Positions 1 through 64,000 of a stretch of 64,000 bases of DNA are shown here, in pieces. The notes below the pieces were generated by a model. That model ran no database searches and was not told the DNA's origin. It saw only the letters and a list, made by a program, of their open reading frames with translations. Within the stretch, counting starts at the first letter, position 1. Every line of letters begins with the position of its first letter. Origin of the DNA: Methanoregulaceae archaeon UXB-2016. Lineage in GTDB: Archaea > Halobacteriota > Methanomicrobia > Methanomicrobiales > Methanospirillaceae. The translations under genes and the position numbers were made by a program. Location: NCBI GenBank assembly GCA_004332335.1, contig SISS01000023.1, positions 1 through 64,000 of the forward strand, in the 5' to 3' direction.

Positions 1-704
1 TACGCGATCACCCGAGACCGCCAGGTGACCCTGGCGGTCTATCCCGTGACGAAGGGTACCTCCAGGGTCGCGTACATCGCCCGATGCCTGGACGCGATCG
101 CGACGGCCGGACTGAGGGTCTAGGCACTCTGCCTCGATCGGGAGTTCTACGCGCACAAGCTCATCGCGTTTCTGATGACAGCGAACGTCCCGTTCATCAT
201 CCCGATCAGGAGACACAGCCGTGCGATGAAAAAACTCCTGAACGGGACACAATCACAGTTCAGAGACTATATCATGCGTGGAAAAACGCCGCTCAACCTG
301 AAGATTGCGCTCGCCGTGATGTACGCGAAAGGAAAACGGGGGAACCATGGTGTCGAGAATTTCGGCTATGTGGTCAGCGGCGTACCCTGGAGCCCTCGAC
401 GGATCCACGAGACGTACCGATCACGGTTCGGGATCGAGTCGTCTGCCGAATGCGAAACCAGGTTAAACCTAGAACCTCACCCCGCAATTCGGTGACCCGC
501 TGTCTCTTCGCCATTGTCTCGTTTCTCCTCAAGAACCTCTGGATGGCCGTGCTCTGGACCCGATTCTCGCCCGTGAAACCCGGTCCTCGGACCATCGAGA
601 TGCGCGCGTTTCGGTTTGGCCAGTTCCGACTATTCATCTGGGAAGCGGTGCGATCGACCTTGAAGATCGTGCGCACCATTCCTGCACTCAGAAAACCGGG
701 ATAG
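1..704 (+). pseudogene. ISH3/IS4-type transposase, 5'-truncated and broken
   Basis: The reading frame is already open at base 1 and gives transposase-like sequence (YAITRDRQVTLAVYPVTKG) until an in-frame TAG at 121-123. It resumes at once (ALCLDREFYAHKL) and runs to about 444, where the signature YRSRFGIESS breaks. The rest (RMRNQVKPRTS and on to a TAG at 702-704) lies in another frame. The Y-rich R-F-G-I-E-(S/T)-S-Y-R motif is the E-containing block of DDE transposases of the IS4/ISH3 group. One stop plus one frameshift make it non-functional. The start lies outside the window. A 124-bp copy of its 3' end recurs at 5257-5380. Confidence 0.8.
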
Positions 705-1126
705 TCAAAGGGAACGGGGAACACTGACGAATGAAAGATGACACGGAGGGAAATTAGCGAAGTACTGATGTCCTCGAAGTCCTTCCGGCCGTTGCCGTTG
801 ACGTTGTCAATGACAACGTCGAAGTCGAGATCGGTCGGCGGAACGATGCGCCAGGGACACCGACCGGCAGCTACTTGTCGCCGGCTGAAACCACCCCCAC
901 GTTCAACAACGAAAGCTCCGGGACTCGCACAGTCTCAGTGGGATCCAAAGATACGACGGGACAGGACGTGGGCCGAGTCATGGCAACGGCTCATCCCGGA
1001 TGAAAAACCCCGGGATGTCCAATGGCAGTTCCGGAGGATATTTTTCCCGTGTTCAGTGCCAGAAGAGCAGTTTTTTCGAAGTTTTTTGGGAATCCGGACT
1101 CAAAATGGTTTACCTTCTGCCGACAC
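705..1126. other. Intergenic, decayed; possible gene fragment
   Basis: No start-bearing gene is convincing here. On the + strand an 81-codon stop-free stretch (758-1003) reads like protein (VLEVLPAVAVDVVNDNVEVE), but a TAG sits just before it and no family was recognised. It contains a perfect 21-bp palindrome at 800-820. A GC-rich 8-bp hairpin (CATCCCGG/CCGGGATG, 992-1017) directly at its stop codon looks like a terminator. It may be a gene end left by the insertion that brought the neighbouring cluster. Confidence 0.3.
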
Positions 1127-1846
1127 TCACAGGGATTTCAGAACTCCGTTATCACCCAAAAGGACCGGTGCGAGGGCGACGAGCGCCTCCCTTGTCCGGG
1201 GGCACATGACCGGACTTCCGCCTCTATTGTCCTTTAGATCCATGATCAGCCTCAACAGATCTTCCTTCGTGTCGATATCGTAGCAGGACGGTAGCAACTC
1301 CCATGTCAACCCCAGATCCTCTGCCCGCCCAGTTGTCCGTTCCAGCACAGCAGATGAGCTCCAGACAATTCCATCGAATAGTGCCGGCACATGGACCCGG
1401 GATCCTATCAGATAATACCCCCCGTCATCACACGGCCCGAGGACCACATCGGTTTCATTCAGCCGGATAAATGCCCGGCGGATTGCATCCTGCGGTAGAT
1501 GGGGAGTATCGCTTGCGACGATGACGAGTTTCCGGTACCCCTGGGAGAACAGCCTTCGGGAGACCCGTGAGAGCCGATTCCCCAGATCCCCCGTTCCTTG
1601 CGGAATGCACTCCACGGGGCGGGGAAACATCCGGGAGAAAAAATCCCGGGCGGTGTACGGATCGTATGCAATGAACAGGTCCGCCTCGGGGATTCCGGAA
1701 GTCAGCCCGACCGTGTCGAGGAGAAACGCACCGTAGACATCCGCTGCTTCGCGCGGGGTGAGCGGTGGGCAGAGGCGGGTCTTGACCTTTCCGGGCTCCG
1801 GCTGTTTTGCCATGATGGCGATGGCTGATCCCGACCGGTTCGTCAT
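1127..1846 (-). CDS. TIGR04282/DUF2064 glycosyltransferase-like protein
   Basis: About 239 aa with a nucleotide-sugar-transferase (GT-A-like) fold: N-terminal IAIMAKQPEPGKVKTRLCP, then IVASDTPHLP and LGPCDDGGYYLIG, which are the hallmark blocks of DUF2064/TIGR04282. The family is named for co-occurrence with arsenosugar biosynthesis genes; its precise reaction is not established. The ATG at 1846 overlaps the upstream methyltransferase stop as ATGA, so translation is coupled and this is the last gene of a four-gene operon. The C-terminal ~25 residues go beyond the usual family end. Family assignment is strong, substrate unknown. Confidence 0.85.
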   Translation of the reverse strand: MTNRSGSAIAIMAKQPEPGKVKTRLCPPLTPREAADVYGAFLLDTVGLTSGIPEADLFIAYDPYTARDFFSRMFPRPVECIPQGTGDLGNRLSRVSRRLFSQGYRKLVIVASDTPHLPQDAIRRAFIRLNETDVVLGPCDDGGYYLIGSRVHVPALFDGIVWSSSAVLERTTGRAEDLGLTWELLPSCYDIDTKEDLLRLIMDLKDNRGGSPVMCPRTREALVALAPVLLGDNGVLKSL

Positions 1847-2640
1847 GCAGTCTTCTTCGCAACCCATAACCCGCGTCCGACCTTCCCCTCGCGTGAGGCT
1901 TTCTCCCAGCAGGCGATTCCCTCTTCGACTGCTTCATAGAACTCCCCGCCGAACCGCCGGATGATCTCTGGCCTGAGTTCTTCCCGGATCATCGCGAGAT
2001 ATCGGGTGAGCTGCAGGGAGAAGTCACGGCTCATATCCAGATCTGCAGTAACTTCCCAGCCGTTCTCTTCCAGCAGGCGGGTATACCCTGCACGGGTCTC
2101 CAGGTTGGGAAAGAGCATGAATCCGAGGAGTGGAGCGAGTTCCTCATCCGAGATGCCGTCGTTCAGGATCCAGTCGGTGAAGGCGAGGGTGCCACCGGGT
2201 TTTATGACCCTGCCGGCTTCGCGGATCAACCGCTCTTTATCAGTGACATAGCACCAGGCGTCCTGTCCCCAGACGATATCGAAGGACGATCTCCTGAATG
2301 GCAGGTCGAGGGCATTTCCCAGCCGGAATGTGACCCTCTCGTCCAACCCGGCAGCGGATGCCCGCCGGGTTGCCTCCTCCACCATCGCCGGCGTGGCATC
2401 GATCCCGGTGACCCTGCACCCGAAATCCCTGGCAAGCTGACAGGCTGGCCCTCCCAGGGCACTGCAGATGTCGAGCACCAGGGAATCGTTTTCAATCCCT
2501 GCCATGGTTGCCAGTTCGGTAGTGGCAAGGGGGCCCCCGATATGGATCTCCTCTCCCATCACCATCTCCCAAAGGGTGCCAACCGCCCCCGAATATGCGT
2601 CGCTCACGTCGCCGACGCTGATGTCAATACTCCTGGTCAT
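1843..2640 (-). CDS. Class I SAM-dependent methyltransferase
   Basis: 265 aa. Motif I is VLDICSALGGPACQLA, followed by VTGIDATPAMV, and WGQDAWCYV in the position where sarcosine/dimethylglycine-type N-methyltransferases have W-S-Q-D-A. The post-motif KPGGTLAFTDW is also typical. ArsM-type arsenite methyltransferases share the fold, but their conserved cysteine pattern is not clear here, so the substrate is open. The start at 2640 is chosen over longer options because it follows a GGAGAAG ribosome site and overlaps the radical SAM stop as ATGA. It sits between a radical SAM enzyme and a DUF2064 protein, implying consecutive steps on one small molecule. Confidence 0.85.
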   Translation of the reverse strand: MTRSIDISVGDVSDAYSGAVGTLWEMVMGEEIHIGGPLATTELATMAGIENDSLVLDICSALGGPACQLARDFGCRVTGIDATPAMVEEATRRASAAGLDERVTFRLGNALDLPFRRSSFDIVWGQDAWCYVTDKERLIREAGRVIKPGGTLAFTDWILNDGISDEELAPLLGFMLFPNLETRAGYTRLLEENGWEVTADLDMSRDFSLQLTRYLAMIREELRPEIIRRFGGEFYEAVEEGIACWEKASREGKVGRGLWVAKKTA

Positions 2641-3749
2641 GCTCTTCTCCGTACCCTGCAGTTGGGGTCTTCTGCCATAATATCGCCGGTCATGTAGTAT
2701 GCGGTGGCCCGGCACCCCCAGCAGACCGCCTGGTTAATACAGCTGCTGCACCTGCTGGAACTGTCGGGCTCCCGGAGCGGCAGGAAGAGCAGCTCGCGCC
2801 GGTGCCTGTCGACGATCTCCCCGAATGGCTCTTGGTTCACGTTCCCGAATCCCTGCCGGATGACGGAACACGGGGTGAGATCCCCCTCAATGGTGATGCA
2901 GACAGTCCCGCCACAGTAAAACTTGTTGGTATCCATCGTACTCATCGAAATGTCAGATCCCGGATAGTTCAGCTGGTCGCGAATACCGATGGCGTGCTCG
3001 ATCTGCGGCCCTGAAGGTACCCATTCCGGGTGTTCCGTGCCGAGGCCCGCTGCGCAGATCTGGGTCAGGCAGGTCCTGATACCCTTTCCGGCGAAGTGCC
3101 GGATGGTGCGTTCCACGTCTTTGCCCGACAGCGGGCGGGTGAACGTGATACAGTTGATGATCTCTCCGGGCGGTTTTCCGCACGCAAGGAGATTCTCCAC
3201 ACCACGCAGGATTGCCTCCTTCTTCGTCCCGGGTTCCCCGGTATGAAGCAGCTGGTAGATCTCCTCGTCCAGGCTGTCGAGATGGACGCTGACAAAACCC
3301 CCTGGTGTAACCCGGGCGACCTGGCGTGCAACAGCGGGATCGGCAAGCGGGATCCCACTCGTCCAGATATTGTTGACAAGCCCGAGATCCCGGGCCTCCC
3401 GTGCGAGCTCGTACCAGTCATCGCGGCAGAGGGGATCTCCCCCGAGCCAGTCGATCGCCCGGACTCCCTCAGCCGTTACCTCACGGAGGATCCGGTGGAT
3501 CGTGGCCGCTGGGATCTCGGCAGCACGGGCGTCCTGTGCCGATGCGTAACAGTACCGGCACCCTCCGTTGCAGGAGAGGCAGGATTCGATCTGCAGCGAA
3601 TAGACCCGGTTCTCTTTAAAATACCGGACGACCCCGGCATGATCCGGGTGAAGGCACCCCTGTGCGGAGACCGAGCCGGGATCTGTCCGGGCAGGTGCGT
3701 GCTGAGGTCCGTCCTTCAAAGGAGGAGTAAAGGGCTGCACGTGTTCCAT
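2637..3749 (-). CDS. Radical SAM/SPASM-type enzyme
   Basis: 370 aa. The radical SAM [4Fe-4S] motif is CNGGCRYCYA (near residue 60), preceded by YSLQIESCLS. The C-terminal third carries a SPASM-like cysteine set: FYCGGTVCITIEGDLTPCS, then CSSCINQAVCWGCRA and a final C near the end, suggesting one or two auxiliary clusters. Such enzymes modify peptides or small molecules. It is not the arsenosugar ArsS type (TIGR04167 with DUF3641), which lacks this SPASM-like tail. Gene order is membrane protein, this gene (4-bp gap), methyltransferase (ATGA overlap). It is the most informative gene for the cluster chemistry. Confidence 0.85.
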   Translation of the reverse strand: MEHVQPFTPPLKDGPQHAPARTDPGSVSAQGCLHPDHAGVVRYFKENRVYSLQIESCLSCNGGCRYCYASAQDARAAEIPAATIHRILREVTAEGVRAIDWLGGDPLCRDDWYELAREARDLGLVNNIWTSGIPLADPAVARQVARVTPGGFVSVHLDSLDEEIYQLLHTGEPGTKKEAILRGVENLLACGKPPGEIINCITFTRPLSGKDVERTIRHFAGKGIRTCLTQICAAGLGTEHPEWVPSGPQIEHAIGIRDQLNYPGSDISMSTMDTNKFYCGGTVCITIEGDLTPCSVIRQGFGNVNQEPFGEIVDRHRRELLFLPLREPDSSSRCSSCINQAVCWGCRATAYYMTGDIMAEDPNCRVRRRA

Positions 3750-3753
3750 AGAA

Positions 3754-4410
3754 TCACTGCCCGAAGATGCCGATCGATGCCAGAGGAATAATCAGCATCA
3801 GAACCGACCAGTAAAAACCCGCCCGTTGGATACTGAACCCCCGTATCTCCTTCACATAATGCCCGGCGATTGCAAACATCATGAGGGCCAGGACCATTGC
3901 GTTGAAGACGGTTGTCGAATATTCGTGCTCTACCGGGAGGTAGGTGAGATACGGAGCTGCATTGATCCATCGTACCATGAAAAAGATGAGGGGCATGTGA
4001 GCGATGCCGATGTAGGATAGTACCGGGAGGTGGATCTTCAGCCAGAATCCCGCCTTCGGGCCGGCAACCAGGAGTGGCCGCTTCATCTTCCATTCCGCGG
4101 CCACGACCATGATAATTGCCCCCAGCAATACACCCTCCATGAGTGTTGCCACAGCTCCCGACCAGTACGCAAGTTCGGTCGGAATTGTGATAAAGGAGGC
4201 GACCAATGATATCACACCCGTAGATACCGACGGACGGAAAGACGCAATCCCGACAATGATTAAGATGAGAGCAAATGCGAAGTTATGGGCCCACCGGGGG
4301 TCTGAGTCGTACAGGTGGAATGCAGGCCCGAGCCAGAAAAGGAGCCAGGCAAGACCCAGCAGGAAGATACCTGTCCCGGTTGTCATCCATGGCCCGGGTT
4401 CGAATTTCAT
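3754..4410 (-). CDS. Polytopic membrane protein of unknown function
   Basis: About 218 aa, with six or seven hydrophobic segments (for example GIFLLGLAWLLFWLG, FALILIIVGIASF, LLGAIIMVVAAEW, LPVLSYIGIAHMPLIFFMV and a C-terminal SVLMLIIPLASIGIFG). No family was recognised. It starts the minus-strand operon and ends 4 bp before the radical SAM gene, so a role in export of the product or membrane anchoring of the pathway is inferred only from position. ATG at 4410 is preferred to a GTG at 4425. The divergent glycosyltransferase begins 21 bp away, so both promoters must overlap the two coding starts or the genes use very short leaders. Confidence 0.7.
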   Translation of the reverse strand: MKFEPGPWMTTGTGIFLLGLAWLLFWLGPAFHLYDSDPRWAHNFAFALILIIVGIASFRPSVSTGVISLVASFITIPTELAYWSGAVATLMEGVLLGAIIMVVAAEWKMKRPLLVAGPKAGFWLKIHLPVLSYIGIAHMPLIFFMVRWINAAPYLTYLPVEHEYSTTVFNAMVLALMMFAIAGHYVKEIRGFSIQRAGFYWSVLMLIIPLASIGIFGQ

Positions 4411-4431
4411 AAAAGCGAATTCCACTCGTGA

Positions 4432-5160
4432 ATGAATAACTGTTTGGAAACCACGGGGGGCACGTCGCTTCTGGTCTCAATCGTCACCCCGGTGCTGAAC
4501 GAGGAGGCCGAGATACAGGGGTTTCTCGATCATCTTACCGGGTTGCAGGAACCGTTCGAAATCATCATTGTCGATGGCGGAAGTGCCGATACCACCTGTG
4601 CCCTCATCCGGGACCATGCCGGAAAAATCCCCGTAAACGTGAACCTTCTTTCAGCCCCGAAAGGAAGGAGCACCCAGATGAATGCGGGTGCGGTGGCAGC
4701 ACGAGGAGAGATCCTCCTGTTCCTCCACGCCGATTGTCGTATCCCTGCCGATTCACTCCGGGTTATTTCGGAAGCCTGCAGGGTACCCGGCGTGTGCGGC
4801 GGGGCATTCACCCAGAATTGCAGGGACGCCGGTCTCTTCCCCGCGGTCAGCTGCAAAGTTGCCAGTGCCCTTGCCGCCTGGTCCCGAATATATTTCGGTG
4901 ATTTCGGGATCTTCGTTCAGCGGGATGTTTTTTTTGCAGCGGGAGGGTTTGCGGTCATCCCGTTCTGCGAGGACATCGAATTTTGCCGGTCTGCCCGCCG
5001 ATTTGGCAGGATGGTGCAGATCGACCGGTTCATTCAGAGTTCCCCACGACGGTTTGAACGCGTGGGGAGAACGAAACTGACAGCGGTGTATATTCTTGCA
5101 ACCGTGCTGAACCTGGCCGGTATACGCCCCGTTTTCCTCAGGCGCTTTATCGTTGATTAG
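4432..5160 (+). CDS. TIGR04283-type family 2 glycosyltransferase
   Basis: 242 aa GT2 protein. N-terminal VSIVTPVLNEEAEIQGFL, IIIVDGGSADTT, then GRSTQMNAGAVAARGEILLF and LHADC (the D-x-D-equivalent metal site) match TIGR04283, annotated as an arsenosugar biosynthesis glycosyltransferase. FGDFGIFVQRDVFFAAGGF and CEDIEFC are the acceptor-side motifs. It is divergent from the four-gene minus-strand operon, and with the DUF2064 protein it forms the usual TIGR04282/TIGR04283 pair. Arsenic chemistry is inferred from family names and is unproven. Confidence 0.85.
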   Translation: MNNCLETTGGTSLLVSIVTPVLNEEAEIQGFLDHLTGLQEPFEIIIVDGGSADTTCALIRDHAGKIPVNVNLLSAPKGRSTQMNAGAVAARGEILLFLHADCRIPADSLRVISEACRVPGVCGGAFTQNCRDAGLFPAVSCKVASALAAWSRIYFGDFGIFVQRDVFFAAGGFAVIPFCEDIEFCRSARRFGRMVQIDRFIQSSPRRFERVGRTKLTAVYILATVLNLAGIRPVFLRRFIVD

Positions 5161-5734
5161 GGGCGGCATCCCGGAGATCCCCCAGCTTCCCCTCGTATAA
5201 GGCCGGGACGGCGGCGGGACGGGACCGGTCCCTGTCCTTGTGCACGTTACGTCCGTGGACCATCGAGATGCGCGCGTTCCGATTTGGCCTATTCCGGCTG
5301 ATAATCTGGGAAGCGGTACGATCGACCTTGAAGGCCATGCGGAACAATTCTGCACTCCGAAACCCGGGATAGCCAAAGGGAGGAAGGAGCGCGAAAAAAT
5401 GAAAGGTGGTATCGAGGGAGATTTGGACAGTACTGGGCATTGCGTCCAATGAGTTGGGTGCCGAGGCTCTCTTGCCGAACCGTCGGTCAGCATCACGTAC
5501 CCTCGAGGGGCGGGAATCCCGAACCGCTGCGTGTGAACCAGTCCCGTCTATTGGCCTGTTACACGGTCATAGCGAGGCCGTGCCGCTCCCTCTTCTCCAA
5601 GGCCGACCTGTGTGTGCGAGAACCGGGTGGGCGAGGATTGCCGCGAGCGGGGCCGGATGATTGGGCGCAACCAAGTTTCTGCGGCGCATGTTCTCTACTG
5701 CGGCCGTGCCGTCGCGGTGAGCGGCCCGGGCTCA
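5161..5734. other. Intergenic region with IS remnant
   Basis: Apart from the transposase remnant listed separately (5257-5380), I recognise no gene in this stretch. Open frames exist on both strands but show no family motif and overlap one another, as expected in GC-rich non-coding DNA. Confidence 0.4.
5257..5380 (+). mobile_element. 3' remnant of the ISH3/IS4-type transposase
   Basis: 124 bp that align without gaps to 589-712; hand alignment gives 19 mismatches (about 85% identity). Translation gives the same C-terminus (TIEMRAFRFG, then WEAVRSTLK, ending at a TAG). Both remnants have the same orientation, so the five-gene cluster between them is bracketed by direct repeats about 4.7 kb apart. 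Nothing 5' of the copy resembles the rest of the transposase. Confidence 0.85.
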
Positions 5735-5980
5735 TCACCGACCTTTCCAGCCTTCCTGCGCTACGTCGTCCGCAGAGGTGTACTGCCGGTCAGGCATCCT
5801 GACCAGGAGGTCTATGAGCGCACCGGGAGCGCACCGCCACCGGGCCTCGCGTCCGAGGTCCTCCTTTCCGACCGTGTAGTGTAGACCCCGCAGGACGCCA
5901 GTGATCAGGCCGGCCGCCACCTTCTCCTGAGCCCGTTGGCTCATGCCCCCGAGTCCGCCCCCATGATCCTGATCAACCAT
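5735..5980 (-). CDS. DUF2795 domain protein
   Basis: 81 aa. After a Gly-rich N-terminus (DQDHGGGLGGMSQRAQEKVA) it shows the DUF2795 pattern: LRGLHYTVGKEDLGREARW, a helix with APGALIDLLVRMP, and the terminal DRQYTSADDV. DUF2795 proteins are small, helical and uncharacterised. A GGGGGA stretch lies upstream of the ATG. A broken paralogue lies about 0.4 kb further on the same strand (6381-6644), so the pair arose by duplication or was acquired together. Confidence 0.7.
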   Translation of the reverse strand: MVDQDHGGGLGGMSQRAQEKVAAGLITGVLRGLHYTVGKEDLGREARWRCAPGALIDLLVRMPDRQYTSADDVAQEGWKGR

Positions 5981-6380
5981 GGTCCCCCGTTACCGTGCCG
6001 TGACCGGCACTACACGTCAATCAGTCACCGGGCATATCAGTTGTTTGCCTTCTGTGTCATCGTCTCCCCCTTGATGTCGGCGCCAAGATTACCATGATCT
6101 CTCCAGGGCCGGATGAGAAGGCGATCTCTAGGCATCGCCTCGAGGCATGATGACTGATTGACCCGCCGTCAATGGCCGTGGCGAGATCGCCCATGTCTTT
6201 TTGGTTTACCTCGGTTCCCTTGACACCGGCCTCGCTAGCCTTTGCCCGGACCCAAATCCGGGACCCGTCTGCACCGGCGGAGCTCTGCCGGCACCTCCAG
6301 GGTCTGGAAGGGAATCGGAAAAAGGGGTGCGGTCGACAAGAAATGTACCCACCTGCGGTCTCACCGCCCGAAATGGGTGC
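5981..6380. other. Intergenic, no recognised gene
   Basis: 400 bp between the two DUF2795 copies. On the minus strand a stop-free stretch ending near 6057 reads as plausible protein (KGTEVNQKDMGDLATAIDGG) but has no clear start and no family that I know; it may be a decayed gene end. Confidence 0.35.
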
Positions 6381-6644
6381 TCACTGCCCTTTCCAGGTAT
6401 TCCGGGCTTCCGCGACCGCGCCGTCGGCCGACGCATACGTCCGCACGGGCATCCTTCTGAGGACGTCCGTGACCAGGCCCGGAGCGTTCCGCTGCTGTGC
6501 CTCTCGGGCGAGGCCCTCCTTGGCCAGAGGGTAATCCGGGCTCCGGAGGGCCCCCATGATCATGGTGGTCGCTATCTCCTCGTTGGCCTTGTTTCACATG
6601 CCTCCGAGCCTCCCGCCGATACCGCCGTGCTGCTGGTCTGCCAT
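6381..6644 (-). pseudogene. DUF2795 paralogue with in-frame stop
   Basis: Reading from the ATG at 6644 gives MADQQHGGIGGRLGGM, matching the Gly-rich start of the neighbour at 5735-5980, then a TGA stop, then ANEEIATTMIMGALRSPDYP and the DUF2795 core (APGLVTDVLRRMP, then RTYASADGAV). Either the gene is dead or a 60-aa form starts at the internal ATG at 6563, which would keep only the domain. Sequencing error cannot be excluded. Confidence 0.65.
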
Positions 6645-6785
6645 GATTCCTGTTCCCATGCCGGCAGCGGCACGGGCCGCCTTATCCGAATGGGACATAT
6701 CAATTGTCGCTGGCTATGGCCCTCGCCTTCACGCGCCCGATCTCCCCTCGCCCACTCTCTTTCCGGACTGCGGACGGGAAGGGCA

Positions 6786-7340
6786 TCACCGCTGTATCTC
6801 GACCCCGACCTCGTTTCGGCGGAGGAAACCGGGCGTGTACGGAGCGTTGTACCGCATCAGGAACGGCGTGCCCCGGGTGGCGACGCCGGCCTTCCTCAGT
6901 TCCTCGAACAGCCGCGCCACGACCGCCTCGACGTCGTCCTCGTGGGCGTGCCCGCTGAAGCGGATGACCGCGACCTCCCTCGCCTGAACCTCCTCGATCC
7001 GAATCCTTTCGTCGGTCGGCTCCGGGATATCGTCCCGCGTTCGCCCCGCGGGCATCACAAACGACATCGTGCCCGGCCCGGAAATGACGGGGGCGGTCAT
7101 CGGGATCTCTTGAGATGTGATCACCGGCGAAGTCATGGGGATCTGTTCGGACGTGATCACCGGCGAAGTCATGGGAATGGTGTTCCGGGCGCGATTGCTG
7201 CCCGTGATGTAGGCGAAGAGCAGGCGAAATCCAGTGTCTTCTCCATCGTCCTCCACGGTCGCGAGGACAACAGGGGGATACAGCCGGAAGTCAGCCTCGC
7301 CGGCCTTCCCGGTCACTTCGTAGGGAATCGTTTCCGTCAT
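6786..7340 (-). CDS. SOUL-family heme-binding protein
   Basis: 184 aa, starting MTETIPYEV, the usual beginning of SOUL/HEBP proteins; ATG at 7340 is therefore preferred to a start 27 bp upstream. Family blocks: FRLLFAYITGSNRARNTIPM, the M-T-(S/A)-P-V-I motif, MSFVMPAGRT, AVIRFSGHA and a C-terminal RRNEVGVEIQR. The M-T-x-P-V-I block occurs three times in 12-residue steps (IPMTSPVITSEQ, IPMTSPVITSQE, IPMTAPVISGPG), more regular than in typical members. Cytoplasmic; binds heme or tetrapyrrole. It stands alone between decayed sequences. Confidence 0.85.
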   Translation of the reverse strand: MTETIPYEVTGKAGEADFRLYPPVVLATVEDDGEDTGFRLLFAYITGSNRARNTIPMTSPVITSEQIPMTSPVITSQEIPMTAPVISGPGTMSFVMPAGRTRDDIPEPTDERIRIEEVQAREVAVIRFSGHAHEDDVEAVVARLFEELRKAGVATRGTPFLMRYNAPYTPGFLRRNEVGVEIQR

Positions 7341-8066
7341 GCGTCGCTCCAATTCCTGCACGGGCACTATTCCCCCGGGAACAGATGGATGTATCGTTCA
7401 CCGGGGGCATCCCGCTGCACGGATGAATGCTGACCTCGTCCTCAACGGAGACCCCGGAATCCTTTTCGGGAGGGATTGACAGCCGGGACACCTCTTCCGG
7501 GTCCATGTTCCGAATCCAGCCTTCCAGGAGATCAGGAGACAGGTTCGAACCAGGGCCACACGCGGATGCACGATGAAGAGGTGATCATCGACGGGGGCAC
7601 GAAACCGCGGGAAACCAGCATTGCCGCCCGGCATATCACCATCGCATACGCGATGGACGAACGCAGGACCCCGCCGGGCACACCCGACGTGCCCAGCGCC
7701 CGGACAAACGCGACCGCTCCGGGGGGTGCGCCCGGCATCCGGCATAGTGCGGCACATGATAACACAGGGACTCCGTCGGAACTCTGCCACAGGCAGATGC
7801 GAGGAGGGAGCAGGCAGGTACCGTGTTCGCCTCGCCGTGGGCGTTTAGGGGGTGGGTCGGAGAGAGACGGCAGGAAAGGGTTCGGAACTCCCCCGGTGCG
7901 CACGGAGCCCCGTCCACACCCCTGTCCGGCCGAAAATCTGGACCATCATCGTTCGCTCCCAACGGTGTGTTCCCATCCGGCCTCCCGAGGCAGGAGCGGC
8001 TTATCTCCTCCGACTCGCGGAGAGTATTTATCGCGGCCATTCCCATTTCCACAGAGCCGAGCTTCA
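7341..8066. other. Intergenic, no recognised gene
   Basis: 726 bp with several overlapping GC-rich open frames on both strands. None shows recognisable motifs or a ribosome site, so I call no gene. It may contain the promoter of the 8067 gene. Confidence 0.4.
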
Positions 8067-8875
8067 TGGACGCGATCCGAATCGTACCTGGCGGGAACTA
8101 CGAGGGAACAGGCAGGAGCCGGGGGCTTGCTCGGGGCCTCCTGGTCTTTTTCGGCGACCTGAACCTGACCGGCGAAGGGATGGGCATCGGTGGCGTGGCG
8201 GTCAGGGACCGAACATGCACGTACTTCTCCCGCTCGTGGAACGACCGGGCGGATGGCGACGGATTCGGGAGGACATATACCCTCGATACCCGCATTAGCT
8301 GGATTATCATGGGGAGAACATCCCCCCTTCTGACGCGCTGGATCGAGTCCGCTGTCGGCGCCTACATGCGCCTGCCCTCCCTCCAGGGCCTGCTGCTTCG
8401 CGCCGTGCTCCCGCTGCGCAGCGCTCTGGGGATCGACTCGCTCTTCGAGGCCGTACCCCCCGTTGGAGAGGTCTCGGTCACCTGCGCCGTGCAGGGGGGG
8501 CATGTGGACGTCCGGGTGGAGGTCCATCCCCCGATAAAATCGGGGAGTACGGTCTGCCTCCTTAACGAGCTGAGTGCCGAATGGTTCAATGCGGCGGTCC
8601 GAAACGAAGAGATCGCCCCGCCCCCGCCGGGATGGGAGGCGATCGGTCCGCACGATCCGCCGGCCTACCTGTATGACCCCGAACACGGAGTGCGGTTCAC
8701 CGTAACCAGCCCTTCTGTCTCTCCGCCGGTGCCGTCGAGACTGTTCTGGGGCAGGGAGCGGACCGGGGACCTCTGCTGGGCGGGTTTCTGCCTCGAGCTG
8801 GGTCCCCTTGAAGATCTGCAGGAACCGCTGGAGGTCCGATACGGCATCGATTTTACCGGGGATGGGTGCCCATGA
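8067..8875 (+). CDS. Conserved-looking protein of unknown function
   Basis: 269 aa from ATG 8067 (MDAIRIVPGGNYEGTG); soluble, with no signal peptide or membrane segment. The sequence is beta-rich and ends in a segment with YLYDPEHGVRFTVTSPS and GDLCWAGFCLELGPLEDL. I do not recognise the family. Its TGA overlaps the ATG of the next gene (ATGA), so it is co-translated with a B12-binding radical SAM enzyme and probably acts with it, for example as a partner or a binding protein for its substrate (inference from coupling only). A longer reading upstream is open, but 8067 gives the first plausible start. Confidence 0.6.
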
Positions 8876-10221
8876 ATCCGCCATCTCCCTCCGGGGTCGC
8901 CCTCGTGTACCCCTACTTCCGGAGTAAGGACCCGGTCGAGAAGCTCTTCCCCCCGCTGGGGATCGCCTACCTCGCGAGCCAGCTCGGGGAACGCGGGGTC
9001 CCGGTAAGGGTCGCCGACTGCACGTTCCAAACGTTCGACGACGTCGTCGATAGGATTGCAGGCGCCCGGCCGGCCATCGTGGGTCTGTACGTCATGGTCA
9101 CGATGAGCAGGAACGCATTCGACCTGCTGGCGGCCCTGCGGAAACTCCTGCCGGCCACCCTTTTCGTTGCCGGAGGTCCCCTGCCGACCATCCATCCGCG
9201 GATGTTTGCCGGCAGATTCGACGTGATATTCCGCGGAGAGAGCGACGTGACGTTTCCGGATTTCTGTCGCGATTATCTCTCGGCAGGTCGGGGGCCGGCC
9301 TTCCTGAATACCATGAAGAGCGAGGACTACCCTGGTCTCTACGCGGAGATTGACGGTCGTCTCGTGGCGACTCCCCCCGTACATTACCCTGCAGAGGTCC
9401 TCGACCGGCTCCCTCTTCCGGACCGAACCGGGTTCGACCACCACAGGTACCAGGAAGCGATGGAGGAGATCGCCGGGCTGAAGCAGACCAGCATAATCGT
9501 CACGAGGGGCTGCCCGTTCTCCTGCGATTTCTGCTCGAAACCCGTCTGGGGGGATCTCTTCAGGAAGCCCCCACTTGAGAAAGTATTCCGGGAGATCGAT
9601 GCGATCCTGTCTCTCGGGTACACCAGTCTCTGGATCGCCGACGACTGCTTCACGCTCGACACGGACTATCTCGCGGAGTTCTGCCACGGCATGATCCGCC
9701 GCGGGACGCCCATCGGCTGGACCTGTCTCTCCCGGGTCGAGCGGCTCACCCCGGGACTCGTCGACCTCATGAAGCGTGCGGGGTGCCTCCGGGTCTACCT
9801 CGGGCTCGAATCGGGAAGTAACGACACCCTTCGCCTGATGAACAAGCGGGTTACCGTCGAACAGGGAACCCGGGCCGTCGAACTATTCTCCCGGGCAAGC
9901 GTGGGCACGGCGGGGTTCTTCATGGTCGGATACCCGGGAGAGACGATCGAGGATATCGAATCGACCTTCGACCTGGCGCTCTCACTTCCGCTCGACGAGA
10001 TCTCGTTCACCGTACCCCTTCCCCTGCCCGGGACACCCCTTTTCAACCGCGTCGCCGATCTCGGTTCCTGGGAGGACTGGGAGATCTCGAACCAGGTGAA
10101 ATTGGTGTTCCCCTCGGCGTTCGATGAAGACTGGCTCGGGCGTCGGATCGCCGAGACCATGGCGGCCTTCAGGACGAAGAAGGGCGGTGCAGGTCCGGAA
10201 GAGACCTCCGGTCCGTGCTGA
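8872..10221 (+). CDS. B12-binding-domain radical SAM protein
   Basis: 449 aa. Residues ~1-150 form a cobalamin-binding (Rossmann-like) domain (FPPLGIAYLASQLGERG, AGGPLPTIHP, FDVIFRGESDVTF). Residues ~190-400 form the radical SAM barrel with the cluster motif RGCPFSCDFCSK and later GLESGSNDTLRLMNK and GYPGETIEDIESTF. The classic D-x-H-x-x-G cobalamin ligand is not evident. Relatives methylate inactivated carbons or rearrange tetrapyrroles and lipids; the substrate here is unknown. ATG 8872 overlaps the preceding stop (ATGA) and is preferred to the GTG at 8866. Confidence 0.85.
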   Translation: MNPPSPSGVALVYPYFRSKDPVEKLFPPLGIAYLASQLGERGVPVRVADCTFQTFDDVVDRIAGARPAIVGLYVMVTMSRNAFDLLAALRKLLPATLFVAGGPLPTIHPRMFAGRFDVIFRGESDVTFPDFCRDYLSAGRGPAFLNTMKSEDYPGLYAEIDGRLVATPPVHYPAEVLDRLPLPDRTGFDHHRYQEAMEEIAGLKQTSIIVTRGCPFSCDFCSKPVWGDLFRKPPLEKVFREIDAILSLGYTSLWIADDCFTLDTDYLAEFCHGMIRRGTPIGWTCLSRVERLTPGLVDLMKRAGCLRVYLGLESGSNDTLRLMNKRVTVEQGTRAVELFSRASVGTAGFFMVGYPGETIEDIESTFDLALSLPLDEISFTVPLPLPGTPLFNRVADLGSWEDWEISNQVKLVFPSAFDEDWLGRRIAETMAAFRTKKGGAGPEETSGPC

Positions 10222-10374
10222 ATGTAGGGCAGGGAGAACCGTCCTGTCTGTCCGGGCTCTCCCGATAGGAATATTCCAGTGTATTCACGTATATACCGGT
10301 TATCGTCGGTTGTTTTCACAGTATGGATAAGAATAAATATAACCTGGGCCTCAAAGGCCCTACGGAGATGAATA

Positions 10375-10542
10375 ATGGTATCGTTTAAATGCAAGGATAT
10401 CGGTATGGACTGCACGTTTGAGACCACCGCGGCCAATGTGCAGGAACTGGACGAGAAGATTGCCCAGCATGCCCGCGAGGTTCACGACATCCCCTCGCTG
10501 GACAAAGAGATGTGGATAAAGATCCACACAGCGGAAAAGTAA
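10375..10542 (+). CDS. DUF1059 small protein
   Basis: 55 aa (MVSFKCKDIGMDCTFETTA, then HAREVHDIPSLDKEMW) matching DUF1059, whose members share F-x-C-K-D-I-G-x-D-C. The two cysteines suggest metal or redox chemistry, but the function is unknown. A GGAG ribosome site lies just upstream and an AT-rich TATA-like element (AATAAATATA) near 10331-10340, so it has its own promoter. Confidence 0.8.
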   Translation: MVSFKCKDIGMDCTFETTAANVQELDEKIAQHAREVHDIPSLDKEMWIKIHTAEK

Positions 10543-10566
10543 TTTCACTATTTTCTACCTAAGCGG

Positions 10567-10628
10567 GGCGACGGGGCAGAGTGGGGGGGCCCCGGACTTC
10601 AGGCCGAAGGAGAAAGCGGAGCCCCGTC
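10567..10628. other. GC-rich nested stem-loop region
   Basis: An outer perfect 8-bp stem (GACGGGGC at 10567-10574, GCCCCGTC at 10621-10628) encloses a GGGGCCCC self-complementary block and a small CTTC-AGGCC-GAAG hairpin. It lies between the DUF1059 stop and the TnpB gene. It could be a terminator for DUF1059, a structured RNA, or part of the IS605-type left end. No homology recognised. Confidence 0.35.
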
Positions 10629-10692
10629 CCGAACACTTTCACACCGCACCGATAGGGATGATATAAAATGATAGACACTATTGTGTCATCGT

Positions 10693-11867
10693 ATGCTGCG
10701 AGCGTACCGATTCCGATTGTATCCGACAGAGGCGCAGAAAGTGCTGCTCGGACAGCACTTCGGTTGCTGCCGGTTCGTGTACAACCGGGCGCTCTCGCTC
10801 AAGCACGAGACGTATCGTCGGGACAGAACGAATCTCTCCCAGGCCGCGATCAGCGCGATGCTGCCCGGTTGGAAGAAAGAGTACCCATTCCTCGCGGACG
10901 TCAATGCGCAGTCGCTCCAGCAGACGATCAAGCACCTCTTCGATGCCTATTCTCAGCACTTCAAGCACCTCGCGGATCTCCCGACGTACAGGTCGAAGCA
11001 TTCGCCCCGCCAGTCGTTCACAGTGCCCCAAGCATACGCATTCGATGTGAATCGAGGGACAGTGAAGCTGCCAAAGATCGAGGCGGTCAAAGCCGTATTC
11101 CACCGTCAGATCGTGGGAGTGTCGCGCACGTTGACCGTGTCACGGAACTCAGTGGGTCGATACTACATCAGTGTCCTGGCGAAGGACGACGCGGAACTAC
11201 CGTGTGTCTCGGCACCGATCCGGGACCAGACGGTGGGGATCGACCTCGGGCTGAAACAGTATGCCACCCTCTCGACGGGCGAGATTGTCGACAACCCCCG
11301 GTACCTCAAGACCTCGCTCCAGCGACTCAAAGTGCTGCAACGACGGCTCTCCCGGAAACAAAGGGATCGCAGAACCGGAACAAAGCCAAGATCGCCGTGG
11401 CAAAATGCCACCGGACCATTGCCGATCAACGGAGCGACTTCCTGCACCAGCTCTCTTCTCGACTGGTACGCGAAAACCAAGCCATCGCAGTGGAGTCGCT
11501 CTGTGTCGCCAACATGGTCAAAAATCACACGCTGGCCCAGGCCATCGAGGACGCCGCGTGGGGGATGTTCGTCTCCTTTCTGGAATATAAGTGCCGATGG
11601 GCCGGGAAAACATTGATCAAAATCGGTCGATTCGATCCGTCCACGAAGACGTGCAGTGTATGTGGGCACCGCCACGGATCGTTGACGCTCGCGGATCGGG
11701 TGTGGACGTGCCCGGACTGTGGCACGCATCACGACCGCGATCTGAACGCGGCGATCAATATCAGAGATTTTGCGTTAGCAGGGCAGGACCTGCCCGTCGA
11801 GCCTGTGGACTCGCTCACACCGGTGAGCAGGATGAAGCAGGAAGCCCCGTCGTTCACGGTAGGGTAG
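10693..11867 (+). pseudogene. tnpB: TnpB (IS200/IS605, IS1341-type), frameshifted
   Basis: N-terminal MLRAYRFRLYPTEAQKVLL, FGCCRFVYNRAL, and the RuvC I block VGIDLGLKQYATLS are in one frame up to about 11360; from there the protein continues in another frame (KGSQNRNKAKIAVAKCH, AIAVESLCVANM as RuvC II, zinc finger CSVCGHRH/CPDCGTHH, and RDLNAAINI as RuvC III). Catalytic D, E and D are all present, so a single indel separates it from an intact RNA-guided nuclease. A small hairpin (GACAC-TATT-GTGTC) precedes the start. No tnpA is present. The 3' end should carry the guide-RNA region. Confidence 0.85.
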
Positions 11868-12584
11868 TTCACCGATTTTCCAGAAGCTCGTTCCCGCTAT
11901 GCCGTGAATGGGGGCTGGTCTCTCCTCAATCGCAGTAGACCGTGTGGGTTCGACCCACTCGATTTTCCGTCGATTGTCCATTCTCTCATTCCCTCCGTGC
12001 TTCTCCTCGGCGAGAATAAATATGTCGACTGTGCGTGTCCACCGGCATCTCCCATACATCACCACGCTCCCGGGCAAGGGGGACGACTTTTTGTATATCC
12101 ATGCGCTCTGCCTCTCCGGCGTCGCGGGAGAGGATATCGTCGCCCTGAAGAACGGGTAAGATCTTTTTTTTGCTCTCCTGATTGGGGCCACCTGCACAGA
12201 AAGAATACTTTGGACGTAGCAGCGCATCTTTCATGGACGCAGGTCGTTTGCCCGGACCGAGGAGTCTGCGGAGACGTGCCTCCGTGACCATGGCCTCCTG
12301 GCCCCGTACTCCGTGTGCCCAAGTTTAGGCAGTTCTCGCCCCGGCCGATCCATCTGTCAACGCCACCGGTGCTGCAGGTGTCGGAATGAACGGGGATGCC
12401 GGATGTGAGGAGCCGCGCACTATCCATCGTCCGTCTGACGATGCTCGTGTCGGCGCTCAGACTGGATGAGCTCTATATGTCGGTCTATGTGGGACCGGCC
12501 GTCAGCTCGGCCTCGCCGATACCACCGCCTGTCGCCTCCGATACCTGTGCACCCAATTAATGTGCCGCTGAGGATGCAACGTCA
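11868..12584. other. TnpB right flank and intergenic DNA
   Basis: The first tens of bases after the TnpB stop should be the element's right end and guide-RNA 3' part. A perfect 15-nt hairpin GTGGG-TTCGA-CCCAC lies near 11947-11961. A 45-codon frame (12022-12159) preceded by AATAAATATG and followed by a T-run at about 12164-12171 is a weak small-gene candidate, but the TATA-like element is too close to its ATG for a normal archaeal promoter. Confidence 0.3.
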
Positions 12585-13055
12585 CCCCGAACGGCGAGAT
12601 AGATTGGATGAACCGTAATTCGGTCGCCGGAAGCAAAGAGAACAGGGACGAGGTGCGGCAGGGAAGGTACCGGTCTCCGGCGTTCTCGAACTCGGAGGGA
12701 TGGTTCGGGTTAAGGTGGTTGATACCATGAGAGGAGAGACGTTGCTCGAACTCGCCATCGGAACGGGAAGCGTGGCACCCAGGTGTACACTGATAGGAGG
12801 AGAAGGTATAACGGCCTCATCTCCAACGCCTTTTGACACCACACATCGATCACGGCAAACGATTCGCCGACGGGAAGATCCAGATCGACGGGATCGAAGG
12901 GTCCTGGTCCGGTGGGCACAGGATCGCCCGAGGAACTATCCTGGTGTCGGACCGGGGAAGTCCCTGTTCGATCTCGAGGATCTGAATTGCGGGAGTTCAT
13001 GCCGCGACACCGATCTCTCCGAGAGACTCGGTGAACGTACACCGGTATGGAGCAA
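12585..13055 (+). pseudogene. IS1595-family transposase remnant
   Basis: Pieces of one transposase appear in order but in shifting frames: GVLELGGMVRVKVVDTM and RGETLLELA around 12690-12760; KRGTQVYTD then YNGLISNAF around 12768-12832; HIDHGKRFADGKIQIDGIEG around 12842-12900; then DRPRNYPGVGPGKSLFDLE and DTDLSERL to about 13040. The G-T-Q-V-Y-T-D block, H-x-x-(x)-F and N/D-G-I-E-G-x-W are IS1595 DDE/N signatures. Multiple frameshifts show an old, dead copy. Limits are approximate. Confidence 0.7.
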
Positions 13056-13083
13056 TAGAGCCATTGCCATAAGCATATAAATT

Positions 13084-13101
13084 AAAAAAAATATATATAG
13101 A
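13084..13101 (+). promoter_or_regulatory. TATA-type promoter of the fasciclin gene
   Basis: A run of A followed by ATATATATAG lies about 55-70 bp upstream of the ATG at 13155, a typical archaeal TATA box giving a leader of roughly 35 nt. A GGAG ribosome site follows near 13143. Confidence 0.6.
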
Positions 13102-13154
13102 ACAGCGAGCATGTTTAGCACAGTCCCTCTCAACCAGGGATTGGAGAGATCAAC

Positions 13155-13571
13155 ATGGAAACAAAGAAAACTATCGTGGAAACAGCGGTGGCGGATGGGC
13201 GGTTCACGACCCTTGTCGCTGCAGTAACAGCGGCGAAGCTGGGTGACACCCTCAGTGGGCCTGGGCCCTTCACGGTCTTTGCCCCAACGGACGATGCCTT
13301 CAAGAAGCTCCCGCCAGGCACGGTGGAGACCCTGCTCAAGGACCCGGAGGGTAAGCTGAAGCAGATCCTGCTCTACCACGTGGTCAGCGGCAAGGTGATG
13401 GCCGCCGATGTCGTCAAACTCACATCGGCGAAGACCGTTCTGGGCAAGGACCTCGTCATCTCCGCCAAGAACGGCGTTAAGGTAAACGACGCGAACGTGA
13501 TAATGACGGACATCGAATGTTCGAATGGTGTCTGCCATATCATCGATTCCGTCCTCATCCCGCCAGCCTAG
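13155..13571 (+). CDS. Fasciclin (FAS1) domain protein
   Basis: 138 aa, a single FAS1 domain: [50 protein letters not shown] and a C-terminal [18 protein letters not shown]. There is no signal peptide or lipobox, so it is either cytoplasmic or exported by an unseen route; most FAS1 proteins are extracellular adhesion proteins. Own TATA promoter; a GGCCC-N6-GGGCC hairpin directly after the stop (about 13573-13588) could terminate it. It stands next to the photolyase/carotenoid block. Confidence 0.9.
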
Positions 13572-14030
13572 GCCCCAACCAGGGCCCCGGAGACTTTCGT
13601 CCCGTGAACAAAGGGAAGACCGATTCCTCATCTTATTTTCTCCGTGATCGATACACCCGAAAACGCCTGTTCCGTGCTTTAGGGGGACCCCAACCGGGAC
13701 CATCGCGCACCGGGAGACAGTACACAGAGGACGGGTGGTGGTATCTGCCTCTCCCCCGGGCTTTCTGAAGGCTAAACGTTGCGGTACCAGGGTTGATTGG
13801 ACTCGCTGCATGCATCTCGTGCTCATAAACGAGATGGAACCGGCCCGGGAGGACGGCTGTAGTATGCTCCGTCCCATACGAGAGATCGCGAGATGCAAGT
13901 CCCCTGCTCCTTCTGCCGGCACCTGTGTTTATCCATCGGGATGGCCGGGCGGCCACCGGATCGACCTGGCCGCGTTCATGGCATTATAATGGCGGAACAT
14001 CAATAAACCATCCAGGACGAGAGGATCCCG
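13572..14030. other. Intergenic with photolyase promoter
   Basis: No gene recognised. A TATA-like CATTATAATGG lies at about 13981-13990, 40-50 bp before the photolyase start. Confidence 0.4.
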
Positions 14031-15389
14031 GTGATCGCCAGCATCAAGCCGGAACGGTGCCGTTCTCTCAATGACGTATCCCACCGAAACGGCGACTACG
14101 TGCTCTACTGGATGCAGTCCTCTCACCGCACAGAGGAGAACCCGGCACTCCGGTATGCCGTCGAACGGGCGGACCGGGCGCATCTCCCGCTCATCGTGTA
14201 CTTCGGCCTCTGGCAGACCTACCCCGAGTCCAACCTCCGGCACTTCGCCTTCATGCTGGAAGGGCTTGCCGAGGTTGCACGCTCGCTCGAGGCTCTCGGG
14301 ATCCGGTTCGTGCTCAGGACGGAACGTCCGGACAGAGGAGTCCTGGCCCTTGCGAAGAACGCGGCCGTCGTGATCGTCGATCGCGGCTACCTCAGGCTGC
14401 AGCAATCGTGGTACCGCGCCGTAGCCGAACGGTGCCGGTGCCCGCTCGTCCAGGTCGAGGGAAACGTGGTGGTGCCTGTCGATGCGGCATCGCAGAAAGA
14501 GGACTATTCGGCAGCCACGTTCCGCCCGAAGATCACCCGCCACCTGGACAGGTTCCTGAATCCTGTCGAGACGGTGGCCCCGCAGCGTTCCTCCCTCGCC
14601 CTCGACCTTCCCACGCTCGCCGGTGAAACCACCGATGCGCTCCTCTCCCGGCTCGCCGTCGACCATACGGTCCCCGCATCGGACCTGTTCGCGGGCGGGA
14701 CGACAGAGGCGCACAAGCGGTTCGAGCAGTTCCTGCAGACTCGACTCGAAGGGTTCGCCGACACCCGCAATGATCCCGGCGGCGACGGGGGTTCGGAGAT
14801 GAGCCCCTACCTCCATTACGGGCAGGTCTCTCCGGTCACGCTCGCCGTCCTGGCCCGGGAACACGGGGGGCGCGGCACTCCGGCATTTCTCGAGGAGCTG
14901 GTCGTCCGCCGGGAACTCGCCGTGAATTTCGTCCGGTATAACGACAACTACGATACGATCTCGTCCCTCCCGGCGTGGGCGCAGACGACGCTGGCGCGTC
15001 ATCGTGCCGATCCGCGGGAGTACGTGTATTCTCTCGACGAACTGGAGCGGGCTGCGACCCACGACCCGTACTGGAATGCCGCCCAGCAGGAGATGACGAA
15101 GACGGGGAAGATGCAGGGCTACATGCGGATGTACTGGGGCAAGAAGATCCTCGAATGGAGCTCGACGCCCGAAGAAGCCTACGCGACCGCCTTGTATCTC
15201 AACAACAGGTACGAGATCGACGGACGGGACCCCTGCGGGTTCGCCGGGGTCGCCTGGTGCTTCGGAAAGCACGACCGCCCGTGGGGGGAACGTCCGGTCT
15301 TCGGCATGGTACGGTACATGAATGCACGGGGACTCGACCGGAAATTTGCCATGGACAGGTACGTAGAAAAGGTCTGGCAGACACGCTGA
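14031..15389 (+). CDS. phr: Class II CPD photolyase
   Basis: 452 aa. N-terminal antenna-binding domain starts DYVLYWMQSSHRTEENPAL; the C-terminal FAD domain shows MSPYLHYGQVSP, ELVVRRELAVNFV, then YWNAAQQEM and MRMYWGKKILEW, ending DGRDPCGFAGVAWCFGKHD, all class II signatures. It repairs cyclobutane pyrimidine dimers using blue light. A GTG start at 14031 follows GAGAGGAT; no nearer ATG fits. It is convergent with a DUF523-DUF1722 protein and 1.6 kb from carotenoid genes, giving a light-protection context. Confidence 0.95.
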   Translation: MIASIKPERCRSLNDVSHRNGDYVLYWMQSSHRTEENPALRYAVERADRAHLPLIVYFGLWQTYPESNLRHFAFMLEGLAEVARSLEALGIRFVLRTERPDRGVLALAKNAAVVIVDRGYLRLQQSWYRAVAERCRCPLVQVEGNVVVPVDAASQKEDYSAATFRPKITRHLDRFLNPVETVAPQRSSLALDLPTLAGETTDALLSRLAVDHTVPASDLFAGGTTEAHKRFEQFLQTRLEGFADTRNDPGGDGGSEMSPYLHYGQVSPVTLAVLAREHGGRGTPAFLEELVVRRELAVNFVRYNDNYDTISSLPAWAQTTLARHRADPREYVYSLDELERAATHDPYWNAAQQEMTKTGKMQGYMRMYWGKKILEWSSTPEEAYATALYLNNRYEIDGRDPCGFAGVAWCFGKHDRPWGERPVFGMVRYMNARGLDRKFAMDRYVEKVWQTR

Positions 15390-15435
15390 AGACCCTGTGC
15401 CGGCACGATGCGAGCCGGACGTTGATCGACAGTTT

Positions 15436-16473
15436 TCACTCGCCTTTCCCATTGGTCCAGTGCTCGTCCGGAGCAGGTGGCGGTCCCCTACTCTTCCATA
15501 CGTCCCTCCCGCGCTCCGTGATCTCCTCCGGCAGGTCTGCAAGGACGACCGGGTACGGGGCGAAGAACGTCTGGTCCATGAGGCTGGTCTCCTGGAACCG
15601 TATCACCCATGAGCGGAGCAGGTCGCGGGGCTCGGCCAGCATCGCATGGCCGTTTTTATAGCGGTCGATCAGCCTGAGGCAGTACTCTCGCTCCTCGGGG
15701 GTGACGCGGTCGCGGAAATGCCCCAGGGCATGCAGCAGCACGTTGATATTGCCGGTGTACCGGGGAGCCCGGGCGAGTGCTGAACAGAGCATCTGCCGGT
15801 ATCGGGAGAACAGCTCGGCCGGGGCGATCTCCGACCGGGAAGCAACGAGCCGCCCCATCTCGCGCGCAAGCTGCTGGTGGCAGGCCGTCAGGTGGAGCTT
15901 GTTCGCTGCGTGGAACTGTACGAGGGCCTCACGGTCCGCGGTCTCTTCGACCTCCCGGAACGCCGCGAGGCTGAAGATCCCGGCAAGGAAATGGTCGCGT
16001 ATCCGCGCATTCTGCAGGCGCAGCTCGTCTTCGATGGGCAGCTGCGAAAACCGCTTCAGCACCTCCCGGGCGAAGAAGCCGGCAGTCCTGTCGATCGCGG
16101 CGGACTTTTCGGCTGACGGGTACACCCGTACCCCGCTCGTGCCGGAGGTGGGAGAACCTCCTTTTAGGATAAAACCGTCGACGGGGGGCAGAGAATCGAG
16201 AAACCGTTCGGCAAAGGCGGACATCTCCACGGTGACATCCCGCCCCGTCGCCGGTTGCACGAGGTGGTCCGCACCGTCCTGCCGAACAATCCTGACTGTT
16301 GCCCGCGGGATCCCCAGACCGATCTCGACCTCCGGACAGACCGGCATGCATTCAACGTGCGATTTCAGGTGTGCGACAAGAGGAGACGGGATCTTCGAGC
16401 CGTCGTACCGGCAGGGGTCGAACTCGATGCAGCGGCTCACGACGATCCGGGGTCGTGCATAGCGTCGTTCCAT
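15436..16473 (-). CDS. DUF523 and DUF1722 (YbgA-like) protein
   Basis: 345 aa. N-terminal DUF523 (about 1-150) has VVSRCIEFDPCRYDG and MPVCPEVEIGLGIPR, cysteines that in the related TudS family bind a [4Fe-4S] cluster used for thiouracil desulfuration. C-terminal DUF1722 (about 190-310) has FHAANKLHLTACHQ and YTGNINVLLHALGHF. In E. coli the DUF1722 gene ybgA is in an operon with photolyase, and the two are neighbours here too (convergent, 46-bp gap), supporting a link to light damage or modified bases. ATG at 16473 is chosen because SRCIEFDPC then lies close to the N-terminus. Confidence 0.9.
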   Translation of the reverse strand: MERRYARPRIVVSRCIEFDPCRYDGSKIPSPLVAHLKSHVECMPVCPEVEIGLGIPRATVRIVRQDGADHLVQPATGRDVTVEMSAFAERFLDSLPPVDGFILKGGSPTSGTSGVRVYPSAEKSAAIDRTAGFFAREVLKRFSQLPIEDELRLQNARIRDHFLAGIFSLAAFREVEETADREALVQFHAANKLHLTACHQQLAREMGRLVASRSEIAPAELFSRYRQMLCSALARAPRYTGNINVLLHALGHFRDRVTPEEREYCLRLIDRYKNGHAMLAEPRDLLRSWVIRFQETSLMDQTFFAPYPVVLADLPEEITERGRDVWKSRGPPPAPDEHWTNGKGE

Positions 16474-16879
16474 GATGGCATCACGCACGGTTTCGATGAA
16501 CGGGCGACTACATAAAACCCCACCTCTTTTCAGGGGATGGAGAATCTCATGGTTGCCTCTCCTGCTCGTCGCCGCTGACCTGGTCCTCGACCCGGGCGCG
16601 GCCCTCCTCGGGTACTGGACGTGGGCGGAGCCCGGGCTCTACGACGGGATTCCGGCCTCGAACTACGCCGGGTGGCTTCTCACGGACACCCTCTACTCGG
16701 CCCTCGCGCACCTCGTGGCGCAGAGAGGAATGCCGGTCGCGATCGCGACGAGCTTCGTGCTGATCGTTGCGTTCTGGACCGGCGTCTGCCTTGGGGCGGG
16801 CATGCTGATTCCCGGAGCCATCGGGTTCGGCCTGCTCGCGCTGATGGCTCACGGCCTCAGCAGGCGCGTCGACATATGA
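16472..16879 (+). pseudogene. CruF-like carotenoid hydratase, N-terminally truncated
   Basis: The C-terminal part resembles CruF/bisanhydrobacterioruberin hydratase (DUF422): DLVLDPGAALLGYWTW and GLYDGIPASNYAGWLL, followed by hydrophobic helices. Family members have about 250-290 aa; here at most 135 aa are present and the first membrane helices are missing. The frame opens at the divergent DUF523 start, so the 5' part seems deleted. It sits directly upstream of crtI-crtB-lyeJ, which fits bacterioruberin-type C50 carotenoid synthesis. It may still be expressed as a short form; I treat it as a remnant. Confidence 0.6.
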
Positions 16880-16886
16880 TACCACG

Positions 16887-16951
16887 GTACCCAAACGCTT
16901 ATTCATGATACGGCGTAGATAGGTCAGTACCCCAATGTTTATTCGGGGTAC
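16887..16951 (+). promoter_or_regulatory. Two 25-bp operator-like repeats before crtI
   Basis: Copy 2 (16927-16951) is GTACCCC-N11-GGGGTAC, a perfect 7-bp inverted repeat. Copy 1 (16887-16911) begins GTACCC and ends GATAC, sharing the central TTATTC and most other positions, but its dyad is imperfect. The copies start exactly 40 bp apart, about four helical turns. The AT-rich centre (AATGTTTATT) of copy 2 could itself be the TATA box, so a bound protein would block transcription of the operon. The adjacent winged-helix gene at 20189-20416 is a candidate binder (inference). Confidence 0.5.
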
Positions 16952-17011
16952 TGCGAAAGGATATCACGTGTCCCGCAGACCGGTCGATGGGGAGTAGAAA
17001 GGGGGTACCTG

Positions 17012-18496
17012 ATGAAGACGGTGATTGTAGGTTCGGGCTTCGGAGGACTCTCCGCTGCAGCGTTGCTCGCCCGTGACGGGGTAGACGTGACCGTACTGGA
17101 GAAGAATGAACAGGCCGGAGGACGGGCCTCGGTGCACCGTGACGCCGGGTTCAGCTTCGACATGGGTCCGTCGTGGTACCTGATGCCCGACGTCTTCGAA
17201 CGGTTCTTCGCCGAGTTCGACCGGACGCCCGCAGACTTCTTCGAGCTCAAACGCCTCGACCCGTCGTACCGGATCTTCTTCGGCGGCGGAAGGATGGTCG
17301 ACGTGCCCGCCGACACGGAGAAGACCATCGCGCTCTTCGACACCTTCGAAGAGGGGGGTGGGGAGAAACTTCGACAGTACCTCCGCTCGGCGGAGTCGCT
17401 CTACAACCTCGCCATGCAGGAGATGCTCTACCGCGACTACCGGTCGATCCTCGATTTCTTCTCGCCCCGCCTTCTCTTTGAGGGCCCCAAGCTCCTCAGC
17501 ATCTTCGAGCATCTCGACCGCTTCGTCGGACGGTACTTCACGAGCGACGAGGCGAAGAAGATCGTCCAGTACTCGATCGGGTTCCTCGGCGGCGCTCCGT
17601 CGAACACCCCCGCGCTCTACCACATCATGTCCCATATCGACCTGACGATGGGGGTCTTCTACCCCGAAGGCGGCATCCGGGCCGTGGTCGACGGCATTCA
17701 GCGGCTCGCAGAAGAGCATGGCGCCGAGTTCCGGTTCAACGAACCGGTCACCCGGATCGAGGTGGAGAACGGACGCGCCGTCTCGGTGGAGACCGCGGAA
17801 GGTCGATACCCGGCCGATGTGGTGCTCGTCAACGCGGACTACGCCCACGCCGAGCTCTCGCTCCTCGATAAGGCATCACGGACCTACGACGCCGGGTACT
17901 GGTCGAAGCGAGTCCTGGCGCCCTCCGCGATGGTCCTCTACCTGGGACTCAACCGGCGGGTGGAGGGCCTCGCGCATCACACCCTCCTGCTCGAAGAGGA
18001 CTGGGAGCAGGGGTTCGAGACCCTCTTCAACCCGGCAAAGGCGGCATGGCCTGCGAGCCCCTCGTACTATGTCAACGTCCCGTCGAAGACCGATACGACG
18101 GCAGCACCGCCCGGCGGAGAGACGCTCTTCGTCCTCGTGCCCCTGGCTCCGGGGCTGCCCGATACGCCCGAGCGCCGAAAGGCGCTTCGCGATCACCTCC
18201 TCGCGCATCTCGAAGCCACCCTCGGCGAGCCGATCCAGGACGCGATCGTCTCCGAGCGGTGCTTCGCTCTCGACGACTTCGCGGCCCGGTACAACGCCTA
18301 CAACGGTACAGCGCTGGGGCTCTCGCACACCCTCTTCCAGACCGCGCTCTGGCGCCCAGCGCACCGGAGCAAGAAGGTCTCGAACCTCTATTACTCGGGG
18401 CAGTACACCCATCCAGGCATCGGCGTCCCGATGACCATGATCTCATCGCAGATCGTGGCACGGGAGATCGCAAAAGAGCACCTTGATCGGCGATGA
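17012..18496 (+). CDS. crtI: CrtI-type phytoene desaturase
   Basis: 494 aa FAD-dependent amine-oxidoreductase fold. N-terminal VIVGSGFGGLSAAALLA dinucleotide motif, then VLEKNEQAGGRASVH and FDMGPSWYLMPDVF; C-terminal LYYSGQYTHPGIGVPM is the CrtI carotenoid signature. It desaturates phytoene to lycopene; as the only desaturase in the cluster it may also perform later 3,4-desaturation (inference). Its stop overlaps the crtB start (ATGA). First gene of a three-gene coupled operon with an operator-like repeat pair upstream. Confidence 0.93.
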   Translation: MKTVIVGSGFGGLSAAALLARDGVDVTVLEKNEQAGGRASVHRDAGFSFDMGPSWYLMPDVFERFFAEFDRTPADFFELKRLDPSYRIFFGGGRMVDVPADTEKTIALFDTFEEGGGEKLRQYLRSAESLYNLAMQEMLYRDYRSILDFFSPRLLFEGPKLLSIFEHLDRFVGRYFTSDEAKKIVQYSIGFLGGAPSNTPALYHIMSHIDLTMGVFYPEGGIRAVVDGIQRLAEEHGAEFRFNEPVTRIEVENGRAVSVETAEGRYPADVVLVNADYAHAELSLLDKASRTYDAGYWSKRVLAPSAMVLYLGLNRRVEGLAHHTLLLEEDWEQGFETLFNPAKAAWPASPSYYVNVPSKTDTTAAPPGGETLFVLVPLAPGLPDTPERRKALRDHLLAHLEATLGEPIQDAIVSERCFALDDFAARYNAYNGTALGLSHTLFQTALWRPAHRSKKVSNLYYSGQYTHPGIGVPMTMISSQIVAREIAKEHLDRR

Positions 18497-19329
18497 CCGT
18501 GATCGATCAGACCGTCTACGATATCTTCAAGCAGGGCTCGAGAACCTACTTCTACTCGACGGTCTTCTTCCCGCCCGAGATGAAGAAGCGTGTCTTTGCC
18601 CTGTACGCGTTCGTGCGCACGGCCGACGACCTGGTCGACTCGGTCCCCCAGCAGGAGAGCGAGTTTTACGCGTTCGTCGATGCCTACCGGGCCGCCCTTG
18701 ACGAAGAGCCGGCCGGAGACCCGGTCATCGACGGTTTCGTCGCCCTCCAGCGCCGGTACGGCATCGAGCAGGCCTGGGTGGACGCCTTCCTGCACTCGAT
18801 GGCCCTCGACCTCTCGGTACATTGCTATCGGATCCTCGAGGAACTGCGGGTCTACCTCTACGGATCGGCCGAGGTGATCGGCCTGATGATGGCCCGGCTC
18901 CTGGAACTCTCTCCCGCCTGCTACGACGCAGCGCGTCACCTCGGTCGGGGGATGCAGTACATCAACTTCATCCGCGACATCGCCGAGGACAGCGCGATGG
19001 GGCGGGAGTACATGCCCAAAGAGGAGCTCGCCCGCTTCGGCCTCGCCTCCCTCGACGAGGCGTATCTCCGGCGACACCCGGAGGAGTTCCGTGAGTTCAT
19101 CCATGCCCAGTGCGAGCTCTACCGCTCCTGGCAGTCCCTTGGGGAGGAGGGGTACCGCTACATCCCGTGGCGGATGCGCCTGCCGATCATCACGGCATCG
19201 GACATGTACGGCTGGACCGCACGGCAGATCGAACGCAACCCGTTCGTGATCTTCGATCGGAAGGTCCGGCCGTCGGTGCCACAGATCGTCTACCGGTTCG
19301 TCGCGAATACCATCCGGCCCACGGCATGA
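18493..19329 (+). CDS. crtB: Phytoene/squalene synthase family protein (CrtB)
   Basis: 278 aa. First Asp-rich motif RTADDLVD (about 42-49), second INFIRDIAEDSAMGREYMP near 157-175, with YFYSTVFFPPEMKKRVFALY at the N-terminus. It condenses two geranylgeranyl diphosphates to phytoene. The ATG overlaps the crtI stop and its TGA overlaps the lyeJ-type start, so the three products are made together. Neighbouring crtI points to phytoene rather than squalene as the product. Confidence 0.93.
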   Translation: MTVIDQTVYDIFKQGSRTYFYSTVFFPPEMKKRVFALYAFVRTADDLVDSVPQQESEFYAFVDAYRAALDEEPAGDPVIDGFVALQRRYGIEQAWVDAFLHSMALDLSVHCYRILEELRVYLYGSAEVIGLMMARLLELSPACYDAARHLGRGMQYINFIRDIAEDSAMGREYMPKEELARFGLASLDEAYLRRHPEEFREFIHAQCELYRSWQSLGEEGYRYIPWRMRLPIITASDMYGWTARQIERNPFVIFDRKVRPSVPQIVYRFVANTIRPTA

Positions 19330-20192
19330 CAAGTGGGTGGCGGGAAGAGATCGCCTACGCGGTCCGCCTCTCCCGCCCCCGGTTCTGGATCTATACCGGC
19401 GGAACCTTCGTCGTGGGCTACTCGATCGGGATGGCCGACTGGCACGCATTCCTGCTCCCGGCGTACGCCCTCGCCCTGCTCTACTTCTTCGTTCCCGCCA
19501 ACCTCTTCATCTACGGAGTCAACGACCTCTTCGACGAGGCAACTGATCGGAACAACCCAAAGAAAGGCGAGCGCGAGTACCGTTTCATCACGGCCGATCG
19601 TGGTCGGCTTCTCCTCCTGATCGCTCTTGCGCTCGCTGCAACAGGGCTGCTCGGCCTGATCGTCCCGGACCCCCGTCTCCTGCTCGTCCTGGCCGGATTT
19701 CTCTTTCTCTCCGGGTTCTACTCGGCACCCCCCCTCCGGTTCAAGCAGGTGCCGTTTCTCGACTTCTGCTCGAACTATCTCTACGTGATGCCGGGGATCT
19801 ACGGGTTCGTGCTCGCCTCGGGTACCTGGCCGCCCGCGTGGCTCCTCCTCGGCGGTTTTCTCCAGATCGCGGCCATGCACCTCTTCTCCGCGATCCCGGA
19901 CATCGAGTGTGACCGCGCGGCCGGGATCACGACCACGGCGGTCTATCTCGGTCGAGAGCGCTCGCTGGCGCTCTGCCTCGCCTTCTGGCTCAGCCTTGCC
20001 GCGATCGCCTTCAGCGCGAGCGGCTTTCACCCCCTGAGCCTGCTCGCCCTCGCGTACCCGGTCGTGCCGGCGCTGCTGCTCGTCTCGCAGGCGATCTCGA
20101 TCGAGCGGCTCTACTGGTGGCTTCCCGCCCTCAACACGGCCCTCGGCGGACTCGTCTTTGTCGCGATGACCATCTCAAAACAGGGGATCTAG
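19326..20192 (+). CDS. lyeJ: UbiA prenyltransferase, lycopene elongase-like
   Basis: 288 aa, eight or nine membrane segments. UbiA Asp motifs are NDLFDEATDR (66-75) and DIECDRAAG (192-200); the start SRPRFWIYTGGTFVVGY is typical of LyeJ/CrtEb C50 carotenoid elongases. It would add C5 units to lycopene to form bacterioruberin precursors, consistent with the CruF-like remnant upstream. ATG 19326 overlaps the crtB stop (ATGA). The symbol rests on operon context; another prenyl acceptor is possible. Confidence 0.82.
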   Translation: MTSGWREEIAYAVRLSRPRFWIYTGGTFVVGYSIGMADWHAFLLPAYALALLYFFVPANLFIYGVNDLFDEATDRNNPKKGEREYRFITADRGRLLLLIALALAATGLLGLIVPDPRLLLVLAGFLFLSGFYSAPPLRFKQVPFLDFCSNYLYVMPGIYGFVLASGTWPPAWLLLGGFLQIAAMHLFSAIPDIECDRAAGITTTAVYLGRERSLALCLAFWLSLAAIAFSASGFHPLSLLALAYPVVPALLLVSQAISIERLYWWLPALNTALGGLVFVAMTISKQGI

Positions 20193-20416
20193 GCGGCGAG
20201 CCGCTTGCCAGTCGGATAACAGTGGATCGACCGTGGTCCCGCACGAAGAGCCACGACCCCATAGCGGACCAGCCACTGGAGGTGATAGCGGATCTCCCAG
20301 GAGCGATAACTCTCGCGATAGGCCGCGAAGACCTCCTGGAGGGTGCACCCCGGTCGCGAGGTGATCAGGGTCAGCATCTGCCGCTGCAGGTTGATCCGTC
20401 GAATACGCTCCCTCAT
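20189..20416 (-). CDS. Small winged-helix DNA-binding protein
   Basis: 75 aa. Predicted helix-turn-helix with wing: LQRQMLTLITSRPGCTLQEV, then SWEIRYHLQWLVRYGVVALR and a short hairpin to the end. No effector domain is attached. It is convergent with the carotenoid operon, the two stop codons overlapping (TAG on each strand at 20189-20192). A TATA-like ATATATATAAA (about 20464-20478) may serve it. Regulation of the crt operon through the palindromic repeats is a reasonable hypothesis only. Confidence 0.65.
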   Translation of the reverse strand: MRERIRRINLQRQMLTLITSRPGCTLQEVFAAYRESYRSWEIRYHLQWLVRYGVVALRAGPRSIHCYPTGKRLAA

Positions 20417-20596
20417 GAATGCTCCCGGCTATCGTGTCTCCCGCAAACGAACTGTATGTAGTTACCCATTCATATATATAAATTTTCGCAATTCATAAGG
20501 TGACAAAAAACGACGAAATCCGTCAAAGAGGAGATTCCCACCCCGGAATAGGCTTTTTTCGAAGAGCGGGAGGATCTGGGTCAGGTCGGCCGAAAA

Positions 20597-20612
20597 CGAA
20601 AGGTATATTGGA
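20597..20612 (+). promoter_or_regulatory. Promoter of mm14
   Basis: CGAAAGGTATATT lies 25-35 bp upstream of the ATG at 20634, the normal archaeal BRE/TATA spacing for a leaderless or near-leaderless transcript. This supports the ATG at 20634 as the true start. Confidence 0.5.
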
Positions 20613-20633
20613 GTACAGGAGCAACCACAGGTA

Positions 20634-22136
20634 ATGTGCGCCCGCTTTTTTGACCGCTTTTTCCGTCCAAAACCCCATATCGTCGACAGTACGCCCCCTC
20701 CTACCATCCGACTCGGCGCCGGGATGGAGGTCCCCGAGTACCGGACGAAGCCGTACTTCATCGTGGCCTCGGTCGAGATGGGGAACACGACCACGAAGTG
20801 CATCCTGACCGGTACAAACCTCGAGACCGGCCAGAGTTACGTGATCAACAAGACGGTCTCGATGACCCGTGACGTCCGGCCCCCACGCCCGAACGAGCAG
20901 GTCTTCGGGGCGACCCTCGACGGGACCGAACTCACCCGCGCGTCGGTCACCGAGCTGGTTCGCGACACCCTCATACAGTGCCACCGGGATGCCGGCCTCT
21001 CGATCGCGGACGACCTCGACTTCGTGGTCCGGTCGACCGGGGTGGTCGCCGCGATGGACTCGCCCGACCAGGTCGGCGACTTCGTCATCGCCCTGGCAAA
21101 CGGGTGCCTCGAGGCAGGCGTGCCGCCGCGGAAGATGACCCCGCCGATGAGCAAGGCGAACCTGCCCAAAAAGCTCCAGGCCCATTCGTTCGCGGACAAG
21201 GTCGTCTTCGTCGGGGCGGTCGCGGGCGTCCTCCCGCCGGTCGGCTGCACCGGGGTCGAGATGGTCGCGAACGAGATGGAGGGCGAGCTCGCGATGGCCG
21301 GGATCAAGGAGGGAGCGAAGTGGACGCCGGTCGACTTCCGGAACCCCTGCCTCTCGATCGATTTCGGCACGACCCTCGACGGGAGGATCACCTCCGATGT
21401 GGACGATGCGGCCGCGATCCCGTTCGCCAGGACGATCGGCAACTTCGCCGGGCTCGCGGGCGCGATCCCCGACGCGCTCGTCCGGGGCACGGGGCTCGTG
21501 CAGCAGAAGAACGGCACGGCCCTCGACCTCTTCTCGGACCGGTCGACCCTCGGCTCGTTCGCGGCCCGGACCAGTAAAAAGGTCGTGGACGAGTACGTCG
21601 ACCGCTGCCACGAGCAGATCGACATCCGGATTGTGCCGTCCGACCGCAAGCGCTTCGGCTGCGTACCCCTCTGTGCGGATGTGGCCGAGGCATCAGGAGT
21701 CGCGTTGATCGGTTGCGATATGGGCGTCGACGGTTCAGCGCGGCCCGAGCTCGAGGCGCTCGGGCGCGAGTGCCACCAGGCCCACGGGATCGGGACCCTG
21801 ACCGAGGTCGTGGACCGGGTCTGCACCCGCATGGCCCTCCGGATGGTCGGGGTCGCGGCTGAACGGCACCTGGTCCCCGAGAACGCCTCGATCGGCTTTA
21901 CGGGCCGAGCGGCGATCTCGGGGCGGAAGCCCGAGTACATCCTCGAGGGGATCGAGGCGATGGGGCTCTTCCCCGACGGGGCGATGGACCATCTGGTCTT
22001 CGTCGACGACGGGCTCGCGCGCGGAGCCGCGCTGATGGGGCGCTGCATGCTCTCGCTCGGCAAGCCGAAGTTCCCGCTCGGGGGTCGGCGCGGAGGCCGG
22101 TGCATCATGGCTAAGAGGATCGCGTGTGGAAAGTAA
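20634..22136 (+). CDS. Methanogenesis marker protein 14
   Basis: 500 aa. The sequence FIVASVEMGNTTTKCILTGTN, FVVRSTGVVAAMDSP, SIDFGTTLDGRIT and GFTGRAAISGRKPEYILEGIE matches TIGR03285 (mm14), an ASKHA-fold-like protein found in methanogens and close relatives. The G-N-T-T-T-K and D-F-G-T-T blocks resemble nucleotide-binding phosphate loops of ASKHA ATPases. Biochemical role unknown; presumed maturation or maintenance of methanogenesis enzymes. A small gene follows 10 bp later and is probably co-transcribed. Confidence 0.9.
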   Translation: MCARFFDRFFRPKPHIVDSTPPPTIRLGAGMEVPEYRTKPYFIVASVEMGNTTTKCILTGTNLETGQSYVINKTVSMTRDVRPPRPNEQVFGATLDGTELTRASVTELVRDTLIQCHRDAGLSIADDLDFVVRSTGVVAAMDSPDQVGDFVIALANGCLEAGVPPRKMTPPMSKANLPKKLQAHSFADKVVFVGAVAGVLPPVGCTGVEMVANEMEGELAMAGIKEGAKWTPVDFRNPCLSIDFGTTLDGRITSDVDDAAAIPFARTIGNFAGLAGAIPDALVRGTGLVQQKNGTALDLFSDRSTLGSFAARTSKKVVDEYVDRCHEQIDIRIVPSDRKRFGCVPLCADVAEASGVALIGCDMGVDGSARPELEALGRECHQAHGIGTLTEVVDRVCTRMALRMVGVAAERHLVPENASIGFTGRAAISGRKPEYILEGIEAMGLFPDGAMDHLVFVDDGLARGAALMGRCMLSLGKPKFPLGGRRGGRCIMAKRIACGK

Positions 22137-22146
22137 GGAGAGACCT

Positions 22147-22395
22147 ATGGCAGAGACTCAGGAAGCAGCAGAGCGCTACGACGTGGTGATCCCCCCGGGT
22201 GTCCCGCGGAGCATCATCCGATCGATCGTCCAGCAGTATCCGGGCGAGCTGGTCGAGACGAAGCAGCGGATGAAGTTCGCGAATATGGACGGCGACGAGC
22301 GCGAGCTGCTCGCGTTCCGGACCGACCTCGCGACCGCACAGGCGGTCGAACAGTTCATCTTCGACCAGCTGAAGGCATTTGTCGGCGAGGAGTGA
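22147..22395 (+). CDS. Small conserved protein next to mm14
   Basis: 82 aa (YDVVIPPGVPRSIIRSIVQQ, then FRTDLATAQAVEQFIFDQL). Soluble, alpha/beta. I do not recognise the family. ATG 22147 is preceded by AAGGAGAG, preferred to an upstream ATG at 22126. Immediately downstream of mm14, so a shared function is inferred. Its last 41 bp overlap the 3' end of the convergent RimK-type ligase. Confidence 0.6.
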   Translation: MAETQEAAERYDVVIPPGVPRSIIRSIVQQYPGELVETKQRMKFANMDGDERELLAFRTDLATAQAVEQFIFDQLKAFVGEE

Positions 22396-23191
22396 TCCCC
22401 GCCGCCTCTTCTTCGCACCGGATCAGGTACTCCGCGAGGAGCCTGGGGATCGGGGCGGTCATGCAGTGCCAGTTCGGGGTTCCGTTCACCTCGAGGACCG
22501 TGAAGCCGCCTCCGGTCGGGAGAAGGTCGACCCCAGCGTAGTCGGCTCCGACGGCGCGCGCCGCGGCGATCGAGAGCCCGGCCATCGCGGGGGTGACCTC
22601 GACCGCCTCCCCATATCCTCCCTGGTGGATGTTGTGGGTCAGGTGCGGAGAGGTCCGGCGGATTGCGCCGACGGCTTCGTCGCCGATCACGAAGATACGG
22701 TAGTCCTCGTCGTTCGGCACGTACTCCTGGAGATAGTACGGCGGCTCCTCGAGCGCGTCGGCCGAGTCGACGAGCCGGATGCCGTTGCCGTCGTAGCCGT
22801 AGACCGGCTTGGAGACGGCCCTTCCGTCGTGGGCCGCGAGGAAATCCCCGGCCTGAGTCCGCGTCCGGAGAAAGCCGGTCGCGGGCGAGGGCAGGCCGGC
22901 ACGGACGATGAGCGCGGTCGTCGCCACCTTCGAGGCGCAGGTCGCGATCGCAGTCGGCGAGTTCACAACCCGGTTCCGGGTCGCGAGCGCCTGCAGGGAC
23001 TCGAACTGGTGCCCGTCCTGCCGGAGGCCGCAGGCCCAGATCACGACCCCCTCGAGCGGGCACGCGAACGGATCGATCTCATCAAGCGAGAGGCAGGTCC
23101 AGTCGGCGCCGAGCGCGTCCAGCGCATCCATGACCATGAATGTCGAGTTGTCGTCGGGCGTATCGGTCGGCTTCGGAATGATCTGGATCAT
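22355..23191 (-). CDS. RimK-type ATP-grasp glutamate ligase (MptN/CofF-like)
   Basis: 278 aa. N-terminal prefold, then ATP-grasp blocks: SKPVYGYDGNGIRLV, YYLQEYVPNDEDYRIFVIG, GADYAGVDLLPTGGGFTVLE and VNGTPNWHCM (C-terminal metal-binding E-V-N-G). The RimK family in methanogens includes MptN (adds glutamate to tetrahydromethanopterin) and CofF (adds glutamate to coenzyme F420); I cannot separate them by eye. ATG 23191 follows GGAGGAGAG. The last residues overlap the opposite-strand gene. Confidence 0.8.
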   Translation of the reverse strand: MIQIIPKPTDTPDDNSTFMVMDALDALGADWTCLSLDEIDPFACPLEGVVIWACGLRQDGHQFESLQALATRNRVVNSPTAIATCASKVATTALIVRAGLPSPATGFLRTRTQAGDFLAAHDGRAVSKPVYGYDGNGIRLVDSADALEEPPYYLQEYVPNDEDYRIFVIGDEAVGAIRRTSPHLTHNIHQGGYGEAVEVTPAMAGLSIAAARAVGADYAGVDLLPTGGGFTVLEVNGTPNWHCMTAPIPRLLAEYLIRCEEEAAGITPRRQMPSAGRR

Positions 23192-23280
23192 GACCGCTCT
23201 CCTCCATTCAGGGTGGGGGCGCGCCCCGGATATAAGAGCCGGCAGCGACCTTTTTCCCCCGGGCCGGCGACACTCGCTCC

Positions 23281-24222
23281 ATGCGCTACTACGCCCATCC
23301 GGAGGAAGGGCTCGACCTCGCACGGATCAATGCGGTGGTGGAAGAGGCGTTCGCCGCCTTCGGACGGGACGAGGTCGAGATGCCGCCGAAGGTCTACGTG
23401 AACCTCGACGGCGGCGACTTCCGGACCATGCCCGCGTACATTCCCTCCCTCGGTCTTGCCGGGGTCAAGATCGTGAACGTCCACCCCGACAACCCCGCCT
23501 GCGGCCTGCCGAGCGTGATGGCGCTCCTCGTCCTGCTTGCACCCGCGACGGGGATGCCGTATGCGGTCATGAACGCGACCATGCTGACCGATCTCCGGAC
23601 CGGGGCCTCCGGTGCGGTCGCCGCCCGTCACCTCTGCCGCCGGCAGGATGACCTCGAGGTCGGGCTTGTCGGCGCCGGCCGGCAGGCCGAGGCCCAGCTC
23701 GAGGCGACGGCGGCCTGGCTCGGGATCGGCCGGATCCGGGTCTGGAGCCGGAGCGAGGCGAGCGCCGAGGCCTTCGTGCGACGGTGCGACCGGTTCGATA
23801 TCGAGACGGCGACCCTCGAGCGGGTCGTCGACTGCGACCTCCTGGTGACGACCACTCCCTCGCGTACGCCGCTCGTGTCGAATGACTGGATCCGCGACGG
23901 GACCCATATCAACGCGATCGGCGCGGACGCCCCGGGCAAGCAGGAGCTCGACCCGGCGATCCTCGTGCGCGCCCGGGTCTTCGTGGACGACCCGCGGCAG
24001 GCCGTTCACTCGGGCGAGATCAACGTCCCCATCGCGGCCGGGCAATACAGGGCGGAGCAGCTCGCCGGGACGCTCGGCGAGGTCGTGCTTGGTAAAAAGG
24101 GCCGACAGTCCGACGCCGAGATCACGGTCTTCGACTCGACCGGACTCGCGATCCAGGACCTCGCGATCGCCCGGGTGGCGCTCGAGGGGCCTGACCGGGG
24201 GATCGAGCTTCCGTTTCCCTAG
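23281..24222 (+). CDS. ala: Ornithine cyclodeaminase/alanine dehydrogenase family protein
   Basis: 313 aa, full length for the OCD/mu-crystallin family. KVYVNLDGGDFRTMPAYIP (substrate Lys and Arg/Met), GVKIVNVHPDNP, MLTDLRTGASGAVAARHL, then the NAD-binding GLVGAGRQAEAQLEA, and INAIGADAPGKQELD. Archaeal members studied are NAD-dependent alanine dehydrogenases; ornithine cyclodeaminase activity is the alternative. Convergent with the Tes-like gene (stops overlap by 4 bp). Confidence 0.85.
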   Translation: MRYYAHPEEGLDLARINAVVEEAFAAFGRDEVEMPPKVYVNLDGGDFRTMPAYIPSLGLAGVKIVNVHPDNPACGLPSVMALLVLLAPATGMPYAVMNATMLTDLRTGASGAVAARHLCRRQDDLEVGLVGAGRQAEAQLEATAAWLGIGRIRVWSRSEASAEAFVRRCDRFDIETATLERVVDCDLLVTTTPSRTPLVSNDWIRDGTHINAIGADAPGKQELDPAILVRARVFVDDPRQAVHSGEINVPIAAGQYRAEQLAGTLGEVVLGKKGRQSDAEITVFDSTGLAIQDLAIARVALEGPDRGIELPFP

Positions 24223-25733
24223 GTCTCGCCGCCGGGAGACACCGGCTTCTCCGGGGTGATCGGGGTCGTCACCCCGCCGGGCAGAGCGAACTTCTTCCAG
24301 ACCTGCTCGCGATAGACCGGGCCCGAGTTGTAGGTGCAGAACGGGATCAGACGGCCGTCCGGGGTCGCGTAGTGGATGCAGCACCTGCGGACCCGTTCCG
24401 TATCGTAGTTGTAGCAGTCCATGAAGTGCATGGTGCCGATGAAGAGAGCGTTCCAGTGGAACTCGCGAAGTGCATCGAAGTTCTGCGAGATCAGGGCCTG
24501 CCGGATCAGGCGCCAGACCTCGGCGGACTTGCCGGACTCATCCCTCTTGAGCGAGCCGTGCAGGTCTTTGAGCCCCTCGATCATGGCCCGGTACTTGTTG
24601 ATCGAGCCGCCCTTGCTGAGGGTTCCCGCCATCCGGTCGATCGATTCGAAGAACCGGTCCACGTCCACGATCCGGTTCACGGGCGTGATCTCGTCGTCGG
24701 TTACGAAGACATACGTCGCGGCACCGCAGTGCTGATGGGCCGTGAACTCGACCACGGGCTGTCCCATGTACGCCTCGGCCAAGCGGGAGATCGGGAGCAC
24801 GCACGGCACGGGGTAGAAGTCGTCCTGCCGGATGATCCCGTCGGTCTGTGCCTCGATCGCCGCGGTCAGGTCCGGGATGGTGACCCGCTCCTTCTCCACG
24901 TCGTCCTTGCTCGCGGCGCCGGTGAATGCGACCGGCTGGAAGTTGACCCCGCGCACGACCCGGATGTGCCGCGCGGCAAACCGGATGATCTCGCCGGCCT
25001 CATGATCGTTCCGTCCGTGGATCATGGTCGGGACGAGGACCACTCCCATGCGCGCCTCCATGCACCGGTCGATGGCGCGCTGATGGGTCTGGAGAAACGG
25101 ATTCGTCTCCCGCGAGACCCCGTCAAAGTGGAGATAGAGGGCCGAGAGGCCGGCCTCCTTCAACGCCTCGACATATCCCTCTTCCTTCGCGATCCGGAAG
25201 CCGTTCGTCGCGATCTGGACCTGCGAGAAACCGAGGTCCTTCGCGCACCGGATAAGCTCGGGCAGGTCGTCGCGCATGGTCGGCTCTCCGCCCGAGAACT
25301 GGACCGCCGGCGGCGGCACGGGCCGCTCCGCACGGAGCAGACGCATCATGCCGATCACCTGATCGAAGGTCGGCTCGTACACGAAGCCGCAGGCGCGCGC
25401 GTTGGCAAAGCAGAAGTCGCAGTTGAGGTTGCACCTATTCGTCAGGTCGATGTTCGCGAGCAGCGTGCCCGAACAGTGGTGCGAGCAGAGGCCGCACTCG
25501 GACGGGCAGTTCTCGGCTGCGCGCTCATGCTGGGGGTTCTCAACCCCGTTCCCCTTCTTGCCGTAGCCCTCGAACCGGTCGTACATGCGTACGTCGGACC
25601 AGTACAGCGAACGGATCGGACCGTGCTCCGGGCACTCCCGCTCAATCCAGACCTTTCCATCCTGATCGCGGATTCGCCCAGCCAGGACTCGCCCGCACGA
25701 GGGGCAGAGGCTCTTCGTCGTCTTGTCCACCAT
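24219..25733 (-). CDS. tes: Tetraether lipid synthase-type radical SAM protein
   Basis: 504 aa. Similar in layout to M. jannaschii MJ0619 (Tes): N-terminal Cys pairs CPSCGRVL and CPEHGPI, then CPSECGLCSHHCSGTLL, the radical SAM motif NRCNLNCDFCFANA, and a C-terminal RRCCIHYATPDGRLIPFCTYN. Tes couples two archaeol chains end to end into tetraether lipids; MJ0619 was earlier annotated as a pterin methylase. The divergent neighbour is CarS, another archaeal lipid enzyme, supporting the lipid role. Start at 25733 chosen because GGTGG lies 6 nt upstream; 25739 or 25766 are possible. Confidence 0.85.
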   Translation of the reverse strand: MVDKTTKSLCPSCGRVLAGRIRDQDGKVWIERECPEHGPIRSLYWSDVRMYDRFEGYGKKGNGVENPQHERAAENCPSECGLCSHHCSGTLLANIDLTNRCNLNCDFCFANARACGFVYEPTFDQVIGMMRLLRAERPVPPPAVQFSGGEPTMRDDLPELIRCAKDLGFSQVQIATNGFRIAKEEGYVEALKEAGLSALYLHFDGVSRETNPFLQTHQRAIDRCMEARMGVVLVPTMIHGRNDHEAGEIIRFAARHIRVVRGVNFQPVAFTGAASKDDVEKERVTIPDLTAAIEAQTDGIIRQDDFYPVPCVLPISRLAEAYMGQPVVEFTAHQHCGAATYVFVTDDEITPVNRIVDVDRFFESIDRMAGTLSKGGSINKYRAMIEGLKDLHGSLKRDESGKSAEVWRLIRQALISQNFDALREFHWNALFIGTMHFMDCYNYDTERVRRCCIHYATPDGRLIPFCTYNSGPVYREQVWKKFALPGGVTTPITPEKPVSPGGET

Positions 25734-25869
25734 CAGCATCCACCGGCGCGGCGGTCGCTGGCTCACCGGTCCGAATCGGAGGCCGATTCGGCGGTTCGGG
25801 TTCGCCAGCGACGTTTTCTAGTAGTTTCTCTTACGATACATTAATGTTTACAGGTAAGGTTGTGTACTC

Positions 25870-26436
25870 GTGACTCTGGCCGACGCCCTCGCGCCCGGGG
25901 CTCTCGCCCTTGCCGCACTTTCCGCCTGCTGGATTATGCTGCCCGCATGGCTCCCGAATCCGACTGCTGCGCTCTTTGGCGGCGGCCGTCCCATCGACGG
26001 GGGTCGGGTGCTCAACGACGGGTACCGCATGCTCGGCAACGGCAAGACCTGGCGGGGCTTTGTCATCGGAGTCCTCTGCGGCCTCGGCATCGGCGCGGTC
26101 CAGATCCTTGCCCAGGGGCATCCGCTCCTCGCGGCCCTGCCGGCCCACACTCTCCTGAGCGTCGTTGCGCTCTCGATCGGCGCCCTGCTCGGCGATATGG
26201 GGAAATCGTTCTTCAAGCGGCGGCTGGGCAAGGACCGCGGGGCCCCCTGGCCGATCGTGGACCAGTTCGATCTCGTCGTCGGGGCGTTCGTCGTCCTCGC
26301 CCTGGTCGACTGGCCCTGGATCACGGAGCACATCACCCTGCCCGTGCTCGTCTTCATCCTGATCCTGACCCCGCTCCTGCACCGGATCATGAACCTGATC
26401 GGGTATGCCGCGGGGATCAAGAACGAACCATGGTGA
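25870..26436 (+). CDS. carS: CDP-archaeol synthase
   Basis: 188 aa, five membrane segments. CarS (DUF46) motifs: [33 protein letters not shown] and [20 protein letters not shown], then [13 protein letters not shown]. It transfers CTP to digeranylgeranylglyceryl phosphate, making the activated lipid for polar head group addition. GTG start at 25870. Divergent from the Tes-like gene across a short AT-rich promoter region (25800-25865). pyrE follows 8 bp downstream. Confidence 0.95.
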
Positions 26437-26444
26437 ACGTGAAT

Positions 26445-26966
26445 ATGACTGCAACCGCAAACCCCATGGCCGATCGGCTGATCACGGCCGGCGCCATCGA
26501 GTTCGGCGAGTTCACGCTCGCCTCAGGCGCGACAAGCCCGTATTACGTCGACATCAAGACCGCCATGACCGACCCGGTGCTGCTCGGCGAGATCGCCCGG
26601 GCGATCACGGAGCGGGAGCCGTTCGAGCTCGTGGCCGGGGTCGCGGTCGGGGGCGTGCCCCTCGCGGTCGCGGCCGCGCTCGCGAGCGGCCGGCCGTATG
26701 CGATCGTGCGGAGCCAGGCAAAAGACCACGGCAAGTCGAGCCTGGTGATCGGCGATGTGCGGGACCGGCATGTCCTGCTCGTGGAGGACGTCACGACCTC
26801 GGGAGGCTCGGCCGTGTACGGAGTCGAGGAGCTCCGGCGGGCCGGGGCCATGGTCGAGCGCGTGGTCACGATCGTCGATCGCGAGGGCGGCGCGGAGGAG
26901 CGGCTCGGAGCCCTCGGGGTCCGGCTGGTCCCGCTTGTCCGGGCCCGGGAGCTCCTGGACCGGTGA
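26445..26966 (+). CDS. pyrE: Orotate phosphoribosyltransferase
   Basis: 173 aa. [20 protein letters not shown] is the orotate-site N-terminus; [14 protein letters not shown] and the PRPP loop [15 protein letters not shown] are diagnostic. Converts orotate and PRPP to OMP in pyrimidine synthesis. ATG 26445 is 8 nt after a GGTGA ribosome site that overlaps the carS stop; an ATG at 26430 would overlap carS. Head of a nucleotide/arginine gene run (pyrE, purD, argF). Confidence 0.95.
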
Positions 26967-27019
26967 GCGCCGGCAATCGCTTATTTTCTCTGAACGCGTC
27001 AGTACTGGTAGACGTACCT

Positions 27020-28306
27020 ATGAAGTACCTGGTGGTGGGCGGCGGAGGACGGGAGCACGCGATCACGGCGGCGCTCGCCCGGGAGAGAGAGACACACCTC
27101 GCAGCCGTGATGGCGACGAAGAACCCCGGGATCGCCTCGATCGCCGACGTGCTTCTGCTCGCACGCGAGACCGCGGTCGAACGTGTGGTCGGGTTCGCGG
27201 TCGATCAGAAGGTCGACCTCGTCCTGATCGGACCCGAGGCTCCGCTCGAGGCCGGGCTCGTCGACGCCCTGGCCGGAGCCGGCATCCCTGCCTTCGGCCC
27301 GACCCGGGGCGCTGCGCGGATCGAGACCGACAAGGCCTACGCCCGGGGACTGATGGCCCGCCACGGGATCGCGGGCTGCCCCGACTACCAGGGCTTCTCC
27401 GATGCCGAAGAGGCGGTCCGGTACATACGGGACCACCCGGGGGATCTTGCGGTCAAGCCGGTCGGTCTGACCGGGGGCAAGGGCGTCCGGGTCATGGGCG
27501 AGCAGGTCGACCGTGAGGGCGCCTGCGCCTACGCGCGTGAGCTCGGGGGTCCGATCGTTGTCGAGGAGCGACTGGTGGGCGAGGAGTTCACTCTCCAGGC
27601 CTTCGTCGACGGGACGCATCTCGTGCCGATGCCGCTCGTCCAGGACCACAAGCGCGCATTCGAGGGGGACCGCGGCCCGAACACGGGCGGCATGGGCTCC
27701 TACTCCATGGCCGACCACGGGCTGCCGTTCGTGGAGCGCGCCGATTACGACGCGGCGCTCGCGATCATGGACGCGGTCGTCCAAGCCATGGCGGCCGAGG
27801 GCACCCCGTTTATCGGCGTGCTCTACGGACAGTTCATGAACACGGCCGCCGGGCCGATGGTGATCGAGTTCAACGCCCGCTTCGGCGACCCCGAGGCGAT
27901 GAACGTGCTGACCCTTCTCTCCTCGGACCTTGGAGCCATCGCCTGGCGTTGCGTGGACGGCACCCTCGGTGCATCGGCCGTCTCCTTCAGGCCGGAGGCC
28001 ACGGTCTGCAAGTACCTGGTGCCGGAGGGCTATCCCGACGCACCCGGGCCCTCGGCACCGATCGATCCGGGCGCCCCGAGGGCGGCCCGGCTCTACTACG
28101 CGAACGTCGAGGAGTGTGACGGTCGGCTCTGGACCCAGCGCTCGCGCACGCTCGCCTTCGTCGGGACCGGCCCGACGCTCGAGGAGGCCGAGGCAGTGGC
28201 CGAAGCGGCTGCCGCCGGCGTCACGGGCCCGGTCCGGTACCGACGCGATATCGGGACGCGCTCCCTGCTCGAGCAGCGGTGCGCACACATGAGGTCGATC
28301 CGATGA
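27020..28306 (+). CDS. purD: Phosphoribosylamine-glycine ligase
   Basis: 428 aa ATP-grasp ligase of purine synthesis. N-terminal [12 protein letters not shown], then [56 protein letters not shown] and [17 protein letters not shown], all PurD motifs. The TGA overlaps the argF start (ATGA), an unusual coupling of purine and arginine synthesis genes that both use or relate to carbamoyl/glutamine nitrogen flow. Confidence 0.95.
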
Positions 28307-29247
28307 AACGGAACCTGCTCTCGATCCTGGATCTCTCGGTCACGGACCTCGAACGGCTGATGGCCGACGCGGCCCGGCTCAAGGCCGAGCGGGCCGAAGG
28401 GTGCTGCCCCCCGCTCCTTGCGGGCCGGAGCCTTGCGATGATCTTTGAGAAGCCGTCGACCCGCACCCGGGTCTCGTTCGAGGTCGGGATGTTCGAGCTC
28501 GGCGGCCACCCGCTCTACCTGAACCAGAGCGACACGCAGCTGCGTCGCGGCGAGGCGATCGCGGACACGGCGCGCGTCCTCTCCCGCTATGTCTCGGCCG
28601 TGATGATCCGGGCGTACTCGCACAGGACGATCGAGGAGTTCGCAGAGTACGCGACCGTGCCCGTGATCAACGGGCTCTCGGACCGCGAGCACCCGTGTCA
28701 GCTCCTGGCCGACATCTTCACGATCCGCGAACGCTTCGGCCGGACCGACGGGCTGATCGCGGCCTGGGTCGGCGACGGCAACAACGTCTGCAACTCGCTC
28801 ATCCTCGCGGCCGGCCTGACCGGGATGGAGGTCCGGGTCGCCACGCCGGCGGCCTACGCTCCCGACCCGGCCATCGTCGAGCGGGGGCGGGCCGAGGGCG
28901 GGCGGATCGTCTGCGCAAAGACCCCGGAGGAGGCGATCGCCGGGGCCGACGTGATCTTCACCGACACCTGGGTCTCGATGGGAACCGAGAGCGAGGAGAA
29001 GGCGCGGCAGCAGGCGTTCGCCGGGTACTGCATCGACGACCGGCTGGTCGCCCTCGCCTCGGACGGGGCGATCGTGATGCACTGCCTGCCCGCCCATCGC
29101 GGCGAGGAGATCACGGACGCCGTCCTCGACGGGCCGCGGTCGGCGGTCTGGGACGAGGCCGAGAACCGGCTGCACGTGCAGAAGGCCGTGCTCGTCAACC
29201 TGCTCTCGACCTTCGACGAGCACTCGTTCCAGCAGATGCTCGGGTAA
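28303..29247 (+). CDS. argF: Ornithine carbamoyltransferase
   Basis: 314 aa. Carbamoyl phosphate site [31 protein letters not shown], ornithine site [11 protein letters not shown] and [13 protein letters not shown] are OTCase signatures. Makes citrulline for arginine synthesis in the cytoplasm. ATG 28303 overlaps the purD stop and lies 24 nt inside the longest open frame. Confidence 0.95.
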
Positions 29248-29265
29248 TCGGAGAGGGCCGGCGCC

Positions 29266-30333
29266 TCACTCGACGGACGAGGCCGGCAGCCGTCCCATCC
29301 CGTCGCGGACCCCGCGCAGGAGCGCACCGGCCGAAGGCCGGCTCAGGTACCGGACGAGGTAGACCCCCAGTAGGAACCAGAGGCGATAGCCGAAGAACCA
29401 GGCGAGGAACCGGGCGTACTCGCCGCGGGTCGCGTACCGCCGGACGAACCAGAGCTGGTTTCGGGTCAGGTAGTAGAGTTTTGTCGGGCTCCGCTTTGAG
29501 GAGGCCGAGACCTTGTGCCAGAGCCGGGCTGCCGGAGCGTAGACGGCCGTGTACCCGGCGCGGCGGCCCCGGAGGACCAGGTCGTTCTCCTCGAAGTAGG
29601 CGAAGTAGGACGGGTCGAGCAGGCCGATCTCCCTGAGGAGCTCCGAGCGGGCGAGGAGGCAGGAGCCCTCGACCCAGTCTACCTCATGCTCGTCGTCGTA
29701 CTGGCCCTCGTCCACCTCGTTCTGCCCGATATGCCAGGTCTGCCCGTGGACCATGTCGAGCCGGCCACCGGCGAAGTTGATCACGTCCCGCCGGCCCCCG
29801 TGATCGTAGTAGTAGGTCTTGGGGCCGAAGAACCCGGCCCGGGGGTGGCGCAGGGCGGCCTCGACGAACTCGTCGAGGAGGTCGGGGTCGACGACCGTGT
29901 CGTTGTTCAGGAAGAGGCAGAACTCGGGATGGCGGGCGTCGAGCGCGAACCGCGTCCCCTGGTTGTTCGCCTTGGCGAACCCGAGGTTCGCATCGTTCTC
30001 GATCACGACCACCGAGCGGTCGGGGACGGAAGGGCCGGAGCGCGCCCGTTCTGCCGCTGCCCCGGCCGAGAGTCGTTCGAACAGGACCGGCTTCGAGGAC
30101 GGGTCGTACGGAAAGAAGCGCGACTCGACCGGGAGGTCTCCGGCGCAGTAGGCCTCGATCCGTTCGATCGAGCCGTCGGCCGATCCGTTGTCGACACAGA
30201 CGACGAACCAGCGATCGTACCTACACCGGAGCAGGGACTCCAGGCACTCGACCGTGTCCTGCCACCCGTTCCAGTTCACCAGCACGATCCCGATCGCGGG
30301 GCCGGGCGGCGGGGTCTCTCCGGTCATCTTCAT
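29266..30333 (-). CDS. Family 2 glycosyltransferase (rhamnosyl/galactofuranosyl type)
   Basis: 355 aa. GIVLVNWNGWQDTVECLESL, VVCVDNGSADGS, VIENDANLGFAKANNQG, FLFLNNDTVVDP (D-x-D-like site) and DWVEGSCLLARSELLREIG, EENDLVLRGRRAG place it in the WcaA/RfbF-like GT2 group that elongates surface glycans. A C-terminal hydrophobic patch (LAWFFGYRLWFLLGVYLVRYL) suggests membrane association. ATG 30333 is divergent from the flavodoxin gene. Confidence 0.85.
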   Translation of the reverse strand: MKMTGETPPPGPAIGIVLVNWNGWQDTVECLESLLRCRYDRWFVVCVDNGSADGSIERIEAYCAGDLPVESRFFPYDPSSKPVLFERLSAGAAAERARSGPSVPDRSVVVIENDANLGFAKANNQGTRFALDARHPEFCLFLNNDTVVDPDLLDEFVEAALRHPRAGFFGPKTYYYDHGGRRDVINFAGGRLDMVHGQTWHIGQNEVDEGQYDDEHEVDWVEGSCLLARSELLREIGLLDPSYFAYFEENDLVLRGRRAGYTAVYAPAARLWHKVSASSKRSPTKLYYLTRNQLWFVRRYATRGEYARFLAWFFGYRLWFLLGVYLVRYLSRPSAGALLRGVRDGMGRLPASSVE

Positions 30334-30372
30334 ACCCGTTCGCAGCCATGGTTGATGTACCTGGTGATCATC

Positions 30373-30834
30373 ATGAGGTCTGCAATCGTCTACGAGTCGC
30401 TCCACCACGGGAACACGTTGAAGGTCGCCGAGGCCATGGCTGCGGCGATCGGCGCCGACCTCCTCCGCCTCCGCGATAGACGGAAGGCCGATCTGCATGA
30501 CTACGACCTCGTCGGCCTCGGCTCGGGGATCTACGGCTCGAAGCACCACCGCGACCTCCTCGCCTTTGCGGCCCGGGCGCGGTTCCGGGACGGAGCTCAG
30601 GTCTTCCTCTTCTCGACGGCCGGCCTCCCGCTCCTCTCCGGGATCTGGCACCGGGCGCTGCGGGCCGAGCTCGAAAAAAAAGGAGTCCCGGTCGCGGGCG
30701 AGCTCTGCCTGCCGGGATACGACACGTATGCCATCTTCGGCCTCCTGGGCGGGATCAACCGTGGACGGCCGACCGATCGGGATCTCGAACGGGCCTCCGA
30801 GTTCGCCCGTTTGATGGCCGGATCGAGGGCCTAG
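30373..30834 (+). CDS. Flavodoxin-family protein
   Basis: 153 aa. FMN phosphate loop SLHHGNTLKVAEAMA near the start, then DLVGLGSGIYGSKHHRDLLAF and FLFSTAGLP. A short-chain flavodoxin for one-electron transfer. ATG 30373 follows GGTGATC by 4 nt, preferred to an ATG at 30355. Its stop overlaps the stop of the convergent DUF4013 gene. Confidence 0.85.
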   Translation: MRSAIVYESLHHGNTLKVAEAMAAAIGADLLRLRDRRKADLHDYDLVGLGSGIYGSKHHRDLLAFAARARFRDGAQVFLFSTAGLPLLSGIWHRALRAELEKKGVPVAGELCLPGYDTYAIFGLLGGINRGRPTDRDLERASEFARLMAGSRA

Positions 30835-31598
30835 GGCGCGGGCGCGCTGTCGAAGACAAGTGAGAGGTACCGGGCCGAGAAGACGAAGGCGGCCGACCCG
30901 ATCACGACGCCGGCCACCCAGCCGACCATGGGGAGGCCGCTGAAGATGCCGATCGCCGCGTAGGCGCAGCCGAGCACGATCCAGAGGACGAGCAGGGCCA
31001 CGATGTAGTTGACCCAGCCGATCCGGCCGATGTGCTCGAGGATCGCGGCGAAGTTGAAGGCCTCGCGGATTTCCTCGCGGCGGGCGCAGCGGACGATCGC
31101 GATCGAGCTGACCAGGCCCACCACGACCCAGACGATCAGGGCGAGCAGGATACCGAGCCCGAGGGTGGCGATGGAGGAGAGAAGGGCGGCCATGTCCTGC
31201 GACTGGCCGCTGGCAAGGATCCCCATCACCCCGATCCCGCCGAAGACGATCAGGACCAGGAGGACCGGGACCAGGTAGATGAGCGAGACCACGAGGAGCC
31301 GGACACCGTGGAGCGCAAGCCCGATCGGGTCCTCCACCGGCGGCAGCCCGCGGGGTCGGCGGTAGACCTCGTAGGCATAGCCGTTCAGGACGAGGAGCGA
31401 GACGAGGGAGACGACGACGAGGGCCACAAGCGCGGCAAAACGGAAGACCCCGGCGAGCGGGATCACCGCGGGCAGGGCCGGGAGCGAGGAGGTCGCGAGC
31501 GCGTAGAGGAGGACGAGCACGCCCCCGCGGCGGAGATCTCCGGTGAGCGTGGTCCGCGCGAACTCAACCGAGTCAGTGAGCAGCCCGCCGTAGTCCAT
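30831..31598 (-). CDS. DUF4013 membrane protein
   Basis: 255 aa with about six membrane spans. Begins MDYGGLLTDSVEFARTTLTG, the usual short soluble head of DUF4013, then hydrophobic hairpins, an R-C-A-R-R-E-E-I-R-E-A-F-N-F interhelical motif, and GRIGWVNYIVALLVLWIV. Common in Methanomicrobiales; function unknown. Confidence 0.8.
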   Translation of the reverse strand: MDYGGLLTDSVEFARTTLTGDLRRGGVLVLLYALATSSLPALPAVIPLAGVFRFAALVALVVVSLVSLLVLNGYAYEVYRRPRGLPPVEDPIGLALHGVRLLVVSLIYLVPVLLVLIVFGGIGVMGILASGQSQDMAALLSSIATLGLGILLALIVWVVVGLVSSIAIVRCARREEIREAFNFAAILEHIGRIGWVNYIVALLVLWIVLGCAYAAIGIFSGLPMVGWVAGVVIGSAAFVFSARYLSLVFDSAPAP

Positions 31599-31676
31599 CC
31601 ATCCACCTTCCGGATTATCAGGTATGATCGGGGCGCCGATTTATAGATACCCGTGGCCCGGGGAAAGAGATATGCC

Positions 31677-32132
31677 ATGGAAGGATCCACAGACGACGAC
31701 GCCGTAGGGCGCAGGATGCAAGAGAGCATGGCACTCATCAACGACGAGATCCGGGCGGTCTTCGAGAAGATCAAGGTCTTCTCGGTCGCGACCGCGGCAG
31801 AGGACGGCACCCCGAACGTGGCCCCGATCGCATTCGTCCAGCTGGCGGGCGACGACGAGGTCTGGGTGGGAGACAACTACATGAAGAAGACCCTCGCGAA
31901 CGTCCGCGCGAACCCGAAGATGGCGATCTACGCCTGGGACCCCGACTCCAAGAAGTGCTTCCAGGTCAAGGGATCGGTCGAGGTGCGGACCGAGGGGGCC
32001 GGGTACGAAAAGATGAAGGCGACGATGAAGGCGAAGAACGAGGCCTTCCCGGCCAAGTCCCTCCTGATCCTCCGGGTCGAGGAGGTCTTCTCCTGCACGC
32101 CCGGGCCGGGCGCAGGCGACCGGGTCGCCTGA
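31677..32132 (+). CDS. Pyridoxamine 5'-phosphate oxidase-like flavoprotein
   Basis: 151 aa with the FMN-binding split-barrel fold: VFSVATAAEDGTPNVAPIAF, DDEVWVGDNYMKKTLANVR and MAIYAWDPDSKKCFQVKGSV. Small methanogen members of this family bind FMN or F420, and the substrate is unknown. A TATA-like TTTATAGATA near 31640-31649 gives a short leader; ATG 31677 follows GGGAAAGAG. A T-rich stretch (CTCTCTTTTTTAG, about 32134-32146) separates it from convergent purH. Confidence 0.8.
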   Translation: MEGSTDDDAVGRRMQESMALINDEIRAVFEKIKVFSVATAAEDGTPNVAPIAFVQLAGDDEVWVGDNYMKKTLANVRANPKMAIYAWDPDSKKCFQVKGSVEVRTEGAGYEKMKATMKAKNEAFPAKSLLILRVEEVFSCTPGPGAGDRVA

Positions 32133-32143
32133 CCCTCTCTTTT

Positions 32144-33628
32144 TTAGTGCCGGAAGTGCCGGACCCCCGTGAAGACCATGGCCACCCCGAGCCGGTCCGC
32201 GGCCGCGATCACCTCGTTGTCCCGAATCGACCCTCCGGGCTGGATCAGCGCGGTCGCACCGGCCTCAGCCGCGACCTCGAGCGTGTCCGGGAATGGAAGG
32301 AATGCATCCGAGGCGACGACCGAGCCTGCGAGCGGGTGCTGTGCCTTCTCGATCGCAATCCGGGCCGAGTCCACGCGGCTCATCTGCCCGGCGCCGATCC
32401 CGAGCGCCTGCCGGTCGTTCGCAAAGACGATCGCGTTCGACTTGGTGTGGGCCGCGACCCTGAGGCCGAACCGGAGCGCAGCTTCCTCCTCGGGGGTCGG
32501 GGCGCGCCGGGTCACGACCTTCCAGCCCTCGGGCGTGGCGGGTGTCCGCTGGACGAGGAGACCCCCGTCGATCGATCGGACCTCATCGCCGGGCACAGGC
32601 GTGCCGGTCCTGATCACGCGCAGGTTCGTCTTGGGAGCCAGAAGCCGGAGGGCGTCCTCCGAGAAGTCGGGCGCCGCGAGGACCTCGACAAAGGTGGAGG
32701 CGATCTCCTGCGCGACCGCGGCGTCGACTGGGCGGTTGAGCGCTACGACGCCGCCGTAGGCCGAGACCGGGTCGACCTCGCGGGCGGTCACGTAGGCCTC
32801 GACCGGGCTCGCACCCGTCGCGACCCCGCAGGGGTTGTTGTGCTTGACCACGACGGCCGTGCAATCGTCGAACTCGGCGACAAGGCGGACGGAGGCATCG
32901 AGGTCGAGGTAGTTGTTGTAGGACATCTCGCGTCCCTGGATGGGCTCGGCACCGGCGATCCCCCGGTCACCGTAGACGGCCGCCTGCTGGTGCGGGTTCT
33001 CGCCGTATCGGAGGGGCCGGCCGTTCGTCCACTGTCGGGTATACACCGGCGGGAAGCTGCCATCGAGCCCGTGGAGGTGGTTGCTGATCGCCGCGTCGTA
33101 GGCGGCCGTGCGCGCGAAGGCGGTGCGTGCGAGCGTGAGCCGCTCCTCGTCCGAGAAGCCGCCGTGCTCGAGGGCTGCGACCACCATCGGGTATTGCGCC
33201 GGGTCGACCACGACCGCGACATCCCGGAAGTTCTTGGCGGCCGCGCGGATCATGGCCGGGCCGCCGATATCGATGTACTCGACGAGCTCGGGAAGCGAGA
33301 GGCCGCGCTCACGCATGGCCTCGAAGGGATAGAGGTTGACCACAAGCAGGTCGATCGGTTCGATTCCATGCTCGGCCATCACCTGGTCGTCGATCCCCGG
33401 GCGACCGAGCAAACCACCGTGGATCCGGGGGTGCAGAGTCTTGACGCGGCCGTCCATCATCTCGGGCGAGCCCGTGTGGCTCGAGACCTCGGTGAACGGG
33501 ATGCCGACCTCGTCGAGCGCCTTCCCGGTACCCCCCGACGAGAGGAGGCGGTAACCGTGTCGGACAAGGGCCTCGGCGAGCGGGGCGAGACCGTTCTTAT
33601 CCCAGACAGAGAGAAGTGCGAACCTCAT
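32144..33628 (-). CDS. purH: Bifunctional AICAR transformylase/IMP cyclohydrolase
   Basis: 494 aa, full length. IMP cyclohydrolase domain (1-~200): [48 protein letters not shown]. Transformylase domain: [41 protein letters not shown] and the C-terminal [14 protein letters not shown]. Last two steps of IMP synthesis. Many archaea use PurP/PurO instead, so a fused bacterial-type PurH is notable though known in Methanomicrobiales. Confidence 0.95.
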
Positions 33629-34081
33629 AGTGCACCAGTGTGGGAAACAGGATCACTTAGCATGATCGCGTACAGGAGAACGAGGTGGCTTCCACGGAAA
33701 TGGGGGGGGCACGGTGAAGTCCGGCGAAGGCGCGATGGTCCGCTATCCTCCCGGAACGATCCGTCCTTCACGAGCGAAGGAGCGGGACCCAGTTCCGATC
33801 TTCGTGGCTACTTCGAACGCACGGGCCTGCGGATGCGGACGAAATGCGATCTCACGGGATCCGAGTGCACATTGCCCGGGGCCTCCATGCAGTCCGACGA
33901 GGCCGGAGATCGAGCAGGGAAGGCGCGAACCCGGAGAGATACGACGGCCCGGGGGCGTAAAATGCCAGAATACCCTATATCCTGCCCTCAATCGCGTATC
34001 GGCCGCATATCCAGGGGTTTACCGCAGTCGCAATCGGCAATGTATATATAGAACCACTAGCCAATATAACCTGGTCCACGT
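33629..34081. other. Intergenic with grpE promoter
   Basis: No gene recognised. The right end carries the grpE promoter (TATA box TGTATATATAG at about 34038-34048). No CIRCE-type inverted repeat was found. Confidence 0.5.
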
Positions 34082-34585
34082 ATGAAACCAGAGGAGGAGG
34101 CGAACGAAGAGCGCACGGCGATGGGCGAAAATCCCGTCGAGACGTCCGCCGAGCTGGCTGCACTCCAGGCGGCCTACGAGGAGCTGAACGAGCGATATCT
34201 CAGGCTCGCGGCCGACTTCGAGAACTACAAGAAGCGGTCGGCAAAAGACCTGACCTATCGGGTCGATGCGGCGCTCGAGGGGCTCACGTGCGAGATGCTC
34301 GAGGTCTTCGACAATCTCGAGCGGGCTGAAAGGGCCGACCGCGAGGGGCTCCGCGAGGGGCTCGCGCAGATCCGGAAGCTCTTCGGGGCCATCCTGGAGC
34401 GACGGGGCATTACCCCGGTCGAGTGCCTGAATCGGCGGTTTGACCCTGCATACCATGAGGCGGTCGCCTATATCCCGTCCGAGGCGGACGAAGGGATCGT
34501 GATCGACGAGATCACACGGGGCTACTGCATGAACGAGAAGGTCATCCGCTGCGCAAAGGTCGCAGTCTCAAAAGGTAAGGAGTGA
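34082..34585 (+). CDS. grpE: Nucleotide exchange factor GrpE
   Basis: 167 aa. Acidic N-terminus, long coiled coil ([20 protein letters not shown], then [11 protein letters not shown]), and the C-terminal beta domain ending [20 protein letters not shown]. Exchanges ADP for ATP on DnaK. First gene of grpE-dnaK-dnaJ, expressed from a strong TATA promoter ~40 bp upstream. Stop 5 bp before the dnaK start. Confidence 0.95.
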
Positions 34586-34590
34586 ATCAA

Positions 34591-36432
34591 ATGGCAAAAG
34601 AGAAAGTTATCGGTATCGACCTCGGGACCACGAACTCGTGCATGGCGATCATGGAGGGCGGCAAGGCCACCGTGATCCCGAACGCGGAGGGAGCGCGCAC
34701 GACCCCATCCGCGGTGGCGTTCACCAGGGAAGGGGAGCGGCTCGTCGGGTCGCTGGCAAAGCGACAGGCGATCACCAATCATGAGCGGACGGTCCTCTCG
34801 ATCAAGCGGAGGATGGGGACGACCGAGAAGGTCACGATCGACGATCGGGCCTACACGCCCCAGGAGATCTCGGCCATGATCCTGCAGAAGCTGAAGCGCG
34901 ATGCTGAGGCCTACCTCGGGGAGACGATCTCCAAGGCCGTGATCACCGTGCCGGCCTACTTCAACGACGCCCAGCGACAGGCGACCAAGGACGCCGGCAC
35001 GATCGCCGGACTCGACGTCCTCCGGATCGTCAACGAACCGACCGCGTCCGCGCTCGCCTACGGGATCGACAAGGAGAACGAGGCGACGGTCCTGGTCTAC
35101 GACCTGGGCGGCGGGACCTTCGACGTCTCGATCCTGACCCTCGGCGACGGCGTCTTCGAGGTCAAGTCGACCGCCGGCAACAACCGCCTCGGCGGCGATG
35201 ACTTCGATCAGAGGATCGTCACCTTCCTCGTCGAGGAGTTCCGCAAGTCCTCGGGGATCGATCTCCGGAACGACCAGATCGCGATGCAGCGCCTCCGCGA
35301 TGCGGCCGAGTCGGCAAAGATCGAGCTCTCGACCGTCCAGAAGACGAACGTCAACCTGCCGTACATCACGACCGATGCCTCGGGACCGAAGTTCCTCGAC
35401 ATCGACCTGACGCGGGCGAAGTTCGAGCAGCTCGTGGGTGACCTCGTCGAGTCGACGGTCGGCCCCGTCAAGCAGGCGCTGGCCGATGCCAAGCTCACGC
35501 CGTCCGAGATCCAGCACGTGCTGCTCGTGGGCGGCCAGACCCGGACGCCGCTCGTTCAGGAGACCGTGAAGCGGATCATGGGCCGCGATCCCGACAGGAG
35601 TGTCAACCCCGATGAGGTCGTCGCCCTTGGCGCCGCGATCCAGGCCGCTATCCTGACCGGCGAGGCAAAGGACATCGTGCTCCTCGACGTGACCCCGCTC
35701 ACGCTCGGGATCGAGACCCTCGGCGGGATCGCGACCAAACTGATCGAGCGTAACACGACGATCCCGACCAGGAAGTCGCAGATCTTCTCGACGGCGGCCG
35801 ACGGCCAGACCTCTGTCGAGATCCACGTAGTCCAGGGCGAGCGGACCCTGGTCAAGGACAACTTCACGCTCGGCAAGTTCCAGCTGACCGGCATCCCCCC
35901 CGCCCCGCGCGGCATCCCGCAGATCGAGGTCACGTTCGACATCGATGCGAACGGGATCATCCACGTCTCGGCCAAGGACCTCGGGACCGGCAACGAGCAG
36001 ACCATCACCATCAAGGGGTCGAAGAAGCTCTCCGACAACGAGATCTCGAAGATGGTCGACGACGCGAAGGCCTACGCGGACGAGGACGCGAAGAAGAAGG
36101 ACGAGATCGAGCTCCGCAACTCGGCCGACACCGCGGTCTTCTCGGCGGAGCGGCTGATCAAGGAGAACGGCGACAAGCTCGATGCCGAGGACCGGACCAG
36201 GATCGAGGAGGCCTCGGGCCGGCTCAAGAAGGCGCTCGAGGACGACGACATCGAGGCCATGCGGCGGGAGATGGAAGCCCTCTCCGAGGCGGTCTACGCC
36301 GCGACAACCAAGCTCTACCAGAAGGCGCAGGCCGAGGCGGCCGCATCCCAGCCGACCGGGAGCACAGAAACACCCGGAGCTGCGCCGAAGGATGATACCG
36401 TGGTCGACGCAGACTTCAACGTGAAGGAGTAA
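34591..36432 (+). CDS. dnaK: Chaperone DnaK (Hsp70)
   Basis: 613 aa. ATPase signatures [37 protein letters not shown] and [18 protein letters not shown]; substrate domain from about 380, lid rich in K/E, and a C-terminal [13 protein letters not shown] tail matching the EEVD-like bacterial/archaeal end. ATG 34591 follows AAGGAGTGA; an upstream GTG is less likely. Confidence 0.97.
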
Positions 36433-36446
36433 GGAGCGCAGAGCGG

Positions 36447-37589
36447 ATGGCCGCCGGAGATTACTACGAGCGCCTGGGCGTCCCCCGGACCGCTGACGAG
36501 AAGGAGATCAGAAAGGCGTACCGGAACCTGGCACGGAAGTACCACCCCGATGTCTGCAAGGAGCCCGGCGCCGAGGAGCGGTTCAAGGAGATCAACGAGG
36601 CCTACGCGACCCTCTCAGACGCCGAGAAGCGGACGCAGTACGACCGGGTGGGCCACGAGACGTTCACGAACGCCTCGAAGGGGAGCTATGCCGGGGGCGG
36701 ATACGAGGGCGGCTTCTCATCCGACTTCTCCGGCTTCGGCGACATCTTCGACGCCTTCTTCGGGGGAGGCCGCGGAGCCTCGCCCCGCGGACCCCAGCGG
36801 GGCGACGACCTCCTCATGCGGATCCAGATCCCGCTCGAGGATGCGGTGGCCGGCGCGGACCGCGAGGTCGAGGTCTGGCACACCGAGCCCTGCCCGGCCT
36901 GCGACGGGACCGGGAGCGAGACCAAGACGCTGCACACCTGCACGCGGTGCGGCGGCACGGGGCAGATGCGACAGGCGAGCCAGACCATCTTCGGCCAGTT
37001 CGTCCGGATGACGCCCTGCACCCAGTGCGGCGGGCGCGGCATGGTCCCCGACACCGCCTGCCGCACCTGCGGGGGTCGCGGCAACCAGCGGGTGAAACGG
37101 ACGGTCAAGGTCCACGTGCCGGCCGGGATCGAGCACGGGATGCGCCTCCGGATCGAGAGATACGGCGAGGCTGGCGAGTACGGGGCACCGAACGGCGACC
37201 TCTACATCGAGGTCCACGTGGCACCGCACGACCGCTTCGTCCGGCACGGCGACAACCTCGAGACGATCCTCGACCTGACGCCGGCCCAGGCCGTCCTCGG
37301 CTCGACCGTCGAGGTCCGAACGATTGACGGACGCACGGTCGAGCTGAAGGTGCCGGCCGGGGTTCAGTACAACACGGCCCTCCGGATCCCGGGCGAGGGT
37401 GTCAAGCGGCGCGGCCGGCCCGGTGATCTCCTGGTCCGGATCAGGATCACGGTCCCGCGCCACCTCTCGGACGAGGAACGCGAGCTCTACGCCCGGATCC
37501 TCGAGGTCGAGGGCAAGGCCGTACCGCAGGACGAGAAGAAGGGGTTCTTCTCCGATCTCTCGGACCTGCTCGGCGGCAAGAAGAAGTGA
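36447..37589 (+). CDS. dnaJ: Chaperone DnaJ (Hsp40)
   Basis: 380 aa. J domain with [20 protein letters not shown] and the HPD motif, Gly/Phe region ([17 protein letters not shown]), four zinc-finger repeats ([32 protein letters not shown]), then the C-terminal substrate domain. Stimulates DnaK ATP hydrolysis. Followed by a hairpin-T-run terminator. Confidence 0.97.
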
Positions 37590-37590
37590 G

Positions 37591-37620
37591 CGGCCGGTTC
37601 GGCCGGCCTTCGTCTTTTTT
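37591..37620 (+). terminator. Terminator after dnaJ
   Basis: CGGCCG-GTT-CGGCCG hairpin two bases after the dnaJ stop followed by a run of six T; ends the chaperone operon. Confidence 0.6.
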
Positions 37621-37651
37621 ATCACCCTACCTTCAAGAGGGTGGCCTCTGC

Positions 37652-38362
37652 TCAGCGCTTCACTGAGCCGGGCGCCCCCGTGACGATTCCGAGGGCAGCC
37701 ACGAGTTCGGGGAGGCGCTCGGCCGGGATCCCCATGACCATCTCGTTCTCCTCGATCCCCGAGAACTTCCGTGAGCCGTCGCACCCGAGCGAGAAGTTCA
37801 CCTGGCCCGAGAGGAAGGTCTGTGCCGTGGCATCCGAGCAGACCGACTGGATCCCGGCGAAGTTCGCCGTTTGCCGGCCGCCGACCTCGTAGAGTGAGGC
37901 CTGCGCGAGTTTCAGCATCGCGAGCGGGGTGGTCACGAGCAGCACGATCTCGGGCACGAACGGCGTCGCCTCGAGCGGCGCGTAGAGGGTCGCAAAGGTC
38001 TCGCCGGACGAGAGATGCGGGATTCGGTCGATCGTGCGCCGGCACGCGGCCCGCGAGGAGAATTTGCCGAGCTTGAAGTAGAAGTCGCCGGTCTGGAGGG
38101 ACTCGGTGAGCGGGCGGAGGCCGAGGGCCCATGCTCCGCCGTTGCAGAGGTGCTTCTCGGCCGGGGCAAAGAAGACCGCGCCCTCGTGCCGGGCCATCGC
38201 GATCATTTTACAGTGCCTGAGGGTCTCGGGGGCCTCTGCCATTCCTTCGGGGATCTCTTCCTTCGTGTGCGCGAAGCGGAATGCGACCGGTGAGCCCTGA
38301 AGCCCGAGCAGGGCCTTCAGGCTCTCCGAGAGGGCCGCGTAGTCACAGGCTGTGTCGTCCAT
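37652..38362 (-). CDS. DUF169 family protein
   Basis: 236 aa. Typical DUF169 blocks: LLGLQGSPVAFRFAHT near the start, RHCKMIAMARHEGAVFFAP, CNGGAWALGL, then FAGIQSVCSDATAQTFL and FSLGCDGSRKFSGIEENEMV. Several conserved cysteines (H-C, L-C-N-G-G, V-C-S-D, L-G-C-D) suggest a metal or cluster site. Function unknown; abundant in methanogens and anaerobes. Convergent with dnaJ. Confidence 0.9.
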   Translation of the reverse strand: MDDTACDYAALSESLKALLGLQGSPVAFRFAHTKEEIPEGMAEAPETLRHCKMIAMARHEGAVFFAPAEKHLCNGGAWALGLRPLTESLQTGDFYFKLGKFSSRAACRRTIDRIPHLSSGETFATLYAPLEATPFVPEIVLLVTTPLAMLKLAQASLYEVGGRQTANFAGIQSVCSDATAQTFLSGQVNFSLGCDGSRKFSGIEENEMVMGIPAERLPELVAALGIVTGAPGSVKR

Positions 38363-38399
38363 GGCAGTTCACCGTGCGTTCAGCTCGGCATGGGTCGAC

Positions 38400-39212
38400 T
38401 TAAAGGCGCCGGAGCTTCCGCTCGACCTTCTCGAAGAAGGTGCGTCCGACATCGACGAAGAGCGCCGATTCCTCGGCCCGTTCGACGCGGAGGACGGCTC
38501 GCCCGTCGATCTCGAACTGGACCTGTCCGTCGAGCACGAGATGAGCGGGCTTCGACGATTCGAGCGCGACCTCCACCCGCCGATCGCTCGAGATGATGTG
38601 CGGACGGGATGAGAGCATGTAGGGCGCGAGCGGCACGAGCAGGAAGCCCTCGATCCGAGGGTCTACGAGCGGCCCACCGGCCGACATCGCATAGGCCGTC
38701 GAGCCGGTCGGGGTCGCGACGATGAGCCCGTCCGCGCGGAACTGCGCCGAGGGGAGACCGTCGATCAGGACCGAGAAACGGAGCATCTTGGCGGGCCGGC
38801 TGGTCACGATCACGGCCTCGTTCAGGGCCGTGCCGAGCACCCGGCCGTCGAGCGAGAAGGTGATCCGCATCCGGGGCTCAACCGCGAACCCCTCGACGAG
38901 CCGGTCAAGGAACGCCGGCGCCTCTTCGGGCTCGAGGTCGGCGAGAAAGCCGACCTCGCCGCGGTTGACCCCGAGGATCGGACGCTGCCGGGCCATCTCC
39001 TGGACTGCGAGCAGGATCGTGCCGTCACCGCCGACGCAGACGACCGTGTCCGCATCGGTCGTGCCGATCGGCTCCCCCGGTCGGCCCAGGGCGGCACCCG
39101 TGCCCGCATCGAACGCGATCTCCACCCCGCGGGCAGCCAGCCGGTCCGCGAGGGATGCCGTCAGGGAGAGGGCGGCGTCCGTGTCTATCCGGGAGCGAAA
39201 GAGGACCTTCAT
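38400..39212 (-). CDS. nadK: NAD kinase
   Basis: 270 aa. [17 protein letters not shown] (G-G-D-G), [34 protein letters not shown] and [21 protein letters not shown] are NAD kinase motifs. Makes NADP from NAD and ATP. It starts 3 bp after the phosphatase gene; in M. jannaschii MJ0917 a phosphatase domain and a NAD kinase domain are fused in the same order, so the pair probably works together. Confidence 0.93.
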
Positions 39213-39215
39213 GAT

Positions 39216-40004
39216 TCAGCGCAGGTACTCGATCACCTTGCGGTGGAGCGGGCCGTTCGTCGCCACGAGGCAGCGGCCGATCCGGATCTCGTCGGGGAAG
39301 TGAAGGTCGAGACCGTCAAGATCGGTCACGACGCCGCCAGCCTCGGTGCAGACCAGGATGCCGGCCGCCGCATCGGTCACGCGAAGGGTTCCGCGGAGAT
39401 CGATGAAGCCATCGAGCCGGCCGGCCCCGACATAGCAGAGTTCGAGGGCCGAGGCCCCGAGCAGGCGCCAGCGTCGTATGGTCCGGCCGAGTGCCAGCAC
39501 GTTCGCCGGGTCGAACTTCCGCCCGTAGACCGACATGGCCGACTCCTCGAGCAGGTACGTCGGCGAGGTCGTGATCCGCTCTCCGTTCAGAAAAGACCCC
39601 TTTCCTCGTTCGGCCGTGAAGGTGTCGCGGTTCGCCAGGTCACGGACATAGCCCTTGATCACCTCGCCCTCCTCGGCATAGGCGATGGAGAGGGCAAAGA
39701 ACGGGATCCCGTTGAGCGCGTTGTAGGTCCCGTCGATCGGGTCGAGGAAGACCGTTCCGGTCTCCCCCCCGATCTCGATCCGGCCGCACTCCTCGGAGAT
39801 GAGGGTCCGGCACAGCTTGTGCCTTCGCAGGTGCTCGACAACCGTGTCCTCGGCCACCTGGTCGAGCCGTTTCGTCTCGGAGTGTACGGCCCTGGGATCG
39901 ACCAGCTCGCCCCCCTCGACCGTATTGACCAGCGGCAGGGCGACCTCTTCAACCGCCGCCGCGATCTCCTTGCATGCCTCCGCGAACTCCACGTCTCCCT
40001 CCAC
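39216..40004 (-). CDS. Inositol monophosphatase-family phosphatase (FBPase/NADP phosphatase)
   Basis: 262 aa. Metal-binding motifs EECGRIEIGG (E-E), FLDPIDGTYNALNGIPF (D-P-x-D-G-T) and LRVTDAAAGILVCTEAGG (W/V-D-x-A-A). Archaeal members act on inositol-1-phosphate and fructose-1,6-bisphosphate, and the MJ0917 domain dephosphorylates NADP. Its tight linkage to nadK favours NADP or FBP turnover. ATG 40004. Confidence 0.88.
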   Translation of the reverse strand: MEGDVEFAEACKEIAAAVEEVALPLVNTVEGGELVDPRAVHSETKRLDQVAEDTVVEHLRRHKLCRTLISEECGRIEIGGETGTVFLDPIDGTYNALNGIPFFALSIAYAEEGEVIKGYVRDLANRDTFTAERGKGSFLNGERITTSPTYLLEESAMSVYGRKFDPANVLALGRTIRRWRLLGASALELCYVGAGRLDGFIDLRGTLRVTDAAAGILVCTEAGGVVTDLDGLDLHFPDEIRIGRCLVATNGPLHRKVIEYLR

Positions 40005-40077
40005 CAGATACCCTCAGCGCGCTCCGATCAGCGCAAGCGGGCCGACGCGGACGCGAACGGCTCGGGACGGTACCTCC

Positions 40078-40090
40078 GAGGTATTTATGT
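40078..40090 (+). promoter_or_regulatory. Promoter of the eIF5A gene
   Basis: AGGTATTTATGTA, an archaeal TATA box 55-65 bp before the ATG, giving a leader near 30 nt. Confidence 0.45.
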
Positions 40091-40143
40091 AGCCCAATCA
40101 AGATAAATTACTACTGCGTTTTCGCAGACACTGGTGTTTTTCT

Positions 40144-40521
40144 ATGAAGGAACAGACGGAAGTCGGCAAGCTCAAAGAGGGTCGGTATGTGGTCGTCGAT
40201 GACGAGCCCAGCAAGATCCTCTCGATCTCGGTCTCGAAACCGGGTAAGCACGGCGCAGCAAAGGCCCGTATCGACGTGATGGGTATCTTTGACGGAGTCA
40301 AGCGTTCGATCGTCCAGCCGGTCTCGGCCAAGACGTACGTGCCCATCGTGGAACGCAAGTCGGCCCAAGTCCTCTCGATCTCCGGAACGACGGCCCAGAT
40401 GATGGACATGAAGGAGTTCACGAACTTCGAGATCGAGATCCCGCCCGAGAAGCAGGATACTATCGAGACCGGCAAGGAGCTCATGTACATCGAGTCCATG
40501 GGCAAGCGGAAGCTCGACTGA
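40144..40521 (+). CDS. eif5A: Translation initiation factor 5A
   Basis: 125 aa. N-terminal SH3-like barrel with the hypusine loop SVSKPGKHGAAKA; Lys35 is the expected deoxyhypusine/hypusine site. C-terminal OB-like domain follows. It binds ribosomes stalled on polyproline. The neighbour is agmatinase, whose product or substrate feeds the polyamine used for hypusine. Confidence 0.96.
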   Translation: MKEQTEVGKLKEGRYVVVDDEPSKILSISVSKPGKHGAAKARIDVMGIFDGVKRSIVQPVSAKTYVPIVERKSAQVLSISGTTAQMMDMKEFTNFEIEIPPEKQDTIETGKELMYIESMGKRKLD

Positions 40522-40593
40522 ACCCCGCTTGCTGACCGCAGACCCTCCCGAGACACAGAAAACTCGATAAGGCCCGAGGCGCATCTGGAGGGT

Positions 40594-41454
40594 ATGCCCG
40601 AGGTCCAGAGTTACCGGTTTGCCGACGCGCTAGCCAGCTACGGAGACGCCCGCTATGTGATTCTGGGCGTCCCGTTCGACAATACCACCTCATACCGTCC
40701 CGGTACGCGGCTCGGCCCGCGTGCGATCCGAGAGGTGACCTACAATTTTGAGCCGTATGTCCCGGCCTTCGACCTCGATATGGACGAGGTACCGGTCCAC
40801 GATCTGGGCGACCTCGACGTCCCGGTCGTTCCCGAGGCGATGGTCGCTCAGGTCGAAGAGGCCGTGGGCGAGCTCCTGCGGGACGGGAAGTTCCCGCTGC
40901 TGCTCGGCGGCGAGCATACCCTGACCATCGGCGCGGTCCGCGCGGTCCGGCCGGACTGGTACGTCGTGCTCGACGCCCACCTCGATCTCCGGGCCGAGTA
41001 CCGGGGCACCAGGTTCAACCACGGGTGCACGAACCGGATCGTCTACGAGGAGACGACGCAGCAGATCGCGATCATCGGCGCGCGTTCGGGCGACCGCGAG
41101 CAGTACCGATTCGCACGGGATCTGCTCTTCTTCTCGGCCGACGAGGTCCGCCGCCTGGGCATACACGAGGTCCTCGACGAGGTCGTGGCGGCGATCGGCC
41201 CGGGTTCGGTCTACCTCTCGATCGACGCGGATGCGATCGACTGCTGCCTGACTCCCGGTCTCGGGACGCCCGAGCCGTTCGGGCTGACCCACTACGACGT
41301 CCGCTCCGTGGTCGAGCGGCTCGCACCCCTCTCGATCGGTTTCGACTATGTCGAGGTCTGCCCGATCGACCACGGTCAGACGGCTGCCGTGGCTGCCGAG
41401 GTCGTGCGGCTCTTCGTGGCGGCCCACTGGGCCAGTCATGGACGAAGGGCCTGA
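40594..41454 (+). CDS. speB: Agmatinase (ureohydrolase family)
   Basis: 286 aa. Mn-site motifs GGEHTLTIGA, VLDAHLDLRAEYRG and LSIDADAIDCCL, then TPGLGTPEPFGLT. Converts agmatine to putrescine and urea. In many family members the third motif is S-x-D-x-D-x-x-D-P; here P is replaced by C, which may alter the loop. Next to eIF5A as in many archaea, where agmatine-derived polyamine is needed for hypusination. Confidence 0.9.
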   Translation: MPEVQSYRFADALASYGDARYVILGVPFDNTTSYRPGTRLGPRAIREVTYNFEPYVPAFDLDMDEVPVHDLGDLDVPVVPEAMVAQVEEAVGELLRDGKFPLLLGGEHTLTIGAVRAVRPDWYVVLDAHLDLRAEYRGTRFNHGCTNRIVYEETTQQIAIIGARSGDREQYRFARDLLFFSADEVRRLGIHEVLDEVVAAIGPGSVYLSIDADAIDCCLTPGLGTPEPFGLTHYDVRSVVERLAPLSIGFDYVEVCPIDHGQTAAVAAEVVRLFVAAHWASHGRRA

Positions 41455-41497
41455 GAAACCCTTAACTCCCATGCCGGCCCAAGAGGAGGCGGTTATC

Positions 41498-41779
41498 ATG
41501 GGGTTCTATCAGATCGCCTACGATGTCGAGGGCTTCACGGTCGCTCAGCTCAAAGAGATGCTCGCCGAACTTGACGACAACTGCCTGCTCCTGCCGGTCT
41601 CGACCGAGTCCCCCTTCTCCGAGGACATCCGGTACATCCGGGTGCTCAGACAGGAGGAGAACGGGATCTACGGCCCGATCGGGATCCTCGCGCCCGAGAA
41701 CGACCGCATGCTCACACAGGAAGAGCTCGACAGCGAGCTCGAAGACGAAGGGGAGTGCACCTGCGAGAGCTGCCGGTAA
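41498..41779 (+). CDS. Small protein with C-terminal cysteines, unknown
   Basis: 93 aa (GFYQIAYDVEGFTVAQLKEM, then YIRVLRQEENGIYGPIGILA) ending ECTCESCR, a C-x-C-x-x-C pattern that may bind metal. I do not recognise the family; it looks conserved-type rather than random, with an excellent AGAGGAGG ribosome site 6-8 nt before ATG 41498 (a longer start at 41471 is possible). A T-run near 41791-41797 could terminate it. Confidence 0.6.
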   Translation: MGFYQIAYDVEGFTVAQLKEMLAELDDNCLLLPVSTESPFSEDIRYIRVLRQEENGIYGPIGILAPENDRMLTQEELDSELEDEGECTCESCR

Positions 41780-42178
41780 GGCGGCCCGATCCTTTTTTCG
41801 TTCGTGGATCTCTACTCATCGCTCCGATGAGCTGCGGCATCTGACCTCGAGTCTCGCGCCATCCGCATAATAGCCAGCTCGGGTCGACACTGCGGAGGAT
41901 CCTGGTCCCGGTGAAGAGAGACCGGCAGGCCGCCGCGAGGTCCCGGGATCCGCTCGGTCGATGAAAAATCGCCGAGCGTCTCCGATTCATGGCCGGGATC
42001 AGGGCGTTGAGCGGGACGCTATCGAGCGCCGTGTAGTGCCGCACGGAGAGGACGCCCCCCCGAGATCAGGACTCCCCAATTTTTGAACAGGCTCCGCACG
42101 ATCCCCTGTCATGACCCCTGGCGGTCTCGTTCCCCGTCGCCCGCAATGCTCAAATCGACACGCGACCCTGGATCGGTG
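41780..42178. other. Intergenic with strong hairpin
   Basis: No gene recognised. A T-run near 41791 follows the previous gene. A perfect hairpin CGCTCGG-T-CGAT-GAAAA-ATCG-CCGAGCG occupies 41951-41978. The malic enzyme start follows at 42179. Confidence 0.4.
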
Positions 42179-43387
42179 ATGAACTCCGACGACCTGGATG
42201 CGCGTGCCCTCGCCCTCCACGAGGCCCACCGGGGCAAGCTCGAGGTGCGGGCCACGGTCCCGCTCGAGACCACAGACGACCTGTCCCTCGCGTACACACC
42301 CGGCGTGGCCGCGGTCTGCCGGGCGATCGCACGCGACCCGGCTCTCGCCTATCGCTACACGATCAAGGCGAATACGGTCGCGATCGTGACCGACGGCTCA
42401 GCCGTTCTCGGCCTCGGCAACATCGGCGCCACGGCCGCCCTCCCCGTGATGGAGGGCAAGGCCGCGCTCTTCAAGGAGTTCGCCGGGATCGACGCGTTTC
42501 CGCTCTGCTATGCGTCGAACGGCGCCGACTTCGCGGACCAGGTCCGGAACATCACGCCGGCCTTCGGCGGGATCAACCTCGAGGACATAGCGGCCCCCCG
42601 ATGCTTCGAGATCGAGGAGGCCCTGCTCGACTGCGGGATCCCGGTCATGCACGACGACCAGCACGGCACCGCGATCGTGGTCCTGGCCGCGCTCCTGAAC
42701 GCGTGCCGGGTCACGGGCCGGCGGTACGAGGAACTCTCGATCGCGATCATCGGGGCCGGGGCCGCCGGATACGCCTGCGCACGCCTGCTCCGGTGCATCG
42801 GGTACGACGAAAGCGCCTGCCGCCCTGTGCGCGACCTCGTCGTCTGCGACACCCGGGGAATCATCCACCACGGGCGGCCGGGCCTCTACGAGAACAAGTA
42901 CAAGTTCATCCTCGCGGGCGAAACGAACCGGCGGCAGCGGACTGGATCGATCGCGGATGCGCTCGCCGGGGCAGACGCGGTGATCGGGGTCTCGGGTCCG
43001 GGCGTGATCACCGGGGAGATGGTCCGGTCCATGAACCCGGACCCGATCGTCTTCGCGCTCGCGAACCCGACTCCGGAGATCTGGCCGGACGAGGCCAGGA
43101 GCGCCGGAGCCGCCGTGATCGCCACGGGCCGCTCCGACTTTCCGAACCAGTGCAACAACGTGCTCGCGTTTCCCGGGGTCTTCCGCGGCGCCCTGGACGC
43201 GCGTGCGACCCGGATCACGGACGGCATGAAGCTCGCGGCCGCCCACGCGCTCGCAGCCTGCGTCCCCGAGCCCACCGCCGACCGGATCCTCCCCAGCCCG
43301 CTCGACAGGACGATCGCCCCGGCCGTCGCAGCGGCCGTCCGGGAGGCTGCGCTCGAAGGTGGTGTGGGATGGCGTCCCGGCCCGTGA
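42179..43387 (+). CDS. Malic enzyme, NAD(P)-dependent
   Basis: 402 aa, the short form without a phosphotransacetylase domain. SLAYTPGVAAVCRAIA, AVLGLGNIGATAALPVMEGK, FGGINLEDIAAPRCFEIEE, VMHDDQHGTAIVVLAAL and IGAGAAGYACARLL are family motifs. Oxidative decarboxylation of malate to pyruvate; in autotrophic methanogens a link between C4 and C3 pools. ATG 42179 overlaps a GGTG ribosome-site-like stretch. Confidence 0.93.
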   Translation: MNSDDLDARALALHEAHRGKLEVRATVPLETTDDLSLAYTPGVAAVCRAIARDPALAYRYTIKANTVAIVTDGSAVLGLGNIGATAALPVMEGKAALFKEFAGIDAFPLCYASNGADFADQVRNITPAFGGINLEDIAAPRCFEIEEALLDCGIPVMHDDQHGTAIVVLAALLNACRVTGRRYEELSIAIIGAGAAGYACARLLRCIGYDESACRPVRDLVVCDTRGIIHHGRPGLYENKYKFILAGETNRRQRTGSIADALAGADAVIGVSGPGVITGEMVRSMNPDPIVFALANPTPEIWPDEARSAGAAVIATGRSDFPNQCNNVLAFPGVFRGALDARATRITDGMKLAAAHALAACVPEPTADRILPSPLDRTIAPAVAAAVREAALEGGVGWRPGP

Positions 43388-43560
43388 ATGCGACCGGGAG
43401 GGACATCCCGGGGTCCGTATGACGACCAGAACGCCCTGCATGGGGAATGCGGCGCCCACTCGCAAAGGAACCGCTCTGCTGCGGAGCCCGCGATGGGAGA
43501 GGCGACCCCGGCATGCGGGGAGGGGGCACGGCCCGATGACCACCTCCAATCCCGGAAGGA

Positions 43561-43803
43561 TCAGAGCCTGCCGGTCTCGCCCTTGGCGGCCGAGACCATC
43601 CTGGCGATCCAGATCGTCGCAATCACCGCGATGATCGTGACGATCACCGCGTATGAGAGCTGGGCCGCGATACTGTCGGCCGTGCCGAAGATCGCCTTGA
43701 AGACCGCCTGGATCGCACCGTTCCAGGCGAGCGCGGCCACCAGCCCGAAGGCGGCCGTGATGAGGGCGGCGATCTGTGTCAGGACTTCCTCTCTCAGCGT
43801 CAT
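43561..43803 (-). CDS. DUF5654 small membrane protein
   Basis: 80 aa with two membrane helices. LITAAFGLVAALAWNGAIQA is the DUF5654 signature, followed by a second helix VIVTIIAVIATIWIA. Function unknown; widespread in Methanomicrobiales. Confidence 0.85.
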   Translation of the reverse strand: MTLREEVLTQIAALITAAFGLVAALAWNGAIQAVFKAIFGTADSIAAQLSYAVIVTIIAVIATIWIARMVSAAKGETGRL

Positions 43804-43936
43804 ATTCTCGATCGCCCATTAAGAGGAACCCGGTTAAGAACCTGCCGTATCGCACCGAGGTCGCCCGGTGCCCGGGCCTGCGCGATCTCGATGCCGGCTC
43901 CGCCAGGTTGAACCGGTCTCGCGCCCAGAGACTGGT

Positions 43937-44506
43937 ATGGAGATCGCTGCGGTCTGCCGGACGTGCGGGGCCGCCCGGACGAAGGGCGATCTCAGCCGGG
44001 CGATCGCGGAGGCGGTCGGCCGGTTCTCCGTCCTCGACCTCCAGGTGATCGGCGGTCGGCTCAAGAACGAGGTCGACCGTCTTCCTTCGCCCTATCGCGA
44101 GGCGATCCGCCCGTTCTTTGCCGAACAGGTCTTCGGGGCCCATCACTCGCTGCTGCTGCTCCAGCGGACCGGGACGTTCGCCCGCATGCGGGCTCCGTTC
44201 ACGCACCCCGACCGTTGCCGCGACTACTGGGCCATGGTCCCGGCAGGCTGCTACGCGTGGGATGAGGTGCCCGACCGGCACACCCACCTCTACGAGCCCC
44301 GGCACCGCCTCTTCTACTACCTCATGGCCGGCTTCTCGATGTTCGTGCTCGACCGCCCCGGTCACCCGGTCGGGACCCCGTTTCCGGGCGGGTTCCGGGT
44401 CGAGGAGCGGCGGTCCCGGTTCCTCTGCCCTATTCGCGACCGGGAGGAGGACCTCCCGCACTCGATCTGCAACTACTGTCCGGCCGAACAGGGCGAGACC
44501 GGCTGA
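43937..44506 (+). CDS. DUF2115 family protein
   Basis: 189 aa. C-terminal FLCPIRDREEDLPHSICNYC then PAEQ, with a C-x-x-C at the start (CRTCGAARTK), matches DUF2115 (UPF0305), a methanogen family with conserved cysteines likely binding metal. ATG 43937 follows GACTGGT. Function unknown. Confidence 0.85.
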   Translation: MEIAAVCRTCGAARTKGDLSRAIAEAVGRFSVLDLQVIGGRLKNEVDRLPSPYREAIRPFFAEQVFGAHHSLLLLQRTGTFARMRAPFTHPDRCRDYWAMVPAGCYAWDEVPDRHTHLYEPRHRLFYYLMAGFSMFVLDRPGHPVGTPFPGGFRVEERRSRFLCPIRDREEDLPHSICNYCPAEQGETG

Positions 44507-44726
44507 CCGCACACGGTACACCCCCGAGCACCTCATCAGGCCGTCCGATGAGAAACCGCACGAGAACTGTCCGCCGGGCCTGAGCTGGATGGATTCGAGC
44601 ACGGTGATCGAAGGCGATCCGGGACCTGCTCGGGGCGCTCGTCATGTGATAGATCCTGGCGTCCTGCGCCGACTGCGTGCATCCGGGAGGACAGCGGAGA
44701 GGTTCAAGAAGAGTCAAAGGAAGCAA

Positions 44727-44740
44727 ACGCTTATATTTAT
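44727..44740 (+). promoter_or_regulatory. Promoter of the DUF2193 gene
   Basis: CGCTTATATTTATCC, an archaeal TATA box about 55-65 bp upstream of ATG 44793. Confidence 0.5.
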
Positions 44741-44792
44741 CCACATCGAGTTCCGAGCACGGAGCCGGGAACGTGCTCCGCGGAGGGACAGC

Positions 44793-46295
44793 ATGGTACA
44801 TGAGATCTGTGCAAAGATGATCGATGAGGCGCTCGCCGCCCAGCACGCCGATGTCGACACCGTGAAGCAGAAGCGGGGCACCGAGTTCAAACTCGCCGAC
44901 GCCGGGGCCTATCTCGAGGCCTCCCGGGGGATGCGCGCGGTAGGAGAGCAGTCCGAGGCGGTCTTCCGGCTGCACAAGGACTCGATCGAGACGCATTTCA
45001 AGGTCCTCTCGGGCCTGACGACCACCGTTCGGCCCGAGGACGACCCGTTCGTCGAGCACTACCAGACGCCGGTCGTGCTGGCACTGCTCACCGAGCAGGA
45101 CGAGGCCTTCAAGAAGAGCCTCGATCTCTTCGTCGAGCAGATCGCAAAGTCCGAAGCCCTGATCGGACGCGAGTCGATCCGGCGATACGGAGGGCTCTAC
45201 GGCCCGACCTGCGTGGTCGACTTCGCGCTCATCCCGGGCTCGACCTCGAACGTGGTGAACCGGATTCTGAAGGACACCCCGATCCCGGTCGTGCACAAGC
45301 AGGCGATCCTGGCCGCGAAGTCCTGGGGCATGAACACCTCGTACGGGATCGGCGAGGTCTTCGCGAACGCGCTCGAGGCCGGCAAGACCGCGGCCGAGGC
45401 GAGCGCGGCAGAGGTGGCCCAGCTCCAGGCGATCTACCGCGACCCGGTCGGGGCGCAGGCCGCGCTGATGGACGCGGCCGGGCAGTCCTCGTTCGACCAC
45501 CGCGCATACATGGCGCAGTACCGCACCGGCATCGAGGGCGCGGTCAAGGCCTCGCTCGACGAGGGGGTCCACTACGCGAACATCGTGACCGTGCCCGCCT
45601 ACTGCGTCGGCGACATCGCGCATCACATCTCGCAGTCGACCTACAACATGTGCAAGGACGACGTGGTCATGGCCGCGATCGAGGCCGCGACCGCCGTGAT
45701 GGAGAGATCGCTGAGGGCCTCGCTCGATAAGTTCACGGACGTGTATCAGCCGCTCGCGCTCGCGACCGGGTCCAGTGCGGCCGCGACCGAGTACATCCTT
45801 GAGCTCGACGGGTTCAATGCGCCGATGGTCGTGGACCTGCTCACGCGGCGGTACCACAACTTCGTCCAGCTCAAGCCGAACCGGGGTGCGGCGGCCGAGC
45901 TCCACAACTGCGACTTCATGGACATGGCCTACCGGGGCTGGAAGCTCATGGACAAGGCGCGCCGGATGAAGAACGGCGCCGGCGGCCCGCTCGTCCCGAA
46001 GATCGCCGGGTTCCCCGTCGACCTCGCGCCGATCCACGAGAACGAGGTGCTGATGAACCCGCAGCGCTATGCCTACCCGGCCTGCGCGATCACGGTCCGG
46101 TTCTCGGCCATGATGCGCCTCTCGGACTACCCTTGCCTGCTGACCTCGGAGCCGGTCACGGCCACGATGATGACGAACATCATCGCCCTCAAGCCGAACG
46201 AGCCGGCGGCCCCAGTCCGGTCCTGCAAGGACTGCGCTGCGGCCTCGCTCGTCGAGCTCCACCACCAGTACTGCCAGTGGCGGGAGGCGGTATAG
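44793..46295 (+). CDS. DUF2193 family protein
   Basis: 500 aa, full length for DUF2193, a family restricted to methanogens and relatives. SEALIGRESIRRYGGLYGPT, ALIPGSTSNVVNRIL, YCVGDIAHHISQSTYNMCKD and a C-terminal SCKDCAAASLVELHHQYCQW with several Cys and His. No known activity. A CGGAGGGA ribosome site precedes it; a GTG-started DUF2180 gene follows 2 bp later, the same pairing seen in other methanogens as I recall. Confidence 0.85.
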   Translation: MVHEICAKMIDEALAAQHADVDTVKQKRGTEFKLADAGAYLEASRGMRAVGEQSEAVFRLHKDSIETHFKVLSGLTTTVRPEDDPFVEHYQTPVVLALLTEQDEAFKKSLDLFVEQIAKSEALIGRESIRRYGGLYGPTCVVDFALIPGSTSNVVNRILKDTPIPVVHKQAILAAKSWGMNTSYGIGEVFANALEAGKTAAEASAAEVAQLQAIYRDPVGAQAALMDAAGQSSFDHRAYMAQYRTGIEGAVKASLDEGVHYANIVTVPAYCVGDIAHHISQSTYNMCKDDVVMAAIEAATAVMERSLRASLDKFTDVYQPLALATGSSAAATEYILELDGFNAPMVVDLLTRRYHNFVQLKPNRGAAAELHNCDFMDMAYRGWKLMDKARRMKNGAGGPLVPKIAGFPVDLAPIHENEVLMNPQRYAYPACAITVRFSAMMRLSDYPCLLTSEPVTATMMTNIIALKPNEPAAPVRSCKDCAAASLVELHHQYCQWREAV

Positions 46296-46297
46296 GC

Positions 46298-46507
46298 GTG
46301 AAGTGCTACATCTGCGCCCAGGAAGGGCGGGACTCGGACGCGGTGGCCGCCTGCATCGCCTGCGGCATGGGGGTCTGCATGACCCACGTCCGGCGCGAGG
46401 AGGTCGAGCTCGTCGAGGGCGGATATCCGTTCCCGTCACGCAAACTCTCGAAGACCCTGCCGCGCATGCTCTGCCCGCCGTGCCTCGAGGCCTACCGGAG
46501 TCAGTAG
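46298..46507 (+). CDS. DUF2180 small zinc-ribbon-like protein
   Basis: 69 aa starting MKCYICAQEGRDSDAVAAC (GTG start), with CIACGMGVCMTHV and a final MLCPPC: two to three C-x-x-C pairs for zinc or iron. Matches DUF2180, a short methanogen family. Two bases after the DUF2193 stop and one base before the aquaporin start, so the three genes form one operon. Confidence 0.85.
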   Translation: MKCYICAQEGRDSDAVAACIACGMGVCMTHVRREEVELVEGGYPFPSRKLSKTLPRMLCPPCLEAYRSQ

Positions 46508-46508
46508 A

Positions 46509-47255
46509 ATGAGCATCCCCACGCTCGGAAAGCGTGCCGTGGCCGAAGGCCTCGGCACCCTTCTCCTCGTCTACTTCGGCGCCGGTGCGGCCGCGATCAC
46601 GCTGATGCTCGCGAAGGGTACGACCCCGGCGACCCCGTTCAGCATCGGGATCGGGGCCCTCGGCGGGCTCGGCGACTGGTTCGCAATCGGGATGGCGTTC
46701 GCGATCGTGATCGCGGCCGCGATCTACGCACTCGGCCGGATCTCGGGGGCCCACCTGAACCCGGCGGTCACGATCGCGCTCGCGGCGACCCGCCGCTTCC
46801 CCTGGTCGGACTCAGCCGTTTACATCGTCGCGCAGTGCGTCGGGGCCGCACTCGGCTCGCTCCTCTTCGCCTTCTCGGCCGGCCCAGATTCAGTCCTCAT
46901 CGGCGGGCTCGGCGCGACCGCACCCTTCCCTGGGATCGGCATGGGCCAGGCGATCCTGGCCGAGGCGATCGGGACCTTCGTCCTGATGCTCGTGATCATG
47001 GGGGTCGCCGTCGACAGCCGTGCGCCGGCGGGCTTTGCGGGGCTCGTGATCGGCCTCACCGTGGGTGGGGTCATCACCACGACCGGCAACATCGCCGGCG
47101 CCTCGCTGAACCCGGCCCGGACCTTCGGGCCGTACCTGGCCGACTCGCTCCTCGGCGGCCCGAACCTCTGGGTGCACCTTCCCATCTACCTTGTCGGTCC
47201 GATCGTCGGGGCCGTGGCCGCGGCCTTCCTCTACGACTGGCTCGTCCGCGAGTGA
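46509..47255 (+). CDS. aqpM: MIP-family aquaporin
   Basis: 248 aa, six membrane spans and two half-helices with NPA motifs (AHLNPAVTI, 84-86; GASLNPARTF, 201-203). Extended N-terminal loops resemble archaeal AqpM, which carries water and small uncharged molecules such as H2S. Translated with DUF2193/DUF2180, so a transport link to those unknown proteins is possible. A hairpin terminator follows. Confidence 0.92.
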   Translation: MSIPTLGKRAVAEGLGTLLLVYFGAGAAAITLMLAKGTTPATPFSIGIGALGGLGDWFAIGMAFAIVIAAAIYALGRISGAHLNPAVTIALAATRRFPWSDSAVYIVAQCVGAALGSLLFAFSAGPDSVLIGGLGATAPFPGIGMGQAILAEAIGTFVLMLVIMGVAVDSRAPAGFAGLVIGLTVGGVITTTGNIAGASLNPARTFGPYLADSLLGGPNLWVHLPIYLVGPIVGAVAAAFLYDWLVRE

Positions 47256-47266
47256 CCTTGCCCCGG

Positions 47267-47290
47267 AAAGCCACCATGGCTTTTTCTTTT
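47267..47290 (+). terminator. Terminator after the aquaporin gene
   Basis: AAAGCCA-CCA-TGGCTTT hairpin followed directly by TTCTTTTT. Confidence 0.6.
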
Positions 47291-47318
47291 TGTAAGGCCG
47301 ACACCTATCTGTCCCGCT

Positions 47319-48800
47319 ATGATCCGCGTTCTCTGTGTCGATGACGAGCCGGCGTTGCTCGACCTCTGCCGACAGTTCCTGGAGCGGACAGGGGACTTCA
47401 CGGTCGAGACGGCGGGCTCGGGTGCCGAGGCACTCGTCCGGCTCGCGGCCGGGCCCGTCGACGTGGTCGTCGCAGACTACCAGATGCCGGAGATGAACGG
47501 GATCGAACTCCTCTCTCTCATTCGCAGGGACTCGACCCTACCGTTCGTCCTCTTCACGGGTCGGGGGCGCGAGGAGGTGGTGATCGAGGCGCTCAACTCG
47601 GGCGTCGACTTCTACCTCCAGAAAGGCGGGGATCCGCGCGTGCAGTTCGCCGAGCTGGCCCATAAATGCCGGCAGGCCGTGGCCCGTCAGTCGGCCGAGA
47701 CCGCGCTCCGCGAGAGCGAGGAGCAGTACCGGGTCCTCTTTGAGTCCGGGAGCGACGCGGTCCTGGTGATCCGAGACGGGGTGATTGCACAGGTGAACCG
47801 CCGGGCCCTCGCCCTCTTCGGCCGTTCGGTCGAAGAGATGACCGGTCGGAGCCCGGGAGAGTTCGCCCCGCCCCGGCAGCCCGACGGAACGGGGTCGCTC
47901 GAGGCCGCAGCCCGGCACATTCAGGCGGCCCTCGAAGGCCGGCCGCAGTCGTTCGACTGGCTGCATCTCGACCGGAAGGGGGAGGAGGTCTTTGTCGAGG
48001 TCTCGCTCGACCGGACGACCGTCCGCGGTGACCCGGCAGTCCAGGCGGTCCTCCGGGACGTCACCGAGCGTCGTCGTGCAGCCGTTGCCCTCAGGCAATC
48101 CGAGGAGAAGTACCGTGTCCTGGTGGAGCATGCACACGAGGGCGTCTTCATCCTCCAGGATGATCGGTTCGTCTATGCCAACCAGGCGATCGTGGACCTG
48201 ATCGGTTCCACGGTCGAGGCCATGCTCGACTCGCCGTTCCAGGAGGCGATCGCGCCCGAGGACCGCGAGCGCATCGTCGGATACCAGCGGCTCCGGCAGG
48301 AGGGAGGGGACGCACCCGACCGCTACACCCTCCGCCTCCTGCACCATGACCACGGCCGGCGCATCCCGGCGTCGGTCAGCGTAACCAGGATCGACTACCG
48401 GGGGAAGAGCGCGACCATGGGGCTGGTCCGCTCTCTGGAAGACGAGGAGCATGCCGAAGAGATGGTTCGCGCCCTCCTCGACGCATCGCCGGGAGTTGCG
48501 CTCCTGATCCGACCCGACGGCGGGCTGCTCGCGGCCAACCGGGCGGCACTCGAGGCCTGGGGAGCGGCCGAGAGAGACCTCTTCGGCCGATCCATCTTCG
48601 AGCTGATGGGTACCGGCGTGGAGATAGGGCGCCGGGGAGCAGTGAAGGAGGCCGTCGAGACGGGCCGACAAATCCGCTACCGGGACCGGCGGAACGGGCG
48701 CATCCAGGACGCCCTGATCACCCCCCTGTTCGGATCCGACGGGACCGTGGAGCGGGTCGCGATCTTCTCGCAGGACATCACCGAGCAGGAGGGCGGCTGA
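47319..48800 (+). CDS. Response regulator with three PAS domains, frameshifted
   Basis: 493 aa to the stop. Receiver domain 1-120 with the acidic pocket CVDDEP, phosphoacceptor Asp53 in VVVADYQMPEMNG and YLQKGG lysine. PAS domains at about 135-255, 262-375 and 385-490, each ending in a D-V/I-T-E-R/Q motif. The third ends SQDITEQEGG and a stop, but the next frame continues with a further PAS sequence, so one extra G in a GGG run (48791-48793) seems to have cut the gene. No kinase domain is present in either part. Confidence 0.85.
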   Translation: MIRVLCVDDEPALLDLCRQFLERTGDFTVETAGSGAEALVRLAAGPVDVVVADYQMPEMNGIELLSLIRRDSTLPFVLFTGRGREEVVIEALNSGVDFYLQKGGDPRVQFAELAHKCRQAVARQSAETALRESEEQYRVLFESGSDAVLVIRDGVIAQVNRRALALFGRSVEEMTGRSPGEFAPPRQPDGTGSLEAAARHIQAALEGRPQSFDWLHLDRKGEEVFVEVSLDRTTVRGDPAVQAVLRDVTERRRAAVALRQSEEKYRVLVEHAHEGVFILQDDRFVYANQAIVDLIGSTVEAMLDSPFQEAIAPEDRERIVGYQRLRQEGGDAPDRYTLRLLHHDHGRRIPASVSVTRIDYRGKSATMGLVRSLEDEEHAEEMVRALLDASPGVALLIRPDGGLLAANRAALEAWGAAERDLFGRSIFELMGTGVEIGRRGAVKEAVETGRQIRYRDRRNGRIQDALITPLFGSDGTVERVAIFSQDITEQEGG

Positions 48801-49179
48801 GACGGCCGTCCGGGAGAGCGCCGCCCGCGTCCGCACGCTCTTCGAGGTCTCCCCCGATTACATGGTCCTGATCGATCCACAGGGATTGATCCTCGAAATA
48901 AACGGAAGCGCGGCCGCCAAACTCGGATTCCGGGTCGATGAACTGCGCGGGCGGCGGATCGCCGAGCTGACCCGGCCCGAAGACCGGCAGAGGCGGGAGG
49001 AGATCCTCGCACGGGTCCTGGCCACCCGGCGGTCCGTGCGTTTCAAACAGCCTCGGGCCGGGGTCGTCTACGAATACTCGTTCGAGCCAGTCCCCGGCGA
49101 CGACGGGGCCGTCCGAGAGGTGGCGATCTTCCTCCAGGCTCTTTCGCCGCTCTTCGCTACTGAAATGCGCCGCCGGCCA
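48799..49179 (+). pseudogene. Fourth PAS domain of the broken regulator
   Basis: In the +1 frame, ETAVRESAARVRTLFEVSPD then YMVLIDPQGLILEINGSAAA and GFRVDELRGRRIAELTRPED form a clear PAS domain that begins exactly where the upstream gene stops. After REVAIFLQA the family pattern ends and the frame runs into the convergent acyltransferase, so a kinase domain, if it ever existed, is lost. Confidence 0.75.
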
Positions 49180-49903
49180 GCCAGACGTGGTGCAGGTCCC
49201 GCCCATGCCTGCCTCCGCTCCTCCGCTCGCGCACGGCACGCGCCGGTATGCCGGCCGCGACCATGCCCGCCGGGACGTCGTGCGAGACCACGGCCCCTGC
49301 CGCGACCATGGCCTCCTCTCCGATCGTGACGCCCGGCAGGATCGTCGCCCCGGCTCCGATCTTGACGTCGTTCCCGATCACGACCGGAGCGTAGGTCCGC
49401 TCCGCGTGATCGGCCTCGCCGTGACCGTGGGTGAAGACCCGGACGTGCTCGGCGAATCCGCACCGATCACCGATCCGGAGGCCGCCCTTCGCATCGAGAA
49501 ACGTGCCCAGGTTGACGAAGACCTCGTCGCCGGCCTCGATGTTCCGACCGAAATTGAACCGCACGTTCTCGCAGGCGATGAACCCGGTACCGCAGCTCTG
49601 AAAGAGCCGTTCGGCGAGGAGGAGGCGGACGGGCAACGCGAAGTTCACAAAGAGCGAGAGCGTCGATCGGTCGAGGGCCTCCCAGAGAAAGGAGAGATGT
49701 CGCTCATGATCGGAGAGTGGTGGCCCGGAAGGAAGGGGCAGATACTCGCAGTAGAGCCGGCCCTCCTCGAGGAGAGCGAGGTCGGCGGGCAGACCGAGCA
49801 GGTCGAGGATCCGCACGGTCGAGGCGAGGTCGGGGCCGGTGGCAAGTGCGGCCTCCGCATCCGCCACCAGCCGTGCGATCCGATTTCCCCCAGGTCGATG
49901 CAT
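49157..49903 (-). CDS. Hexapeptide-repeat acyltransferase
   Basis: 248 aa. N-terminal helical half, then left-handed beta-helix repeats: GGLRIGDRCGFAEHVRVFTHG, VVIGNDVKIGAGATILPGVT and IGEEAMVAAGAVVSHDVPAG, with an active-site-like H in the T-H-G-H-G loop. Maltose/galactoside O-acetyltransferase type. The ~90-residue N-terminal extension is unusual. Its 3' end overlaps the broken PAS frame. Confidence 0.85.
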   Translation of the reverse strand: MHRPGGNRIARLVADAEAALATGPDLASTVRILDLLGLPADLALLEEGRLYCEYLPLPSGPPLSDHERHLSFLWEALDRSTLSLFVNFALPVRLLLAERLFQSCGTGFIACENVRFNFGRNIEAGDEVFVNLGTFLDAKGGLRIGDRCGFAEHVRVFTHGHGEADHAERTYAPVVIGNDVKIGAGATILPGVTIGEEAMVAAGAVVSHDVPAGMVAAGIPARAVRERRSGGRHGRDLHHVWLAGGAFQ

Positions 49904-50026
49904 GAGATCCGGTGGGCCGCCCGGGGTTAAAAGTCGCCCGGCCTGCTCGCGAGGCGACGGATCCGCCAGGGTGACCGCCCGGAGAAAGAGGGGAGACAGC
50001 CCAGGACCTCCCAGCCGTCAGCTCCG

Positions 50027-51379
50027 CTAACTTCCGTTCGCGACCGGGAGGTAGGTGCCGGCCCCGATCCAGTAGGTCCCGTCCACGTCCCGGACGTAGC
50101 TCATCTTCGGCTCGACGGCCATGCCGTGGGCCGGGTTCGGGAAGTCGTAGTAGACGAAACCGCCGCCTCGACGGGCGAGATCGATCTCGACACGGGTATA
50201 GCGCTGTCCGGTCGAGTCGGTGAGATTGAAGAAGTTCGTCCCGACCTTCTCGGGCTCGAAGGGCAGGGCGAGGGCGGTGCCGTTGTAGTCGAGGGCGTAG
50301 ACGTAGGCCTCACCCGATGCGAACGGTCCCGTCCGGTTGTTGAAGTCGGCCAGGGCGATCTCGCGGCCATTCGCCCGTGCATGGGCCGTCGACTGCTCGA
50401 CAAAGGTCGCGAGCCCCTCCTTGCTCGAGAGGTTCGTGATGCTCGGGCTCACGCGGGCCGTGTAATAGCCCGAACCGAGGTACCAGTCGCCCATGCTGAC
50501 CACGTAACAGGTCTTGGGCTCGACCGCATAGGTATCGGCCGGGTTCGGGTACCAGAGTTCGTAGAAGCCCGAGCCGTTCCGGGCTGCGGCGACGGCGGCC
50601 TGGATGAACTTCGTCCCGTGGATATCGGCCGCGTCGGAGCGGTTCGTCCCGATCAGCTCGAGCTGGAAGGGCAGGGCGAGCGTGGTCCCGTTCATGCCGT
50701 ATGCAAAGACGTAGAGATCGTCCTTCACGAACGAGCCGTTCGGGTCGTTGAAGGCCGCAAGGGCCTTCGCCTGTCCGCTCGTCCGGGCGAACGCGGCGGC
50801 CTGTTCGACATAGGTGACCAGCCCCGGTCGACTTCGGACCGAGACGTTCGCGCTGCTCTCCCCGTCGGGGGTGTAGAGGCCCGCGCCGACGAACCAGTCG
50901 CCGAGGCCGACCACGTAGCTCGTCTTCTGCTCGACCGCGTAAGTGCGGGCCGGGTTCGGATAGTGATAGCGGAAGAAGCCCGAGCCGTTTCGGGCCACCG
51001 CGATCGCGTCCTGGACATAGGGCACGCCGTTCAGGTCGACGATCCCGTGCCGGCTCGTGCCCACGGCCTCGGGCTGGAAGGGCAGGGCCAGCACGGTTCC
51101 GTTCAGGTCGTACGCGAAGACATAGAGTTCGCCACGGACCCATGAGCCGTTCGGATCGTTGAAGGCCGCGAGGGCCTTATCCCGGCCGTTCGCCCGGGCA
51201 AACGACGCGGCCTCCTCCACGAATGCGACGAGCCGCTGCTCCTCAAGAGAGAGGTTCGCCGTGCCGGGAGCAGCGGTAGTCGCCGTCGGCGTCGCCGGGC
51301 CGGACTGCGTCGTGCAGCCGGCCATCAGCACTGCGCCGACCAGGATCAGCGCGATCATTCCATGTGAACACCACGTCAT
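50027..51379 (-). CDS. Lipoprotein made of three Cache-like domains
   Basis: 450 aa. Lipobox VLMAGC (Cys22) anchors it outside the cell. Three ~125-residue repeats each contain F-V-E-x-A/S-x-x-(H/F)-A-R, ALAAFNDPNGSWVRGELYVF-type sequence, a G-(T/N)-x-F-x-x-(V/L)-x-D block, and Y-P-N-P-A-x-x-x-A-V-E-x-K-x-S/C-Y-V, ending G-x-G-x-Y-x-P: an sCache_2-like ligand-binding module. No membrane helix or kinase follows, so it can only bind ligand, perhaps passing it to a partner. Divergent from the CBM6 protein gene. Confidence 0.8.
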   Translation of the reverse strand: MTWCSHGMIALILVGAVLMAGCTTQSGPATPTATTAAPGTANLSLEEQRLVAFVEEAASFARANGRDKALAAFNDPNGSWVRGELYVFAYDLNGTVLALPFQPEAVGTSRHGIVDLNGVPYVQDAIAVARNGSGFFRYHYPNPARTYAVEQKTSYVVGLGDWFVGAGLYTPDGESSANVSVRSRPGLVTYVEQAAAFARTSGQAKALAAFNDPNGSFVKDDLYVFAYGMNGTTLALPFQLELIGTNRSDAADIHGTKFIQAAVAAARNGSGFYELWYPNPADTYAVEPKTCYVVSMGDWYLGSGYYTARVSPSITNLSSKEGLATFVEQSTAHARANGREIALADFNNRTGPFASGEAYVYALDYNGTALALPFEPEKVGTNFFNLTDSTGQRYTRVEIDLARRGGGFVYYDFPNPAHGMAVEPKMSYVRDVDGTYWIGAGTYLPVANGS

Positions 51380-51496
51380 GCAGAGATGTTTGCATGAATG
51401 GATGTTAAGTCGATTGAGCTCCGTCCAGAGACATGGGAAAAAAGGTATTTCCAATGGTTTATCTCTCCAGGGAGTCAGTCTCCAGAAGAGACGATC

Positions 51497-53440
51497 ATGG
51501 CGAACATACGAGTCCTGCTCCTGGCCCTGCTCATCCTGGGAGTCCTTCCGCTCCCCGGCATCGCGGGGGCCGTTACCCTGACGATCGATTACCCGTCGCC
51601 GAACGAGACGGTGATGGGCGAGATGCGCGACTTCTACGTGACCGGCGCCATACCGGCCGGCATCACGACACCCGGCGACGTTCGGATCGAGGTCTTTTTT
51701 GGGGCGGGCGCCGGCGGCACGCCGGTCCGGGTGATCGAGAGCCATGTCGATCCTGCGACCGGGACGACCCCGCCCTCGGCGATCGCGGCCGACTACCCCA
51801 ACGGGACGGCGAAGGGAACCGTGATGGTCCCCGACCTGGTCCGCGAGCCCGGGAGCCTCTCCGAGACCTGGAACAAGGTTGTGGTGACCCCCGAGTATTA
51901 CTCGGGCCTCGTCCTCGGAGGCGCATCGAAGCACTTCGATACGAACTACACGGACCGCGATGGGCACCCACTCGAGGACCTGGTCGCCGGCGAGTACACG
52001 ATCCGCGTGACCGGGCTCTCGGGCGGCCTCGAGGGCCTCACGGCCGAGAAGCGGATCACGCTCGGGAGGACGCATGCGGCCCTCGGACGGTTCTCGCCGC
52101 CGGCGCAGAAGAACCGGCTGATCGCGTTCGCCCAGGAGCAGGGTTACCGGACCTACCTCGACTCATTTCCCGGGTACTTCTACTGGAACAACTCGGGGTA
52201 CGTTATCCCGGGCCGCTGGGTGGTGAACAACGCGATCGAGGTGGCGAACGACTGTCCGGGCACGACCGTCGATACGGTCGGCGCGGCCGAGAACGACCTC
52301 TTCCTCTACGATATCCGCAACTACTCGGCCACCTACACGGTCGAGGTCTCGACGATCATCCGGACGGGCATGGCCGACTCGCCCCAGACCGTCTATCACT
52401 ACTATGCGGCGGGCGAACCGGTCTACACCTATGTCGCGCGTGAGAACGGCACCCGGGTCTCGTTCGACTCGCCCCTCTCGAACCTCGCACATGCCGACCG
52501 GCTCGCCCTGACGCGAGCCGAGCTCCGCTCGGAGAGCGCGCCGGACCCGATCGTCGACCTGGCCGACGCGACGCCGAAACGGCTCGACCTCGCCCCCGCC
52601 GACGGGATCGCGGTCGAGCCCGGGGAGACCTGCCTCCTTTACGGCGTGGTCGCGCCGATCCCGGCCCCGGTCGTGCCCGGTCCATCCGGAAAGGACGGCA
52701 GACCGACGAACCGGATCACCTCGATCGCCTGGACCCTGGTGAACGATGCGGGCGCCGTGGTCGCCGGCTCGGCCATTCCGGTCGAGCTCGGGCGGCGGAC
52801 CAACCCGGCGAAGCCTTCGGAGATCGTCAACTCGTCGTACGAGTTCGGCGGCCCGGTCGGCGTCGGAGCCCAGGCCGGCCGATACACGCTCCGCCTCGAG
52901 GGGCTGGATCAGACCGGCGGGGTCGTGGACGGCACGGCCGAAGCGGTGCCGTTCAGCATCGGCGCCGTGCCGACACCGACGGTCACGGTGACCGTGACGC
53001 CGACCCGGGGACCGTACACGCCCCACCCGGTCCCGGGGCGGGTCGAGGCCGAGGACTACGATGCGGGTGGCTATCGAGACACCACTCCCGGCAACGCGGG
53101 CGGGGTCTATAGGCAGGACGATGTCGATATCGAGCGCGGCGGCGCGAACTACAACGTCGGCTGGATCAAGTCGTCGGAGTGGCTCGAGTACACCCTGGCC
53201 GTCGGGCAGGCCGGAACCTACCGCACCTCGTTCCGCGTTGCCTCGCCCTGGTCCGGTCGACAGGTCTGGGTCTGGGTCGACGGAGTGCGGAGGACGACCG
53301 TGAGCGTGCCGGGGACCGGCGGCTTCGGCCGCTGGCAGACCGTGACCGTCCCGATCGCGCTCCCGAAAGGGACGCACCGGCTCCGGATCCAGTTCGTGGG
53401 CGACGCCCAGAACCTCGACTGGATCGGCTTCTCCCGCTGA
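51497..53440 (+). CDS. Secreted protein with C-terminal CBM6-like domain
   Basis: 647 aa. Signal peptide (VLLLALLILGVLPLPGIAGA). The central ~430 residues resemble DUF3821-type methanogen surface proteins (VTLTIDYPSPNETVMGEMRD, WNKVVVTPEYYSGLVLGG), followed by a Thr/Pro linker (PTPTVTVTVTPTRGPYTPHP) and a carbohydrate-binding module: GRVEAEDYDAGGYRDTTPGN, then GWIKSSEWLEYTLAV and LRIQFVGDAQNLDWIGF, typical of CBM6. Likely a surface protein recognising glycans; the central-domain name is uncertain. Confidence 0.75.
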   Translation: MANIRVLLLALLILGVLPLPGIAGAVTLTIDYPSPNETVMGEMRDFYVTGAIPAGITTPGDVRIEVFFGAGAGGTPVRVIESHVDPATGTTPPSAIAADYPNGTAKGTVMVPDLVREPGSLSETWNKVVVTPEYYSGLVLGGASKHFDTNYTDRDGHPLEDLVAGEYTIRVTGLSGGLEGLTAEKRITLGRTHAALGRFSPPAQKNRLIAFAQEQGYRTYLDSFPGYFYWNNSGYVIPGRWVVNNAIEVANDCPGTTVDTVGAAENDLFLYDIRNYSATYTVEVSTIIRTGMADSPQTVYHYYAAGEPVYTYVARENGTRVSFDSPLSNLAHADRLALTRAELRSESAPDPIVDLADATPKRLDLAPADGIAVEPGETCLLYGVVAPIPAPVVPGPSGKDGRPTNRITSIAWTLVNDAGAVVAGSAIPVELGRRTNPAKPSEIVNSSYEFGGPVGVGAQAGRYTLRLEGLDQTGGVVDGTAEAVPFSIGAVPTPTVTVTVTPTRGPYTPHPVPGRVEAEDYDAGGYRDTTPGNAGGVYRQDDVDIERGGANYNVGWIKSSEWLEYTLAVGQAGTYRTSFRVASPWSGRQVWVWVDGVRRTTVSVPGTGGFGRWQTVTVPIALPKGTHRLRIQFVGDAQNLDWIGFSR

Positions 53441-53625
53441 TCCTCACCATTTTTCCGGGCACGTTCGCAGTACGCACGGAGTTTGGGCCGTGTTCATCGA
53501 GTGCTTGTGACGGCGCTCGTATGCCGGCTGCAGCCCTCGTCCTCTGCACCCGACGGCGCGCCGCGATCAGCAGTGAGGGATCGACATTTGCGGAGACAAA
53601 CGATTGCCTTTGTCCAGCCGACCCG

Positions 53626-53640
53626 CCATATCTATATCAC
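53626..53640 (+). promoter_or_regulatory. Promoter-like element of the SBP-Cache lipoprotein gene
   Basis: CATATCTATATCACG about 35-48 bp before ATG 53674, a moderate TATA match with archaeal spacing. Confidence 0.35.
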
Positions 53641-53673
53641 GAGAAGATCACCATTTCTATCCGAGAGTCTCCG

Positions 53674-55608
53674 ATGCGGTTGACAAACAGTATCCTGATT
53701 ACCCTGCTTCTCATCGCCGCAGCCCTGGTCGCGGGCTGTACGACCACGACGACGAATACGACCACACCCGTCGCTCCGACGGCCGACCGGCTGGTGCTCC
53801 TGACCGAGGAGTACCCGCCCTTCAACTATCACGAGGAGGGCCGGCTGACCGGGCTCTCGGTCGATCTGCTGAACGAGACCCTGCAGGGGCTCAGCACGGG
53901 CCAGCAGGTCGACGAGGTCCAGTCCCTGCCCTGGGACGTCGCGTACCGCCGCGCCCTCGCCGAGACGAACACGGTCCTCTTTGCGACCTCCCGTCTGCCC
54001 GCCCGTGAGCACGAGTTCAAATGGGCCGGGCCGATCGCGCCCGAACGCTCGGTCCTCTTCGCCCTCCGCGAGCACAACCTCTCGATCAGCGGTCCTGCGA
54101 ACCTCACCCGCCTCCGGATCGGGGTGGTCCGGAACGATGCGGCGGTCCAGAAACTCGCCGACCTCGGCGTGCCGGAGGCCCAGATCCACCAGGCGGACCG
54201 TCAGGAGGAACTTCCGGCCTGGCTCGATGCGGGCGAGATCGATCTCTTCGCCTACGGCGAGGGGGCCGGACGCATGCTCGCCCAGCAGGGGAACGGGAGC
54301 GTCTACCGTTTCGTCCCCGTGTACACGCTCGCCGAGGTCCAGACCTGGTTCGCGTTCAACCGGAACACCTCGGACGCGACCGTCGCCCGGTTCCAGGCCG
54401 CGCTCGACCGGCTTTCGTCCGAGCGGGACGCGGACAACCTCTCGGTCCGCGACAGGATCCTGGCCCGGTACGTCCCCGAGGTGGCCCTCGGACAGATGAC
54501 CTTCCGGACCGAGGAGTATCCTCCCTACAGCTCCGCCGCGAACGGAACGATCGAGGGGGTGGCCCCCGACCTCCTCCGGGCGACCGCCGGCCGCCTGAAC
54601 GCGACCCTCCGGCCCGATCAGATCGAGCTCGGAACCTGGGCCGACGCGTATCGCTCGGCCCTCGATATCGACAACACCGTGGTCTTCTCGACCGCGAGGA
54701 CGCCCGCGCGGGAGGCGCTCTTCCAGTGGGCGGGGCCGATCGCTCGGCTCCACTACGTGGTGCTCGCCGACCGCAACCGCACGATGCCCGCCGACGGGCT
54801 CGCGGGCCTCCGGATCACAACGATTCGTGACAGCGCCTCCGTGGCGTACCTTCGCGAACGGGGAGTGCCCGATGCGAAGGTCCGCTACGAGAGCGGGCCC
54901 GACACCATGATCGAGGCGATCCGCAACGGGAGCGCCGACGCCCTCGCCTATTCCCTGCTGCCGGCGCGGAGCCTGCTCTCGCAGCACGGCGTCGACCCGA
55001 ACCGCTTCGCGGTGATCGAGACGCTGGGCGAGCACGAGCTGTACTTCGCCTTCAACCGGAACGTCTCGCCGCTCATGGTCAACACCTTCAACCGCACACT
55101 CGCCGCGCTCAAGACCGACAAGGACGTCTCCGGGATCGCCCCGTACGAGAGGATCCTCTACCGGCACGTGGGACCCGAGCGCTCCAGTGCGAAGGCGAAC
55201 CAGACCGGCGCCATGGCGGTCGTCAACCTCACGGCAGAGCACCTGGCCGCCGACGCGGCCGGGACCCTGGAGGCGATCAACAGGGGCGTTGCGCCGTACC
55301 GCGACCCTGTCGACCCCGAGGTCTACGCCTTCGTCTACGACACCAACCTGACCATGGTCGCGCATGCGGCGAACTACCATCTCGTCGGCCAGAACTATCA
55401 CGGTAGGACCGATGTGACCGGAAAGGCCTTCCGCGACGAGTTCCTCGCAACGGCGCAGTCGAAGGGCTCGGGCTGGGTCGACTACATCTACGTGAACCTG
55501 GCCGAGAGCCGGCTCTCGGAGAAGACGACCTACTGCCGGCTGGCGCGTGGGTCCGACGGGCACGACTACGTGGTCTGCGCGGGGACGTTCAGGGACTCGA
55601 GATCTTGA
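53674..55608 (+). CDS. Lipoprotein with two SBP_bac_3 domains and a Cache domain
   Basis: 644 aa. Lipobox LVAGC (Cys22) and Thr-rich tether. Domain 1 (~40-265) and domain 2 (~275-510) both start L-T/R-x-E-E-Y-P-P and contain F-x-W-A-G-P-I-A and F-A-F-N-R-N, the SBP_bac_3 (amino-acid-binding) fold. Domain 3 (~525-643), from EVYAFVYDTNLTMVAHAANY, is sCache_2-like. Such modules are usually joined to histidine kinases; here there is no membrane segment or kinase. The stop overlaps the start of the following beta-helix pseudogene by one base. Confidence 0.85.
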   Translation: MRLTNSILITLLLIAAALVAGCTTTTTNTTTPVAPTADRLVLLTEEYPPFNYHEEGRLTGLSVDLLNETLQGLSTGQQVDEVQSLPWDVAYRRALAETNTVLFATSRLPAREHEFKWAGPIAPERSVLFALREHNLSISGPANLTRLRIGVVRNDAAVQKLADLGVPEAQIHQADRQEELPAWLDAGEIDLFAYGEGAGRMLAQQGNGSVYRFVPVYTLAEVQTWFAFNRNTSDATVARFQAALDRLSSERDADNLSVRDRILARYVPEVALGQMTFRTEEYPPYSSAANGTIEGVAPDLLRATAGRLNATLRPDQIELGTWADAYRSALDIDNTVVFSTARTPAREALFQWAGPIARLHYVVLADRNRTMPADGLAGLRITTIRDSASVAYLRERGVPDAKVRYESGPDTMIEAIRNGSADALAYSLLPARSLLSQHGVDPNRFAVIETLGEHELYFAFNRNVSPLMVNTFNRTLAALKTDKDVSGIAPYERILYRHVGPERSSAKANQTGAMAVVNLTAEHLAADAAGTLEAINRGVAPYRDPVDPEVYAFVYDTNLTMVAHAANYHLVGQNYHGRTDVTGKAFRDEFLATAQSKGSGWVDYIYVNLAESRLSEKTTYCRLARGSDGHDYVVCAGTFRDSRS

Positions 55609-56506
55609 TGGTGGTCCCGGGCGTCCTGCTCCTCGTCCTCCTGCTCGCCGGCACCGCAGGGGCTGCGGACCTGTCAGCGCCGTCGGAGATAGCCTCGCCG
55701 GGGTACTAGCGGCTCACGGGAGATCTCCTCGACGGGGACAGCCACCTCCTCAGCGGACCCGCCCGAGACGGGGGACGGCGGGGATCCGCATCAGCTGGCC
55801 GCTCACGAACGTGACGGTCCTGAACGCGACCCTTGTCGGGGGGGGCACCAGGCTCGAGTGCCGCGACCTCGTCGACGGCCGGATCGCCGGCGTGCGGGCC
55901 GAGAACTGCACGGAGAACGGCCTCTATCTCGAGCAGTGCAGGGGGATCGAGGTGCGTGACTGCACGGCCGTGAGGAACGGGTATCCGGGGATCGCCGTCA
56001 ACAACTCCGAGGGGTGCCGGGTCATGAGGTCGACGGCGGACGAGAATGCTGACGTTGGGCATCTACCTGTCCGGATGTCGCGAAACAGTACCGTTGCGGA
56101 CTGCACGGCCTCGGGGAACGGGCTGAACGGCGTCTACGTCGAGAATGCGGAGATGGGCGAGGTCAGGGGATGCACCCTCGTGCGGAACAGATATCCGGGC
56201 GTGGCGCTCTCCGGCAGTCACGGAGTGCTGATCAGCGATAACCTGCTTCACGCAAACCAACTCGCGGCCGTCTGGCTCGAACGTCCGGAGCGATGCGTGG
56301 TGACGCGGAATGCGGCCGGCGAGAGCGAAATCGGCCTCGTCGTCCGGAACACGACCGGGTCGCCGTTCGCCGGCGGCAACCTCTGGCTGACCACGAGGGG
56401 CGTGGACGGCGCGACAAAGGCGTTGCCATCCCTGGGCCGTGGGTGGCGCCTACCGGGTGCCGTCACGGGGATGCCGGGAACGGGTGGAGGGCGTTCCCTA
56501 TCATGA
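55608..56506 (+). pseudogene. NosD-like beta-helix surface protein, broken
   Basis: Begins with a signal peptide (VLLLVLLLAGTAGA) and AADLSAPSEIASPGY, then TAG at 55707-55709. The text continues RLTGDLLDGDSHLLSG and, in another frame, TNVTVLNATLVGGGTRLECR with right-handed beta-helix repeats (GNGLNGVYVENAEMGEVRGC, GSHGVLISDNLLHANQ). At least one stop and one frameshift separate it from an intact NosD/copper-binding-domain protein, common on methanogen surfaces. Confidence 0.75.
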
Positions 56507-56531
56507 GGGAGACGTTCGCCAGCGCTCCCGA

Positions 56532-58262
56532 TTATCTCGATCGACCGAACGCCTGTTCGGGGACGCTGTTCACGGGTGTGCGACAGGCGTTGGCCGGCAC
56601 CGTGATCTCAAACCGCGCACCCTTCCCGGGCGCGCTCGTCTCGAAGATCGACATGCCCGTGATCCCCAGGATCTCCCGGGCGAGATAGAGGCCAAATCCC
56701 GTATTCCGACCCTGGCCGCGCTCGAAGATACGCGGCTTCTCCGGTGTGGGGATCCCCGCCCCGTCGTCCTCGCAGACGATCCGGATGGACCCGTCGGGCA
56801 TGGTCTCGACCAGGAAGCGGATCTCGCTGAGGGGAGGGCCGTGCCTGAGCGCGTTCTCGATCAGGGTGAAGAAGACCTTCTCGATCAGGGCATCGGCCAG
56901 GATCTCCGTCTCTGATTCCGGGATCAGGACGGCCACCCCCCTGTCCGGGAAAGAGTCGGCGGCACGCTCGAGAGAGGACCTGACCGAGACCCAGAGCGGG
57001 GGGCCCTGACCGATATCCTGGTAGTCGCGCGTGAACTCGATCAGACGCCGGATCACGTCTGTCGCCGTCCGGGCGCGACTGAGAAACCAGCCCAGGTCGC
57101 TGCTGTCCTGTGCCGCCCCGACCAGCTCGAGGGACCCGATCAGGACCGTGAGCTGGTTCAGGATGTCGTGGCGGGTGATGCTTGCAAGAAGGTTCAGTTT
57201 CTGGTTTGCGAGCCTCAGCGCCTCCTCGGAGGCCTGTCGCTCGGTGACATCGCGGCAGAGTCCCTCGATCGCGATCAGCCGGTCCTCCTCATCGTAGACC
57301 GGCACGCTGACCCATTCGGTCCTGCGAAGTCGCCCGTCGGGGCGGAAGAATCTGAACTGGAGGGGGCGGTTAGAATAATCTTCGGGGCGCGCGATGAGGT
57401 CGTCAAAGAGGGGCCGATCGTCGGGATGGAGGTGCTGGAACCCGAGATCGGGATCGCGGTAGTAGACCTCGGGCGGCAGCCCGGTGACGGCCTCGCAGGC
57501 CGAGCTCACGTAGTCCATGCCGTAGGTCGGGTAGACCCGCAGCCGGTAGATCATCTCGGGGGAGCGTTCGGCCAGCAGCCGGTACTGCTCCTCGAGCCGT
57601 CGCCGGAGGGTCACGTCCCGGGCGATTCCTTCGATCATGGCCACATGACCGTTCTCGTCCAGGACCGGTGCGGCCGAGAGCTCGAGCCAGCGCCATGCAC
57701 CCGTCCGATGACGAAACCGGAATCGGATCGGGTCGATGAGCCCGCCCGGGTCATGAAACGCGGCCTCGAGCCGGACGCAGTCCGCAGGATGGACCGCGTC
57801 GACAAGGAGGTACGGCTCCGCAGACACCTCCTCGGGCCCGTACCCGAGCACGGCCGACGAGGCGGCGTTGATATACCGGACCGAGACCGTCGGGCGAAGG
57901 CGGAGCGAGAAGACCAGGTCGGGGCTCCGTTCGAGGAGAAGCAACGCGTCCTCCTCCGTCCAGGCATCCGGCGGAGGAGAGACCAGGAGCACGGCACCGC
58001 CGTCGCCGGTAGGCCTGAGTTCCGCTTGGGCGGGAAGGCCCCCGTCGCCCAGTGTGACGAACGAGAGGGAGAGCCGGCTGGTGACGGGGGGTCCCTGCAG
58101 TGCCTCGCGAACCCGCGAGACCGATTCGGCATCCATGATCGACTCGAGAGAGAGCGCACCGGGTGCGAAGTCTCGGCACCCGGCAATGGTGCCGAGGCGG
58201 GGGCTTATCGCGCTGAGATGTTCGTCAGGGTCGATGACAACGACCAGTGGCTCTCTCTCCAT
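56532..58262 (-). CDS. Soluble PAS-domain histidine kinase
   Basis: 576 aa, no membrane segment. N-terminal ~100 residues unassigned; PAS domains at ~107-222 (ends GIARDVTLRRRLEEQY) and ~228-342 (GLCRDVTERQAS). Histidine phosphorylation site His365 in LLASITRHDILNQLTVLIGS; HATPase with N box TLIENALRHG, VCEDDGAGIPTPE and GRNTGFGLYLAREI. This His-Asp-x-Leu-Asn-Gln kinase type is usual in Methanomicrobiales. No response regulator is adjacent, but one lies in the same 11-kb block. Confidence 0.92.
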   Translation of the reverse strand: MEREPLVVVIDPDEHLSAISPRLGTIAGCRDFAPGALSLESIMDAESVSRVREALQGPPVTSRLSLSFVTLGDGGLPAQAELRPTGDGGAVLLVSPPPDAWTEEDALLLLERSPDLVFSLRLRPTVSVRYINAASSAVLGYGPEEVSAEPYLLVDAVHPADCVRLEAAFHDPGGLIDPIRFRFRHRTGAWRWLELSAAPVLDENGHVAMIEGIARDVTLRRRLEEQYRLLAERSPEMIYRLRVYPTYGMDYVSSACEAVTGLPPEVYYRDPDLGFQHLHPDDRPLFDDLIARPEDYSNRPLQFRFFRPDGRLRRTEWVSVPVYDEEDRLIAIEGLCRDVTERQASEEALRLANQKLNLLASITRHDILNQLTVLIGSLELVGAAQDSSDLGWFLSRARTATDVIRRLIEFTRDYQDIGQGPPLWVSVRSSLERAADSFPDRGVAVLIPESETEILADALIEKVFFTLIENALRHGPPLSEIRFLVETMPDGSIRIVCEDDGAGIPTPEKPRIFERGQGRNTGFGLYLAREILGITGMSIFETSAPGKGARFEITVPANACRTPVNSVPEQAFGRSR

Positions 58263-58492
58263 CGTTTTAGTGTATCCTCCGCGAGAATGAGTCTTCCTTA
58301 TGGCGGTAGATACAAAAAGGTTTTCAAAGAATTGGGAGAAAGAACACACGCCGAGACCATTTAGGCCGTCCCGTCATCATCGGAGAAGTGAGCGACAGAA
58401 TGCTCCTCCAGGTGTGGGGCCCGGGTCACGGGCTGGTCTTCCCGGAGGTCCCAACGTCGTGGTCGACCGCTGACTTCTGGTTCCGATTCGTT

Positions 58493-59059
58493 TTAATAAA
58501 CGTGAAACCGGGCCACGTCGCCGTGATCGATACCGAGGCGGGCGCCGATCCGGGCCGTGAGGACCTCCTGGAGAAAGAAGGCGGCGAGTTCGAAGTCGCC
58601 GCCGCCGTAGACGGCCGAACTCTCCATCGGCGGGAGCGAGACGACCAGGTCGCCCTTCGCGGTGCAGGCGGCGCCGTGCGAACCCTCGGTCACGAAGGCG
58701 CAACGCATGCCCAGGCTGTGGGCGTGCCGGACAAGGTCCCGGAGCTCGAACCGCTCGCAGGTCCGCGACACGACGATCAGGAGATCGCCGGGTCTGAAAG
58801 GGTCACGGACGAGGTCCCCGACCCACCAGACAGGCGGGAGGTGCCGCTGAAAGTGATGCAGCCGGATAGCAAGCGACGCGGCAACATTGCCGCTCCGGCC
58901 GAAGCCGTAGCAGTGGACTGCTCCGGCATCGATGATCGCGTCGACCAGTGCCTCGACGGCCGGGGCCTGGGCGGCGCAGGCGTCGGCAACGCGCTGACAG
59001 AAGGCCGCGTACTCGGCGGCGAGCGAGCCTGTCGTGCCCGGAGCGGGTTCGTTGCTCAT
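58493..59059 (-). CDS. SIS-domain phosphosugar isomerase (Phi/HxlB-like)
   Basis: 188 aa. SIS motif VHCYGFGRSGNVAASLAIRL, VGDLVRDPFRPGDLLIVVS and VVSLPPMESS. Similar in size and layout to 6-phospho-3-hexuloisomerase, which together with hexulose-6-phosphate synthase makes pentose phosphates in archaea without the oxidative pathway. The E-x-x-x-x-x-x-x-H catalytic pair is not certain, so other sugar isomerases are possible. Confidence 0.75.
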   Translation of the reverse strand: MSNEPAPGTTGSLAAEYAAFCQRVADACAAQAPAVEALVDAIIDAGAVHCYGFGRSGNVAASLAIRLHHFQRHLPPVWWVGDLVRDPFRPGDLLIVVSRTCERFELRDLVRHAHSLGMRCAFVTEGSHGAACTAKGDLVVSLPPMESSAVYGGGDFELAAFFLQEVLTARIGARLGIDHGDVARFHVY

Positions 59060-59118
59060 TGTGGATCTCTTTGCGAGGGCAGCTGCTTATAGAGTCCTGT
59101 CCGGACTCCGTCCCGGGC

Positions 59119-60357
59119 TCAGTCGAGGAGGCGCGCAACCCCGGTCGCGGCAAGCGCACCGGTCGAGAACGCAGCCTGGAGATTGTATCCCCCGCTGTCG
59201 CCGTCGAGATCGAGCACCTCGCCCGCGAAGAAGAGGCCGGGGACGAGGCGCGAGCCCATCGTCTTCGGATCGACCTCGCCGAGCGCGACCCCGCCCGCGG
59301 TCGCCATCGCGACCGCAAAGTCGCCGACGCGGCCGACAGCCAGGGGAAACGCCGTGAGGGCCGTGGTGACGGCCCGCCGCTGCTCTTTTGTCATCCGGGC
59401 CCCGGTCGTCTCCTCGGGGAGGCCGGCCTGGTGGAGCAGCCGGCGAAGGAGCCTCTCAGGGAGGTGGAGCGGGGCGAGTGCAGCCGGGAGGCGGGCTGCG
59501 CCGCGGTCCCTGCAGAGTTCGATCATGCGGGCGTCGAGCTCCTCGGGGCGGAGGTCGGGCAGGAACGAGAGGAGAAGGCGGTCGCCCGGACGGACGTCGC
59601 GCGAGAGGTCGAGCACGCCCGGACCCGAGAGGCCCCGGTGCGTGAAGAGCAGATCCCCCCGCCGCGCCCGGAGCCGCCGGTCCCCGCGCAGGAGCACGAA
59701 GCCGGCGTCCGGGACCGAGACACCGGCGAGGTCGGCAAAGGGATACGGATCGGGCTCGACCGGGGCGAGGGCCGGATGCGGCTCGACCACGGTGTGGCCG
59801 AGGGCTGCGGCAAGGCGATACCCGTCGCCCGACGAGCCGGTCTGCGCGTACGAGGCCCCGCCCGTCGCGAGGACGACGGCCCGGGCATCGACCTCGACCT
59901 GATCGGCCCGGATCCGGAAGCCGCCCGGAGTCCGCTCGATCGACCCGACCCGCGCACCCGGTAGGAGGCGGACACCGTTCCCGGTGCAGGCGGTCTGCAG
60001 GGCCTCGAGCACGTCCTGTGCCCGGCGTGAGGCCGGGAAGACCTTGCCGTCCTCCCGGGTCTCGAGCGGAACCTCGCGGTCGGCGAACCAGCGGCCGAGG
60101 CCCTCGTTCGAGAGGGACCGGAGGGCGTGGCGGAGAAAACGGCCGTGGTCGTCATCGCCGTACCGATCGAGGAAGGCGGCCAGGTCGCCCGTATGGGTCA
60201 GGTTCGCCTGCCCCGATCCCGAGAGCAGGAGCTTCCGGCCGGGCTCGGGCATACGCTCGAGGAGGAGCACGTCGAGCGCGGCCGGCAGGTGAGCCGCACA
60301 GAAGAGGCCGGCAGGACCCCCGCCGACCACGACCACGTCGGCCGTCTCAGGGGTCAC
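59119..60357 (-). CDS. HI0933-type NAD(P)/FAD-dependent oxidoreductase
   Basis: 412 aa. FAD motif DVVVVGGGPAGLFCAAHLP, then KLLLSGSGQANLTHTG, VLATGGASYAQTGSSGDGY and the C-terminal PGLFFAGEVLDLDGDSGGYN, characteristic of the HI0933/YhiN/BaiN family. Substrate unknown. Start overlaps the end of the upstream AhpD-like gene by 11 bp, suggesting co-translation. Confidence 0.9.
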   Translation of the reverse strand: MTPETADVVVVGGGPAGLFCAAHLPAALDVLLLERMPEPGRKLLLSGSGQANLTHTGDLAAFLDRYGDDDHGRFLRHALRSLSNEGLGRWFADREVPLETREDGKVFPASRRAQDVLEALQTACTGNGVRLLPGARVGSIERTPGGFRIRADQVEVDARAVVLATGGASYAQTGSSGDGYRLAAALGHTVVEPHPALAPVEPDPYPFADLAGVSVPDAGFVLLRGDRRLRARRGDLLFTHRGLSGPGVLDLSRDVRPGDRLLLSFLPDLRPEELDARMIELCRDRGAARLPAALAPLHLPERLLRRLLHQAGLPEETTGARMTKEQRRAVTTALTAFPLAVGRVGDFAVAMATAGGVALGEVDPKTMGSRLVPGLFFAGEVLDLDGDSGGYNLQAAFSTGALAATGVARLLD

Positions 60358-60790
60358 TGTTGTCCGGGTCGATACCGTGCGTCTCGCAGGAGACGCACTT
60401 CGCGAGTTTCTCGTCGATCACGCGGTAGGCGTTCGCGAGGACCGAGGAGTTCGAGATCAGCCCGGCGATCAGCACCGTCTCGAGGATCTCGTCGCGGCTC
60501 GCGCCCATCTTCAGGGCGGCCTGCATATGGTAGCCCGTGCAGTGGGTGCACTTCAGGGCCGCACCGACCGCGAGGCAGATCAGCTCGACGTACTTCGGGT
60601 CGAGAGCCGAGGTCTTGGTGACAGCGTCCTTGTACAGCAGGTGCGAGATCAGGACCTCGGGCCGCTCGGCCATCCGCTGGAAGATCAGCGGGACCTTGCC
60701 GTATTCCTGCTCGATCGACTTCATCCACCCGGCGCAGGTATCCTCTGTGCCGGCCTGAACGATCTCGGACAGTTCCTCTTCAAAGGTCAT
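60347..60790 (-). CDS. Carboxymuconolactone decarboxylase/AhpD-like protein
   Basis: 147 aa. Redox motif ALKCTHCTGYHMQAALKMGA (C-x-x-C-x-x-x-H) in the AhpD helical fold; an additional C-x-x-C (AKCVSCETHG) near the C-terminus. Probably a thiol-dependent peroxide or disulfide protein. Upstream of, and overlapping, the flavoprotein gene, which may supply its electrons (inference). Confidence 0.88.
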   Translation of the reverse strand: MTFEEELSEIVQAGTEDTCAGWMKSIEQEYGKVPLIFQRMAERPEVLISHLLYKDAVTKTSALDPKYVELICLAVGAALKCTHCTGYHMQAALKMGASRDEILETVLIAGLISNSSVLANAYRVIDEKLAKCVSCETHGIDPDNSDP

Positions 60791-60832
60791 GCCAGGGTCT
60801 CCAAAAGGGGGAAGATCGCCGCTCGTCCGCGG

Positions 60833-61771
60833 CTAGACGACGATATCCGTCTCTGATGAGGGTTTAATCCGGACGAGGATATAGTCGCGCATCCGCGACG
60901 GGAGTACGTCCGCGAGCTTGCCGATCGTGACGCCTTCCTCGACCTCGGCCGACCGGAGCCGGTCCGCGTACTCCGCATAGGGGAGCTTGACCCGGAGGCC
61001 CGCGATCTGGACCGTGATCGGGGTCGGGCTCGTCACATCCAGGACCTCGGGGACCTTATCCTGGATCACGGCCATCAGGCGCGCGGGAGAGGCCGAGAGC
61101 GGGTCCTTCGCGATCTCCTCGCGCCGGAGGTCGAGGACGCGTGTGATCTCGGCCACGATGGCGTCGAGCCGGGCGATCTCGTCGGCCTCCTTGGTCCGGT
61201 GCATGAACCGACCGACGTTCCCGACGTAGCCGGCGACCGGCGGGTCGACCGCCCTCCGGAGCTCCTCGGTCGGGGGCTTGCCCGTCAGGATGATCGGGAC
61301 CTCGATCCCGCGGCGGAGCGCCTCCATCTTCTTCCGGATGCAGTGCTCGAAGTTCCCCAGGAGGAAGACGGCGCAGTCGTGTTCGTTGATGATCTCGCGC
61401 TCCTCGGCCGAGGTCTGGGCCACACGTTTGCCGTAGCCCCGGGCGAGGCCGACCATGTTCGACTTCGCTCCGAGCCGCCGGACGTACTCGGCGATGTCGC
61501 AGGCCGGGTGGGGCAGGTGATGGATCGAGAGGGACGGGGTCACGATCGCGACCTCGGTCCCGACGAGGGGCGAGGGCTGGACCTCGCCGCCGAGGGGCCG
61601 GCCGATCCGCTCGATCAGCGGAATGTCGTCGCGCGGGACCAGGCAGAGGAGCACGACCTCGGTCGCGAGCATGTGCTTCTGGATCACGTATCCGCCGAGG
61701 TCGGCGATCAGGTCCACGATCTCGTCGTGCCGGTAGACCCCGCCCTTGTAGGTGATCGGGACCAGGATCAT
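60833..61771 (-). CDS. mmp7: Methanogenesis marker protein 7
   Basis: 312 aa. MILVPITYKGGVYRHDEIVD, LARGYGKRVAQTSAEEREII, AVFLLGNFEHCIRKKMEAL and YVGNVGRFMHRTKEADEI match TIGR03274 (mm7). Recent work places Mmp7, with Mmp17, Mmp3, McrC and the ATPase A2, in the complex that reductively activates methyl-coenzyme M reductase. ATG overlaps the mm17 stop (ATGA). Last gene of the operon. Confidence 0.9.
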   Translation of the reverse strand: MILVPITYKGGVYRHDEIVDLIADLGGYVIQKHMLATEVVLLCLVPRDDIPLIERIGRPLGGEVQPSPLVGTEVAIVTPSLSIHHLPHPACDIAEYVRRLGAKSNMVGLARGYGKRVAQTSAEEREIINEHDCAVFLLGNFEHCIRKKMEALRRGIEVPIILTGKPPTEELRRAVDPPVAGYVGNVGRFMHRTKEADEIARLDAIVAEITRVLDLRREEIAKDPLSASPARLMAVIQDKVPEVLDVTSPTPITVQIAGLRVKLPYAEYADRLRSAEVEEGVTIGKLADVLPSRMRDYILVRIKPSSETDIVV

Positions 61772-62352
61772 GACGGCTCCTCCATCTTTGCAAAGAGAGC
61801 CCGGATCCTCTCGGGCAGGTCCTCGGGCAGGGTGTTCTCGCTCGAGGCGAGCCAGAACCGGCCGTTCTCGTAACTATGCTCGCGCACGCGGAAACCTTCG
61901 GGGGCGATCGAGAGGAGGGCGTAGATCAGGTCGCGGACCAGCCCCTCGGCCGGGTCCGAGACGACCATCGCGGCCAGATCGCGGTCGACCGGCAGGTCCG
62001 GCTCATCCGCGATCTCGACGGTCCAACGATCGGGCTGCTCGACCCGGTTCTTGCCGTACCGGCTCCAGAGCCGGTCGAGCAGGGTCGCGAGGTGGGTCTC
62101 CTCGTTGATCCCGAGCGTGACCTTGCCCGGGGCGTAGGTCACCTCGGCGAAGTCCCGGAGGCGGACGAGCGGTGGGAGCCGCCCGAGGGTTCCGGCCACG
62201 AGGAAGAGCGGATACTCGGGGTCGATCCAGATATGGAGTTTCTGAATCGCCCTGGCCAGGTTGTGGTCGAGCAGGACGTCGTTCGCGATGTCCGTGTAGG
62301 CGCTCACGGCCCCGGCCTCGGGCGACTCGACGACGAAGTGGTCGAGGACCAT
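61768..62352 (-). CDS. mmp17: Methanogenesis marker protein 17
   Basis: 194 aa. VVESPEAGAVSAYTDIANDV, HIWIDPEYPLFLVAGTLGR and LRDFAEVTYAPGKVTLGINE match TIGR03291 (mm17), a partner of Mmp7 in the methyl-coenzyme M reductase activation complex. ATG 62352 lies 3 bp after the mm15 stop and its stop overlaps the mm7 start. Confidence 0.9.
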   Translation of the reverse strand: MVLDHFVVESPEAGAVSAYTDIANDVLLDHNLARAIQKLHIWIDPEYPLFLVAGTLGRLPPLVRLRDFAEVTYAPGKVTLGINEETHLATLLDRLWSRYGKNRVEQPDRWTVEIADEPDLPVDRDLAAMVVSDPAEGLVRDLIYALLSIAPEGFRVREHSYENGRFWLASSENTLPEDLPERIRALFAKMEEPS

Positions 62353-62355
62353 GAC

Positions 62356-63594
62356 TCACTCCTTCCTGATGTAGCCCGAGGCGAGCAGGGCCGAGCCGAC
62401 CGCACCGATGAACTGGGAGTACCGGGGCACCACGATCTCGGTCTGGAGGAGCTCGCCCATCGCGTGGACGAGCCCCGAGATCAGGGAGGTCCCGCCGACC
62501 ATGATCACCGGCTCGCGAATGTCGACCTCCTGGAGCTGCTGCTCGTACACCTGCTCGGCGACCGAGTGGCAGGCCGCGGCCGCAACATCCTCGGGGGAGT
62601 TGCCGGCCGCGAGCGCGTTCACCAGCGACTGGGTCCCGAAGACGATGCAGTAGGAGTTCATGGGCACGTTCTTGCCCATCCCCTTCATGGCGAGCGGTCC
62701 GAGCTCGGTGATATCGATGCCGAGCCGCTTTGCGGTCATCTCGAGAAACCGGCCGGACGCGCCGGCGCAGATCCCGCCCATGGTGAAGACGCCGGGGATC
62801 CCGTCCTGGACCGTGATCGCCTTGTTGTCCATGCCGCCGATGTCGATCACGGTCGCAAACCCGTGCTGCCGGTCGGCGAGGTAGACCGCTCCCTTCGAGT
62901 TGACGGTCAGCTCCTCCTGGATCAGATCCGCGCCGATCGAGTTGCCGAGCAGGAATCGGCCGTAGCCGGTCACGCCGGTCGCCTCGATCTCGGAGCGCCG
63001 GATTCCTGACTCCTCGAGCGCAAGCGCGATCACCTCGTCGGCCGACTGCTGAACCTGCGTCGTCGGCCGCCACCCGGTTCCGATCACCTCGTTCTCCTTC
63101 ATGATCACGGCCTTGGTGGTCGCCGAGCCCGAGTCGAGACCGAGGGTGATCCCCTCCTGGCGTTCGCGCGCAAGCAGGGCCCGTCGGCGAGCGATCGTGA
63201 CGAGCGCCTCCATCCGGGTCAGGAGCGTCCCCGAGGTCGTGCGCTCGGTGAACGAGTACGAGACGACCGGGAGACGCGACCCCTCGTGGATGTACCGGCG
63301 GAGCTCGTTCCGGACGATCGCGGCCTCGGCGCAGCGGAAGCAGGTCGCGATGAAGACCGCGTCGGCCTCGGTGCGGCCGGCGACGAGGGCCTCGGCCCGG
63401 GCGATCATCAGTTTGAGATCGGCCGAGTGGACGTCGAGGCCGAAACTCTTTCCGGCCGCCTTCACGTCGGCAAGGGTCACGTCGGGGTAGAAGACCTCGG
63501 CCTCGACCTGGCGTGCGGCCTCGTAGATCTCGGGCATCACGCCCGAGTACTCGGCACCGCAGCCGAGCAGGGCGATGCGGACGGGGGGGCTCAT
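62356..63594 (-). CDS. mmp15: Methanogenesis marker protein 15 (ASKHA-type activase)
   Basis: 412 aa. N-terminal [20 protein letters not shown], then the BadF/BcrD-like ATPase part: [60 protein letters not shown] and a conserved [13 protein letters not shown] (cluster-ligand Cys region of 2-hydroxyacyl-CoA dehydratase activators). This matches TIGR03286 (mm15). Probably couples ATP hydrolysis to low-potential electron delivery in MCR maturation. ATG overlaps the mm5 stop. Confidence 0.92.
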
Positions 63595-64000
63595 GCGGTT
63601 TCACCTCCGGCAAGGCCGGCTAAGAACTCTTTGATCGCGGCCACGAACCGCACTCCTTCCTCGTCGCTCCTCGGATAGGTGAGCTCGAGGAGCGGGATCT
63701 CGCGCCGGTGCAGCAGGAAGCGGACCAGCTCGTTCGTGCGGGCGCAGCCCATGCAGCCGAACGCGAGGTCGGCGTCGCGAACGATGATCCCCGCGTCGGC
63801 CTCCTCGATCTGCGGCCCGTACAGGGCCATCCGGCCGCGAACGCCGGAGGGGACCTCCACCGCCGCGTACCGGAGGCCCTTCTTCGGGTCCTCGGGCGTG
63901 ATCTGGAGCGGGGGTGAGTCGAGCCCCGGTGTCTGGACCTTCTCCCGTACGGCGAGCGCCGCCCCGAGCGGCCGGTGCCCGAACCGGGCGACGAGGTCGG
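63591..64000 (-). CDS. mmp5: Methanogenesis marker protein 5, partial (start beyond window)
   Basis: At least 136 aa are visible, running off the right edge: [80 protein letters not shown]. These match TIGR03271 (mm5), with a conserved C-x-x-C. An internal GTG at 63860 is not the start because the upstream sequence carries family motifs. Overlaps mm15 (ATGA). mm6 and mm3 are expected just outside the window. Confidence 0.88.

Follow-up and report, generated by a model that had tools for sequence, protein, structure and literature searches.

A radical SAM/SPASM and methyltransferase gene cluster with TIGR04282 and TIGR04283 proteins in diverse archaea

Introduction

What might archaea make with a gene cluster that shares the TIGR04282 and TIGR04283 families with bacterial arsenosugar loci and has a different radical SAM enzyme in place of ArsS? 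One such cluster lies near the start of a 64,000-nt stretch of DNA from Methanoregulaceae archaeon UXB-2016 (contig SISS01000023.1, positions 1 to 64,000), hereafter the window. An initial annotation read its five coupled or divergent genes as one compact pathway to a methylated, radical-modified, glycosylated small molecule (arsenic, selenium, or other) not described for methanogens. We evaluated that reading with profile scores, residue conservation, predicted folds, and gene neighborhoods across archaeal genomes.

Gene content and distribution

Positions 1127–5160 of the window consisted of four minus-strand ORFs and one divergent plus-strand ORF, and all five were confirmed in place. Gene junctions overlapped or abutted, with the methyltransferase start lying over the radical SAM stop and the TIGR04282 gene over the methyltransferase end. 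The methyltransferase gene adjoined the radical SAM gene in 56/58 archaeal loci, and the remaining two were cut by contig ends. A TIGR04282-like gene was present at ~48 of these 58 loci and a TIGR04283-like gene at 41. TIGR04283 above its cut-off and the radical SAM gene occurred together in 19/20 genomes (Fisher p = 7e-21, 150 genomes of the order), and this co-occurrence held across families (CMH p = 1e-12). Pairwise distances were correlated among all five families (r = 0.85–0.95), in part reflecting shared ancestry. The four to five genes are inherited as a unit, of which the radical SAM and methyltransferase genes form the inseparable core. The set of five families recurred in many other genomes, and the reading as a single compact pathway is supported.

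The cluster was found in methanogens, ANME-2d, Thermoplasmatota, Lokiarchaeia, Hodarchaeota, Heimdallarchaeota, and Sigynarchaeota. Its absence from descriptions of methanogens agreed with the literature searched, but the cluster itself reaches far beyond that group. Gene order was stable from Methanomicrobiales to Methanoperedens, while the glycosyltransferase gene was relocated in Lokiarchaeia. In Asgard loci the TIGR04282- and TIGR04283-related genes scored under the cut-offs (98 and 169 bits). We found no bacterial counterpart in a plasmid search and a scan of bacterial genomes restricted to query-like patterns. On plasmids, the best relative of the radical SAM protein had 27% identity and belonged to an unrelated PqqD-containing locus. 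Plasmid TIGR04283 proteins came chiefly from Burkholderia, with one from a cyanobacterium (33–37% identity), and the one such locus inspected had no linked radical SAM gene.

Radical SAM enzyme

In Pfam, the radical SAM protein (2637–3749, minus strand) scored 60.8 bits for Radical_SAM and 23.6 bits for SPASM (gathering threshold 21.5), and it fitted none of the named NCBIfam equivalogs. The CxxxCxxC motif and the SPASM cysteines (C279-x9-G-x4-C294, C334-x2-C337-x5-C343-x2-C346, and C364) were invariant across 22 homologues, which places the protein among SPASM-type enzymes even though its third cysteine group is CX2C instead of the usual CX3C. The predicted fold resembled CteB, SkfB, PqqE, SuiB, and BlsE. 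TIGR04167 (ArsS) was not among the best 25 NCBIfam matches of the protein and peaked at 49 bits genome-wide (cut-off 300), so by profile the enzyme is not ArsS. An archaeal ArsS used for comparison (genome G167, 349 bits) had cysteines C265, C280, C317, C320, and C328, unlike the SPASM set. Cysteine layout and profile scores alike bear out the SPASM-like tail that had been noted from the sequence.

The closest NCBIfam models of this family were NirJ2, AhbD, and AhbC, and in three Methanoperedens-type loci hemL, hemC, a tetrapyrrole methylase, and hemD lay beside or near the cluster. Both observations could suggest a tetrapyrrole-modifying pathway, in which a heme-like ring or one derived from siroheme would be the substrate of a NirJ/AhbD-like enzyme. 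However, the matches reached only 92–97 bits against cut-offs of 500, scarcely above the general SPASM background, the hem genes adjoined the cluster in one sub-clade only, and the partner genes differ from those of NirJ, AhbC, and AhbD. We know of no tetrapyrrole pathway with both a CofC-like enzyme and a GT2, and we consider this interpretation quite improbable.

Peptides are the commonest substrates of SPASM radical SAM enzymes. The cluster could produce a ribosomal, mycofactocin-like cofactor from a precursor peptide encoded elsewhere, and the predicted fold, closest to CteB, SkfB, PqqE, and SuiB, is consistent with such a product. The mycofactocin pathway likewise includes radical SAM, GT2, and methyltransferase steps (PMC11778925). 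In common with MftC, MftF, and MftM, the cluster has a SPASM radical SAM enzyme, an MftF-related GT2, and a SAM methyltransferase; the radical SAM protein matched MftC and the GT2 matched MftF, each at 59 bits, but the cut-offs of 265 and 280 bits are far higher. In contrast to mycofactocin loci, the precursor peptide and PqqD-type MftB were not found, MftD/MftE were not seen in the cluster, and a CofC-like nucleotidyltransferase was present instead. Gaps were mostly <150 nt, no small ORF near the cluster was conserved across clades, and small ORF conservation did not extend beyond the background of one genus. A PqqD/RRE match occurred in 0/21 cluster genomes. Neither a precursor peptide nor a PqqD-type recognition protein accompanies the cluster, which makes the ribosomal route weak and, in our judgment, rather improbable.

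Methyltransferase, arsenic, and selenium

The SAM-dependent methyltransferase (1843–2640, minus strand) matched Methyltransf_11 at 76 bits and had invariant MGExIHxGG and DAWCY motifs as well as invariant C59 and C130. Its nearest NCBIfam was the sarcosine/dimethylglycine N-methyltransferase, a profile matched by all 21 homologues. The initial annotation had drawn the same comparison, and it holds as a resemblance only, the score of 91 bits being far below the equivalog cut-off of 550. We compared the family with six real ArsM proteins from the same order. None of the 21 homologues had any of the three As(III)-binding cysteines, whose positions were occupied by G, D, and A/V/I, and this comparison rules out an ArsM-like methyltransferase.

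The cluster shares with bacterial arsenosugar loci (ArsM, ArsS TIGR04167, TIGR04282, and TIGR04283) both TIGR families, a radical SAM enzyme, and a methyltransferase. It differs in having a SPASM-type enzyme instead of ArsS, a methyltransferase without the ArsM cysteines, an extra membrane protein, and no requirement for ArsM, and we do not consider it an ArsM/ArsS-type arsenosugar pathway. A variant arsenosugar or other organoarsenical pathway would need an unlinked ArsM to feed methylated arsenic to the radical SAM enzyme, replacing ArsS, and then to both TIGR enzymes. Both TIGR families are shared with bacterial arsenosugar annotation, the genome of the window has ArsM (356 bits) and Acr3 elsewhere, and ArsM showed a mild excess in cluster genomes (13/21 vs 27/129 others, CMH p = 0.04). 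However, ArsM was missing from 8/21 cluster genomes, including the single-contig genome G069, Acr3 had no association with the cluster (p = 0.34), and neither ArsM nor an arsenic exporter was seen among the scanned neighbors. Together with the cysteine layouts of the radical SAM enzyme, unlike ArsS, and of the methyltransferase, these results make the variant improbable. The arsenic product suggested earlier is unsupported given a methyltransferase without ArsM cysteines and a cluster present in ArsM-free genomes.

A selenium metabolite had also been suggested. The second-best NCBIfam of the methyltransferase was DVU_1556 (72 bits, cut-off 155) and the radical SAM protein had a minor match to TrsS (45 bits, cut-off 490), so likeness to the TrsS/DVU_1556 system lies well below both cut-offs. 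The reading frames are open and therefore need no selenocysteine codon. The selenophosphate synthetase SelD was recognized above cut-off in 0/21 cluster genomes of the order; we rejected the selenium route on this basis and regard such a product as extremely improbable.

Nucleotidyltransferase and glycosyltransferase

Both TIGR assignments hold above curated cut-offs. The TIGR04282/DUF2064 protein (1127–1867, minus strand) scored 193 bits (NCBIfam cut-off 134) and also matched PF09837 at 111 bits and CofC at 30 bits. Residues K21, R23, D43, R90, D112, D189, D191, and D195 (matched-segment numbering) were conserved over 48 loci. The family is named "arsenosugar biosynthesis glycosyltransferase" in the database, yet its fold is that of a CofC-like nucleotidyltransferase. 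The divergent TIGR04283 family-2 glycosyltransferase (4432–5160, plus strand) scored 184.6 bits, barely above the cut-off of 182, and matched PF00535 at 64 bits; its HxD, ED, and DGGSxD motifs were kept in 44 sequences.

The "arsenosugar" label on both families is inherited from database naming, and caution is warranted in using either as an arsenic marker. A soil survey of flooded grasslands scored TIGR04282 as arsenic stress tolerance (PMC11237643), and these grasslands are a type of habitat where methanogens may harbor the cluster.

Membrane protein

The helical membrane protein (3754–4425, minus strand, with a likelier start at the ATG at 4410) had no Pfam match and belongs to no known family. 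Across 21 homologues, D42, R44, W45, H47, N48, E111, W128, H132, H143, R152, and E166 were invariant. The predicted model was confident (pLDDT 88.9), yet a fold comparison with the PDB gave nothing at E<0.2. Three large clades co-inherit this protein with the cluster, which could point to modification of a cell-surface or lipid glycan, the core being a sugar, methylated and radical-modified, that is carried on polyprenyl phosphate or an archaeal lipid. Hodarchaeota neighbors including a membrane GT2, an AglJ/PpgS-like GT2, and an alpha-1,6-mannosyltransferase-like protein are in line with this idea. However, the membrane protein was missing from 18/21 cluster-bearing genomes of the order and is hence dispensable, and a flippase and an oligosaccharyltransferase were not seen in the scanned neighbors. 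We consider a pathway for cell-surface or lipid glycan modification unlikely.

Proposed pathway

Catalytic-type residues, as judged from sequence conservation, are retained in all four enzymes. We put at about even the chance that the cluster encodes one uncharacterized archaeal biosynthetic pathway whose product, a non-peptide small molecule or a group attached to a lipid, is radical-modified, methylated, and glycosylated. In this scheme the radical SAM/SPASM enzyme would start from a non-peptide small molecule or a precursor held on a lipid and make a carbon-centered change (C–C bond, oxidation, or decarboxylation). The methyltransferase would then methylate the resulting compound, most likely at N or O, as its similarity to methyltransferases of the glycine/sarcosine and phosphoethanolamine types suggests. 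An NDP-activated donor may come from the TIGR04282 protein, the TIGR04283 GT2 would move the activated group onto the methylated core, and the membrane protein, where present, might export, anchor, or further modify the product. By analogy, the pathway may work like the tailoring half of mycofactocin biosynthesis (radical SAM, GT2, and methyltransferase) minus the peptide.

We retained a methylated, radical-modified, glycosylated product as the natural reading of the gene set. Substrate range is very wide in both the glycosyltransferase and the nucleotidyltransferase families, so the glycosylated part of the proposal derives from family knowledge. Other glycosyltransferases lay near the core in Hodarchaeota and a peatland lineage even where TIGR04283 was missing, so glycosylation seems to recur without that family. 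More specifically, we tentatively propose, at somewhat less than even confidence, a previously undescribed, radical-SAM-made, methylated, and glycosylated non-peptide cofactor or lipid head group common to hydrogenotrophic methanogens, ANME-2d methane oxidizers, Thermoplasmatota, and Asgard archaea, with the genes moved as one block. A tightly co-inherited pathway with intact enzymes points to an unknown metabolite in archaea of central importance for methane cycling and for the origin of eukaryotes.

Flanking repeats

No Rfam elements were detected within positions 1–9000 of the window. Two plus-strand copies of one 185-nt repeat (583–767 and 5251–5435, 78% identical) bracket the five-gene cluster. 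This multi-copy repeat occurs at 17 places in the genome, several of them at contig ends.

Gene content and conserved residues

All five genes that the initial annotation had read as an arsenosugar-like locus were present at window positions 1127–5160. Four lie on the minus strand in the transcribed order membrane protein (4425–3754, with ATG 4410 the likelier start), radical SAM/SPASM protein (3749–2637), methyltransferase (2640–1843), and TIGR04282 protein (1867–1127), and TIGR04283 (4432–5160, plus) is divergent from these. The TIGR04282 and TIGR04283 assignments both held (193 vs. a cut-off of 134 bits and 184.6 vs. 182 bits, respectively). The radical SAM protein matched Pfam Radical_SAM and SPASM, and the NCBIfam search returned no equivalog for it (best NirJ2, 97 bits, and AhbD, 92 bits; cut-off 500 for both). 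Its CxxxCxxC motif, an NCIT cysteine, and the SPASM cysteines were invariant across 22 homologues, bearing out the proposed SPASM layout, and its AlphaFold model (pLDDT 83) matched the SPASM enzymes CteB, SkfB, PqqE, SuiB, and BlsE. The methyltransferase was nearest to sarcosine/dimethylglycine methyltransferase, a family matched by 21/21 cluster homologues; the suggested type thus stands as a resemblance (91 bits), far from the cut-off of 550. It retained MGExIHxGG, DAWCY, FTDW, and two invariant cysteines.

The database name “glycosyltransferase” for the TIGR04282 protein is probably wrong, since conservation analysis found KxR, SDxP, and DIDTxxD retained, which we take to be CofC/MobA-type nucleotidyltransferase motifs. 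TIGR04283 retained GT2 motifs. The membrane protein had no Pfam match. Its model is confidently helical and carries invariant D, R, H, and E residues, and a PDB fold search gave no match. The protein was missing from 18 of the 21 Methanomicrobiales genomes with the radical SAM gene (hereafter cluster genomes) and is therefore not essential.

Distribution and co-inheritance

Among 150 genomes searched within the order, 21 were cluster genomes. Across GTDB representative genomes, a scan found 38 radical SAM loci, all archaeal, in Methanoregula, Methanoperedens (ANME-2d), Thermoplasmatota, Lokiarchaeia, Hodarchaeota, Heimdallarchaeota, Sigynarchaeota, and peatland methanogen-like MAGs. In profile searches the methyltransferase adjoined the radical SAM gene at 56/58 loci, the other two ending at contig ends, and TIGR04282-like, TIGR04283-like, and membrane protein genes occurred at 48, 41, and 24 of the 58. 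Methanomicrobiales and Methanoperedens share one gene order; Lokiarchaeia depart from it in that the glycosyltransferase has been relocated to the operon end. TIGR04283 exceeded its cut-off in 20/150 genomes of the order, 19 of which had the radical SAM gene (Fisher p = 7e-21; CMH stratified by family p = 1e-12). The five families co-occur in many other genomes, and the gene set is not a chance grouping. Pairwise distances correlated among all five families (r = 0.85–0.95), for which shared ancestry accounts in part. Peatland methanogen-like MAGs nested within the Asgard branch of the radical SAM tree with good support, which points to movement of the gene block between phyla.

The order's only TIGR04283 over cut-off without a radical SAM gene (genome G008, locus L084, 9498–11086) sits alongside a divergent TIGR04282, near a putative trehalose-6-phosphate synthase gene. 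Neighbors elsewhere varied. In one Methanoperedens-type sub-clade (L049, L050, L051), hemL (Aminotran_3), hemC, a tetrapyrrole methylase, and hemD adjoin or lie near the cluster, through either chance or a tetrapyrrole link. Bacterial-type end-joining genes, Ku and LigD-like ligase, lie nearby in a Methanoperedens MAG (L048, 1444–3626). At a Lokiarchaeia locus (L061) the genes flanking the cluster encode sulfatases, a TauE-type exporter, and a UbiE-like methyltransferase, unlike locus L064, where a QueG-like iron-sulfur protein adjoins. In Hodarchaeota/Heimdallarchaeota (L072–L075), an iron-dependent repressor with a FeoA domain and co-conserved 262 aa and 162 aa proteins, neither with a Pfam or NCBIfam match, adjoin the radical SAM gene.

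Arsenic and selenium

Soil metagenomic work has used TIGR04282 as a marker of arsenic stress (PMC11237643), and a study of iodate reduction refers to it as an arsenosugar gene (PMC8801600). ArsS (TIGR04167) exceeded its cut-off in 1/199 genomes of the phylum, G167 (L085, 8987–10009; 349 bits), a rare archaeal ArsS with no cluster genes, TIGR04282 and TIGR04283 included, within the 19 kb examined around it. The radical SAM protein of the window differs from it in C-terminal cysteine layout and, as initially proposed, is not ArsS. ArsM was likewise ruled out for the methyltransferase: in alignment with six real ArsM proteins from the same order, the three arsenic-binding cysteine positions were G, D, and A/V/I in 21/21 cluster homologues (a single one had A instead of G in the first position), and the N-terminal cysteine group was missing.

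ArsM itself occurred in 13/21 cluster genomes vs. 27/129 others (p = 3e-4 uncorrected; CMH by family p = 0.04) and was not found in the remaining eight, including single-contig G069; Acr3 showed no association with cluster genomes. Because the methyltransferase lacks the ArsM cysteines, eight cluster genomes lack ArsM, and Acr3 is unassociated, any link to arsenic is at most indirect. It is gene names that underlie the arsenosugar interpretation, which is not supported by our tests. Selenium, the other element suggested for the product, fared no better, with SelD over cut-off in 0/21 cluster genomes.

Proposed pathway

The genes are co-inherited with intact catalytic residues, and no peptide partners were found: PqqD had no match in the 21 cluster genomes, and no small ORF around the cluster was kept across clades, recurring ones being shared gene background of one genus. 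We propose that a non-peptide core would undergo radical modification and then methylation, after which the TIGR04282 protein would activate a donor with a nucleotide and the GT2 would transfer the donor group, yielding a methylated glycoside. The nearest well-studied logic is that of mycofactocin, in which MftC, MftF, and MftM work on a peptide-derived core (PMC11778925). TIGR04283 was kept in methanogen and ANME loci, but Hodarchaeota and peatland lineages had other glycosyltransferases near the core, which suggests that the glycosyl part is variable and the radical SAM/methyltransferase core fixed. The gene set is a genuine, widespread archaeal pathway, a stronger outcome than the initial annotation had claimed; we found no description of it in the openly accessible literature searched.

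Genomic setting

A 185-nt direct repeat, probably a mobile-element remnant, brackets the cluster in the window (583–767 and 5251–5435, 78% identity). The genome has this repeat at 17 sites, several of them contig ends, a setting that fits mobility. The cluster has a lower GC content than the region immediately to its right. Also to the right are a SOUL heme-binding protein (6786–7367), here in a methanogen, and a B12-binding radical SAM protein (8866–10221).
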